From assembly GCF_003967355.1 (NCBI RefSeq), contig NZ_BIFH01000051.1, positions 1-42,336 of the forward strand: a stretch of DNA of 42,336 nt, in the 5' to 3' direction. The notes under the pieces are model-generated. The model was given only the letters and a program-made list of their open reading frames with translations. It had not been told where the DNA came from and did no database searches. The stretch is from Embleya hyalina (GTDB taxonomy: Bacteria; Actinomycetota; Actinomycetes; Streptomycetales; Streptomycetaceae). Below, piece by piece: positions 1 to 42,336 of the stretch. A program made the translations under genes and the position numbers. Each line of letters starts with the position of its first letter. Position 1 is the stretch's first letter.

Positions 1-381
1 TCGCGCGGGTGGCCTGTGTCGGGGGCGCTGACGCGCCGAAGGGATGGGCCGACGACTGGTCACCGGGGAAAGCCCGTGTCGCGGAGGGCCGCGTCGGGTG
101 TGACCCGGGCCGGGGCCCGGGGAGCGTTGCACGTCCGCGCGAGGCCGCCGCGAGTCGCGAGGCCGCTACGCGGCCAGCGACTGTGCTCCGCACGTGACGC
201 CCGTCCGCTACGCGGCCGATGCGAGGGTTGGCTCCCGCCTTCGGTGGCCTGGACTCGCCGCCCGCTTCGGCGCGTCAGCGCCCGCGACTCGGGCTGCCCC
301 CGCGGTCGACGCGCGCAGCGCGGAGAGCGGCGGAGCCGCAGAGTTTGGGTCGGGTGGCCCGGAGCGAAGCGGAGGGACACA

Positions 382-438
382 CGGCCCCGAGCGAGGGGCC
401 GCTTTTCTGCGGAGGAGCGAAGCGGGGGAGCAGAAAAG
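382..438. repeat. Two back-to-back inverted repeats (hairpins)
   Basis: CGGCCCC (382-388) pairs with GGGGCCG (395-401) across a 6-nt loop. Immediately after it, CTTTTCTGC (402-410) pairs perfectly with GCAGAAAAG (430-438) across a 19-nt loop. They could form a terminator for a gene left of the window, or a structured repeat. There is no U-tract. Confidence 0.5.
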
Positions 439-490
439 TGGTGCCTCGCGAGCCGGCGCGGAGCGCCCAATAAAAAGCAACGCCGCCGAC

Positions 491-550
491 ACGACTCCGG
501 CCATCCGTCTCGCTCACCTCACGACCCCGGCACCCCGTCTCGCCCACCTC
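491..550. repeat. Imperfect 30-bp tandem direct repeat
   Basis: Two adjacent 30-bp units (491-520 and 521-550), both starting ACGAC and ending CACCTC, match at about 25 of 30 positions. They lie just upstream of the C-run tract and about 160 bp before the MarR start. Confidence 0.6.
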
Positions 551-553
551 ACG

Positions 554-575
554 CCCCACCCCCACCCCCACCCCC
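554..575 (-). other. Potential G-quadruplex (four G-runs on minus strand)
   Basis: The plus strand carries C4-A-C5-A-C5-A-C5, so the minus strand has four G-runs of 4-5 separated by single-nucleotide loops. This is the pattern expected for a very stable quadruplex. More C-runs follow to about 605. It lies about 140 bp upstream of the MarR gene. Confidence 0.55.
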
Positions 576-711
576 GGACTCCCCCAACCCGCCCCGCCCC
601 CGTCCCCGTCCGTAGCCCCCATCCCCCACCCGGCGCAGCTTGTTGTGTTTTGCAACCGTTTCCGGCACGCTTGGCGCACATTCAGGGTGCGCGGTGATGA
701 GGAGCAAGGCG

Positions 712-1215
712 ATGTCGGACAGCGTTGAGCGGCGAGTGGTCCGTGAGGTCGGTGCCGCCACCCGGTTGATTCGGCTGTTGATGGCTCCTCCGCTCCAGGC
801 CGCGGGGATCACCCAGGCGGAGTTCCACCTGCTCGCCCTCCTGGAGGAGCGCGGGACCTCGACCGGCAAGGAACTCGCCTGCCTGCTGAGCCTGGACAAG
901 ACCACGATCAGTCGGCAGTTGACCTCCCTGGAGGAGGCCCTGCTGATCGCCAGGACCACCGACCCGACCAATCGCCGATCGCACCTGATCACCGTCACCG
1001 AGGCCGGCCGGTTGCGGCTCGCCGACGCGCGGCGGCGCAGCCTCGCGGTGATGGCGGAACGGTTCGCCTCCTGGCCCAAGGAGGAACTGGGTGCGCTCGC
1101 CGACCACTTGGCCCGCTTCAACGACGTCCTGCGCGGCGACGTGACGGAGCCCGGCACCGAGTCCGAACGGAACCGGCCGAGCCGGGGCGCGTCCGGCGGA
1201 TCGGACCGGCCCTAG
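712..1215 (+). CDS. MarR-family winged-helix transcriptional regulator
   Basis: A 167-residue protein with the MarR layout: an N-terminal dimerisation helix, a winged helix-turn-helix over roughly residues 40-105 (LSLDKTTISRQLTSLEE recognition region and a wing rich in T/N/R), and a C-terminal helical dimerisation arm. I chose ATG 712 because GAGGAG lies 7 nt upstream; an in-frame ATG at 697 and a TTG-rich extension have no ribosome binding site. Family members bind palindromic operators as dimers and release on small phenolic ligands or oxidants; the ligand here is unknown. No divergent partner gene lies in the window, so the target is probably its own promoter. The last codons are part of a palindrome shared with the convergent RelA/SpoT gene. 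Confidence 0.88.
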   Translation: MSDSVERRVVREVGAATRLIRLLMAPPLQAAGITQAEFHLLALLEERGTSTGKELACLLSLDKTTISRQLTSLEEALLIARTTDPTNRRSHLITVTEAGRLRLADARRRSLAVMAERFASWPKEELGALADHLARFNDVLRGDVTEPGTESERNRPSRGASGGSDRP

Positions 1216-1225
1216 GGCCGGTCCG
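1202..1225. terminator. 24-bp perfect palindrome holding both stop codons
   Basis: Arms CGGACCGGCCCT and AGGGCCGGTCCG abut with no spacer, centred on CTAG at 1212-1215. That CTAG gives TAG on both strands: 1213-1215 stops the MarR gene and 1214-1212 stops the RelA/SpoT gene. The 24-bp inverted repeat should act as a bidirectional terminator placed inside the 3' ends of both reading frames. Confidence 0.7.
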
Positions 1226-3482
1226 CCACTCTCGGGTGTACGCGCGGCCTCGCCCGGTAGACGTCGTAGACGCCCTGCACCCGGCGCAGTGCCCGGAGCA
1301 GCTTCGGGAGGGTGGCCAGGTCGGCCAGGCGGATCGTGTAGGTCTGTCGGACGCGCATCTGCTGCGGCGGCGCGATCGAGGCCGAGGTGATGTCGGCGCC
1401 CTCCGCGTCGATCGCGGCGGTGACGTCGGCGAGGAGGCGGGGGCGGTCCAGGGCCTCGAGTTGCAGGGTGACCCGGTAGCCCTGGTCGGCCTGGTGCGGC
1501 AGCCAGGACGCGGCGACCACGTCGCGGCCGGCGCGGCGCATCTGCTGGACGTTGGTGCAGTCGGCCCGGTGTACCGCGACCGTGCCGCCGCGGATCACGA
1601 AGCCCGCCAACTCGTCCGGCGGCACCGGGGTGCAGCAGCGGGCCAGGCGGACCGGCGCTCCGGGCGAGCCCGGCACGCTGACCACGGCCTCGCCGGGGTC
1701 GGAGGGGGCGCGTCGGGTCCGGGCCGGGGCCTGGGCGGCGGCCTCGTCGGGCGCGACGACCGGCTCCGGGCGGCTCGCCGGGAGGGTCGGCGCGGCCTCG
1801 CCCGCGGCGGCCAGGTTGCCGAGCGGCGGGGCGAGCAGCGGATCCATCCGGCCCTCGATGCCGTTCGGATACTTGGCCAACCAGGCCTCGATCGCCACCC
1901 GGGCCAGCGGGCTGCGGACGAACGAGAGCCATTCCTTCGACGGTGCCGCCGCGCCGGGCGGGGCGGTGATGATGGACACCGTCTCGCCGTCCGCCAGGAC
2001 CGAACTCAGCGCCACCAGGCGGCCGTTGATCTGCGCGCCGATACATCGGTGGCCGGTCTGCTCGTCGATCGCGTAGGCCGCGTCCACGCATGTGGAGCCT
2101 GCCGGCAGGGTGAGCGGGCGTCCCCCGGGGGTGAAGACCAGGAGCTCGCGGTCCGCCGACAGGTCGGCGGTCAGCGAGCTCCAGAAGACGTGTGCGTCGG
2201 GGATGCCGCCCTGCCAGGCGAGCAACCGGTGCAGCCAGGCAAGCTGCTCGGGGGCGTCGGGCCCGGCCTCCGCTTTGCCGGTGTGCGCCACGACGCCGAA
2301 CTCGGCCAGGCGATGCATGCGGCGGGTGCGGATCAGTACCTCGACCTTGTCGCCCTCGGGCAGCGTGATCGCGGTGTGCAGCGATTGGTACAGGTTGAAC
2401 TTGGGGGTCGCGATGTAGTCCTTGAACTCGCCCGCGATCGGCGACCAGCAGGTGTGCAGTACGCCGAGCGCGCCGTAACAGTCGGTGTCGGCGTCGACCA
2501 CGATCATCAGCCGGGAGAGGTCGAACGGGCTCAGGTCCTCGCGTCCGCGCCGCTTCTGTACGCGGCGCACGGATACGTGGTGCCGCGCGCGCGGCGATAC
2601 CTCCGCCTCGATCCCGGCCTCGCGCAGCGCGCGTTTGACCGTCGTACACAGTTTCGACACGGCCTCGTCGGTGACCGCCTGGCTGGCGCTGACCGTGCGT
2701 GCCGTGGCGGCGTGCTCCTCGGGTCGGAGCGTGGCGAAGACGATGTCCTCCAGCTCCGACTTGAGCACGTGGATGCCCAACCGCTCGGCGAGCGGGATGA
2801 ACACCTCCTGGGTGGCCTCGGCGGTGCGGATCTGGCTGGCCCTGCGGCGATATCGGATCGTGCGCATGTTGTGCAGCCGGTCGGCCAGCTTGATCACGGT
2901 CACCCGCAGGTCCCGACCGGTGGCCACGATGATCTTGCGCATCGTCTCGGCCTCGGCCCGGTCGCCCAGGTCGACCCGCTCCAGCTTGGTCACCCCGTCG
3001 ACCAGGTGCGTGACGTCGTCGCCGAACGCCGCGCGCACCTCGTCGAGGGTCAGGTCGGTGTCCTCGACCGTGTCGTGCAGCAGCGCGGCCACCAGCGTGG
3101 TGGTGTCGGCGCCCAACTCGGCCAGGATCGTGGCCACCGCGAGGGGGTGCGTGATGTACGGCTCGCCGCTCTTGCGCATCTGCCCGCGATGGGACAACTC
3201 GGCGACCGCGTACGCCTCCTGAATGGCCGTCACATCGGCCTTCGGGTGGTGCACACGATGCACCTGGAGGAGCGGTTCGACCGCGTCCGGCGTGCGTCGA
3301 CGGCTTCCGGTGAGAAACGTGACCGCGGCCAGACCCAGTCGTTGGATGGGTTGTTGGACAGGCCGGCGGGACAGTCGTCCGACGCGGTCGGACATGCTCC
3401 GGCTCGGAACGTCACCCTCGGCTCGCGGCGCGCCCTTGGGCACACCGGCCCCGGCCGGCGGGTCGAGTCCCCCGATCGTCAT
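1212..3482 (-). CDS. RelA/SpoT homologue, (p)ppGpp synthetase/hydrolase
   Basis: 756 residues with the full long-RSH layout. The HD hydrolase domain (about 85-240) keeps its metal and catalytic residues: H112 in ITHP, HD at 136-137, E140/D141, and D201/N205 in the DRLHNM motif. The synthetase domain (about 295-405) has the substrate loop PKFNLYQSLHT (360-370) and catalytic E381 in EVLIRT. A TGS domain (about 440-505), a cysteine-containing region (RCCTPVPPDE) and a C-terminal ACT domain (about 665-735) follow. The synthetase motif usually RxKD reads EFKD (352-355), the usual conserved Arg of the preceding strand is Met326, and the AHWxYK motif is AHTGK. Hydrolysis is therefore better supported than synthesis. 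Start ATG 3482 is preceded by GGAGGTG. It may be the second RSH of the genome (RshA type). Confidence 0.9.
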   Translation of the reverse strand: MTIGGLDPPAGAGVPKGAPRAEGDVPSRSMSDRVGRLSRRPVQQPIQRLGLAAVTFLTGSRRRTPDAVEPLLQVHRVHHPKADVTAIQEAYAVAELSHRGQMRKSGEPYITHPLAVATILAELGADTTTLVAALLHDTVEDTDLTLDEVRAAFGDDVTHLVDGVTKLERVDLGDRAEAETMRKIIVATGRDLRVTVIKLADRLHNMRTIRYRRRASQIRTAEATQEVFIPLAERLGIHVLKSELEDIVFATLRPEEHAATARTVSASQAVTDEAVSKLCTTVKRALREAGIEAEVSPRARHHVSVRRVQKRRGREDLSPFDLSRLMIVVDADTDCYGALGVLHTCWSPIAGEFKDYIATPKFNLYQSLHTAITLPEGDKVEVLIRTRRMHRLAEFGVVAHTGKAEAGPDAPEQLAWLHRLLAWQGGIPDAHVFWSSLTADLSADRELLVFTPGGRPLTLPAGSTCVDAAYAIDEQTGHRCIGAQINGRLVALSSVLADGETVSIITAPPGAAAPSKEWLSFVRSPLARVAIEAWLAKYPNGIEGRMDPLLAPPLGNLAAAGEAAPTLPASRPEPVVAPDEAAAQAPARTRRAPSDPGEAVVSVPGSPGAPVRLARCCTPVPPDELAGFVIRGGTVAVHRADCTNVQQMRRAGRDVVAASWLPHQADQGYRVTLQLEALDRPRLLADVTAAIDAEGADITSASIAPPQQMRVRQTYTIRLADLATLPKLLRALRRVQGVYDVYRARPRVHPRVADRP

Positions 3483-3681
3483 GCGGCACCTCCGGCAGCT
3501 ACCCCCGGAGTCGCCCCCGGTGATTCATGCTACCGACAACAACACGGACGGTGTCCGCGTGATGTCGCCCGTCACACACGATCACCCGCACGGGTCAGAT
3601 GTGCCCGTCTCGGATGATGGTGAAGAGTCAAGCCTAACCCCTCGGGATCTTGTCCGAGCGCACACCCACCGGGCCCGAGGA
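3483..3681. promoter_or_regulatory. Upstream region of the RelA/SpoT gene
   Basis: About 200 bp between the RelA/SpoT start and the hairpin after the APH-like gene. It should hold the minus-strand promoter of the RelA/SpoT gene. I see a strong minus-strand ribosome binding site at its left edge but no confident -35/-10 pair and no additional gene. Confidence 0.4.
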
Positions 3682-3707
3682 GCGCGCCCGCCGCGGGACG
3701 GGCGCGC
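3682..3707 (-). terminator. Hairpin terminator after the APH-like gene
   Basis: GCGCGCCCG (3682-3690) pairs perfectly with CGGGCGCGC (3699-3707) over an 8-nt loop, 20 bp past the stop of the minus-strand gene at 3727. Confidence 0.6.
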
Positions 3708-3726
3708 GGGCGGTGGTGACGGGGCG

Positions 3727-4863
3727 TCAGTTCTCCTCCGCGCGCTCCCAGTACGTACCGGCCAGCATCGCCTCGATCAACCCCCTGTGCAGCACCGTCT
3801 CGTCGAGGTCGGCCGGCTGCTCGCGCTCGCCGAAGTGCCACTGGCGGTGCGCGATGCGGGCCATCACCGCGCCGTGCCGCACCGCCGCGTACATCTCGAA
3901 GTAGCGCATGTCACGCGGCGTGTGGCCGGTCAGCTCCTCGTACCGCGCGCACACGTCCTCGGTGCGCATGAAGTCGGGCAGGCCGGGCAGCCCGTAGCGG
4001 GTGGCGATGTCCTGGAAGAACGCGTGGATGAAGATCATCCAGGCCAGGTCCAGCTCGCGCGGACCGACCGCGGCCATCTCCCAGTCCAGGACCGCGGTCG
4101 GCGCGAAGTCCACGTACAGGATGTTGCCGATCCGGGCGTCGCCCCAGCTGATCACGTCCGGGCCGACCTCGGCCGGGAAGTTGTCCTCCAGCCAGTCGAA
4201 GGCCCGATCCAGGAGCGGCACCCGCTGCCCCTCGATGCCCCACTCGTAGAACGCGCGCAGGTCGTCCAGGTGCCGGCGCAGCGCGATCTCGCCGGCGCCG
4301 TCGTACTGGAGGAACGCGATCTCCTCGGGCGTGGTCTCGATCCCGTGGATCGCGGCCACCACGGCCACCGACTCCTCCTGGAGCCGACGGCGCTGCTCGG
4401 GCGTGGCAGCGAGCATCCAGCCGTCGATCGTGTACGGCATCACGTCGGGCGGCGCGGCGCCCTCGGCCCGGCGCATCACGAAGAACGGGGCGCCCAGCGG
4501 CCCCTCGTCCGGCTCGTTCCACAGCAGCGCGGGCACCGGGATCGAGCAGCGCTCGGCGACCAGCGTCATCACCGCGAACTGCTTGTCCATGTCGTAGCTC
4601 GGGAAGACCGGCTTGGCGTCCATCGCCGGCCGCATCCGCACCACGCAGCGTTCGGTGCGGCGCTCTCCGTCCGCGGTCCACGTCGCGTCGAACAGCAGCG
4701 TCTCGCTCGACATCCCGTTGCCCGACGGGGCGCGCAGCTCGGAGATCTCCGGTTCGGCCCCCTCCGGCAGCCGGCCGGTCAGCCAGACCAGCAGTTGATC
4801 GTGCACCGTCGCCAGGTCCCGCGTGCTGGTCTGCGGACGGGTGACCTCGTCGGAGTCGGCCAC
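3727..4863 (-). CDS. Aminoglycoside phosphotransferase (APH)-fold kinase
   Basis: 378 residues with the APH/choline-kinase fold. The catalytic loop reads ISWGDARIGNIL (Brenner motif with D242 and N247; the usual H before GD is W), and the metal-binding DWE motif follows at D260. The N-terminal half carries the nucleotide-binding lobe. It resembles the ACAD10/11-type phosphotransferases found beside acyl-CoA dehydrogenases more than true aminoglycoside resistance enzymes, so a small hydroxylated or acyl-CoA-linked substrate is as likely as a drug. I chose GTG 4863 because GGAGG lies 5 nt upstream; a longer reading frame to 4974 would run into the operator region. It is divergent from the PAP2 gene. 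Confidence 0.8.
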   Translation of the reverse strand: MADSDEVTRPQTSTRDLATVHDQLLVWLTGRLPEGAEPEISELRAPSGNGMSSETLLFDATWTADGERRTERCVVRMRPAMDAKPVFPSYDMDKQFAVMTLVAERCSIPVPALLWNEPDEGPLGAPFFVMRRAEGAAPPDVMPYTIDGWMLAATPEQRRRLQEESVAVVAAIHGIETTPEEIAFLQYDGAGEIALRRHLDDLRAFYEWGIEGQRVPLLDRAFDWLEDNFPAEVGPDVISWGDARIGNILYVDFAPTAVLDWEMAAVGPRELDLAWMIFIHAFFQDIATRYGLPGLPDFMRTEDVCARYEELTGHTPRDMRYFEMYAAVRHGAVMARIAHRQWHFGEREQPADLDETVLHRGLIEAMLAGTYWERAEEN

Positions 4864-4987
4864 GACAACCTCCGGTATCCACGTCGCGAACTGCGACCGG
4901 CGGTGCCGGACGTCCCTGCCGACGCCCGGTCCCCGCCCTGTCGGCGGCGTCCGCCCGACAGAAAAGTGAAACACGTTCTATCATGTG

Positions 4988-4999
4988 TGACACGTGTCA
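4988..4999. promoter_or_regulatory. 12-bp perfect palindrome, candidate operator
   Basis: TGACACGTGTCA is perfectly self-complementary and lies between the divergent APH-like and PAP2 genes. A half-site-like ACACGT also occurs at 4971-4976. The form suits a dimeric TetR- or GntR-type repressor, but no such regulator gene is adjacent in this window. Confidence 0.5.
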
Positions 5000-5122
5000 T
5001 CAATGGCCGCGAGCCCCGATCCGGCCCGCGATACGGCGGCCCCGCAACCCCGTTCGCGCGTGCCGGCCGGGCTCCGCCAACGCGGTGCCGTACCGCACCG
5101 GAGCGTGTTGCAAACTGGGTGG

Positions 5123-5935
5123 ATGTCGTCAACCCCCGCCAAGGTTCGCCTGCGTCCGCGCTGGTGGACCGAGTTGCTGCTGATCGCGGTGCTGTACGAG
5201 GCGTATTCGCTGAGCCGGCTCGTGGTCCGCGGCGACGCCGACGCCGCGGTGCGCAACGCCGAGCGAATACTGCACGTGGAGTCGCTGAGCCACTTGGACC
5301 CCGAGCGCGTGCTCAACCAGGTCGTCTCGAACCACGTGTTCATCGGCGTGGTCTGCGACTACGCCTACGCGACACTGCACTACGTGGTGACGCCGCTGGT
5401 CCTGGTGTGGCTGTGGCGCGGACGCCCGGAGCGGTACCGGGGCGCGCGCACCACGCTGGCCGTCGCGACGGTGGTCTCGCTGGCCGGTTTCATGCTCTTC
5501 CCGACCGCGCCGCCCCGGATGATCGAGGGCTTCACCGACACCATGGCGCACTTCGCGTCCTGGGGCTGGTGGGGCGGTGGGGCCAGTGCGCCGCGTGGAA
5601 TGGAGCACATGACCAACGAGTACGCGGCGATGCCGTCGCTGCACGTGGGCTGGGCGGCGTGGTGCGGGTGGCAGGTGTGGCGGCACGGGCGCGGCCGGGT
5701 GGTGCGCGGGCTCGCCGTGCTCTACCCGCTGTTCGTGATCGTGGTGGTGCTCGGCACCGGAAACCACTACCTCGCCGACGTGGTCGCGGGCCTGGCCGTG
5801 ATGGGTCTGGGCGCACTGGCGTCGCCGTGGGTCGTACGCGGTCTCGACCGGCTGTGGGGTGGGGTGGCGATGCGCCGGCCCGGGTCGGATTCCGCTGTCG
5901 CGGCGATCGATTCCGGCCACAAAGACACCACCTGA
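5123..5935 (+). CDS. PAP2_3-family membrane phosphatase
   Basis: About 270 residues with five or six hydrophobic segments. The PAP2 catalytic motifs are present as MPSLHVGW (H174) and NHYLADVVAG (H215, D219), in the shortened form of the inositol-phosphorylceramide-synthase-like PAP2_3 group, in which the first KxxxxxxRP motif is not evident. Family members hydrolyse or transfer phosphate on lipid phosphates at the membrane. ATG 5123 places the first transmembrane segment right after a short basic N-terminus; the reading frame continues upstream to 4994, but that extension lacks hydrophobic or conserved character and crosses the palindromic operator. The ribosome binding site is weak (GGTGG), so the start is uncertain. 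Confidence 0.8.
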   Translation: MSSTPAKVRLRPRWWTELLLIAVLYEAYSLSRLVVRGDADAAVRNAERILHVESLSHLDPERVLNQVVSNHVFIGVVCDYAYATLHYVVTPLVLVWLWRGRPERYRGARTTLAVATVVSLAGFMLFPTAPPRMIEGFTDTMAHFASWGWWGGGASAPRGMEHMTNEYAAMPSLHVGWAAWCGWQVWRHGRGRVVRGLAVLYPLFVIVVVLGTGNHYLADVVAGLAVMGLGALASPWVVRGLDRLWGGVAMRRPGSDSAVAAIDSGHKDTT

Positions 5936-6221
5936 CGCCCTCGCCATGTAACGGACAAAACGATTTCGGTCGAGATCGACCGGATCCAACCTCGGAACGA
6001 CGCCGGCCCTGCGGGCAGGCGGTACCTTCTGGATGGCCCCACGCCCGAGCACGCGGCAAGGATTCCGCCATCGGGCGCACGTCGAACGGACAAGTCGCCA
6101 CAACGGCGGACGAATCCGATCGGGCTCGGCCTGACAGGCCCATTTCTCGCCTGGCGGACGAAGGGGTTCGACGCACGGGCACAGGACACGGGGCCGGCAG
6201 GCGACGACAGCGGGAGCGGTA
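5936..6221. other. Intergenic region with a small inverted repeat
   Basis: 286 bp without a supported gene. CGGTCGA/TCGACCG with a 2-bp spacer (5967-5982) could be an operator or part of a weak hairpin after the PAP2 gene. The remainder should contain the promoter of the HAD gene at 6222. Confidence 0.4.
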
Positions 6222-6887
6222 ATGCGGATCAGCGCCGTGGTGTTCGACGTGGGCGAGACCCTGGTCGACGAATCGCGCGAATACGGTACGTGGGCCGACT
6301 GGCTCGGGGTACCCCGACATACCTTCGCGGCCACCTTCGGGGCGGTGATCGCGCAGGGCCTCGACTATCGCGAGGTGTTCCAGCGCTTTCGGCCCGGCTT
6401 CGACCTGACCGTCGAGCGGGCCGCGCGCACCGAGGCCGGTTTTCCCGAGTGGTTCGGCGAGGAGGACCTCTACAACGACACCCGCCCCTGCCTCAAGGCG
6501 CTGCGCGACCAGCGGTTGTGGCTGGGCGTGGTCGGCAATCAGACGGTGAACGCGGGCCTCATCCTGCGCGACCTGGAACTGGGCGTGGACCTGCTCGCCA
6601 CCTCCGACGACTGGGGCATCGGCAAGCCCGAACCGGCCTTCTTCGAACGCCTCGTGGCCGAGTGCCCGTGTCCGGCGGAGGAGATCCTGTACGTCGGCGA
6701 CCGCCTCGACAACGACGTCCGCCCGGCCCACCGGGCGGGCCTGCGCACCGCCCACATCCGCCGCGGCCCCTGGGGCTACCTGATCGCCGACGACCCGGAG
6801 CTGGTGGCGGTCACCGACCTGCGCCTGGAATCCCTGGACGAACTGCCGGCCGCCATAGCCCGGATCAACGGCACGACGGAGCGGTAA
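6222..6887 (+). CDS. HAD-superfamily hydrolase with atypical motif I
   Basis: 221 residues with all four HAD motifs in order: motif I FDVGETLVDE (nucleophile D9), motif II around VVGNQT, motif III lysine in GKPEPAFFERL, motif IV LYVGDRLDNDVRPA with the acidic pair. The second aspartate of motif I (DxDxT), used as general acid by HAD phosphatases, is Gly11. That suggests a non-phosphatase or weak activity, or an uncharacterised branch; dehalogenases also lack that Asp but have Tyr. ATG 6222 follows GGGAGCGG. It stands alone, ended by a hairpin at 6901-6917. Confidence 0.85.
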   Translation: MRISAVVFDVGETLVDESREYGTWADWLGVPRHTFAATFGAVIAQGLDYREVFQRFRPGFDLTVERAARTEAGFPEWFGEEDLYNDTRPCLKALRDQRLWLGVVGNQTVNAGLILRDLELGVDLLATSDDWGIGKPEPAFFERLVAECPCPAEEILYVGDRLDNDVRPAHRAGLRTAHIRRGPWGYLIADDPELVAVTDLRLESLDELPAAIARINGTTER

Positions 6888-6900
6888 CCGGGCCCGGGGC

Positions 6901-6917
6901 CGAGCGCGGAGCGCTCG
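6901..6917 (+). terminator. Hairpin terminator after the HAD gene
   Basis: CGAGCGC pairs with GCGCTCG across a 3-nt loop, 14 bp beyond the stop codon. Confidence 0.55.
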
Positions 6918-7048
6918 TGCGCGTCGTGTCGCCGTGGCGGCCGGCGAGGTCCCCCATCGTCGACGCGCCCGCATGCCCCGGGTACGGCACGTGCGACCCC
7001 GAGCCCGCCGCGATCGAGGCCGAAAGCACGCGGGCACCGCGACGAACA

Positions 7049-7078
7049 CCGGCCGGGCGACCGCTCCGGCCCGGCCGG
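7049..7078 (-). terminator. Hairpin after the stand-alone TPR gene
   Basis: CCGGCCGGGC (7049-7058) pairs perfectly with GCCCGGCCGG (7069-7078), 53 bp downstream of the minus-strand stop at 7131. With the hairpin at 6901 it insulates two convergent units; the rest of 6918-7130 holds no gene that I can support. Confidence 0.5.
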
Positions 7079-7130
7079 CGTTCGCGGGCGGGGGTGCGTC
7101 GGCCCTGCCTCGGGGCCCTGCCCCGGAGCC

Positions 7131-8126
7131 CTACCCGCCGCCCGCGCGCAAGCGGTCGTCGACGTCTCGCACGAACGTCTCCCGGGACCACGGCGCCAGC
7201 GACGCCCGCACCGTGCGGACCCGATCCACCGCCGTCGCGTACCCCTGCACGCCGACCAGGTCGAGCGCCTCCTCCAACAGCCGACAGGCGTCCTGCGGCT
7301 CCCGGGCGCCCGCCGCCGTCGCGGCCAGTTCGGCCAGCGTCATCGCGCGCTGCTTGTGGCTGTGCGCCGGCAGCCCCGCGAGGGTGCGCTCCAGCGTCGC
7401 CCGTGCCTCCGCCGACCGGCCGGCGGCCACCTCCGCGGCGCCCCGGAAACCCTCCAGGCGGGCCGCCGAGAACCAGTCCAGCCAGGCCGGCGGGCCGTCC
7501 GCCGTCCACGACCCGGGCGTGTCCGGCGGCGCGAACGTGTCGGCGGCCCGATCCAGCAGCGGAAAGGCCGCGTCGGGCGTACCCAGCCGCACCTCCGCCT
7601 CCGCCGCGATCGCGTCCAACCAGGCCCGCAGCGTCGGACCCGCGTCGCCGCTCGTGGTCCGCTCCCGCGCCGCGGCCAGCGTGTCCCGGGCCTCGGCGCC
7701 GCGCCCGGTCCAGGCCGGCGCGAAGGCCATGTGCCCGAGCACGGCCGCGGCCAGCGAGCCGTCCCGACCCCGGTTCGCCGCCTCCAACGCGAGGTCCTGC
7801 CAGCGCCGCACGTACAGCCCGCGCAGGCTCAGGTCGAAGAAGGCGATCCGGGACGCGAGCAGCGCGGTCTCCGCGATCGCCGAACAGTGCGCCCCCTCGG
7901 GCCGCTCGGCCAACAGCCGGGCACCGTGACGGGCGTGTTCGGCCACCACCGGAAGCAACCGCCCGGGTTCCTCGATCCAGTAGCGGGACCGCAGACGGGC
8001 GGTGGTGGCCACATAGGCGGCGGGGTCGGGGAGGGTGGATGCCGGCGCCGAGGAGGCGTACGCGGCGGATGACTTCGCCGTGAGACCGGCGGCGGCGGCG
8101 CCGGCCAGAAAGGTACGTCGTTGCAC
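7131..8126 (-). CDS. TPR-like protein, stand-alone paralogue of an HTH-TPR regulator
   Basis: 331 residues, rich in Ala and helical. It begins QRRTFLAGAAAAG, a twin-arginine-like signal (RRTFL plus a short hydrophobic stretch) that may or may not be functional. The rest aligns well with the C-terminal part of the regulator at 13875-15719: shared blocks include the AFFDL segment, AAAVLGHMAF/AAAVLAHTAF, PTLRAWLDA/PTVMRAWFDA, the WLDWF-ARLEGFRG and WLDFF-ARLWGFRG segments, and HKQRAMTLAELA/DKQRAVMYADLA. It has no DNA-binding domain. I chose GTG 8126 because GGAGG lies 5 nt upstream; ATG 8138 would place that Shine-Dalgarno inside the gene. The role is unknown; a partner or sensor subunit is an inference. 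Confidence 0.75.
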   Translation of the reverse strand: MQRRTFLAGAAAAGLTAKSSAAYASSAPASTLPDPAAYVATTARLRSRYWIEEPGRLLPVVAEHARHGARLLAERPEGAHCSAIAETALLASRIAFFDLSLRGLYVRRWQDLALEAANRGRDGSLAAAVLGHMAFAPAWTGRGAEARDTLAAARERTTSGDAGPTLRAWLDAIAAEAEVRLGTPDAAFPLLDRAADTFAPPDTPGSWTADGPPAWLDWFSAARLEGFRGAAEVAAGRSAEARATLERTLAGLPAHSHKQRAMTLAELAATAAGAREPQDACRLLEEALDLVGVQGYATAVDRVRTVRASLAPWSRETFVRDVDDRLRAGGG

Positions 8127-8480
8127 CGCGTCCTCCATACGCGTCGGTTGACGGACATGACTGGGAGGACCCGATCACGTGCTGCAGCGGGTCCGAACGA
8201 TCCGTGCTGGATCTCGATCGTGACCCCGTCCCACCTGCGGCGTCATGCCTCTAGCCCGTTAGGGCGGCAAGAGTCCTCAGCACGTCCTGCAGGAGTCCCA
8301 CCGCGGGCCTCGTCACACCGTGTACCGGCCTGGTTGCATCTAAGGGCAGGGCGGACGACGCACAACTCGGACGCATCCGGCACGTGCAGGACACAGAGGA
8401 CGCCTCGAGGACCGCTCCGGCCCCCGAGGACGATTCCGTTTCCATGACTTCCATGACGAAACGAGAGGACCGCCTCACCG
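8127..8480. promoter_or_regulatory. Divergent intergenic region with inverted repeats
   Basis: About 350 bp between the TPR gene (minus) and the small gene at 8481 (plus), so it should hold both promoters. GGACCCG (8167-8173) and CGGGTCC (8188-8194) form a 7-bp inverted repeat with 14-bp spacing. TCCTGCAGGA (8285-8294) is a 10-bp palindrome. Either could be an operator. I see no gene here. Confidence 0.4.
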
Positions 8481-8930
8481 ATGGACGCCGACGTGAACCG
8501 AACGACGCTGGCAGCGCTGCCGCAGGACGCGCTTCGGAACCCGTACGCACCCCGCCTGGTCGCCGCCGGCGAAACGTTCGACGTGATCGAGGTGGAGGAC
8601 CGGCTCGGTCGGGCGGCCCTGGAGACGCTGCACGCACACCGCGTGCCGGTCGGACCGGTCATCTTCGACCGCCGCTACCGCCGGATCGGCTTCCTCGTAC
8701 CGCCGACCGCCGTGATGCCGATGCGCCCGCGCGAGCGCCGGCTCGGCCCGCGCCACCACGGACGCGGCGCGTGGATCACCTTCCCGCCGCCGCCGGAGCA
8801 GAACGACGGCCCGCTGGTCTGGCTGGTGCCGCCCACGTCCGACAACCGCCTGACCACGCTGCGGCACGTGCGCGCGGCGATCGCCGAGGCCGCCCGCGCG
8901 CTCGCCGAGCGCCACCAGCAGGCGATCTGA
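8481..8930 (+). CDS. Small protein resembling a primase/polymerase N-terminal fragment
   Basis: 149 residues. The pattern FDVIEVEDRLGRAALETL, then GPVIFDRR and GFLVPP, is reminiscent of the N-terminal domain of actinomycete bifunctional DNA primase/polymerases, but the catalytic acidic residues are not evident, so this may be a degenerate or binding-only version. The C-terminus (LTTLRHVRAAIAEAARALAERH) is helical. ATG 8481 is the first in-frame ATG after a purine-rich GAGAGG stretch. Its divergent neighbour is the stand-alone TPR protein. The family assignment rests on memory of sequence patterns and is tentative. Confidence 0.6.
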   Translation: MDADVNRTTLAALPQDALRNPYAPRLVAAGETFDVIEVEDRLGRAALETLHAHRVPVGPVIFDRRYRRIGFLVPPTAVMPMRPRERRLGPRHHGRGAWITFPPPPEQNDGPLVWLVPPTSDNRLTTLRHVRAAIAEAARALAERHQQAI

Positions 8931-9018
8931 GGTCGCCCAGGACGTACCGGTCGGAGACCTGACATCACGAGCGGCTCCCCCAATATCTGCTCGACCCGAC
9001 CGGTATCGGCAAGACGCG

Positions 9019-9052
9019 ACGCGCCCCTCGGCCCCTCGGCCGGGGGGCGCGT
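9019..9052 (+). terminator. Strong hairpin terminator
   Basis: ACGCGCCCC (9019-9027) pairs perfectly with GGGGCGCGT (9044-9052), about 90 bp after the stop of the small gene ending at 8930. Confidence 0.55.
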
Positions 9053-9128
9053 CCGTGCGTCGGCCCGGACCGGGGCCGACCCGAAGCCGGACACGAGCCG
9101 GACCGAACCCCCCGGGCGAAGCCGGACC

Positions 9129-9170
9129 AAACCCCGAAATCGGACCCCGGGCCCGCTCGATTCGGGGTTT
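9129..9170. repeat. 10-bp inverted repeat in a repetitive stretch
   Basis: AAACCCCGAA (9129-9138) and TTCGGGGTTT (9161-9170) are perfectly complementary, separated by 22 bp. The surrounding 9055-9190 contains several imperfect copies of a GCCGGAC-type word. The 420-bp gap 8931-9351 has no gene that I can support. Confidence 0.5.
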
Positions 9171-9351
9171 ATCCGGGCGCCGCCCGGACCGGCGTCCCTC
9201 TTTCGGGCAAGGGTCTTTCGGATGGCGCCCGGTTGGCGACAATGGCAAGGGCACGGGATCTTGCCGACCTTCTCGGATCGGCCGATTCCCGCTGCTCTCC
9301 CCCGTCCGTTCCCGTCGTCAGCACGTCTGCCCTGTCGGAAGGAATCCGCGC

Positions 9352-9687
9352 ATGCCGTCCGAGTCGCGCCAGCCCCGCATGCGGCCTGTGCCGCTGTTGT
9401 TCGAGCCCTCGGTCGCCGAACCGCCCGACGAACGCTTCTTCGACCTGGACGATCTGACCGACCCCCAGGAGGTGCTGACCCGCTCGACCGACCTGGCCGA
9501 GGCGTTCCGGGCGGCGGCCGACCGGGCGGCGGACTACCAGGCGATGGCCGCGGCGCGGATGGCGGACCCGAATCGGTTCGACCATCTGACGACGGCTCAG
9601 GTCGCGGCGCGCGCGGGGTGGGGCGAGGAATACACGGCGAAGATGATCGAGCACGGCCGACGGCTGCTGCTGGAGCGCGGCGAGTAG
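9352..9687 (+). CDS. Small conserved actinobacterial protein, function unknown
   Basis: 111 residues, acidic N-terminal half (ERFFDLDDLTDPQEVLTRSTDLAEAFR) and a C-terminal half (MADPNRFDHLTTAQVAARAGWGEEYTAKMIEHGRRLL) that looks like a small helical, HTH-like segment. I recognise the overall pattern from Streptomyces hypothetical proteins but know no function. ATG 9352 follows AAGGA at 8-nt spacing; the frame extends to 9055 without conserved character. It converges on the helicase gene, separated by a hairpin. Confidence 0.65.
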   Translation: MPSESRQPRMRPVPLLFEPSVAEPPDERFFDLDDLTDPQEVLTRSTDLAEAFRAAADRAADYQAMAAARMADPNRFDHLTTAQVAARAGWGEEYTAKMIEHGRRLLLERGE

Positions 9688-9701
9688 CGAACGGTAGGGA
9701 A

Positions 9702-9726
9702 CGCCGGCCGGAGGGGGCGGCCGGCG
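9702..9726. terminator. Bidirectional hairpin between convergent genes
   Basis: CGCCGGCC (9702-9709) pairs with GGCCGGCG (9719-9726) over a 9-nt loop, between the stop at 9687 (plus) and the helicase stop at 9774 (minus). Confidence 0.6.
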
Positions 9727-9773
9727 CTCGCGCGCAACGACCCGGACCCGCAGGCCGCGGGCCGTGTCCGCGC

Positions 9774-11117
9774 TCAGGGTGTCAGCGACACCCGGTGCCT
9801 GCCGAGTTCGGCCAGCACCGCCTGGTTCGCCTCCCAGCCGTCCGGGAACGACACCGGCACGCCGAGGTGGACCGGGTTCGCGGTCGGGTGCGCGTCGAGC
9901 AGTTCGGGGATACCCGCCCGGGCGACCACCAGGCACGCGTGCCGATGCCGGGAGGCCAGTACGCACAGCCGGCCCGTCTCCAGGTGGAACTCGGTCGCGT
10001 CGCGTCGCCCGGACAGCGGATGCAGCACCACGGTCACGTCGAACTCGCGCCCCTGGAGCCGGTTCGCGGTGTCCACCACGATCTCCGTCGCGCCGAGGTC
10101 GCGCAGCGCCGACTCGACCCGGGCCCGCTGCTCGCGGTGGCTGACCCCGATCGCGATCCGGGACGCGTCCAGTGGCACCCCGGCGGGGGTACGCTCGCCG
10201 ACCGCCGTCCCGCCGCGCGCGAGCAGCCGCGCGGCCAGCGTGGCCACCGCCCGTACCGCCTCCTCGTCGGCCGCCCCGGTGAACCGCGCGGGCAACTCCA
10301 GCAGGCCCCACCCGGATCCGGCCGCGACGTCGACCACCGTGTCGTACGCGTCGTGCTCCCGCGCCGCCTCGAAGCGCAGCGAACGCTCGCCGGGGCCGGT
10401 CCCGGAGCGGAACGGGGTGAACGGGTAGAACGCGTCCGACACCAGCGGCGCCGCGCTCGCGGGCAGCCGCCAGGACACCGGCAACCGGTGCACCGGCAGG
10501 TCCGGGTTGTGCCGGCGGAGCACCACCACCGCGCTCTGCGAGGGGTCGTAGCTCAGGCTGTGCCAGCGCGAGGTGTCCACGGTGGCGAACGGGTCGAGTT
10601 GGCCGGGATCGCCCACGAACAGCGCCCGATCGAACAACCGCGCCACCAGAAGCAGCGCGTCGGAGCGCATCTGGTACGCCTCGTCCACGATCGCCCACGG
10701 CCAGCGCCGGTCCTGGACCAGCGCCCACTTGGCGGCCGTGGCCACCACCACCGCACAGGCGTCCAGTGCCTCGGCCTTCTCCGCGTTCGACACCGAGGTG
10801 CCCACCAGGGCGGGCGGCAGCCGGTAGCCGGTGGCGGACAACCGCCCCACGGGCAGGTGCGGATGCTCCTCGGCGAGCCGGACCAGCAGGTCGTCGACCT
10901 GGTTGTTGGTCTGCGCCACGATCATCAACCGCTCGCCGGACGCGGCCAGTTCGCCGGCGGCGCGGACCACCAGGGTGGACTTGCCCGCGCCGGGCGGCGA
11001 GTCGACCACGACGCCGCGATGCGCCCCCGAGCCGAGGTCGGCGAGCACCGCGGCGGTCGCGGCGGCGGCGAGCGCGGCCGGGTCGCCCTGCGGGGCGCGA
11101 GTGTGCGCGGTCGTCAC
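9774..11117 (-). CDS. UPF1/DNA2-like superfamily 1 helicase
   Basis: 447 residues with SF1 helicase motifs in order: motif I SPPGAGKST (about 40-48), motif Ia AQTNNQVDDLL, motif II IVDEAYQM (D145-E146), motif III FVGDPGQLDPF, motif IV region SWRLP, motif V NRLQGREFDVTVVL and motif VI RLCVLASRHRHACLVV. The Ia and V motifs match the UPF1/DNA2 (SF1B) subgroup rather than UvrD. At this length it is essentially a bare helicase core without large accessory domains. GTG 11117 overlaps the stop of the preceding gene as GTGA. With the upstream PD-(D/E)XK nuclease it would supply the motor half of a split DNA2- or AddAB-like helicase-nuclease. A longer open frame to 12836 is a shadow. Confidence 0.85.
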   Translation of the reverse strand: MTTAHTRAPQGDPAALAAAATAAVLADLGSGAHRGVVVDSPPGAGKSTLVVRAAGELAASGERLMIVAQTNNQVDDLLVRLAEEHPHLPVGRLSATGYRLPPALVGTSVSNAEKAEALDACAVVVATAAKWALVQDRRWPWAIVDEAYQMRSDALLLVARLFDRALFVGDPGQLDPFATVDTSRWHSLSYDPSQSAVVVLRRHNPDLPVHRLPVSWRLPASAAPLVSDAFYPFTPFRSGTGPGERSLRFEAAREHDAYDTVVDVAAGSGWGLLELPARFTGAADEEAVRAVATLAARLLARGGTAVGERTPAGVPLDASRIAIGVSHREQRARVESALRDLGATEIVVDTANRLQGREFDVTVVLHPLSGRRDATEFHLETGRLCVLASRHRHACLVVARAGIPELLDAHPTANPVHLGVPVSFPDGWEANQAVLAELGRHRVSLTP

Positions 11118-12658
11118 GACCACTCCTCCAACGCGTCGTCGTCGGGCTCGGGTCCGGTCGCGGTCGCCGAGTCGGGCTCCGAGCCCGGCTCGGGCGGCGG
11201 GCCGCCGTGCGTCCAGGGGGTGTCCTCCACGGCGGGCCAGTCGGGGCTGCGCCGAAACTCGGCGATCAGCGAGGTCCAGCACAACACCTCGCCCCGCTCG
11301 GGCACGCTGCCCGGCTTGGGCGCCTTGCCGCCGCCCATCCCGCCGAACAACTCCAGCTCCATCCGGCCGGGTTCGTTGACCAGCACCCGGGCCTTGGCGT
11401 CGGGGCGCTCCACGCAGGCGAGTTCCGTACCGGGCCCGAACAGCGGCTCGTCCTCGGTGCGAAAGACGAGCAGTGGCCGCGGTCGGGCGGTCTTCTTGCC
11501 CGGTTCGGTGACCATGCGCTCCGCGTCCACCGCGATCAGTTCGCCCCGGAATGCCTCGCCGGCCAGCCGCACGGCGGCCATCAACAGCGGGTCGTCGCGC
11601 ACCTGTTCGGCGTCGAGTCGGGCCTGGGCCCGCTCCCGGCCCGCGAGTTGGGCGGCGGCCGAGATCGCGCCGGGCACCCTCGGCTGCGGGCGCGATTCGG
11701 GGTCGGCGAGGTCGGCGGCGAAGAAGCTGTACGAGGCCCGGTCGGCTTCCCAGCGCCCGGCCACCGAGGCGCCCGCCGGCAGGGCGGAGAGCAGGTCCAC
11801 GCCGCGCCACATGCGATCCCAGGTGGGCATCAACTCGGCGGCCAGCGCGTCCCGGATCGCCTGCTCGGCTCGCCGCTCGCGCTCGCCACGGGCGGCGTCC
11901 TCGTCCGACTCCCGCTCGGCGGCCACCGCCTCGTCGAACGCGGTGATCAGCGGCACGAGCCGTTCGTCGAACGCCGGATCGGTGGCCGGGCCCGCCGTCG
12001 GACCACCCTCCGCCTCCCGCGCCGCCTCGTCCCCGCGCCGACCGGCGGGCGGGTCGATCCAGGCCAGCAGCGAGGCCAGGTCGCCGTCCTCCATCGCGCT
12101 CTGCCCGGTCGCCCATGCCTGGGTGAGCAGGTCGGTCATCGCGAGCAGCACACTCGATCCGGGCACACCGGCCCGATCCGCGAGCCACGTACTCCACCGG
12201 CCGAGCAGCGGCACCCCGGCGGGCACCGCGAACTCGCCGTCGGTGCGCCGGAATCGGGTGGAGCGGCCGAGCAGGCGCAGATACTCGATCCCGCCCGCGG
12301 TGGGCACCAGCACCTGCGGCGCGTCCAGGCTGCGCTCGTAGGGATCGTCGCCCCGGCGCTCGATCGTCTCGGTCTCGGCGGCGAACGCGCCCAGGTGGGG
12401 CAGCAGTCGCCCGGCCAGCTCCGCCGCGTGCGCGAACCGGCGGTCGCGGTCGCGCGGTTGCGGTACGGCGAGCAGGTGCGGCCGGTCGCGATCGGTACCG
12501 ACCAGGACGGCGAGCGGCGCGAACGCCTCGCCCGCGAGCACGTACGGCACCAGCACCATCGGACGCGCGGACAGGTGCCGGTGGCGCACCGTCGCCGCCG
12601 GCTGCGCGTACCCGGTCGCGGCGGCGCGCAACCGGCCGAGCGCGGCGATCGTGCTCAC
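11114..12658 (-). CDS. Uncharacterised protein between nuclease and helicase
   Basis: 514 residues with no domain that I recognise. It begins VSTIAALGRLRAAATGYAQP, continues with an alpha/beta-looking region (LVPYVLAGEAFAPLAVLVGT, APQVLVPTAGGIEYLRLLGR) and a long helical, charged middle (about 220-330: many E/R with AEQAIRDALAAELMPTWDRMW). It ends in an acidic tail rich in D/E/P (PEPDDDALEEWS). GTG 12658 overlaps the nuclease stop as GTGA, and its own TGA overlaps the helicase GTG, so the three genes are translationally coupled. It probably bridges or loads the nuclease and helicase (inference from context only). Confidence 0.8.
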   Translation of the reverse strand: MSTIAALGRLRAAATGYAQPAATVRHRHLSARPMVLVPYVLAGEAFAPLAVLVGTDRDRPHLLAVPQPRDRDRRFAHAAELAGRLLPHLGAFAAETETIERRGDDPYERSLDAPQVLVPTAGGIEYLRLLGRSTRFRRTDGEFAVPAGVPLLGRWSTWLADRAGVPGSSVLLAMTDLLTQAWATGQSAMEDGDLASLLAWIDPPAGRRGDEAAREAEGGPTAGPATDPAFDERLVPLITAFDEAVAAERESDEDAARGERERRAEQAIRDALAAELMPTWDRMWRGVDLLSALPAGASVAGRWEADRASYSFFAADLADPESRPQPRVPGAISAAAQLAGRERAQARLDAEQVRDDPLLMAAVRLAGEAFRGELIAVDAERMVTEPGKKTARPRPLLVFRTEDEPLFGPGTELACVERPDAKARVLVNEPGRMELELFGGMGGGKAPKPGSVPERGEVLCWTSLIAEFRRSPDWPAVEDTPWTHGGPPPEPGSEPDSATATGPEPDDDALEEWS

Positions 12659-13800
12659 CCGACACCGCCCAGCGCCTCGTGCCGCAGCGCCTGGGCGCGG
12701 CGGAGCAGCCGGGCCACGTCCTCCTGGCCGGGCTCGGGGGCACGGGTGCCGTCGGCGAGCGCCAGCGCGGTGCCGATGTCGTCGATTCCGCCGAGCGCGC
12801 CGCGCACCGAGGTGCCCAGCGTGCCCACGTCGCCACCGGTGCCGCAGGCGCGGGCCTCGTCCCGGCAGAACAGCGCGAGTTCGCAGGCGGACAGGCAGTC
12901 GGGGAGGTAGGCGGCGGGCACCCGGGCGACGGCCGCGCCGACCCGCTCCTCGGCGACGTCGAAGGTCAGCCCCTCGGGAAGTTCGGCGAACAGTTCCTCG
13001 ACCCCGGACAGTCGGGCCAACCGCCTCCGGGTGGTGGCCAGTTCGCGGCGCACGTCGAGCACCACGGCGATCGGGCGGTTGGCGAAGTCCTGGGCGCACA
13101 CCAGCACGATGTCGGTGGACACCGACTCGGGATCCAGGCCCAGTTCCTCGGCGAGCCCGCGCAGCGCGTGTACGTATACCGCCGCCTGTCGGGTGGCGGA
13201 GGCCAGCTTGCCCGGGTCGGCGGAGCCGTCGATGATCGCGAAGGACTTGATCTCCACGACGTGCAGTCGGCCGGCCACCCGGCAGGCCATCGCGTCGGGT
13301 TCCAGGTAGGCGCGCCGGCCGGCCACGTCGAGCGGGAGCAGCGGGTGGTCCAGGATCGCGCAGGCGTCCGGATCGCCGCTCGCCGCGCGCAGGAGCGCCT
13401 CGCGGGTGCGGGCCACCCGTTCCTCGCGGCCGGGGCGGGCGGTGGGGCCGGTGGGGCCGCCCCGGTCCACGTCGACCAGCGCGCCGTCGTCGGGGTCGGC
13501 GCCCAGGACCTCGGCGAGGAGGCGGCGCAACTCCCGCCCGTCGTCGGCCTTGACCCGGGCCTCGAACACGTTGCCGCGGCCGATGGCGAACGGGGAGCGG
13601 CCGTAGCGGGCGGGGAAGCCGAGGCGTTCGGCCAGTACGGTCTTCTCGATGCCGGCCGCGTCCAATACGCCGCGGCGGGCGCAGCCCGGGTTGGCCGCGA
13701 GGGCGGCCACCGTGCGGGCGTTGTGATTGCGGGTGGGCAGTTCGCCGCGCAACTGCTCCAGCCTGCCGGCGATCGCGCCGGTCGTACCCGTCGTGCCCAT
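12655..13800 (-). CDS. PD-(D/E)XK nuclease with Fe-S-type cysteine cluster (RecB/Cas4/AddB-like)
   Basis: 381 residues. A RecB-type nuclease core can be read: E80 in RGNVFEARV, D169 in EPDAMA, E183-I-K185 in VVEIKSF, and the QxxxY motif at Q205-Y209 (QAAVYVHAL). C40 (NPGCARRG) lies before the core, and C301, C305, C311 and C318 lie after it. This split arrangement resembles the 4Fe-4S staple of Cas4, AddB and DNA2, although the C-terminal spacing is C-x3-C-x5-C-x6-C instead of C-x2-C-x5-C. Expected activity is single-strand or end-directed DNA cleavage. ATG 13800 has only a weak ribosome binding site. The gene lies 74 bp after the HTH-TPR regulator on the same strand and is coupled to the next two genes. 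Confidence 0.82.
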   Translation of the reverse strand: MGTTGTTGAIAGRLEQLRGELPTRNHNARTVAALAANPGCARRGVLDAAGIEKTVLAERLGFPARYGRSPFAIGRGNVFEARVKADDGRELRRLLAEVLGADPDDGALVDVDRGGPTGPTARPGREERVARTREALLRAASGDPDACAILDHPLLPLDVAGRRAYLEPDAMACRVAGRLHVVEIKSFAIIDGSADPGKLASATRQAAVYVHALRGLAEELGLDPESVSTDIVLVCAQDFANRPIAVVLDVRRELATTRRRLARLSGVEELFAELPEGLTFDVAEERVGAAVARVPAAYLPDCLSACELALFCRDEARACGTGGDVGTLGTSVRGALGGIDDIGTALALADGTRAPEPGQEDVARLLRRAQALRHEALGGVG

Positions 13801-13874
13801 GTCTCGTGTACGGCTTTCGTCGTCGAACCGTCCGGTCCCGGGTCAGTGTGGACCATGTGACCGACAGGCGGAAC

Positions 13875-15719
13875 TCAGCGCCGATCGTCACGCCGATCAT
13901 CGCGTTCGTCCTCGGCCGAGGGCAGGGCCACGAAGCCGGTCTCGTCGGTGGGCGCGAGTTCGGAGAACGACGCCAGCGCCTCGTCCAGTTGTCGCACCGC
14001 GACCGAACTCTTGTACGGCTCCAGCTGTTTGCGGGTGTCCCGGACCCGGTCCATGCCCATCGAGTACCAGTGCATCCGCAACATGTCGATGGACTGGAAC
14101 AGCCGGCCGCACGCCTCGTCCACCTCGCCCGCCTGGAAGGCCGCCTCGGCGAGGTCGGCGTACATCACCGCGCGCTGCTTGTCGCCGTTGGGCGGCAGGT
14201 TCTCCAGCGCGTCGTTGAGCGAGCCCTGGGCCTGGTCCATCCGGCGCGCGGTGAGTTCGGCCTTGCCGCGAAAGCCCCACAGCCGGGAGGCGTCGAAGAA
14301 GTCCAGCCAGGGCGGGGTGGGGGTGTTGTCGGGGTGGCACAGCAGGTCCTCGGCCCGGTCGAGCAGGTGCAGCCCACGCTCGGGGGTGCCGCGCAGCGAC
14401 TCGAACTCGGACTGCACCGCGTCGAACCAGGCGCGCATCACCGTCGGCGCTTCGCGCGTAGCCGTCTTGCGGGCGAAGTCGAGGATGTCCGCCGCGGCCG
14501 TGGGGGCGGCGTCGAAGGCGGGGATGAAGGCGGTGTGCGCGAGCACGGCGGCGGCGAGCAGGGTGTCGTTCGCCTCGTTGGCGGCCCGGTAGGCGACCAG
14601 GTAGTGGTCCTGCGCGTCGTGCGGGCGGTTCAGGTCGAAGAAGGCCATCCGGCCGGCCAGCATCGCGGTCTCGGCGAGCGAGGCGCCCAGGATCCGTCGG
14701 GCCCGGGCCGGGCCGGGGGCGGCGAGCAGCTGGGTGCCCAGGCGCACGTGGGTGATCACCGAGGGGTAGGCGATGGCGGCGGGGGCGACCCAGTACATCT
14801 GCCGGTAGGTCCGGGTGAGCATCGCGTACTGGTCGGCGCCGACCACGGTCAGCTGGCCCGCCCGCGAGTGCATCGGCACGGCCAGCGGGCCCGGGTCGGG
14901 GGTGTCGCGCAGGAGCTGGCGCAGCACGGCGGGGGTGGCGATCTCCAGGGCCCGGGTCGGCGCCTCGACGGGACGGGGGCCGATCACGCGCAGCGGTGGC
15001 CGGACCGGCAGGTCACGGGGCCGGTCGCCCTCCAGCCGCCGGCCGTCGACCACGGTGGGGCCGTCCTCGAACGGCGGCGCCTGGGCCGGGACGGGCGCGA
15101 GGCCGGGTGGGGGCACCGGGCCGGGCGGGGGCGCGAGGCCGGGGGGCGGTACGGGCCCCGGCGGCGACACCGGGCCGGATCGCGGCGGCGGCACGTGTCG
15201 GCCGGGCGGCGGCGGGGGCCCGGTGCGGGCGGGCAGCGCCATCGCCCCCCCGAGCGGGCCGCCGCCGGGTGGTGGCGGTTGTCGCCGCACCCGGGCCTCG
15301 CCGTAGGCGGCCGGCTCCGAAAGCTCCGACGCCCACCCGGCTTCGCGGGCGGGCGCGGGAGGACTCGGCGGCGCCGGTTGCTCCGGCACGGGCTGCGGCT
15401 CGGGGTGGCCCTCGGCGTACCCCTCGCCGTACTCCGCCGTCAGCTCCGCCTGCCACGGCGGGGTGAATCCGAGATCGGTCAGCGGCCGCTCGAACAAAGC
15501 CTGCAGGACCTGCTGATAATCGGGGGTCGGCCAGGGCGGCTCGGCGCTTTCCCACCGGCGCACCTGCCGTACGCTCACCCCGAGACGGAGGCCGCATTCG
15601 AGCGCCTTCTTCTCGAACGCGTCGGCCAATTGTTGCTGGGAAACCCAGCCATGCGAGTGCCGCAGGGCCTTGAGCCGGACATTCCCGGACGAAGGACCGG
15701 CCCCCTGCCGCATGGCCAT
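13875..15719 (-). CDS. HTH (XRE-like) transcriptional regulator with TPR C-terminus
   Basis: About 614 residues. Residues 10-85 form an XRE-like helix-turn-helix ending in an RRWES motif and followed by LTDLGFTPPW. A long Pro/Gly linker (about 140-230) contains repeated GPVPPPGLA-type units. The C-terminal 350 residues are helical and TPR-like and are paralogous to the stand-alone protein at 7131-8126. GGGAGGG upstream serves ATG 15719 (short spacing) or ATG 15713 (longer spacing); I list the first. It is the first gene of the minus-strand unit leading into the nuclease and helicase genes, so it may control them or sense their cue. The two short acidic/basic DDRRDDRR repeats at the C-terminus are notable. 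Confidence 0.82.
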   Translation of the reverse strand: MAMRQGAGPSSGNVRLKALRHSHGWVSQQQLADAFEKKALECGLRLGVSVRQVRRWESAEPPWPTPDYQQVLQALFERPLTDLGFTPPWQAELTAEYGEGYAEGHPEPQPVPEQPAPPSPPAPAREAGWASELSEPAAYGEARVRRQPPPPGGGPLGGAMALPARTGPPPPPGRHVPPPRSGPVSPPGPVPPPGLAPPPGPVPPPGLAPVPAQAPPFEDGPTVVDGRRLEGDRPRDLPVRPPLRVIGPRPVEAPTRALEIATPAVLRQLLRDTPDPGPLAVPMHSRAGQLTVVGADQYAMLTRTYRQMYWVAPAAIAYPSVITHVRLGTQLLAAPGPARARRILGASLAETAMLAGRMAFFDLNRPHDAQDHYLVAYRAANEANDTLLAAAVLAHTAFIPAFDAAPTAAADILDFARKTATREAPTVMRAWFDAVQSEFESLRGTPERGLHLLDRAEDLLCHPDNTPTPPWLDFFDASRLWGFRGKAELTARRMDQAQGSLNDALENLPPNGDKQRAVMYADLAEAAFQAGEVDEACGRLFQSIDMLRMHWYSMGMDRVRDTRKQLEPYKSSVAVRQLDEALASFSELAPTDETGFVALPSAEDERDDRRDDRR

Positions 15720-15930
15720 CGGCCCTCCCGTGTCAACGCGTGCGGTGTGCTGTGCAGGCTGTGATGCCGACGGTACCCGCCGTGAGACGGGCCGGGGGAC
15801 CTCTTTGCGGATGTCCGGAAAGCGGCGTCCTCCCCGTGTCCTCAAAGAAGTCCTTCGAGGGACCTTGCGCGCCCTCGATACGCTCCCCGCGCGCCCCCGG
15901 ACCCGATCGAGGCCGGTCCTCGGGTGTCGA
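15720..15930. promoter_or_regulatory. Upstream region of the HTH-TPR gene
   Basis: About 210 bp between the regulator start (minus) and the tRNA promoter (plus). It should contain the regulator's promoter; no convincing -35/-10 or gene is visible. Confidence 0.35.
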
Positions 15931-15960
15931 TTTTCGATCACCGCCGACCCCTGCTAATGT
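15931..15960 (+). promoter_or_regulatory. Probable promoter of tRNA-Lys
   Basis: TTCGAT (15933-15938) and TAATGT (15955-15960) are spaced by 16 bp, or TTTTCG by 18 bp, ending 16 bp before the tRNA 5' end. The -10 is one of few AT-rich hexamers in the area. Confidence 0.55.
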
Positions 15961-15976
15961 TTCCCACGCAACGCAA

Positions 15977-16050
15977 GCGCCGCTAGCTCAGTTGGTTAGA
16001 GCAGCTGACTCTTAATCAGCGGGTCCGGGGTTCGAGTCCCTGGCGGCGCA
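15977..16050 (+). tRNA. tRNA-Lys (anticodon CTT)
   Basis: A 74-nt cloverleaf. The acceptor stem GCGCCGC pairs with GCGGCGC, with discriminator A at 16050. The D arm contains AGCTCAGTTGGTTAGAGC. The anticodon arm CTGACT-CTT-AATCAG reads AAG codons. The T arm has TTCGAGT with a five-pair stem including one G-U. The 3' CCA is not fully encoded (ACC then G), so it must be added by nucleotidyltransferase. Confidence 0.95.
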
Positions 16051-16068
16051 CCGCAAGAAAGTTGTACG

Positions 16069-16104
16069 ACAAGGGCGTTCTTCCATTCGGAAGAGCGCCC
16101 TTGT
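16069..16104 (+). terminator. Terminator of tRNA-Lys
   Basis: A 16-bp stem (left arm begins ACAAGGGCG, right arm ends CGCCCTTGT) with a single G-U pair and an ATTC loop, starting 19 nt after the tRNA. The following 16105-16432 has no gene that I can support and should include the promoter of the P450 gene. Confidence 0.85.
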
Positions 16105-16432
16105 TCGTTTCGCCTGTCCGGTGAGCCATATCCGGCAGCACGCACGCGTGGGCGCCCGTCGTGATCTCGACGGACGCGTGCCGCGGCGTCGCGGAGCCGG
16201 CCTTCGTGTCCCCGACGGCGGCATGCGCCGACGTGGATGCGCGCCCTCGCGCCGCTCCCCGAGGACGTAATCTCGCGCCGGTGCCGGGGGCGGGCGAGGG
16301 CCGAACCGCTCGGACCGGTGGTCGGTGGCGCGCGCACCGGGCGGGGGTGGACCCCGAGGTGGTTGGGTCCATAGCCTGGGCGGGTTGCTGGATGATCTTC
16401 GATCGCGTTGCGGGACAAGGGGATTCGATTCG

Positions 16433-17647
16433 ATGACCGCTCTGGACGTGCCCGACATACTTTCGCCCGAGTTCGCCGCCGATCCGTATCCCCTCTACCG
16501 GAGCATGCGGGACGAACACCCGCTGCTGTGGCACGAAGGCATGCAGAGTTGGATCATCTCGCGCTACGCGGACCTCGAACGGGCTTTCAAGGAGCCGGTG
16601 TTCACCACCGACAACTACGACTGGCAACTGGAGCCCGTGCACGGGCGGACCATCCTGCAGATGAGCGGGCGCGAACACGCGGTGCGGCGCGCGCTGGTGG
16701 CACCCGCGTTTCGCGGAAACACCCTCCAGGAAACGTTCATGCCGGTGATCGAGCGCAACGCCCGACGGCTGGTGGACGCCTTCCGCGCGCGCGGATCGGT
16801 GGACCTGGTACCGGAGTTCGCCCAGCGCTTCCCGGTGAACGTGATCGCCGACATGCTCGGCCTGGACCAGGCCGACCACGAGCGTTTCCAGGGTTGGTAC
16901 ACGTCGGTCATCGCGTTCCTGGGCAACCTGAGCCAGGACCCCGGTGTGGCCGCCGCCGGGCTGCGCACCCGGGACGAGTTCGCCGCGTACATGTTGCCGC
17001 TGATCGCCGAGCGCCGGGCCGATCCGGGCGAGGACCTGCTGTCCACGCTGTGCCTGGCCGAGATCGACGGCACCCGGATGAGCGACGAGGACATCAAGGC
17101 GTTCTGCAGCCTGCTGCTCGCCGCCGGCGGCGAGACGACGGACAAGGCGATCGCGAGCCTGTTCAAGAACCTGCTCGAACACCCCGACCAACTCGCCGCG
17201 GTGCGCGCGGACCGCTCGCTGATCCCGCGGGCGTTCGCCGAGACGTTGCGCTACTCGCCGCCGGTGCACATGATCATGCGCCAACCCGCCGAGGACGTCG
17301 AACTCGCCGGCGGAGTGGTGCCCGCGGGCAGCACGCTCACCTGCCTGATCGGCGCGGCGAACCGGGACGACCGGCGCTACGCGCACCCCGACCGGTTCGA
17401 CATCTTCCGCGAGGACCTGACTGCCGGGACCGCCTTCTCCGCGGCGGCCGACCATCTGTCCTTCGCGCTCGGCCGGCACTTCTGCGTCGGCGCGCTGCTC
17501 GCGGCGGCCGAGGTCGAGGTGGGCGCCAACCAGCTTCTGGACGCGATGCCCGACCTGGCCTTCGCCCCGGGCTTCGCCCCCGCCGAGGCGGGCGTGTTCA
17601 CCCGCGGCCCGGTCGCGCTGCCGGTCACCTTCACCCCGGTGGCCTGA
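16433..17647 (+). CDS. Cytochrome P450 (soluble, bacterial class)
   Basis: 404 residues with intact P450 signatures: I-helix AAGGETTDKAI (about 228-238, with the acid-Thr pair for oxygen activation), K-helix ETLR (E270-R273), and heme loop FALGRHFCVG with ligand Cys351. The first Gly of the usual FGxGxHxCxG motif is Ala, a tolerated change. There is no membrane anchor, so it is cytosolic and needs ferredoxin partners that are not encoded nearby. ATG 16433 has a modest AAGGGG upstream. It converges on the conservon operon. The substrate cannot be read from the sequence. Confidence 0.9.
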   Translation: MTALDVPDILSPEFAADPYPLYRSMRDEHPLLWHEGMQSWIISRYADLERAFKEPVFTTDNYDWQLEPVHGRTILQMSGREHAVRRALVAPAFRGNTLQETFMPVIERNARRLVDAFRARGSVDLVPEFAQRFPVNVIADMLGLDQADHERFQGWYTSVIAFLGNLSQDPGVAAAGLRTRDEFAAYMLPLIAERRADPGEDLLSTLCLAEIDGTRMSDEDIKAFCSLLLAAGGETTDKAIASLFKNLLEHPDQLAAVRADRSLIPRAFAETLRYSPPVHMIMRQPAEDVELAGGVVPAGSTLTCLIGAANRDDRRYAHPDRFDIFREDLTAGTAFSAAADHLSFALGRHFCVGALLAAAEVEVGANQLLDAMPDLAFAPGFAPAEAGVFTRGPVALPVTFTPVA

Positions 17648-17659
17648 GCCGCGCGGTCC

Positions 17660-17686
17660 CGGGGACGGGCCACCCGCCCGTCCCCG
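17660..17686. terminator. Bidirectional terminator between convergent P450 genes
   Basis: CGGGGACGGG (17660-17669) pairs perfectly with CCCGTCCCCG (17677-17686) over a 7-nt loop, in the 52-bp gap between the two stop codons. Confidence 0.7.
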
Positions 17687-17699
17687 CGCCGACCCGGGA

Positions 17700-18998
17700 T
17701 CACCCCACGTACGCCGGGGTGAACTCGACCGGAAGGTTCTCCAGACCGCGCATCCACACCGAGTCGCGCCAGACCAGCTCCCGGGTGGGCACCGACAGGT
17801 TGACGTCGGGCAGCCGGTCGAGCAGCACCTCGATCGCCGCCCGCGCGATCACCTCGGCCAACTCGGGCGCCGGGTACGGGCAGCGGTGCTCGCCGTGGCT
17901 GAACGACATGTGCGCGCTGTTCCCCGCCGCGCCGGCGTGCGAGTCGGGCCGCACCTGAGGGTCGGTGTTGGCCGCGGACAGCCCGAGCACCAGCAGATCG
18001 CCGGCCTTGATCTTCTGCCCGCCGAGCACCGTCGAGCGCACCGCCCAGCGGCCGATGAAGTTCTGTGTCGGGGTGTCCTCCCACAACACCTCGTTCAGCG
18101 CCTGTCCGACGCTGCGCCGGCCGCCGGACAGGGTCAGCGCGAAACGGTCGTCGGTCAGCATCAGCCGCAGCGTGTTGCCGATCCAGTTCGCGGTGGGCTG
18201 CTGGGCGGCGGCCATCACCACGAGCATGTCCTGGATCAGTTCCTCCTCGGCCAGCTCGGCCGGGTGCACCAGCAGCCGCGACGGCACGTCGGCGCCCGGC
18301 CGTTCGCGCTTGCGCTCCAGCAGTCGGGCCATCGTGTCCCGCACCCGCAGGTACGCCTCCACCGCGCCCTCGCCGCCGTCCAACGAGCCGGCCAGGTCCC
18401 GGACCAGATCCGGGGTCTCCTCCTCGGGCAGCCCGAACAGCCGGGCCACCACCAGCGAGGGCAGCCGGTGCGCGTAGTCCGCCATCAACTCGGCCTCGCC
18501 CACCCCGGCGAAGTCGTCGACCAGCCGGTCCGCGATCCGCTCGGCCTGGGCGCGCAGTTCGAACTGGTCCACCGCCGCGAGCGCGTCGCTGATCGCGCCG
18601 GCCCGGCGCCGGTGCTCGGGCCCCTCGGTGAACATCACCGACGGCTGATAGCCGACGAACGGCATCAGCGGCCAGTCCGGCGCGATCCGGTCCCACGCGT
18701 GCCAGCGCCGCGAGTCGCGGGCGAACATCTGGTCGTTCGCCGTGACATGGTGCACCTCGCGGTAGCCGAGCACGAACCACGCGGGGATGTCGCCGTCGAG
18801 CAGGATCGGTGCCACCGAGCCGTGCTCCTGCCGCAGTTTGCGGTACATCCCGTGCGGGTCCTGCCACAACCCCGGGCCGGACAACCGCGCGGCACCCTCG
18901 TGCGAGGGGTCGAGGGCCGGCCCGCCGCCCGCGTGCGCGGGGCAACCCTCCGGCGGCGCGGGGGCGTTCGGGTCGTTGAGGTCCGAAGGCGTGGTCAC
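17700..18998 (-). CDS. Conservon cytochrome P450 lacking the EXXR arginine (CYP157-like)
   Basis: 432 residues. The heme loop FSHGEHRCPYPA (ligand Cys373) is clear, but the K-helix motif reads E303-V-L-W306, with Trp where nearly all P450s have the Arg of EXXR. This substitution is a known hallmark of the CYP157 family that accompanies Streptomyces conservons. The I-helix region (MAAAQQPTANWIGN) also lacks the usual acid-Thr pair. The N-terminus is Pro/Asp-rich. GTG 18998 overlaps the stop of cvnD as GTGA, so it is the fifth gene of the conservon (cvnE position). Catalytic competence is uncertain; a ligand-sensing role in the signalling complex is possible. Confidence 0.9.
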   Translation of the reverse strand: MTTPSDLNDPNAPAPPEGCPAHAGGGPALDPSHEGAARLSGPGLWQDPHGMYRKLRQEHGSVAPILLDGDIPAWFVLGYREVHHVTANDQMFARDSRRWHAWDRIAPDWPLMPFVGYQPSVMFTEGPEHRRRAGAISDALAAVDQFELRAQAERIADRLVDDFAGVGEAELMADYAHRLPSLVVARLFGLPEEETPDLVRDLAGSLDGGEGAVEAYLRVRDTMARLLERKRERPGADVPSRLLVHPAELAEEELIQDMLVVMAAAQQPTANWIGNTLRLMLTDDRFALTLSGGRRSVGQALNEVLWEDTPTQNFIGRWAVRSTVLGGQKIKAGDLLVLGLSAANTDPQVRPDSHAGAAGNSAHMSFSHGEHRCPYPAPELAEVIARAAIEVLLDRLPDVNLSVPTRELVWRDSVWMRGLENLPVEFTPAYVG

Positions 18999-19618
18999 AG
19001 GGCGTGCTCCCGGGCGAAGGACAACGTGTAGAGGTGGTTCACCAGCGCGATCAGCACGGCCTTGCTGGACTCCCGGCTGCGCGCGTCGCAGTCGACCATC
19101 GGGATCTCCGCGGGCAGGGACAGCGCGTCGCGCACCTCCTCCAGCGTGTGCTCGGGCGGCCCGAAGTTGTTGCGCGCCAGGACGAACGGCATGCCGTGGT
19201 GCTCCAGCCGGTCGATCGCGTACCACGAGTCCTCGAGCCGCCTGGGGTCGACCAGCACGACCGCGCCGAGCGTGCCCGAGAACAGCCGGTCCCACAGGAA
19301 CCAGAAGCGCTCCTGCCCGGGGGCGCCGAACAGGTACAGCACCATCTCGTCGTTGAGCGAGATCCGACCGAAGTCGAAGGCGACCGTGGTGGTGGTCTTG
19401 CCGTCCGCGCCGCGCGCGTCGTCGATGCCCACACCCGCCCGGGTCATCGTCTCCTCGGTGTTGAGCGGACGTATCTCGCTCACCGAGCGCACCATCGTCG
19501 TCTTGCCGACGCCGAACCCGCCCACGATGGCGATCTTGAGCCCGTCGCTCGCGGTGCTCGCCAGGGGGGTACGCACGGCCGGCTCGGACGTGGCGAGCTC
19601 AGAGGTTGTGGAGTCCAA
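18995..19618 (-). CDS. cvnD: Conservon GTP/ATP-binding protein CvnD
   Basis: 207 residues, a small Ras/MglA-like GTPase. The P-loop is GGFGVGKTT (33-41) and the G3 region LFGAPGQERFW has the GxPGQ variant. The usual NKxD specificity motif is replaced by ARNNFG, which is typical of this family and leaves base specificity in doubt. It acts with CvnA, CvnB and CvnC as a membrane-associated, GPCR-like signalling complex. The frame opens at TTG 19618, overlapping cvnC by 20 bp behind a GCAGGTG; a GTG near 19573 is an alternative start. Confidence 0.88.
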   Translation of the reverse strand: MDSTTSELATSEPAVRTPLASTASDGLKIAIVGGFGVGKTTMVRSVSEIRPLNTEETMTRAGVGIDDARGADGKTTTTVAFDFGRISLNDEMVLYLFGAPGQERFWFLWDRLFSGTLGAVVLVDPRRLEDSWYAIDRLEHHGMPFVLARNNFGPPEHTLEEVRDALSLPAEIPMVDCDARSRESSKAVLIALVNHLYTLSFAREHAL

Positions 19619-19958
19619 CGAGCACCTGCTTCAGGATCTCGGTATCGGGTAGTTGCGCCCGGCGCGGGGACAGGCGCGGGTGCCGCGCGGTGATTCGTCC
19701 CGTGTCGAGCAGGTCGCAGAGCAGGATCTTCACCACGCCCACGGGCAGACCCAGTTCGGCGGCGATCTCCACCACGGCGGTCGGCCGATCGCACATCCGC
19801 AGGATCCGCACGTGCTCGGACTGCATGCCCGGCGTGGGTTCGCACTCGCTGACGATCAGGGTGACCAGGTCGAACGCGTCCTCGTCGGCGCGCGTTCGAC
19901 CGTTGGTGACCGTGTACAGCCGGTCCGGATCGCCGCTGTCGACTGGCCGCCGGATCAT
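19599..19958 (-). CDS. cvnC: Conservon DUF742 protein CvnC
   Basis: 119 residues matching DUF742: MIRRPVD start, RLYTVTNGRT, a winged-helix-like core (VRILRMCDRPTAVVEIAAELGLPVGVVKILLCDLLDTG), and ILKQVLVGLHNL at the end. It is one of the four obligate conservon components, bound to CvnA and CvnB. ATG 19958 overlaps the cvnB stop as ATGA. An alternative frame extending to 20270 is a shadow of cvnB. Confidence 0.92.
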   Translation of the reverse strand: MIRRPVDSGDPDRLYTVTNGRTRADEDAFDLVTLIVSECEPTPGMQSEHVRILRMCDRPTAVVEIAAELGLPVGVVKILLCDLLDTGRITARHPRLSPRRAQLPDTEILKQVLVGLHNL

Positions 19959-20419
19959 GCCGATCGGCCGCCTTCGTCGAAGTTCCGAGCCGGTGTGCTC
20001 AGATACTCGCCGATCTGCTCGACCAACTCGTTCATGTTGTGGCCCACCACCCCGGCGTCCGCGTCGTCGTCCGCGATCACCGCGAGGTGCGCGCCCTCGC
20101 CCGCCTCGACGATGAACAGGATGCCGCCGTGGAACTCGGTCATCGACTGGCGCACGCCGCCGCTGCCGTCGCCGAACTCGATCGACGCGCCGTGCGACAG
20201 GCTCTGGATGCCGGACGCGATGGCGGCGAGCTGGTCGGCCTGGTCGATCGTGAGCCCGCCGGTACGGCACAGCTTCAGGCCGTCCTTGGACAACACCAGC
20301 GAGTGCCGCGTGCCCGGGGTGCGCTCGATCAGGTTCTCCAGGAGCCAGTCGAGATCACGCTCGGACCGCCGTTGCGGGTCGGTCCGCTGCGCTTCGGTGC
20401 CGTGTGCTGTTGCGCTCAT
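19955..20419 (-). CDS. cvnB: Conservon roadblock/LC7-domain protein CvnB
   Basis: 154 residues with one roadblock/LC7 domain (about 22-135: DLDWLLENLIERTPGTRHSLVLSKDGLKL and VRQSMTEFHGGILFIVEAGEGAHLAVIA). Such proteins act as GTPase-activating or scaffolding partners of MglA-like GTPases such as CvnD. GGAAG lies 5 nt before ATG 20419. It is separated from cvnA by 80 bp, the only sizeable gap in the operon. Confidence 0.92.
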   Translation of the reverse strand: MSATAHGTEAQRTDPQRRSERDLDWLLENLIERTPGTRHSLVLSKDGLKLCRTGGLTIDQADQLAAIASGIQSLSHGASIEFGDGSGGVRQSMTEFHGGILFIVEAGEGAHLAVIADDDADAGVVGHNMNELVEQIGEYLSTPARNFDEGGRSA

Positions 20420-20499
20420 AGGGCTTCCGGGGTGGACATCGATCGGATGCCCGCCCCCGCCTCCGTTCTCTCGTTGCGTACCACCCGGCGAAGGGGCGA

Positions 20500-22026
20500 T
20501 CAGGACTTGTCGTCGGGGGACGCCGTCACGTCCCGACCCGGTCGTTCGCCCTGTACCGCCTGGCGGAACGCGCCGAAGCGGGCCCCGGGCGCGGGGCGCG
20601 ATCTGCTCTCGCGGGAGCCGGCGTCCGAGCGCGACTCGGCCCGCTCGGCCGCCCTGGCCGCGGCGGCCAGGGTCTGTCCGGGTCGGCGCTTGGCCAACCC
20701 GGAGAGCGTGGGCGCGGACGCCGGCTCGGCTCCCCGCTCGGACACCGAGGGCGCCGCGGGAGTCACGGGCGCCGCGGCGGTTTCCGCGATCGCCCGGGGC
20801 GCGGGCACCGCCGGCGCCGCCTCGACGGGGTTCGCCCGCCCCGAACGCACCGCGGGCGCGGCCCGCTTGCGCGGCTCGGGCCGGATTTCGCCGACCAACT
20901 GCCGCGGAATCATCACCACGACGCCGGTGCCGCCGCGCGAGGACGGCCGGAAGGACACGGTCAGCCCGTGCTTGCGGGCCAGACAGCCCACCACGGCCAG
21001 CCCCAGGCGCGTCCCGGACAGTGTGGTCAGGTCCAACACGTCGGCCGAGACCGCCTGTTCGGCCCGCCGCAGGGCGAACTCGCCCATCACCAGGCCGCCG
21101 TCCTCCACCGTGACCACGACGCCCGCCGGCACGTCCTCGACGTAGACGTGCACCTGCTCGGAGGGCGGCGAGAACTTGGTCGCGTTGTCCATCAGTTCGG
21201 CCAGCGCGTGCATCACGCCCTCGGCCGCGTAGCCGGCCACCGCCGCCTCGCTGGTCGAGTGCACCCGCACCCGCTGGTAGGCGCTGATCCGGCCGACCGC
21301 GCCGCGCAGGATGCTCTCCATCACGATCGGCTTGGTCCAGCGCCGCCCCGAACGCGCGCCGGTGAGTACCGCGATGCTGTCCGCGAGCCGGCCCGCCTGG
21401 GCGGTGCTGTGGTCGAGCCGGAGCAGGTCGCCGAAGACCTCCTCGCCGTGCCGGCCCTCCATCTCGCGCAGGTCGGCGAGCATGCTGGTGGACAACGCCT
21501 GTACCCGGCCGGCGGCGTTCGCGCACGCCGACATCGCGGCGGCACGCATCCGTTCGCCCTGGCCCACCTCGCGGGCCACGGTGGTCAACATGCGCTCCAG
21601 CGCCTCGTGTTGCGGCGTGGGTACGCCGGCCAGGGCGGTCTCCACCGAGGCGCCGTCGCGCAACAGCGCCACCAGCGCGGGCAACGTCTGGTCGGCGACA
21701 CGGGTCGCCTCGGCCTGGAACGCGGACATCCGGTCCCGGTTGGCGTCGTTCCAGCGGGCCGCGTCACCCTCCAACGTGGCGACCCTGGCGCGCAGCAGGT
21801 CCGCGGTCCCGATCGCGTAGACGGTGGCCGCGACCGCGATGGCCAACGCCAGCGCGACCGCCACGCCGCCCACCGCGACGGTGGTGCGATGCTTCGAGCC
21901 GACGGCCGACACCGCCCACACGACCGCGCCTGCGGTACAGATCGACACGACCGCGAAGGCGAGCAGTGGCCGCCCCATCGGGGGTCGTTCGGACCGGGCG
22001 CGAGGGGGCATGTCTACTGCTGACAT
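20500..22026 (-). CDS. cvnA: Conservon sensor-kinase-like membrane protein CvnA
   Basis: 508 residues. Two adjacent transmembrane segments lie near the N-terminus (about 19-41 and 50-73), followed by a helical linker, a degenerate histidine-box region (LLRLDHSTAQAGR), and a HATPase domain with N-box ELMDNATKF (N281), G1-like EDGGLVMG and G2 SGTRLGLAVVG. The C-terminal 130 residues are Ala/Pro/Arg-rich and low complexity. CvnA is the membrane sensor of the conservon; no response regulator is adjacent, as usual for this system. ATG 22026 with GAGG upstream is preferred over ATG 22011. Confidence 0.92.
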   Translation of the reverse strand: MSAVDMPPRARSERPPMGRPLLAFAVVSICTAGAVVWAVSAVGSKHRTTVAVGGVAVALALAIAVAATVYAIGTADLLRARVATLEGDAARWNDANRDRMSAFQAEATRVADQTLPALVALLRDGASVETALAGVPTPQHEALERMLTTVAREVGQGERMRAAAMSACANAAGRVQALSTSMLADLREMEGRHGEEVFGDLLRLDHSTAQAGRLADSIAVLTGARSGRRWTKPIVMESILRGAVGRISAYQRVRVHSTSEAAVAGYAAEGVMHALAELMDNATKFSPPSEQVHVYVEDVPAGVVVTVEDGGLVMGEFALRRAEQAVSADVLDLTTLSGTRLGLAVVGCLARKHGLTVSFRPSSRGGTGVVVMIPRQLVGEIRPEPRKRAAPAVRSGRANPVEAAPAVPAPRAIAETAAAPVTPAAPSVSERGAEPASAPTLSGLAKRRPGQTLAAAARAAERAESRSDAGSRESRSRPAPGARFGAFRQAVQGERPGRDVTASPDDKS

Positions 22027-22430
22027 CAAGCGGATCCTCGTTGCCGGGGGCTGGTCGGGCGTGAGCCTACCGGGCCGGATCCGGACGTGCCCAACACCGA
22101 CCTTCCGGACGCATGCGTAGCCTGACGTGTCGCCAACTGGACTGATATGTCCGTGAGTTACCCATCTCTCCGGCGGCCGATCGAACCGGCGCAAACCCCT
22201 GTCGAGAGCGAATCCGGCCACGTCCGACCGAATTCGCCACCCACGCCCGCCACCCCCCGCACAGCCGCACGCGACCAGCCGCGAGGCCGGGCGAACCCCC
22301 CTCGGCGGTGACCAGTCTCACGTACGGAGGACCCGAGAAAAGGCCGCGCGGCCGGCCCGCGCACGACCCACGAGCGCCCGCGGCCGACCTCGAAGGCCAC
22401 CCGCTATATAGGGGAGACGCCGAGGAGCGG
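22027..22430. promoter_or_regulatory. Upstream region of the conservon
   Basis: About 400 bp that should carry the minus-strand cvnA promoter and possibly a plus-strand promoter near TATATA (22405-22410), an unusual AT run for this DNA. No gene that I can support. Confidence 0.35.
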
Positions 22431-22787
22431 ATGGCGGTGCGACGCCAATACCCTCTCCACCCGTTCTCGCGCAAGTACACCGAACGCCGTCTCCGCGCCG
22501 GCCGCGCCGAACGCACCACCGACGCGGGCGCCGCGACCCCGGTCGATCCGCCGATTCATCGGCCCGCAATCCGCCGCACAACCGACGCACCACCTTCGCC
22601 GGCGACGGCCGGCACCGGGCGCGCGGGCCGCCCGGCCGAAGGCCCGCCCACCAAAACGAGACGTACATCACATCCTTCGGAGAGCAACCTGAGACCCCCT
22701 CCGGAAGTCAATGATGCGGAGACTCGCGTCGCGCGGCCTCCGTCTTCTCGACCCGTTGTGAAGGGAATCCCGAAACGTGGCAGGTAA
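22431..22787 (+). CDS. Doubtful small basic reading frame
   Basis: 118 residues from ATG 22431, 4 nt after GAGGAG and 21 bp after TATATA. The first 80 or so codons have the GC-rich third positions of local genes (start MAVRRQYPLHPFSRKYTERR), but the last part loses that bias and the frame runs into the L,D-transpeptidase start. The product would be basic and Arg/Pro-rich. It may be a real short gene with a non-coding tail, or chance. I recognise no family. Confidence 0.25.
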   Translation: MAVRRQYPLHPFSRKYTERRLRAGRAERTTDAGAATPVDPPIHRPAIRRTTDAPPSPATAGTGRAGRPAEGPPTKTRRTSHPSESNLRPPPEVNDAETRVARPPSSRPVVKGIPKRGR

Positions 22788-24048
22788 AGCGATGCGACGG
22801 CGCACCGTTCCGGCCGTTCTGATCGCCGGCGCGATCCTGTTCACGGGGGCCTGCGGGCTGCTGGGCGGCGACGACAAGGGCGACAAGACGAGCAACGCGG
22901 GCAGCGAGTCCAAGATCACCCCCGGCACCCCCGGCGGCGCCCCGGGCACCGAGTCCGGCAAACCTCCCGAGCCGGCCAAGGGGGCCGCGCCGCAGGTGAC
23001 CACGACCCCCGAGGACGGCGCCACCGGCGTCGACCTCGCCGATCCGCTGACCTTCGCGATCGAGGGCGGCAAGGTCTCCGCGGTCAAGGTGACCAACGCG
23101 AAGGGCGAACAGGTCGACGGCACGCTGGCGCCCGACGGTAAGTCCTGGAAGCCGAAGGTCCCGTTCACCCCCGGCGGCCAGTACACGGTGAGCACCACCG
23201 CCACCAACGCGGACAACCAGCCGACCACGGTCTCCACCAGGTTCACCACCCAGACGCTGGGCAAGGAGGTGACCGCCTCGATCTTCCCCGACGGTGGGAC
23301 CGTCGGCGTCGGTCAGCCCGTCTCGGTGCGCTTCGACCGGCCGATCACCAACAAGGCCGAGGCGGAGAAGGCGATGAAGGTCACCGCGACGCCCGCGGTG
23401 TCCGGCGCGTGGCATTGGTTCGGCAACACCCGGGTGGAGTGGCGGCCCAAGGACTATTGGAAGGCCGGCACCAAGGTCAAGGTGGACCTCAACCTGCGCG
23501 GCGCCGACCTCGGCGGCGGCGCGGGCTCCAAGCAGTACAAGAGCTTCAACTTCGCGATCGGCAACGTCGCCCGGATCTCCACCGTCGACGTGGCGAGCAA
23601 GACGATGACCACCACCGAGAACGGCAAGGTGGTCAGGACCATCAAGGTCACCACCGGCGAGTCCCCCAAGTACGACACCTGGGGCGGCGTGATGGTGGTG
23701 ATGGAGAAGTACGAGAAGACCCGGATGAACTCGGCGACCGTGGGCCTGGGCAAGGAGTACGACATCGCGGACGTCCCGTGGGCCGTCCGGATCACCACCT
23801 CGGGCACGTTCGTGCACGGCAACTACTGGTACGACAAGGCCAATCCGCCGTTCGGCCGGGCCAACACCAGCCACGGCTGCGTGAGCATGACGCCCGAGGA
23901 CGCCAAGTGGTTCTACGACCACGCCGATCGCGGCGACGTGGTCAAGGTGGTCAATTCCAAGGAGCGCGCGGTCGCGGCCGACAACGGTTACGGCGCGTGG
24001 AACCTGAGCTGGTCCCAGTGGTTGGCCGGCAGCGCGACCAAGGAGTGA
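22777..24048 (+). CDS. L,D-transpeptidase lipoprotein (YkuD domain), copy 1
   Basis: 423 residues. The signal sequence ends in a lipobox-like TGAC, so it is probably a lipoprotein on the outer face of the membrane. Two Ig-like domains follow (about 65-155 and 160-255; the motif AWHWFGNTRVEWRP is in the second), then the YkuD catalytic domain with SHGCVSM (H366, C368) and an upstream GTFVHGNYW histidine region. The family forms 3-3 peptidoglycan cross-links by acyl transfer from tetrapeptide donors and is blocked by carbapenems. The layout matches mycobacterial LdtMt2. GTG 22777 with AAGGGA upstream is listed; ATG 22792 is an alternative. It is followed by a close paralogue. Confidence 0.9.
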   Translation: MAGKAMRRRTVPAVLIAGAILFTGACGLLGGDDKGDKTSNAGSESKITPGTPGGAPGTESGKPPEPAKGAAPQVTTTPEDGATGVDLADPLTFAIEGGKVSAVKVTNAKGEQVDGTLAPDGKSWKPKVPFTPGGQYTVSTTATNADNQPTTVSTRFTTQTLGKEVTASIFPDGGTVGVGQPVSVRFDRPITNKAEAEKAMKVTATPAVSGAWHWFGNTRVEWRPKDYWKAGTKVKVDLNLRGADLGGGAGSKQYKSFNFAIGNVARISTVDVASKTMTTTENGKVVRTIKVTTGESPKYDTWGGVMVVMEKYEKTRMNSATVGLGKEYDIADVPWAVRITTSGTFVHGNYWYDKANPPFGRANTSHGCVSMTPEDAKWFYDHADRGDVVKVVNSKERAVAADNGYGAWNLSWSQWLAGSATKE

Positions 24049-24131
24049 CCCCGGGCGTGACGCGCCCGACAACGATTGAGACCTCGATCACAGGGTCCCT
24101 CGTGCAACGGCCACGCGGCCGGCGGCGTCCC

Positions 24132-24149
24132 TCAGGTGAATCCACCTGA
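24132..24149. promoter_or_regulatory. Short inverted repeat between the two transpeptidase genes
   Basis: TCAGGTG and CACCTGA are separated by AATC, a perfect 7-bp inverted repeat 31 bp before the start of copy 2. It could be an operator or a weak hairpin that limits read-through from copy 1. Confidence 0.4.
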
Positions 24150-24179
24150 TCGGACGGCTGAGCCCGGGGGGCCCTTTTC

Positions 24180-25364
24180 ATGACCGGTATCACCCAGCGT
24201 GTCGGGGTCGCCGCGTTCGTCGCGGCGACCCTGTTGTTGACCGGAGCCTGTAGCAAGGACGACGCGAAGAAGTCGGCGGACCCGGCGAAGGCGGCCGGCG
24301 AGAACCGCGCCGGCCCGGCCGAGCCCGCCGTGGTCACCCTGACCCCCGTGGACAAGGCCACCGGCGTCGACCCGGGCGCGCCGGTGAAGATCGCGGTCGG
24401 CGGCGGCAAGGTGTCCGAGGTCAAGGTGACCAACGCGAGCGGCGAGAGCGTCGACGGCGCGCTGAGCGGCGACTCCTGGAAGCCGAAGGTGCCGTTCATG
24501 TACGGCGGCAAGTACACGGTCACCGCCACCGCCACCAACGCGGAGAACAAGCCGACCGTCGCCAACGCGGCGTTCACCGTGCTCAATCCGACGCAGGCGG
24601 CCACCGCCACCTTCATGCCGGACGCGGACGCCACGGTCGGCGTGGGCCAGCCGGTGTCGATCACCTTCGACCAGCCGGTGAAGAACCGCAAGGTGGTGCA
24701 GGAGGCGATCAAGGTCACCGCCACGCCCGCCGTCGAGGGCGCCTGGCACTGGTTCGGCAACTCGCGCGTGGACTGGCGGCCGAAGGAGTACTGGCCGACC
24801 GGCACCCAGGTGAAGGTGGACCTCAACCTGCGCGGCGTGGACCTCGGCGGCGGGGTGATGTCCAAGCAGTTCAAGAGCTTCGGCTTCAAGGTCGCGGACA
24901 CCAAGCGCATCGCCGTGGTGGACGCCAACGCGCACACGATGACCGTCTCCGAGAACGACCAGGTGGTCAAGACGATCCCGATCACCGCGGGCGAGGACCC
25001 CAAGTACACGACGTGGAACGGGATCATGGTGATGGAGGAGCGCTACCCCACGCTCGACATGAACTCGCAGACCGTCGGCCTGGGCAACGAGTACGACCAA
25101 AAGGCCGTGCCGTACGCGATGCGGATCACCGAGTCGGGCACGTTCCTGCACGCCAACACGTGGACCACGGTCAACCCGTTCGGCAACGCCAACACCAGCC
25201 ACGGCTGCGTCTCCATGACGCTGGAGAACGCCAAGTGGATGTACGAGCGTTCGATCCGCGGGGACATCGTGCAGGTCAAGGGCAACGACGAGAAGCCGGT
25301 GGCGGCCGACAACGGCTACGGCGCGTGGAACCTGACCTGGGAGCAGTGGACGGCCGGCAACTGA
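24180..25364 (+). CDS. L,D-transpeptidase lipoprotein (YkuD domain), copy 2
   Basis: 394 residues, a clear paralogue of the upstream gene, with the same order: signal peptide with LTGAC lipobox-like end, two Ig-like domains (AWHWFGNSRVDWRP conserved), and YkuD domain with SHGCVSM (catalytic C343). Both copies end with ADNGYGAWNL followed by a Trp-rich tail, pointing to a tandem duplication. The linker after the lipobox is shorter and more Lys-rich than in copy 1. The 131-bp gap, with its own inverted repeat, suggests separate or read-through expression. ATG 24180 has only a G-rich weak ribosome binding site. A perfect 14-bp terminator follows. Confidence 0.9.
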   Translation: MTGITQRVGVAAFVAATLLLTGACSKDDAKKSADPAKAAGENRAGPAEPAVVTLTPVDKATGVDPGAPVKIAVGGGKVSEVKVTNASGESVDGALSGDSWKPKVPFMYGGKYTVTATATNAENKPTVANAAFTVLNPTQAATATFMPDADATVGVGQPVSITFDQPVKNRKVVQEAIKVTATPAVEGAWHWFGNSRVDWRPKEYWPTGTQVKVDLNLRGVDLGGGVMSKQFKSFGFKVADTKRIAVVDANAHTMTVSENDQVVKTIPITAGEDPKYTTWNGIMVMEERYPTLDMNSQTVGLGNEYDQKAVPYAMRITESGTFLHANTWTTVNPFGNANTSHGCVSMTLENAKWMYERSIRGDIVQVKGNDEKPVAADNGYGAWNLTWEQWTAGN

Positions 25365-25370
25365 CGCGCG

Positions 25371-25404
25371 GTGCGGCCGGACCCGACACCGGGTCCGGCC
25401 GCAC
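25371..25404 (+). terminator. Terminator of the L,D-transpeptidase pair
   Basis: GTGCGGCCGGACCC (25371-25384) pairs perfectly with GGGTCCGGCCGCAC (25391-25404) over a 6-nt loop, 6 bp after the stop. Confidence 0.8.
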
Positions 25405-25603
25405 CCGGGCCCGTCGTGCCCCGGGTCGACCGCTCCGCGCCAACCGTGCCGGTGGTCGGCGGTACATGTGCCCTACACCCGGGCGTGACCCATCCCACGT
25501 GGACGCCCGGGGCCGAATGAGCGTATGAACTGTTGAACACACCAACCATGTGGGTACGCCTGCCACGGGAGCACCCCACCCCTCCCGGTGAATCGAGGCA
25601 GCC

Positions 25604-26299
25604 GTGTGTTGGAGCGCCGGTACGGACCTCGTGATGGGCAGTGCCATCACGGCGGTCGGCATAGCGAGCGTCGCCTCCGTGCGACGGATCAACGATCTGC
25701 CGATGGCGCTGCTGCCGGTCGTCCTGGGCGCCCATCAGCTCATCGAGGCGGTGGTGTGGCAGGGCGAGACGGGTGACGTGTCGGCGGGTACCGCCGAGAT
25801 CGCGCGCGAGGCCTGGGCGGTGATCGCCTTCCCGCTGTTGCCCGCCTTCGTCCCGCTCGCGGTGCTGGCCGCCCAGTGGCCGCTCGCCCGGGGCCGGGAG
25901 CGGGTCCGGGCCACGTTCTTCATCGTGCTCGGCCTGGTGGTCGCGGGCGCCCTCGGGCACGCGCTCGTCTCACGCCCGGTGAACGCCGAGATCTGCGGGA
26001 ACACCGTGCGCTATTCGGTGGGCATCCCCGCCGCCCCGTGGGTGATCGCCGGCTATCTGGTCGCCACCCTCGGCTCGTTGTTGTTGGCCCGGGACCGACT
26101 GTTGCGGCTCCTGGGCCTGGTCTGCGCCGTCGGCGCGGCGATCACCATGCGCCTGTGGTTCCACGCGTTCGCGTCGACGTGGTGCGCGGTCGCGGCCGCG
26201 GCGAGCGTGATCGTGCTGTGGTGGGTACGCTCCCGGCGCCCCGCGCCACCGGGGAGCGCGGGCTCGTCGCCCGGACCCGTGTCCGAGCTGGTGCGCTGA
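25604..26299 (+). CDS. DUF6629-like integral membrane protein
   Basis: 231 residues with about seven hydrophobic segments; it begins VCWSAGTDLVMGSAITAVG. The CWSA start, the HQLIEAVVWQ motif (about 43-52), and the conserved Cys/His/Trp residues (ICGNTVRYSVG, LWFHAFASTWC) match the DUF6629 type as I remember it. Function is unknown. GTG 25604 follows GAGGCAG. The C-terminal 20 residues are a Pro/Ser cytoplasmic tail. It converges on the QueA-like gene. Confidence 0.75.
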   Translation: MCWSAGTDLVMGSAITAVGIASVASVRRINDLPMALLPVVLGAHQLIEAVVWQGETGDVSAGTAEIAREAWAVIAFPLLPAFVPLAVLAAQWPLARGRERVRATFFIVLGLVVAGALGHALVSRPVNAEICGNTVRYSVGIPAAPWVIAGYLVATLGSLLLARDRLLRLLGLVCAVGAAITMRLWFHAFASTWCAVAAAASVIVLWWVRSRRPAPPGSAGSSPGPVSELVR

Positions 26300-26302
26300 G
26301 CC

Positions 26303-26329
26303 GGCGGCCCGGGGCGGCCCCGGGCCGCC
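26303..26329. terminator. Bidirectional terminator
   Basis: GGCGGCCCGGGG (26303-26314) and CCCCGGGCCGCC (26318-26329) form a perfect 12-bp stem with a 3-nt loop, filling the 37-bp gap between convergent genes. Confidence 0.8.
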
Positions 26330-26336
26330 GCGCGGC

Positions 26337-27353
26337 TCAGGGCAGGAGCAGCGAACTGTCCCCGAACTCGTGCCACAGGTAGTCCTCGGCCAGCGCCGCG
26401 TCGTAGGCCCTGCGCACCGCCGCCCGGCCCACCACCGCCTCCAGGAGCAGCAGGTGGGTGGCCTCGGGCGCGTGCAGGCCGCTGATCACGCCGTCGACCA
26501 CCCGGGCCGGGCGGTCCGGGCCGAGCATCAGGTCGGTCCAGCCGCTCGTGGCCGCGATCTCGCCGTCGGGGCCCACCGCCGACTCCAGGGCCCGGGTCAC
26601 GGTGGTGCCCACCGCGATCACCCGGCGGGCCCGGCGCACCAGGTGCGCGGTGCTCTCCGGCACGGCGAACCACTCGCGCAGCGGCGGTTCGCCGACCTCC
26701 TGGGAGGACACTCCGGTGTGCAGCACGATCGGCGCGACGGTGACCCCGCGGGTGATCAGGTCGACCACCAGCTCGTGGGTGAACGGCCGCCCGGCGCTGG
26801 GCATCTCGGCGCTGCCCTCGTCCCGGGCGAAGATCGTCTGATACGCCGTCAGCGGCCAGCGCTCGCGCACGTGGGCGTAGCTGATCGGTCGGCCGCGGTC
26901 GGCCAGGAAGGTCTCCACCCGGGCGTGCGGCACGGTGATCCGGGCCTTCCACAACCGCTGGGGGGTGTGCTCGTGCGGATACGGGTCCAGGAGCAGCGCC
27001 ATGCCGCACCGGGTGCCGGGGAAGCGCACCGCCTCGAATCGGCGCACCCCGGCCACCGGCCCGGGCGTACCGTCGGTGTGCCGGAGTTCGAGGATCCAGG
27101 TCTCCTCGTCGAGCCGGGTGGCGAAGTGCACGGTGACCGGCGAGCCGTCGGCGCGGTAGCCGTCCACCGCGGCGGGCAGCGTCGCGGAGGTGTTCACCAC
27201 GAGCAGGTCGCCCGGTCCCAGGTGCCGTCCCAGGTCGCGGAAGACGGTGTGCTCGACCCGCTCCCCCGCGTGCACGAGCAGCCGGACCCCGTCCCGCGCG
27301 AGTCCCCGCGCCTCGGCGGGTTCGGTCGCCTCGTGCACGGTCGCGGTGGTCAC
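26337..27353 (-). CDS. QueA-like S-adenosylmethionine:tRNA ribosyltransferase-isomerase
   Basis: 338 residues. QueA family blocks are visible: GDLLVVNTSATLPA, a RFP-type segment in the middle, AYQTIFARDEGSAEMPSAGRPFT (the segment that normally reads YQTVYA...GSVAAPTAGLHFT), THELVVDLITRGV, and LHTGVSSQEVGE. The canonical enzyme adds the epoxycyclopentanediol of queuosine from SAM to preQ1 in tRNA. The altered AEMPSAGRPF segment and the absence of other queuosine genes nearby make a different substrate plausible. GTG 27353 overlaps the SDR stop as GTGA, so the two are co-translated downstream of a SoxR-type promoter. Confidence 0.82.
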   Translation of the reverse strand: MTTATVHEATEPAEARGLARDGVRLLVHAGERVEHTVFRDLGRHLGPGDLLVVNTSATLPAAVDGYRADGSPVTVHFATRLDEETWILELRHTDGTPGPVAGVRRFEAVRFPGTRCGMALLLDPYPHEHTPQRLWKARITVPHARVETFLADRGRPISYAHVRERWPLTAYQTIFARDEGSAEMPSAGRPFTHELVVDLITRGVTVAPIVLHTGVSSQEVGEPPLREWFAVPESTAHLVRRARRVIAVGTTVTRALESAVGPDGEIAATSGWTDLMLGPDRPARVVDGVISGLHAPEATHLLLLEAVVGRAAVRRAYDAALAEDYLWHEFGDSSLLLP

Positions 27354-28057
27354 GAGATCACCGCCGGGGCGAACTCGGCGACCGTGTACCGTCCGCTCGC
27401 GGGACGCTCGTCGCACAGCCGCAGCAGGGCCGGCACCACGGTCTCGGGGTTCGGGCGGTCCGAGACGTCCTCGCCGGGGAACGCCCGTTGATGCAGGTCG
27501 GTGTTCATGTCCCCGGGGTCGAACGCGTACACGTCCAGGTCCGGGTTCTCGGCGGCCAGCGTCGCGCCGACGTGGTCGAGGGCGGCCTTGGCCGAGCCGT
27601 AGCCGCCCCAGCCGGGATAGGCGTTGACGGCGGCGTCCGAGCTGATGTTCACCACCGCGCCGCGGTCGCCGTCGAGCAGGAACGGCAGGGTGAGTCGGGT
27701 CAGCGCCAGCGGCGCGAACACGTTCACCTCGTACACCCGGACCAGGTCGGCCGGGGGGTGGTCGGCGAGCGGCGGCAGCGGGCTCGGCCCGAGCACGCTC
27801 GCGTTGTTGACGAGCAGGTCGAGGCGACCGGACTCGCGGACCACGTCGCGCAGTTCGCGACGGTGCGCGGGATCGGTCACGTCGCCGGCGACGGCGATCA
27901 CGTCGGCGTCGCCCAGAGCGCGGAGTTCGCGGGCGGCCCGATCCAGGTCGGCGGCGCCGCGGGCGTCCAGGACCAGCGTCCAGGAGCGGAGGGCGAGCGC
28001 GCGGGCCAGGGCCAGGCCGAGGCCGCGCGAAGCGCCGGTGACGAGTGCGACAGGCAT
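27350..28057 (-). CDS. Short-chain dehydrogenase/reductase (SDR)
   Basis: 235 residues, classical SDR: nucleotide-binding TGASRGLG (8-15), NNAS motif, catalytic Ser in VVNISSDAA, and YGSAK catalytic Tyr/Lys. The C-terminal segment (FDPGDMNTDLHQRAFPGE) is the substrate loop. It should use NAD(P)H to reduce or oxidise a carbonyl or alcohol; the substrate is unknown. GGAGAA lies at good distance before ATG 28057. It is the first gene of an operon with the QueA-like gene and is divergent from soxR, with a SoxR box in its promoter, so it is probably induced by redox-cycling compounds. Confidence 0.9.
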   Translation of the reverse strand: MPVALVTGASRGLGLALARALALRSWTLVLDARGAADLDRAARELRALGDADVIAVAGDVTDPAHRRELRDVVRESGRLDLLVNNASVLGPSPLPPLADHPPADLVRVYEVNVFAPLALTRLTLPFLLDGDRGAVVNISSDAAVNAYPGWGGYGSAKAALDHVGATLAAENPDLDVYAFDPGDMNTDLHQRAFPGEDVSDRPNPETVVPALLRLCDERPASGRYTVAEFAPAVIS

Positions 28058-28108
28058 GGTGTTCTCCAGGGGAATTCCACACCCCACCCGGTGATGGGCT
28101 GCCCCTCT

Positions 28109-28139
28109 ACACTGCAAGTTCAAGTGCACTTCAGGTCAA
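28109..28139 (-). promoter_or_regulatory. SoxR-type promoter and SoxR box of the SDR operon
   Basis: On the minus strand, -35 TTGACC (28139-28134) and -10 CAGTGT (28114-28109) are 19 bp apart, the long spacing that MerR-family activators correct. In the spacer sits a near-palindrome (28118-28135) with perfect core AAGTGCACTT (28122-28131), whose minus-strand reading CCTGAAGTGCACTTGAAC resembles the enterobacterial SoxR box CCTCAAGTTAACTTGAGG. soxR itself starts 52 bp to the right. Confidence 0.75.
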
Positions 28140-28190
28140 GCGACCGGGAGGCGCATCGCACGAAACTTCGGACGAGACCTGGGAGACGGT

Positions 28191-28667
28191 GTGCTCACCG
28201 GAACGGACCTGTTGACGGTCGGGCAGATGACCGCGCGCAGCGGATTCGCGGCATCCGCGCTGCGCTATTACGAGGCCGAGGGCCTGATCACCGCGAGTCG
28301 CACGACGGGCGGGCAACGCCGGTACGAGCGCCACATCCTGCGCCGGCTGGCGTTCATCCGCGCGGCGCAGAACATCGGCCTGTCGCTGGAGGAGATCCGG
28401 TCCGCGCTGAGCAATCTCCCGGAGGGGCGCACCCCCACCCCCGCCGACTGGGCCAAGATCAGCCGGGCCTGGCGCGGTCGCCTGGAGGAGGAGATCGAGG
28501 CCCTGGTACGACTGCGCGACGGCCTGGAGCAGTGCATCGGCTGCGGGTGCCTGTCGATGAAGCGCTGCCGGATCTCCAACCCCGACGACCAGGCCGCCCG
28601 CTACGGCTCCGGCGCGGTGACCCTGCCGGAACTGCTGCGCGAGGACCGGCGCCACCCACACGGCTGA
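28191..28667 (+). CDS. soxR: Redox-sensitive MerR-family activator SoxR
   Basis: 158 residues. The MerR winged helix (about 8-75: TVGQMTARSGFAASALRYYEAEGLI) is followed by a dimerisation helix and the [2Fe-2S] ligand cluster C115-I-G-C118-G-C120 plus C126, exactly the SoxR CX2CXCX5C pattern. In streptomycetes SoxR responds mainly to redox-active metabolites such as actinorhodin rather than to superoxide. GTG 28191 follows GGGAG. The divergent SDR/QueA-like operon, with the SoxR box between, is the obvious target. It converges on the deacetylase-like gene, separated by a hairpin. Confidence 0.95.
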   Translation: MLTGTDLLTVGQMTARSGFAASALRYYEAEGLITASRTTGGQRRYERHILRRLAFIRAAQNIGLSLEEIRSALSNLPEGRTPTPADWAKISRAWRGRLEEEIEALVRLRDGLEQCIGCGCLSMKRCRISNPDDQAARYGSGAVTLPELLREDRRHPHG

Positions 28668-28673
28668 CGCCGA

Positions 28674-28699
28674 CCGGGCGGGGTGACGCCCCCGCCCGG
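28674..28699. terminator. Bidirectional terminator
   Basis: CCGGGCGGGG (28674-28683) pairs with CCCCGCCCGG (28690-28699) over a 6-nt loop, between the soxR stop and the stop at 28714. Confidence 0.7.
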
Positions 28700-28713
28700 C
28701 CGACGGTCGGTCC

Positions 28714-30003
28714 TCAGTGGCGGTCGCGCACCACCGCGGCCGGCCGCGCGCCGGGCGCACCCGGCGCGGCCGGAGCCGCGGGTGCCGGGGGCGCCCCGAG
28801 CGCCGCCCAGTCCGGCTTCGCGCCGACGTCGAAGGTACGCAGCTTCGCCAGCACCGCCGGATCCTGCGCGTCGAGCCAGTCCACCAGGTCGTGGAAGCTC
28901 ACGCACCTGGTCTCGGGCCGTGCGCAGGCCGTGCGCATCGCGCGTTCGACGGCCTTCATGTAGATGCCGCCGTTCCACCCCTCGAAGTGGTTACCGATCA
29001 GCAGCGGCGCCCGGTTGCCGGTGTACGCGCGGTCGAAGCCCGCCATGTAGCTCGCGTACGCCTGGTCCTCCCACTCGCCGAACCTGGCCGGGTCGCCCTT
29101 GACCGTGCGCGACTGGTTGAACATCACGTTGTAGTCCATCGACAGCACCTCGAACCGGCGCCCCGGCAGCGGGATCTGCTGGAGCGGCAGGTCCCACACC
29201 CCGTTCACCTTGTCCGGCCACACCTGCCGCCCGCCGGGCGAACTCGCGTCGTAGCGGAAGCCGAGCGAGGGTTCGGCCGCGAGCAGCGCCTTCTGTCCCT
29301 CCAGGCACGGTGCCCGGCCGCCGATGAGTTCCTTGTCGTAGTCGAACGGCAGCGCCGGCAGGTCGGCCCAGCCGGTGTTGGTCTTCCAGTTCTTCACGAA
29401 CGCGCGAGCCTGATCCACCTCGCTGCGCCAGTCGTCGGCCGACCACGAACCGCCGCCGGTGGGACCGCAGAAGTGTCCGTTGAAGTGGGTGCCGATCTCG
29501 TGGCCCTCCTGCCACGCGGCGCCGAGCTGCTCCAGCGTCATCCGCAGGTGGGCGTCGTCGAGATAGCCGATGTCGGAGGCGCCGATCGGCTTGTGTGGCG
29601 GCTGATACCTGGCCTTCCCGGCCTCGGGCAGCACGTACACCCCGGACAGGAACAGGGTCATCCTGGCGTTGCTCTCCTTGGCCACCTGGCGGAAGCGGGA
29701 GAACAGCTTCTTGTCGTCCTCGCCCGCGCCGTCCCAGGAGAAGACCACGAACTGCGGCGGGATCGCGCCCGGGGCCAGCTTCTCCGGCCGGGGCCGATTC
29801 GGCTGCTCGCCGGTGTTCGAGGTCGAGCCGTCGCCGATCAGCGTCACCGGGGGCCGCCCGGCCGGCCCCTGGGGAGGTCTCGCGGGCGCGGCGGCCTTCT
29901 GTTCGGGATCGCTCCCGTGCCCGCGGGCGAAGACGACGAAGCCGATGGCGGCGACCACCGCCACCACAAGGACGAGGACGGCCATGGTGCGGGATGATCG
30001 CAC
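28714..30003 (-). CDS. Polysaccharide-deacetylase-like membrane-anchored protein
   Basis: About 429 residues. An N-terminal signal anchor (MAVLVLVVAVVAAIGFVVF) is followed by a Pro/Gly-rich linker and a domain resembling carbohydrate esterase family 4: FVVFSWDGAGEDDKKLF stands where TFDDG is expected, and GHEIGTHFNGH where the HxxxH metal motif is expected. Both are altered, so metal binding and activity are uncertain. Later blocks (LLIGNHFEGWNGGIYMKAVERAM, CVSFHDLVDWLD) are well formed. Probable substrate: cell-wall or extracellular polysaccharide. The C-terminus is an Ala/Pro-rich tail. GTG 30003 with GGGG 6 nt upstream is listed; ATG 29985 is an alternative directly at the signal anchor. 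Confidence 0.75.
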   Translation of the reverse strand: MRSSRTMAVLVLVVAVVAAIGFVVFARGHGSDPEQKAAAPARPPQGPAGRPPVTLIGDGSTSNTGEQPNRPRPEKLAPGAIPPQFVVFSWDGAGEDDKKLFSRFRQVAKESNARMTLFLSGVYVLPEAGKARYQPPHKPIGASDIGYLDDAHLRMTLEQLGAAWQEGHEIGTHFNGHFCGPTGGGSWSADDWRSEVDQARAFVKNWKTNTGWADLPALPFDYDKELIGGRAPCLEGQKALLAAEPSLGFRYDASSPGGRQVWPDKVNGVWDLPLQQIPLPGRRFEVLSMDYNVMFNQSRTVKGDPARFGEWEDQAYASYMAGFDRAYTGNRAPLLIGNHFEGWNGGIYMKAVERAMRTACARPETRCVSFHDLVDWLDAQDPAVLAKLRTFDVGAKPDWAALGAPPAPAAPAAPGAPGARPAAVVRDRH

Positions 30004-30302
30004 GAATACCCCAAATGATTGTAAATATAGGGAAATCGACAGCAGGCTAGATCGCCCGCCGACCGGTTCGTCGACCCGCCCCACCGGGGTCGGCCGGCAC
30101 CACCACATGGGATGAACGGGTACGGCCACTCGGCCGCAGTGTGAGCGGCCGCACGGGCCGGTGCAGGTGTCGCGGGTCCCGGACCGGCAATGGATAGCCC
30201 CGAGCCGGTGGTTCGCCTCGGCACGGGGCGGACCCTGGGGTCCGCCCGGGGTCCGGTCGCCGGGCCCGGACCGAGAACCGGCCGATCCCGGAGGGGACAT
30301 CG
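30004..30302. promoter_or_regulatory. Divergent promoter region with inverted repeat
   Basis: About 300 bp between divergent genes. An AT-rich island at 30010-30040, exceptional in this window, contains TACAAT and TATATT on the minus strand and is a likely promoter of the deacetylase-like gene. CGGCCGC (30131-30137) and GCGGCCG (30145-30151) form a perfect inverted repeat with 7-bp spacing, a possible operator. No gene that I can support. Confidence 0.5.
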
Positions 30303-31043
30303 ATGCGCGAGACGCTTCGGGACGCCAAACACACGCTGCTGCCGCCGCACGACGACCCGCACGCCCCGCTGCCGCCGCTGCTGATCGTGCTCACCGTGGT
30401 CACCGGCCTGGTGGACGCGCTCAGCTATCTCGAACTGGGCCGGGTGTTCGTCGCGAACATGACCGGCAACGTGGTCTTCACCGGCTTCGCCCTGGCCGGC
30501 GCCCCCGGCCTGTCGGTGGCCGCCTCGCTCGCCGCGCTCGGCGCGTTCCTGATCGGCGCGGCCGGCGGCGGCCGGCTCGGCGTGGTCTTCGGCGCGCGCC
30601 GCGTGCGCCTGCTGTGGGTGGGCGCCTCGGTACAGGCCGCCCTGCTCGCCGCGGCACTGATCGTCGCCGCCGCGGTGCACGGCCTGGGCACCGGCGAGCG
30701 CTACACCCTGATCCTGCTGCTCGGCCTGGCCATGGGCCTGCAGAACGCGGTGGCCCGGCGACTGGCCGTCCCGGACCTGACCACCACCGTGTTGTCCCAG
30801 ACACTGACCGGCCTGGCCGCCGACATCCGCCGGCTCGGCGGCACCGGATCCCGGGCCGGTCGCCGACTGCTCTCCGCGATCGCGATGGCACTGGGCGCGT
30901 TCACCGGCGCGATACTCGTCCTGCGCGTGCACGTGCTGATCGCGTTCGCCGCGCCGGTCGCCCTGCTGATCGGCACCGCCGCCGTCGCCTACCGATTCGA
31001 CCTGCGGGAACGGCGCGACCGAAACGCCGGGGAAACCGTTTGA
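30303..31043 (+). CDS. DUF1275 (YoaK-like) integral membrane protein
   Basis: 246 residues with six or so transmembrane segments. DUF1275 marks are visible: VTGLVDALSYLELGRVFVANMTGNVVFTGFALAG near the N-terminus, GLQNAVARRLAVPDLTTTVLSQTLTGLAADI in the middle, and a C-terminal pair of hydrophobic helices. The family is widespread and its function is not established; transport has been proposed. GGAGGGG lies just before ATG 30303. The stop codon overlaps the -35 element of the ABC-F promoter. Confidence 0.88.
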   Translation: MRETLRDAKHTLLPPHDDPHAPLPPLLIVLTVVTGLVDALSYLELGRVFVANMTGNVVFTGFALAGAPGLSVAASLAALGAFLIGAAGGGRLGVVFGARRVRLLWVGASVQAALLAAALIVAAAVHGLGTGERYTLILLLGLAMGLQNAVARRLAVPDLTTTVLSQTLTGLAADIRRLGGTGSRAGRRLLSAIAMALGAFTGAILVLRVHVLIAFAAPVALLIGTAAVAYRFDLRERRDRNAGETV

Positions 31044-31069
31044 GGTCCGCGGCGCACCCGAGGTAGCCT
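31040..31069 (+). promoter_or_regulatory. Probable promoter of the ABC-F gene
   Basis: TTGAGG (31040-31045) and TAGCCT (31064-31069) are 18 bp apart, a good vegetative-type promoter. The -35 overlaps the TGA stop of the DUF1275 gene. Predicted transcription start is near 31076, giving a leader of about 220 nt. Confidence 0.6.
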
Positions 31070-31075
31070 TGGCGG

Positions 31076-31297
31076 GTCACATTGTCGTCCGTCTGGATGG
31101 TCCGTTGCGCATCTGAGGTCAGGACATCGCGCCGCTCGAGCCCTTCGTGCTCGCGGTCGCGTTCTCGACCTCGGTGTGGCCGTCCCGGACGACTTTTTTG
31201 TCGACTGTCTCGTTCGTCGACCGTTTCCGGTGCCTCCCGATCCCGCCGCGCGGTGTCCCACGCGATCCGTACATCACCGCGTCCCGGGAGAATCCGC
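31076..31297 (+). promoter_or_regulatory. Long leader of the ABC-F gene with T6 run
   Basis: About 222 nt without a downstream-gene homologue. It contains a T6 run (31194-31199), rare in this DNA, directly followed by a GTCGAC...GTCGAC stem (31200-31221), a CGAGC/GCTCG stem near 31137, and several start codons in open frames, including ATG 31097 in frame with the ABC-F gene and GTG frames that overlap its start. This fits an attenuator or uORF leader as found before antibiotic-resistance ABC-F genes, but there is no direct proof. Confidence 0.45.
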
Positions 31298-32965
31298 ATG
31301 TCCATTCCGACCGCACCCGCGATCGTCTGCTCCGCCCTGTCCTTCGCCTGGCCCGACGGCACGCCCGTCTGCACCGACCTGGATCTGTCCATCGGCGGCG
31401 GGCGTACCGGCCTGGTCGGCGTCAACGGCGCGGGCAAATCCACCCTGCTCAAACTGATCGCGGGCGAACTGCGCCCCACCGCCGGGTCGATCGGCCTCGC
31501 CGGCGACCTCGGCTACCTGCCGCAACATCTCCCGCTGGACGCCGACCGGCGCGTCGACGACGTGCTCGGCATCGCCGACACGCGGGCCGCGCTGCACGCG
31601 ATCGAGGCCGGCGACGCCGACGTCCGGCACTTCGACACCATCGGCGACGACTGGGACGTCGAGGAACGCGCGCGGGCCGGGCTCGACCGGCTCGGCCTGC
31701 CGCACGTCGACCTCGACCGCACCGTCGGCACCCTCTCCGGCGGCGAGTCGGTGCTGCTCGGGCTGGCCGCGCTGCTGCTGCGCCGACCGGAGATCCTGCT
31801 CCTGGACGAGCCGACCAACAACCTCGACGCGTCCGCGCGCGAGCGGCTGTACGACGCGGTGAGCCGGTACCCGGGGGTGCTCGTCGTGGTCAGCCACGAC
31901 CGGGCGCTGCTCGATCTGGTCGACCGGATCGTCGAGTTGTTGCCGGACCGGGCCCGTACCCACAGCGGCAACCTCAGCTCCTACCTCGACATCCTGGAGC
32001 AGGAGCGGGAGACCGCCGAGCGGCTGGTCCGGGTCGCCCAGACCGACGTGCGCAAGCAGAAGCGCGAGTTGGCCGAGGCCCAGATCCGGCTGGCCCGCCG
32101 CCTGCGCACCGGCCGCAAGGCCCAACTGGAGGGCGGCATCCCCAAGATCGTGGCCGGCAACCTCAAACGCGGCGCGGAGGTCTCCGCCGGCAAGCTCAGG
32201 GGCACCCACGAGGGCCGCCTGGACGACGCCAGGAGCCGACTGTCCGAGGCCAGGGACGCGGTCCGCGAGGACAAGGAGATCCGGATCGAACTGCCCGAGA
32301 CCGAGGTGCCGGCCGGCCGCACCGTGCTCACCGTCGAGGGCCTGAACACGGCGGACGCGCTCTACGGCCCGCACGGCGTGGACCTGATCGTACGCGGCCC
32401 GGAACGCGTCGCCCTGGTCGGCGACAACGGTTCGGGCAAGACCACCCTGCTCCGCCTGCTCACCGGCGCGGCGCAACCGGCCGAGGGCACGGTCCGGATC
32501 AACGTCGAGGGGGTGCGCCACCTGCCCCAGCGGCTGGACATCCTCGACGACGACGCCACCGTCCTGGCCAACGTGCGCCGCTTCGCGCCCGAGGCGACCG
32601 ACGCGGAACTGCGCGGCCGGCTGGCCCGCTTCCTCTTCCGGGGCAACCGCCCGGAGCAGCGGGTGGGCACGCTGTCCGGCGGCGAACGGTTCCGCGCCGT
32701 CCTGGCCGCCCTGCTGTCCGCCGACCCGCCGCCGCACCTGCTGATCCTCGACGAGCCGACGAACAACCTGGACCTGGCGTCGGTGCGCCAACTCGAACAG
32801 GCCCTGGGCGCCTATCGCGGCGCACTGGTCGTGGTCAGCCACGACCGCCCGTTCCTGGAGGCGATCGGGATCACCCGGGAGCTGACCCTGCGCCGCGGCG
32901 AGGGCTTCGCCGTGCCCACCCCGGAGGGCGACGCCGAGACCCCGGAGGCCGAGCCGGTCGAGTAG
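31298..32965 (+). CDS. ABC-F family ATPase (ribosome-associated, possible antibiotic resistance)
   Basis: 555 residues, two ABC domains in one chain and no transmembrane segments. ABC1 has GVNGAGKST, signature LSGGE and LLLDEPTNNLD. ABC2 has GDNGSGKTT, LSGGERFRAVLAALL and LILDEPTNNLD. The inter-domain linker (about 225-345) is helical and charged (RKQKRELAEAQIRLARRLRTGRKAQ), as in ARE-type ABC-F proteins that dislodge drugs from the ribosomal exit tunnel. GGGAGAA precedes ATG 31298. The long structured leader supports drug-responsive expression. Housekeeping roles of other ABC-F proteins (translation quality control) are the alternative. Confidence 0.9.
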   Translation: MSIPTAPAIVCSALSFAWPDGTPVCTDLDLSIGGGRTGLVGVNGAGKSTLLKLIAGELRPTAGSIGLAGDLGYLPQHLPLDADRRVDDVLGIADTRAALHAIEAGDADVRHFDTIGDDWDVEERARAGLDRLGLPHVDLDRTVGTLSGGESVLLGLAALLLRRPEILLLDEPTNNLDASARERLYDAVSRYPGVLVVVSHDRALLDLVDRIVELLPDRARTHSGNLSSYLDILEQERETAERLVRVAQTDVRKQKRELAEAQIRLARRLRTGRKAQLEGGIPKIVAGNLKRGAEVSAGKLRGTHEGRLDDARSRLSEARDAVREDKEIRIELPETEVPAGRTVLTVEGLNTADALYGPHGVDLIVRGPERVALVGDNGSGKTTLLRLLTGAAQPAEGTVRINVEGVRHLPQRLDILDDDATVLANVRRFAPEATDAELRGRLARFLFRGNRPEQRVGTLSGGERFRAVLAALLSADPPPHLLILDEPTNNLDLASVRQLEQALGAYRGALVVVSHDRPFLEAIGITRELTLRRGEGFAVPTPEGDAETPEAEPVE

Positions 32966-32996
32966 CCCCGGCCGGCGCGCGGCGGGGGCGCACCGC

Positions 32997-33512
32997 TCAC
33001 CCCTGCTCGCGCGCCGACTCCGGGTCGTTGCCCCGCCGGAGCGCGCGCACCGGCGCGCCCGGCCGCCAGGTCCGGACCACGATCTCCTGCCCCTCGAGCC
33101 CGACCGCGCTCACCTCGCCGAGTTCCACCCGAAACAGGTGGAACGGGGTGGGCGCGTCGGTCTCCCCGACGTATCGCCCCTTCAACTCCTCGTCGGTCTC
33201 CTCGATCGCGCGCCCGCTGACCCGGACGTCGCCGTGCGTCATCTCGGCCCCCTCCCCCGGGTTGGCGAACAGCGAGAACCTCGGGTCGCGCAGCAGGTCG
33301 CGCGCCTTGAGCGAACCCGGCATCATGCCCAGCCACATCTGCTCGAACCGGAAGTCGGCCTCCAGGCCGGTCAACCGCGGCGAGCCGTCCCGACGCAGCG
33401 TGCCCAGCACGTGGTGCTTGTACATCCCGAAGCGCTCGCGCACCGTCGTCGCGAACTCCGGTTCGGCCTTCTCGAACTCCGCCCAACTCGTCATGACACC
33501 CATGGTGCCCAT
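32997..33512 (-). CDS. PPOX-class (pyridoxamine 5'-phosphate oxidase-like) split-barrel protein
   Basis: About 171 residues with a split beta-barrel: HHVLGTLRRDGSPRLTGLEADF, MWLGMMPGSLKARDLLRDPRFSLF and VRVSGRAIE. This is the pattern of flavin- or F420-binding proteins of the PPOX class; in actinobacteria many use F420. The substrate is unknown. Three in-frame ATGs occur (33512, 33503, 33494); homologues as I recall begin MTSWAEF (33494), but AGGG spacing favours 33512. It is divergent from the WYL regulator, 46 bp away, which is the likely controller. Confidence 0.82.
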   Translation of the reverse strand: MGTMGVMTSWAEFEKAEPEFATTVRERFGMYKHHVLGTLRRDGSPRLTGLEADFRFEQMWLGMMPGSLKARDLLRDPRFSLFANPGEGAEMTHGDVRVSGRAIEETDEELKGRYVGETDAPTPFHLFRVELGEVSAVGLEGQEIVVRTWRPGAPVRALRRGNDPESAREQG

Positions 33513-33558
33513 CCATCCCTGACAACCGCCGGCAAGGATTCCGGGTTAGTTTCGGGTC

Positions 33559-34545
33559 ATGCGATCCGGTCGACTGGTGGCACTGCTGCTGCACCTGCAG
33601 AACCGACCCGGCGGCGCGACCGCCGCCGAGCTGGCCGACGAGCTGGAGGTGTCGGTACGCACCGTGTACCGCGACGTCGCCGCGCTCCAGTCGTCCGGGG
33701 TGCCGCTGTGGACCGAGACCGGCCCGCGGGGCGGGATCCGACTGGTCGAGGGCTGGCGGACCCGGCTGGACGGGCTCACCGGCGACGAGGCCGCCGCGCT
33801 GTTCCTGTCCGGCGCGCCGCACGCCGCCGACGCGCTGGGCCTGGACACGGTCCTGGTGGCGGCCCAGACCAAGGTGATGGCCACCCTGCCGGCCGACCTG
33901 CGCACCCGGGCGAGCCGGGTGCGGCGGCGGTTCCACCTGGACGCGCCGGGGTGGTTCGCCCGGGACGAGGACGTCCCGCACCTGACCGGGATCGCCGGCG
34001 CGGTGTGGACCGGCCGGCGGATCGACGTGCGCTACGCCCGCCGCGACCGCGAGGTGACCCGCCGGCTCGACCCGCTCGGCCTCGTGCTCAAGGCCGGCGT
34101 CTGGTACCTGGTCGCCCGGCATCGCGTCGACATCCGCAGCTATCGCGTCTCGCGCGTGGTGGCCGCGAGCACCCGGCCGGAACGCTTCGAGCGGCCCGAC
34201 GACTTCGACCTGAGCACCTGGTGGACGCACCACAACGACGACTTCGCCCGCTCGCTGATGCGGTTCGCCTGCGTGATCCGGGTGTCGCCGTTCGGCTCGG
34301 CGCAGCTGCCCCGGGTGTTCGGCCCGGTCGTCGCCGGGGACGCGCTCGCGACGGCCGGACCGCCCGACCCGCACGGATGGCGCGAGCTGCGCCTGTGGGC
34401 CGAGTCCGAGGAGGTCGCCACCGGTCAACTGGTCATGCTGGGAGCCGAGATGGAGGCGGTGTCGCCGCCGAGTCTGCGCCGGGCGGTGGCCGCCGTGGGC
34501 GCGGGCATCGCCACTCGCCACGGCGTACCCCAGGGTCCCCCCTGA
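33559..34545 (+). CDS. WYL-domain transcriptional regulator (HTH_11/DeoR-like)
   Basis: 328 residues. An N-terminal winged helix (about 3-60: LVALLLHLQNRPGGATAAELADELEVSVRTVYRDVAAL) is followed by a WYL domain (about 145-225: DVRYARRDREVTRRLDPLGLVLKAGVWYLVARH, RSYRVSRV) and a C-terminal WCX-like region. WYL proteins bind nucleotides or DNA and often regulate stress, DNA-damage or defence genes. The start ATG 33559 lies only about 15 bp after a TTAGTTT element, so the mRNA may be leaderless or short-leadered. The neighbouring PPOX gene is divergent. Confidence 0.9.
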   Translation: MRSGRLVALLLHLQNRPGGATAAELADELEVSVRTVYRDVAALQSSGVPLWTETGPRGGIRLVEGWRTRLDGLTGDEAAALFLSGAPHAADALGLDTVLVAAQTKVMATLPADLRTRASRVRRRFHLDAPGWFARDEDVPHLTGIAGAVWTGRRIDVRYARRDREVTRRLDPLGLVLKAGVWYLVARHRVDIRSYRVSRVVAASTRPERFERPDDFDLSTWWTHHNDDFARSLMRFACVIRVSPFGSAQLPRVFGPVVAGDALATAGPPDPHGWRELRLWAESEEVATGQLVMLGAEMEAVSPPSLRRAVAAVGAGIATRHGVPQGPP

Positions 34546-34861
34546 GGCTGACGCCCCTCGTCTTCGGGCGCACGTCGCGGTGAATCCGACATTTGGGGAA
34601 CCGCGGGCCGGATGCGGATCGTTGGCACCACGAGAATCAACGCAGCGTGATCACACGCGCACACACGTTCGGGAGCTACCCCACCGGTACGGGGCTCCCC
34701 TAGGGGCAAGGGTCGCTTGGCGGACCCCGGGTCCTCCCTGCGTAGGACGAGCGGGTCTGTCCTTGGAGAGGATTCGCCGCGACGCCTTCCCCCATACGGT
34801 GATCGAGTGCACTGCAAGAGCGGAGCGCGCCACCCTTCACCTCAACATGGGGGACAGACTC
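34546..34861. promoter_or_regulatory. Intergenic region before the ABC transporter
   Basis: About 315 bp with no gene that I can support. It contains a GGGAGC/GCTCCC hairpin (34671-34698) overlapping a perfect CCCCTAGGGG palindrome (34697-34706), which may end transcription from the WYL gene. The transporter promoter should follow; I cannot fix it with confidence. Confidence 0.4.
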
Positions 34862-35641
34862 GTGACCACGGCCACGGCTGCCATGACCGACGCGGACTCC
34901 AGGGGCACCATCGCCGCCCGCGCGCAGCAGCTCACCAAGGCGTACGGCGAAGGCGAGACCCGAGTCGTCGCTCTCGACAGTGTGGACGTCCAGATCGGTC
35001 GCGGCCAGTTCACCGCGATCATGGGCCCCTCGGGCTCCGGCAAGTCGACCCTGATGCACTGCCTCGCCGGCCTCGACACCGCGACCAGCGGCAAGAGCTG
35101 GATCGGCAACACGGAGATCACGAGCCTGAAGGACAAGGCGCTCACCAAGCTCCGCCGCGACAACATCGGCTTCATCTTCCAGGCGTTCAACCTGCTTCCG
35201 ACGCTGACCGCGCTGGAGAACATCACGCTGCCGATGGACATCGCCGGCCGCAAGCCCGACCGGGCCTGGCTGGACAACGTGATCGAGACCGTCGGCCTGC
35301 GCGACCGGCTCAAGCACCGTCCGACCGAGCTCTCCGGCGGTCAGCAGCAGCGTGTCGCCTGCGCCCGGGCGCTGGCCAGCCGGCCCGAGATCATCTTCGG
35401 CGACGAGCCGACCGGCAACCTGGACTCGCGCTCCGGCGCCGAGGTGCTGGGCTTCCTGCGGCGCAGCGTCAACGAACTCGGTCAGACCATCGTGATGGTC
35501 ACCCACGACCCCAACGCGGCGTCCTACGCGGACCGGGTCCTGTTCCTGGCAGACGGTCGAATCGTCGACGAGATGCTGCGTCCCACGTCCGATGCCGTGT
35601 TGGAGCGCATGAAGCGCTTCGACGGTGCCCGGACCAGCTGA
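34862..35641 (+). CDS. ABC transporter ATP-binding protein (MacB/LolD type)
   Basis: 259 residues, single ABC domain: Walker A GPSGSGKST, Q-loop with FIFQAFNLLPTLTALEN (typical of the MacB/LolD group), signature LSGGQQQRVACARALA, Walker B IIFGDEPTGNLD, H-loop VTHDP. It energises the large permease encoded 22 bp downstream. GTG 34862 is chosen because GGGGGA lies 8 nt upstream; ATG 34847 and ATG 34898 are less likely. These pairs act in mechanotransmission or export of peptides and lipoproteins; the substrate here is unknown. Confidence 0.92.
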   Translation: MTTATAAMTDADSRGTIAARAQQLTKAYGEGETRVVALDSVDVQIGRGQFTAIMGPSGSGKSTLMHCLAGLDTATSGKSWIGNTEITSLKDKALTKLRRDNIGFIFQAFNLLPTLTALENITLPMDIAGRKPDRAWLDNVIETVGLRDRLKHRPTELSGGQQQRVACARALASRPEIIFGDEPTGNLDSRSGAEVLGFLRRSVNELGQTIVMVTHDPNAASYADRVLFLADGRIVDEMLRPTSDAVLERMKRFDGARTS

Positions 35642-35663
35642 AACAGGCGGAGAGTCCCCCACC

Positions 35664-38228
35664 ATGTTGAAAGCCACGTTCCGCAGCTTCCTGGCCCACA
35701 AGGGCCGAATGGTGCTGTCCGCCCTGGCGGTCCTGCTGTCGGTCGCGTTCGTCTCCGGCACCCTGGTCTTCACCGACACGATCACCAAGACCTTCGACGA
35801 GCTGTTCAAGTCCACCGCGTCGGACGTCTCGATCAAGCCCAAGTCCGAGTTCAGCAAGGAAGACCTCGCGCTCACCGGCGAGACGCCCGTCGTCCAGCGG
35901 TCGCTGATCGACAAGATCAAGAAGGTCGACGGCGTCAAGGAGGCGCACGGCAGCATCAGCCTCGAGTCGTTCACGATCGTCGACAAGAACAACAAGTCGG
36001 TGGGCCCGTCCAGCGGCGCGCCGACCATCGTCACCAACTGGTTCGAGACCGACCGCACGCCGGTCAAGATCACCAGTGGTGCCGCGCCCAAGGGCCCGGG
36101 CGAGGCGCTGATCGACTCCGACACGGCGAAGAAGAAGCACGTCAAGATCGGTGACCAGCTTCGGGCGATCGGGGCGAACGGCGAGTTCCCGTTCAAGATC
36201 AGCGGCATCCTCACCTTCACCGCCACCAACCCCGGCGCCGCGCTGCTCTCGTTCGACGACGCCACCGCCTCGCAGCGCCTGCTCGGCGACCCGAACGCCG
36301 TCACCTCGGTATCGGTGTCGGCCGCCGCCGGCGTCGCCGACAAGGACCTCAAGCAGCGGGTCGAGCAGGTGCTCAACGACCCGAAGAACTTCGAGGTCAA
36401 GACGGCCGCGGAGACGGCCAAGGAATCCAACGACCAGCTCGGCAGCTTCCTGAACGTGATGAAGTACGCGATGCTCGGCTTCGCCGGTGTCGCCGTCCTC
36501 GTCGGCGTCTTCCTGATCTTCAACACCTTCTCCATGCTGGTCGCCCAGCGCACCCGTGAACTGGGTCTGATGCGGGCGATCGGGGCGAGTCGGGCGGACG
36601 TGAACCGCTCGGTGCTCCTGGAGGCGGTCCTGCTCGGCGTGGTCGGCTCCACGCTCGGCCTGGCGGCGGGCCTCGGGCTGGCCGTCGGCCTCAAGGCGCT
36701 GATCAGCGCGGTCGGGATCAACCTCAAGGGCACGTCCCTGGTGATCAAGACCGCCACCCCGATCGTGGCCTACCTGGTCGGCGTGATCGTCACCGTGATC
36801 GCCGCGTACGTCCCGGCCCGCCGCGCGGGCAAGGTCGCCCCGATGGCGGCCCTGCGCGAGGCCGGCGCGCCGCCGCAGAAGTCGATCAAGACCCGCTCGG
36901 TGATCGGCGCGGTCCTGTTCGGTCTGGGCGCACTCGCGCTGGTCGCCGGAGCCACCTCGTCCAACGGTGGCCAGGGTGGCGGATTCGTGGGCCTGGGCGT
37001 GCTGTTCACGCTGCTCGGCTTCATCGTGCTGGCGCCGCTCCTGGCCCGCACCGTGGTCCCGGCGCTGGCCGCCTGGTACCCGAAGCTGTTCGGCTCGATG
37101 GGCCGGCTCAGCCGGGAGAACGCGCTGCGCAACCCGCGGCGTACCGGTGCCACCGCGTCGGCGATCATGATCGGTGTCGCCCTCGTCAGCGGTATGGCGG
37201 TCGCGGCCTCGTCCATGTCGGCCTCCTTCGACAAGCAGATCGACAAGTCGCTGGGCTCCGACTACACCATCCAGTCGCTGACCGGGACCTTCCCCGAGAA
37301 CATCGTCGACGCGGCCCGCAAGACCCCCGGTGTCGGCGAGGTGGTCGCCTCGACCCTGACCAACGCGAACATCACCGCGGACGGCAAGTCCAAGAAGGAC
37401 TTCGTCCTCGGCTCGGACCCGGGCATCGACGGCACGGTCAAGACCACCTACCTCCAGGGCAGCGGCGACGCGGCCATCTCGGCGGGCAAGGCGGCGATCG
37501 GCGAGGACTTCGCCAAGGACCACCACCTGGGCATCGGCGGCAAGATCGAACTCGGCTTCCCGAACGGGCAGAAGACCACGGTCGAGGTCGGCGCGATCCG
37601 CAAGAAGTCCGACGACATCATCGGCATGGGCGAGACGATCGTGATCCCGAACACGATCATGAAGAAGTTCGTCCCGAACGTGCAGTACCAGAGCGTCAGC
37701 ATCAACGCGGCCAGTGGTCAGGACGCGACGAAGGTCGGCGCCGCGCTCAAGACGGCGCTCGAACCCTTCCCGCAGGTCAAGGCGCGTGACCAGAGCGACT
37801 ACAAGGAACTGATCGGCAAGCAGATCGACACGTTCCTGTACCTGATCTACGGTCTGCTCGGCCTGGCGATCATCATCTCGATCCTGGGCGTGATCAACAC
37901 GCTGGCGCTGTCGGTGGTCGAGCGCACCAGGGAGATCGGTCTGATGCGGGCGATCGGCGCCTCGCGGCGGCAGATCCGCCGGATGATCCGCCTGGAGTCC
38001 ATGGTGATCGCGGTGTTCGGCGCCCTGGTCGGGCTCGCGCTCGGCATGGCGTGGGGCATCGGCGCCCAGCGCCTGCTGGCCAACCAGGGTCTGGACGTGC
38101 TCAAGGTCCCGTGGGGCACGGTCGTCGGCATCGTGATCGCCGCGGCGGTCGTCGGCCTGCTGGCCGCGGTGATGCCGGCCTTCCGGGCGGCACGGATGAA
38201 CGTCCTGCGCGCCATCGCGACGGACTGA
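35664..38228 (+). CDS. ABC transporter permease with two FtsX domains
   Basis: 854 residues. One transmembrane segment at the N-terminus (SALAVLLSVAFVSGTLVF) is followed by a large extracellular MacB_PCD-like region, FtsX domain 1 (about 270-400, including FNTFSMLVAQRTRELGLMRAIGA), two further membrane segments, a second extracellular region (about 520-720), and FtsX domain 2 (about 725-850, INTLALSVVERTREIGLMRAIGA). The repeated RTRE-GLMRAIGAS motif marks the coupling helices. GGAGAG precedes ATG 35664. It forms a complete two-gene transporter; the operon ends in strong hairpins. The dipartite layout is common in streptomycetes and its substrates are largely unassigned. Confidence 0.92.
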   Translation: MLKATFRSFLAHKGRMVLSALAVLLSVAFVSGTLVFTDTITKTFDELFKSTASDVSIKPKSEFSKEDLALTGETPVVQRSLIDKIKKVDGVKEAHGSISLESFTIVDKNNKSVGPSSGAPTIVTNWFETDRTPVKITSGAAPKGPGEALIDSDTAKKKHVKIGDQLRAIGANGEFPFKISGILTFTATNPGAALLSFDDATASQRLLGDPNAVTSVSVSAAAGVADKDLKQRVEQVLNDPKNFEVKTAAETAKESNDQLGSFLNVMKYAMLGFAGVAVLVGVFLIFNTFSMLVAQRTRELGLMRAIGASRADVNRSVLLEAVLLGVVGSTLGLAAGLGLAVGLKALISAVGINLKGTSLVIKTATPIVAYLVGVIVTVIAAYVPARRAGKVAPMAALREAGAPPQKSIKTRSVIGAVLFGLGALALVAGATSSNGGQGGGFVGLGVLFTLLGFIVLAPLLARTVVPALAAWYPKLFGSMGRLSRENALRNPRRTGATASAIMIGVALVSGMAVAASSMSASFDKQIDKSLGSDYTIQSLTGTFPENIVDAARKTPGVGEVVASTLTNANITADGKSKKDFVLGSDPGIDGTVKTTYLQGSGDAAISAGKAAIGEDFAKDHHLGIGGKIELGFPNGQKTTVEVGAIRKKSDDIIGMGETIVIPNTIMKKFVPNVQYQSVSINAASGQDATKVGAALKTALEPFPQVKARDQSDYKELIGKQIDTFLYLIYGLLGLAIIISILGVINTLALSVVERTREIGLMRAIGASRRQIRRMIRLESMVIAVFGALVGLALGMAWGIGAQRLLANQGLDVLKVPWGTVVGIVIAAAVVGLLAAVMPAFRAARMNVLRAIATD

Positions 38229-38257
38229 CCCGGAGGGGCGACCCTCCCGACAGGCAG

Positions 38258-38290
38258 CCGGCTCCCCATCCTCCCCCCTTGGGGAGCCGG
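38258..38290 (+). terminator. First terminator hairpin after the ABC transporter
   Basis: CCGGCTCCCC (38258-38267) pairs with GGGGAGCCGG (38281-38290) over a 13-nt pyrimidine-rich loop. A smaller GGAGGG/CCCTCC hairpin precedes it at about 38232-38248. Confidence 0.7.
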
Positions 38291-38297
38291 TGACCGA

Positions 38298-38340
38298 AGA
38301 GCCCCCCGCACCGCCTTGCGCAGGCGGTGCGGGGGGCTCT
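38298..38340. terminator. Second, very strong terminator hairpin
   Basis: A perfect 18-bp stem (38298-38315 with 38323-38340) and 7-nt loop TTGCGCA, flanked by A and T runs on either side (GAAGAG / CTCTTTC), so it can work on both strands. It ends both the transporter operon and the convergent endonuclease V gene. Confidence 0.9.
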
Positions 38341-38361
38341 TTCGCGTCGGCGGGGCGGGTG

Positions 38362-39072
38362 TCAGGAGCGGGCGGCGGGGCCGGACTCCAGTGCCCGGCG
38401 GCAGAGTCGGTCGGCCTGGCGGGTGGTCTCCGGGAGGCGGTAGCGCGGGGTCAGGGCCAGCACGTGCGCGCAGGCCGTGTCCAGGTCGACGCCGTGGCCG
38501 ATCGACACGAAGACCGGCTTGACCGCGTCACGGGTGCGCAGCGCGCGTCCGACCACGTCACCCTCGTACACCAGGTCGGCGGCCTCGCCGCGCGCCTGCC
38601 CGGGCGGCTCGTACGTCCCGACGAACTGCGTCTTGCCGACCCCGATGGTCGGGAGGCCGGTGAGCACGCCGAGGTGGCAGGCCAGCCCGAAGCGGCGCGG
38701 ATGGGCCAGCCCCTGGCCGTCGCAGACCAGCAGGTCCGGTGCGGCGTCGAGGCGTTCGAGCGCGGCCAGCAGGGCCGGGATCTCCCGGAACGCGAACAGG
38801 CCCGGGACGTACGGGAAGGTCGCCACGCCGTGCACCACGGAGCTCTCCAGGACGGCGTGCGTCCGGGCGTCCAACACCACGACGGCGGCGGCCAGTTCGT
38901 CCGAGTCCTCGGCGTAGGCCACATCGAGGCCGGCGACCCGGCGCACCTCGCCCGGCTGCGGCCCCGGTCCGACCGTGTCCACCGTCGGCCGCAGCCGATC
39001 CTGCACGGCCAACGCCTCGGCGGCGGTCCGCGGCCACTCCTCGGCCGATGCGATCGCGGAAGAAGTGCTCAT
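38362..39072 (-). CDS. nfi: Endonuclease V (deoxyinosine 3' endonuclease)
   Basis: 236 residues with the endonuclease V signature: GLDVAY (D50), FPYVPGLFAFREIPALLAAL (E97), CDGQGLAHPRRFGLACHLG (D118) and KPVFVSIGHGVDLDTA. The three acidic residues hold the catalytic metal in the RNase H-like fold. The enzyme nicks DNA, or RNA, 3' to deaminated adenine (inosine). The YVPG wedge motif and GVGK loop are present, so it looks functional. Length is typical. ATG 39072 is the first start; it is divergent from the lipoprotein gene. Confidence 0.93.
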   Translation of the reverse strand: MSTSSAIASAEEWPRTAAEALAVQDRLRPTVDTVGPGPQPGEVRRVAGLDVAYAEDSDELAAAVVVLDARTHAVLESSVVHGVATFPYVPGLFAFREIPALLAALERLDAAPDLLVCDGQGLAHPRRFGLACHLGVLTGLPTIGVGKTQFVGTYEPPGQARGEAADLVYEGDVVGRALRTRDAVKPVFVSIGHGVDLDTACAHVLALTPRYRLPETTRQADRLCRRALESGPAARS

Positions 39073-39188
39073 CCCGAGAACGTACCGCCGGCCTCCGGGG
39101 ATGGAACCCGCCGGTGGGCTGTCGCGTCCACTCTGCGGGTGCGTACGACTCCGCGGGTGTGTACGACCGACGACGAGGGGGCAGGGCG

Positions 39189-39776
39189 ATGGCGGTGCGG
39201 CGGTGGAGTGTGGGGGCGGTGATCGCGGCCGGGGTGGTTCTGGGGGTCTCGGGGTGTGGTGGATCCGGGGGTGATCCGTTCGTGGTGTCGGCGCCCTCGA
39301 CGACGGCGCCGCCGGCTCGGGCGCACGCGACCAGGGTGGACACCGGCACCGTCGCCTTCGAGGTCCGCGCCGCCGGGGGCACCGATGCGGGCGCGCAGAC
39401 CGTGACCACCCCGTGCGATCGGGTCCTGCTCGCGCTCGACGACGTCACGATCGAGTCCAACGAGGTGACCTGCAAGGCGCCGGGCGGCGCGCCCGGCAAC
39501 GGGTGGCACGGCCTGTACCGCACGGCGGCCGACGTCCCGCCCGGCGCGGTGACCCAGACCGTGCGGACGCCGCTGGGTGAGGCGGTGCTGTTCACCCAGG
39601 AGTACTACGAGGCGACCAACTCGGTGCGGCGTTGGCGCGAGCCGGTCGCGATCGTGACCCTGGGCAACCCGCGTTCGCGCAACCATCCGACCCTCGTCGT
39701 ACGCGCCGACAAGGGCAGGCTGGACCAGTCCCGGCTCGCCGGCTTCGTCCGCGTCAACCTGCTGCCCCTGGGGTGA
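39189..39776 (+). CDS. Small lipoprotein, function unknown
   Basis: 195 residues. A signal peptide (VGAVIAAGVVLGVSGCGG) ends in a lipobox VSGC, so the mature protein should be lipid-anchored on the outer membrane face. A Thr/Pro-rich linker leads to a beta-rich domain of about 140 residues with two cysteines (TPCDRVLLALDDV and NEVTCKAPG) that may form a disulfide. It does not match a family that I know. A G-rich ribosome binding site precedes ATG 39189. Confidence 0.75.
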   Translation: MAVRRWSVGAVIAAGVVLGVSGCGGSGGDPFVVSAPSTTAPPARAHATRVDTGTVAFEVRAAGGTDAGAQTVTTPCDRVLLALDDVTIESNEVTCKAPGGAPGNGWHGLYRTAADVPPGAVTQTVRTPLGEAVLFTQEYYEATNSVRRWREPVAIVTLGNPRSRNHPTLVVRADKGRLDQSRLAGFVRVNLLPLG

Positions 39777-39929
39777 GGTCCGCGGCCGGTGCCGGTGACG
39801 CAGAGGGTCCGGTGACGGCGAGGGTAAGGAACGCGCTCGGATCGGCATGGTGAACGCCAAGAGCGCGTCAACGCGGGCGCCGGCGGGTCGATTCGGGGCG
39901 AGGCTGAAGGCGGTCGAAAGGAGGCCGTC

Positions 39930-40430
39930 ATGTTCGCCGTGCTGCGTCGGGTCACCGGAATTCGTCGTACCGTCGCGCTCCGCCGGACCGGTGGCCGGGG
40001 CGCCGAGGGCGGTCCGCAGGCCGTGGTGGTGCCGATCGTGCGCATGGACGCCGCCGCGGTCGCCGCGCTCGCGGCCGCGCGGGACATGGGCGGGCGGGCG
40101 ATCGCGGTGCATGTGACGCGCCCCGGCGAACGGGCCGTTCGGGACGCGCTGGTGGACGCGTGGGACGCGGCCGGCGTGGACGCGCCGCTGAGCGTGGTCT
40201 TCGACGAGCGGGACCGGCTCGTCGAGGCGCTGGCGACGTTCGTCCGGGGTCTGCCGGAGCGCCGGGTGGCCGTGTTGGTGCCGGCCGCCGCCGACCCGGC
40301 CCGGGGGCGCGGACGGCACGACGTCCTGGTCGAGGCGCTGCGCGCGGAGGGTTGCGCGCTGCTGGTGGTCCGGGCCGAGGCCGCCGCGCCTCCGCCGCCC
40401 GCGCGCGACCCACTGGTCACCGCCGCCTGA
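39930..40430 (+). CDS. Stand-alone protein like the C-terminal domain of APC permeases
   Basis: 166 residues, alpha/beta, USP-like. AVVVPIVRMDAAAVAALAAARDMGGRAIAVHV followed by PLSVVFDERDRLVEALATFVRGLP and VAVLVPAA resembles the soluble C-terminal region found after the transmembrane part of some actinobacterial amino-acid (APC) permeases. No transmembrane segments are encoded here. AAGGAGG at good spacing makes ATG 39930 certain. Role unknown; it may bind nucleotides or act in trans on a transporter. The family link is from memory. Confidence 0.7.
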   Translation: MFAVLRRVTGIRRTVALRRTGGRGAEGGPQAVVVPIVRMDAAAVAALAAARDMGGRAIAVHVTRPGERAVRDALVDAWDAAGVDAPLSVVFDERDRLVEALATFVRGLPERRVAVLVPAAADPARGRGRHDVLVEALRAEGCALLVVRAEAAAPPPPARDPLVTAA

Positions 40431-40519
40431 CGGGGCCGGCCGAAATCGGCGACCCTGTTGACCGGATTCGGCGCGCGACTAGGCTTCCGGGGCGTTGTGC
40501 CCATTCACCGGAGGCCGAA

Positions 40520-40903
40520 GTGACCGAGAGCAGAGCAGGCGGAGCGCCCGCGCGACGTGGCCCCGGCGAGTTGGAGTCCGAGATCCTGTCCCTGCTGTGG
40601 ATGTCGCCGACGGCGATGGGCGCGGCCGCGGTGCAGGCACGGGTCTCCGGCGATCTGGCGTACACGACGGTGGTGACGATCCTGTCCCGCCTGCACGACA
40701 AGGGCGTGCTCCAGCGCACCAGGTCGGGCCGGTCCTACGTGTACGCGCCGGTGTACGACGAGGCCGGGCTCGCCGCGCGGCGGATGCGCCAGGTGCTGGA
40801 CAAGGAGGGCGACCGCCGCGCGGTCCTCGCCCGATTCGTCTCCGACCTGTCCACCGACGACGAGGCACTGCTGCGCCGACTGCTGGAAGAGGGCGGGTCC
40901 TAG
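40520..40903 (+). CDS. BlaI/MecI-family transcriptional repressor
   Basis: 127 residues with the Penicillinase_R winged helix: GELESEILSLLWMSPTAMGAAAVQARVSGDLAYTTVVTILSRLHDKGVLQRTRSGRSYVYAPV, then a dimerisation tail. GGAGG 5 nt before GTG 40520 fixes the start. Such repressors are usually paired with a BlaR/MecR1-type M56 membrane protease; none follows here, as the next gene runs the other way. It may therefore act on distant genes or be an orphan. Confidence 0.9.
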   Translation: MTESRAGGAPARRGPGELESEILSLLWMSPTAMGAAAVQARVSGDLAYTTVVTILSRLHDKGVLQRTRSGRSYVYAPVYDEAGLAARRMRQVLDKEGDRRAVLARFVSDLSTDDEALLRRLLEEGGS

Positions 40904-40950
40904 TCGGGCGCACCGGCTCGTCCACCGACCCGGAAGCGCGTGGCAGATCT

Positions 40951-41523
40951 TCAGTAGGTCGGAAAGTCCGCCGTCGTCAACGCGAACCCGAAACCGGGCA
41001 GCGGCACGTCCTGGCCGAAGGCGTAGGCCGCGCGAGCGGTGTACTTGCCGCTCTTGGGCTCGAAGTTGACCACGATCGTGCCCTGGCGCGGGTCGACGAT
41101 CAGGTAGACCGGGATGCGCATGCGCGGATAGTCGCGCAGCTTGGCCTCCCAGTCGTTCTCGGGGTTCGATCGGGACACGACCTCGACGACGAGTCGCAGG
41201 TCGGCGGCGGGAATGTGGTTCTCGATGGTGATGAGATCGTCTTCCGGAAAGACGCAGACATCGGGGTTGCGCCTTATCAGGTTGACATCGTCCAACACGT
41301 CGATTCCACCGTGCACCGCCATCCCGGCCCACTCGGGACGCCCGGCGATCCCCTGCTCGATGCGCATGCGCAGGCGACGCACGATGAACTCGTGGATGCC
41401 GGAGGGGCCGGTCATCATGACGAGGGTGCCATCGCTGATCTCGACCTTGTAATTGGACGGCGTGCGCATGCTCTCGGCGATGGCGGTCAGTCGGTCGAAT
41501 TCCTCGCGGTCCATACTCCCCAT
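40951..41523 (-). CDS. Uma2-family (DUF820) PD-(D/E)XK endonuclease-like protein
   Basis: 190 residues. The Uma2 core is visible: DGTLVMMTGPSGIHEFIVRRL, RNPDVCVFPEDD (catalytic D), VVEVVSRSNPENDWEAKLRDYPRMRIPVYLIVDPRQGTIVV (E, D and K of the PD-(D/E)XK site plus the YxxxxVP strand). Uma2 proteins are numerous in actinomycetes, often in multiple copies, with unsettled roles. Two ATGs (41523 and 41514) are possible; GGGGAG overlaps the second. No partner gene is adjacent. Confidence 0.85.
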   Translation of the reverse strand: MGSMDREEFDRLTAIAESMRTPSNYKVEISDGTLVMMTGPSGIHEFIVRRLRMRIEQGIAGRPEWAGMAVHGGIDVLDDVNLIRRNPDVCVFPEDDLITIENHIPAADLRLVVEVVSRSNPENDWEAKLRDYPRMRIPVYLIVDPRQGTIVVNFEPKSGKYTARAAYAFGQDVPLPGFGFALTTADFPTY

Positions 41524-41879
41524 GGTAGGTCGTACGTTTTCGAGATCGCGTTGCGTGGCGGGATGGTCACCCGGATGGGAACGGGCGTGCCCTCGAGGTT
41601 GACCCCCACGCGGGTCACCGGGAGACTTTCGGGTGTGGGGATCACGACGTGGGCTGCCGGCTTCGGCGGGCCTGTTGTCGCGCCTGTGATGCGGCGGCAT
41701 CGGATCGCGCATCTTCCCGTTCCGCCCGGTATGCGCTGTCGGTAGGGCGCGCGCCGGCTTCGGTTTGTTGATGGGTCGTCATGTCTCGTGAACGTGCGGG
41801 GTTTCGGCGGTCCGCGCCCGCGTGCGCCCGCTTCGGATGACGTGTTTTTCATGCGAAGGCCGAAAGGGACACCACGCTC
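41524..41879. other. Divergent intergenic region, no gene seen
   Basis: About 356 bp between the Uma2 gene and the dioxygenase. Open frames are shadows. GTGTTTTTC near 41842 is a T5 run; no confident promoter or repeat. Confidence 0.4.
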
Positions 41880-42336
41880 ATGACCGCTGTAACCGTTTCC
41901 GTATCGCCCGTTGCCGCCCGAATCGGGGCCGTGGTCGAAGGAGTTCGCCTGGGCGGCGAGCTCGACTCGATCACGGTGGACACCGTCCGGGACGCACTGC
42001 ACCGGCACAGGGTGATCTTCTTCCGCGACCAGCACCACCTGGACGACGCGGGTCAACTCGCCTTCGCCCGGCTCCTCGGCGAGCCGATCGGGCACCCGAC
42101 CGCGTCCGCCGAGGGCGAGCTGATCGTGCCGATCGACACCGATCACGGGGTGGTCGCCGATCGTTGGCACACCGATGTCACGTTCGTTCCCGCCTATCCG
42201 CTCGCCTCCATCCTGCGCGCGGTGCGGTTGCCGGACGTGGGCGGGGATACGTTGTGGGCCGATACCGCGAGCGCCTACGCGGAACTGCCCGCTCCGCTGG
42301 CGGCGTTCGCGGATTCGCTGCGGGCGGTGCACAGCA
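41880..42336 (+). CDS. TauD/TfdA-family Fe(II)/2-oxoglutarate dioxygenase, truncated by window end
   Basis: The first 152 residues of a reading frame that is still open at the window end. The N-terminal part ([40 protein letters not shown]) and the H97-x-D99 iron motif in WHTDVTF followed by [26 protein letters not shown] identify the TauD/TfdA family. The distal His and 2-oxoglutarate Arg lie beyond the window. Expected chemistry: 2-oxoglutarate-dependent hydroxylation, for example release of sulfite from taurine or alkylsulfates; the substrate cannot be set from this part. AGGGAC precedes ATG 41880. Confidence 0.88.

Follow-up and report, generated by a model that had tools for sequence, protein, structure and literature searches.

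Gene content of the locus

The window (i.e. the whole stretch of DNA analysed, 42,336 nucleotides) comes from the 12.05 Mb genome of Embleya hyalina. Among the related loci, its nearest named relative is Embleya scabrispora, which belongs to Streptomycetaceae and whose nuclease and helicase are 85% and 94% identical, respectively; the window's family is taken to be Streptomycetaceae. Three ORFs run head-to-tail on the minus strand, and both junctions read GTGA, as the initial annotation had reported. The features are:

9352..9687 (+): conserved small ORF past the helicase, about 111 aa; 11 of 16 related loci have a homologue
9774..11117 (-): helicase (gene 3), Upf1/DNA2-like SF1 motor by Pfam and PDB profile matches, 447 aa
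10974..11000 (-): helicase Walker A (SPPGAGKST); G43, A44, G45, and K46 invariant in 30 rows
11114..11117 (-): 4-bp GTGA overlap, start of helicase over stop of middle gene
11114..12658 (-): middle protein (gene 2), 514 aa; the predicted model has an alpha/beta domain at the N terminus, followed by a stalk and a beta-barrel
11222..11683 (-): residues 326-479 of the gene 2 product, forming stalk and beta-barrel in the predicted model
12655..12658 (-): 4-bp GTGA overlap, start of middle gene over stop of nuclease
12655..13800 (-): nuclease (gene 1), RecB/Cas4-type PD-(D/E)XK with four-cysteine staple, 381 aa
12865..12897 (-): staple cysteines C302, C306, and C312, in 35/35 rows
13246..13302 (-): nuclease active-site stretch E167-P-D169 ... 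E183-I-K185, then Q205xxxY209; from conservation, role by analogy
13681-13683 (-): staple cysteine C40, in 34/35 rows (remaining row masked X)

An NsdA-family regulator gene precedes the triad, 74 bp off by coordinates, and a tRNA-Lys (ctt) lies just past it on the plus strand (15977-16052). The small ORF is convergent to the triad in the window and co-directional with it in Streptomyces loci such as L008.

Domains of the three proteins

The gene 1 product looks like an iron-staple PD-(D/E)XK enzyme with a predicted Fe-S cluster. Its motifs and the PD-(D/E)XK fold of its predicted model, for which Cas4 is the best PDB match (VIA-align), uphold the RecB-type nuclease originally proposed. Sequence libraries are less telling: Pfam PDDEXK_1 matches weakly, in 6 of 32 members and with a lowest E of 0.026, and a PDB sequence-profile search returned two engineered proteins. 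In the family alignment of 35 rows, E167 and D169 are present throughout, while E183 is kept in 32 rows, K185 in 33, and Q205 in 34. We presume a catalytic role for this stretch from its likeness to RecB-family motifs, and three rows have lost catalytic residues. Two loci (L053 and L054) encode a nuclease that lacks them while retaining all four cysteines, and adjoin a pPIWI-RE trio; two others (L016, 7917-9611; L017, 7917-9632) carry a long insertion between the conserved halves of the nuclease.

Five cysteines had been described as staple-like. Their staple-type placement holds but their number does not: the protein has eight, of which C40, C302, C306, and C312 are kept family-wide, while C235, the fifth, shows no change across the first 16 rows and drops below 90% in the wider set. 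The resulting spacing, C...CX3CX5C, exceeds by one residue that of a fused TM0106-type protein (TIGR03491), CX2CX5C; CX2CX5C is also the spacing of Cas4, AddB, and DNA2.

The UPF1/DNA2-like SF1 core assigned to the helicase is confirmed. AAA_11 is its best Pfam match (9.3e-12; UvrD_C_2 reaches only 0.13), PDB profile matches are headed by SMUBP-2 (4.8e-11) followed by DNA2 (1.6e-10), and the Walker A, DEAYQ, GDPGQLDP, and DTANRLQG motifs are invariant or almost so in 30 rows.

The middle protein had been noted as lacking any recognisable domain. This stands for the sequence libraries (PHROGs best E 0.28) and for a PDB sequence-profile search, which gave zero matches, but not at the level of structure: the predicted model (pLDDT 71, pTM 0.55) contains a stalk and beta-barrel of the kind that DNA2 places between nuclease and motor. 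Foldseek alone gave nothing significant with this model.

Conservation of the triad

Scanning with the nuclease gave 16 related loci, of which 15 have all three genes; in the sixteenth, the contig ends before the nuclease stop codon. The middle-protein profile matches 49 of 296 class genomes, one of which (G217, 20.6 bits, internal stop) was counted spurious. The triad is complete in 29/29 other-genome loci returned by this profile (30 with the window's own). A further 20 places, i.e. 16 more genomes and four second copies, with G284, G152, and G217 left out, have nuclease and middle genes in every case and the helicase alongside in 18. In the two exceptions, both from one genus, the helicase shares the strand of the other two genes at a distance of 36 and 49 kb, and these loci (L136 and L137, in genomes G095 and G196) look split by a large insertion; in G196, a helicase fragment lies between. 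Separation of the genes had been named beforehand as a possible refutation of the initial annotation, and we find them conserved together. The two other refuting outcomes named there, a nuclease that lacks the PD-(D/E)XK fold and a match to a described system, did not arise either, judged on the predicted fold and on PADLOC.

The genes also tend to overlap. Over 47 loci, tallied by hand with start codons chosen by rule, nuclease and middle genes overlap by 4 to 13 bp in 39 and middle and helicase genes in 31, with one additional middle/helicase overlap of 70 bp. A distant subtype, found in three genomes of one genus, has the same gene order, with the helicase in two frames in one genome. At another locus (L067, 4096-7398) the helicase matches fall in two reading frames, from a frameshift or an assembly error. 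In the loci read, nuclease and motor are separate ORFs.

The window copy is near-universal in the sampled genomes of its family

Phage or plasmid defence had been suggested as a possible role. In the window's family, however, the triad is present in 26 of 27 other sampled genomes, taken by listing order, and its neighbourhood is conserved, with an NsdA-like regulator, a histidine phosphatase, a PAP2 gene, and the small ORF recurring in related loci (names partly by eye, PAP2 by Pfam). None of the 10 neighbours tested with PADLOC, among about 28 predicted ORFs in the window, matches a defence gene, and the middle protein is unmatched in 50,697 phage records. As such, we consider it unlikely that the triad is a defence system with the window copy included, even with the defence neighbours of other copies (below) and the methyltransferase gene beside the gene of Bad, a Geobacillus helicase-nuclease, in Geobacilli (PMC7430649).

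PADLOC also agrees with the initial annotation that the triad corresponds to no named defence system: it returned zero matches for nuclease and middle proteins, and a weak MkoA match (3e-10) plus others for the helicase. Membership in Mokosh or PLuB was rejected, the likeness being confined to the helicase.

Accessory copies adjoin defence genes

The survey of whether the triad is core or patchy gave a twofold answer, since the near-universal window copy has accessory paralogues that adjoin defence genes. Second copies occur in four genomes of the window's family (genus g2), and further copies on two Streptomyces plasmids; known defence genes adjoin all six accessory copies examined (Wadjet genes, pPIWI-RE trios, HmaABC, or the BPTD_3080 restriction gene). 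For example, the G101 copy lies with JetA, JetB, and JetC of Wadjet II, SbcC-/SbcD-like genes, and a pPIWI-RE trio, and that of G243 with SbcC-/SbcD-like genes and a partial JetC of Wadjet III at the contig end. In G123 the neighbours are HmaA, B, and C plus a pPIWI-RE trio, in G199 the BPTD_3080 restriction gene and pPIWI-RE; SbcC/SbcD-like genes flank the G249 copy too.

On the Streptomyces sp. NBC_01244 plasmid, the cluster has in order an SMC-family ATPase, SbcD, a fourth gene, nuclease, middle, and helicase, followed by DUF3375, DUF4194, ATP-binding, and JetD-domain genes (checked by profiles). The WAC00288 plasmid has this arrangement, except that short ORFs, apparent remnants, replace the SMC-family ATPase and SbcD. 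In the two Streptomyces plasmids with fourth gene and triad (L152, NZ_CP108489.1, 746-17079; L154, NZ_CP027023.1, 2318-14021), a Wadjet-like operon comes directly after, co-directional and with a gap of 153-154 bp by annotation.

By their genomic context, these paralogous copies may have a defence role. A quick-method tree of the motor (36 rows, five uncertain forks) puts the plasmid copies together with G249 and pairs G101 with G243; G123 and G199 form another group close to the core copies. Because accessory copies fall in separate groups, their recruitment to defence neighbourhoods looks repeated.

A fourth gene and a plasmid middle-helicase pair

The fourth gene encodes about 270-330 aa, with a coiled coil and then a winged-helix-like stretch by eye. 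Of the 20 further places, 12 have it upstream of the nuclease, as do the distant subtype and the NBC_01244 plasmid. Its profile has no match in G000, G018, G039, three f18 genomes, and two f37 genomes, and a Pfam scan gave none in the three proteins tested.

A tblastn search with the helicase returned 52 plasmid records, 39 of them from Rhodococcus, Mycobacterium, or Mycolicibacterium. In seven plasmid regions (L150, L151, L153, and L155-L158), the gene directly before the helicase encodes 365-404 aa, and the conserved order is AAA ATPase (MoxR in one), VWA-like gene, small ORF, middle-like gene, and helicase. The triad nuclease profile matches 0 of 7 regions; in L153, a PDDEXK gene that looks unrelated lies about 4 kb downstream, on the opposite strand. 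The homology of the middle-like gene rests on profile-profile comparison, in which it aligns with the middle-protein profile over 354 columns (E 4e-5, score 46.2, program probability only 70%), against control scores of 16-17 for other families, 15.9 for a reversed profile, and at most 21.0 in 20 shuffles. The middle-protein HMM alone found no match in these regions with default filters, and weak collinear matches without filters (best E 0.002). Conversely, the plasmid middle-like protein matched none of the 296 class genomes, a negative that carries no weight because these genomes include no positive control.

From this pair without the triad nuclease, and from the profile match, middle protein and motor look like a tight pair, with the nuclease as a partner. 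The same pair could point to one operon with separate roles and no common complex, i.e. a Cas4-like nuclease beside an Upf1/Senataxin-type RNA or R-loop helicase with its barrel subunit. Ighmbp2 and Senataxin act on RNA, and the three nuclease rows with catalytic loss would also fit, but nuclease and middle genes are adjacent in all triad loci read that reach both, and the gene overlaps further argue against separate roles, which we regard as improbable.

A more tentative reading, which we rate as somewhat less likely than not, is a DNA2 with exchangeable subunits, whose stalk-barrel and motor plug into three different machines. With the nuclease, they would serve chromosome upkeep; alongside SbcC/SbcD-like (Rad50-Mre11-like) proteins, the fourth protein, and Wadjet, they would process DNA ends against plasmids or phages; and on large actinobacterial plasmids, they would go together with MoxR-like and VWA genes, without the triad nuclease.

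Triad and fused TM0106-type enzyme rarely co-occur

The fused TM0106-type enzyme is above cut-off in 99 of 296 class genomes, including only 2 of 48 triad genomes (G031 and G249) vs 97 of 248 others (P = 2e-7, shared ancestry uncorrected); three more triad genomes (G101, G153, and G163) have weak matches under cut-off. In one other family, it is found in 1 of 61 (G358, distant subtype) vs 26 of 59 (P = 5e-9, ancestry uncorrected). G320 matches by fragments of both. On the simplest interpretation of this pattern, both perform the same job.

The triad could be a fission product of the actinobacterial fused protein, in which case an RNase H-like domain without active site would persist within the first half of the middle protein; this appears doubtful. 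Compared whole, middle and fused-protein profiles score 23.1, with 21.0 as the highest of 20 shuffles made from another profile; by segment, scores do not exceed shuffles (13.4 vs 22.6; 19.4 vs 19.8), and a second comparison of the two gave nothing. The nuclease profile reaches only E 0.13 against the fused protein. Membership in TIGR03491 was rejected, as this NCBIfam model matches neither nuclease nor middle at E 1, nor the helicase.

Proposed function

Taken as a whole, the triad is probably a split DNA2-like unit, with the window copy serving chromosome maintenance and accessory copies recruited to defence neighbourhoods. Gene order, motifs, and conservation are observed, and the nuclease and barrel folds are predicted. 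The unit would be a helicase-nuclease whose iron-staple PD-(D/E)XK nuclease, stalk-and-barrel subunit, and Upf1/DNA2-type SF1B motor are made as separate chains. We infer that these assemble into one complex, in which single-stranded DNA would leave the motor, pass the barrel, and enter the nuclease tunnel. The motor would move 5' to 3', by analogy with its family, and the nuclease would cut single strands with a 5' end, such as flaps or resected ends. For the window copy, the most likely role is in chromosome maintenance, where it would take the place of the fused TM0106-type enzyme found in relatives.

DNA2 passes DNA through a nuclease that precedes its motor, and the coordination of cleavage with movement is difficult to dissect while both reside on one polypeptide; given a three-chain version from nature, each of nuclease, barrel, and motor could be deleted or exchanged individually. 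The triad is near-universal in the Streptomycetaceae sampled, and a role is hereby proposed for an unannotated core Streptomyces protein. In addition, the accessory copies connect SbcC/SbcD-like genes with a DNA2-like enzyme in bacteria and make the triad a candidate partner of Wadjet.

Comparison with known systems

A literature search, with most subscription journals outside its scope, found no recognisable treatment of the triad. AddAB and AdnAB likewise combine a RecB-family nuclease with SF1 motors, and AddB has the iron staple. Their motors, however, are UvrD-like and fused to the nuclease, whereas the triad motor is Upf1-like and on a separate ORF; membership was rejected, no UvrD-type helicase fused to the nuclease being found. 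Cas4 is also a stand-alone staple nuclease, but in the triad the nuclease goes together with a helicase and barrel subunit. The TM0106-type enzyme resembles the triad in its RecB-like nuclease and related motor (hhalign E 1.2e-20) and is found in related actinomycetes; it differs in being a single chain of about 1130-1560 aa (19 read) with an RNase_H_2 domain.

With DNA2 and Bad, the triad shares a RecB-family PD-(D/E)XK domain, four cysteines spanning the nuclease (cluster predicted), an Upf1-like SF1 motor, and, in the predicted model, a stalk and beta-barrel between nuclease and motor; the single chain of both was not found in it. According to PMC4716839, eukaryotic DNA2 has the order nuclease, stalk-barrel, and two RecA domains, with an Fe-S staple RecB-family nuclease and an Upf1-like motor, like the triad in all three respects, with its stalk-barrel predicted. 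Yet DNA2 is one chain with an OB domain, while the triad has three chains, no recognised OB domain, and CX3CX5C spacing.

Bad of Geobacillus stearothermophilus, as described in PMC7430649, combines an iron-staple nuclease and an SF1B helicase with a central domain of no known homology, as does the triad across its three chains. Unlike the triad, it is a single chain, and its central domain may correspond to the middle protein. The same authors report a second class in Mycobacteria and Rhodococcus, which may be the fused TM0106-type protein. Bad is the closest characterised enzyme that we found.
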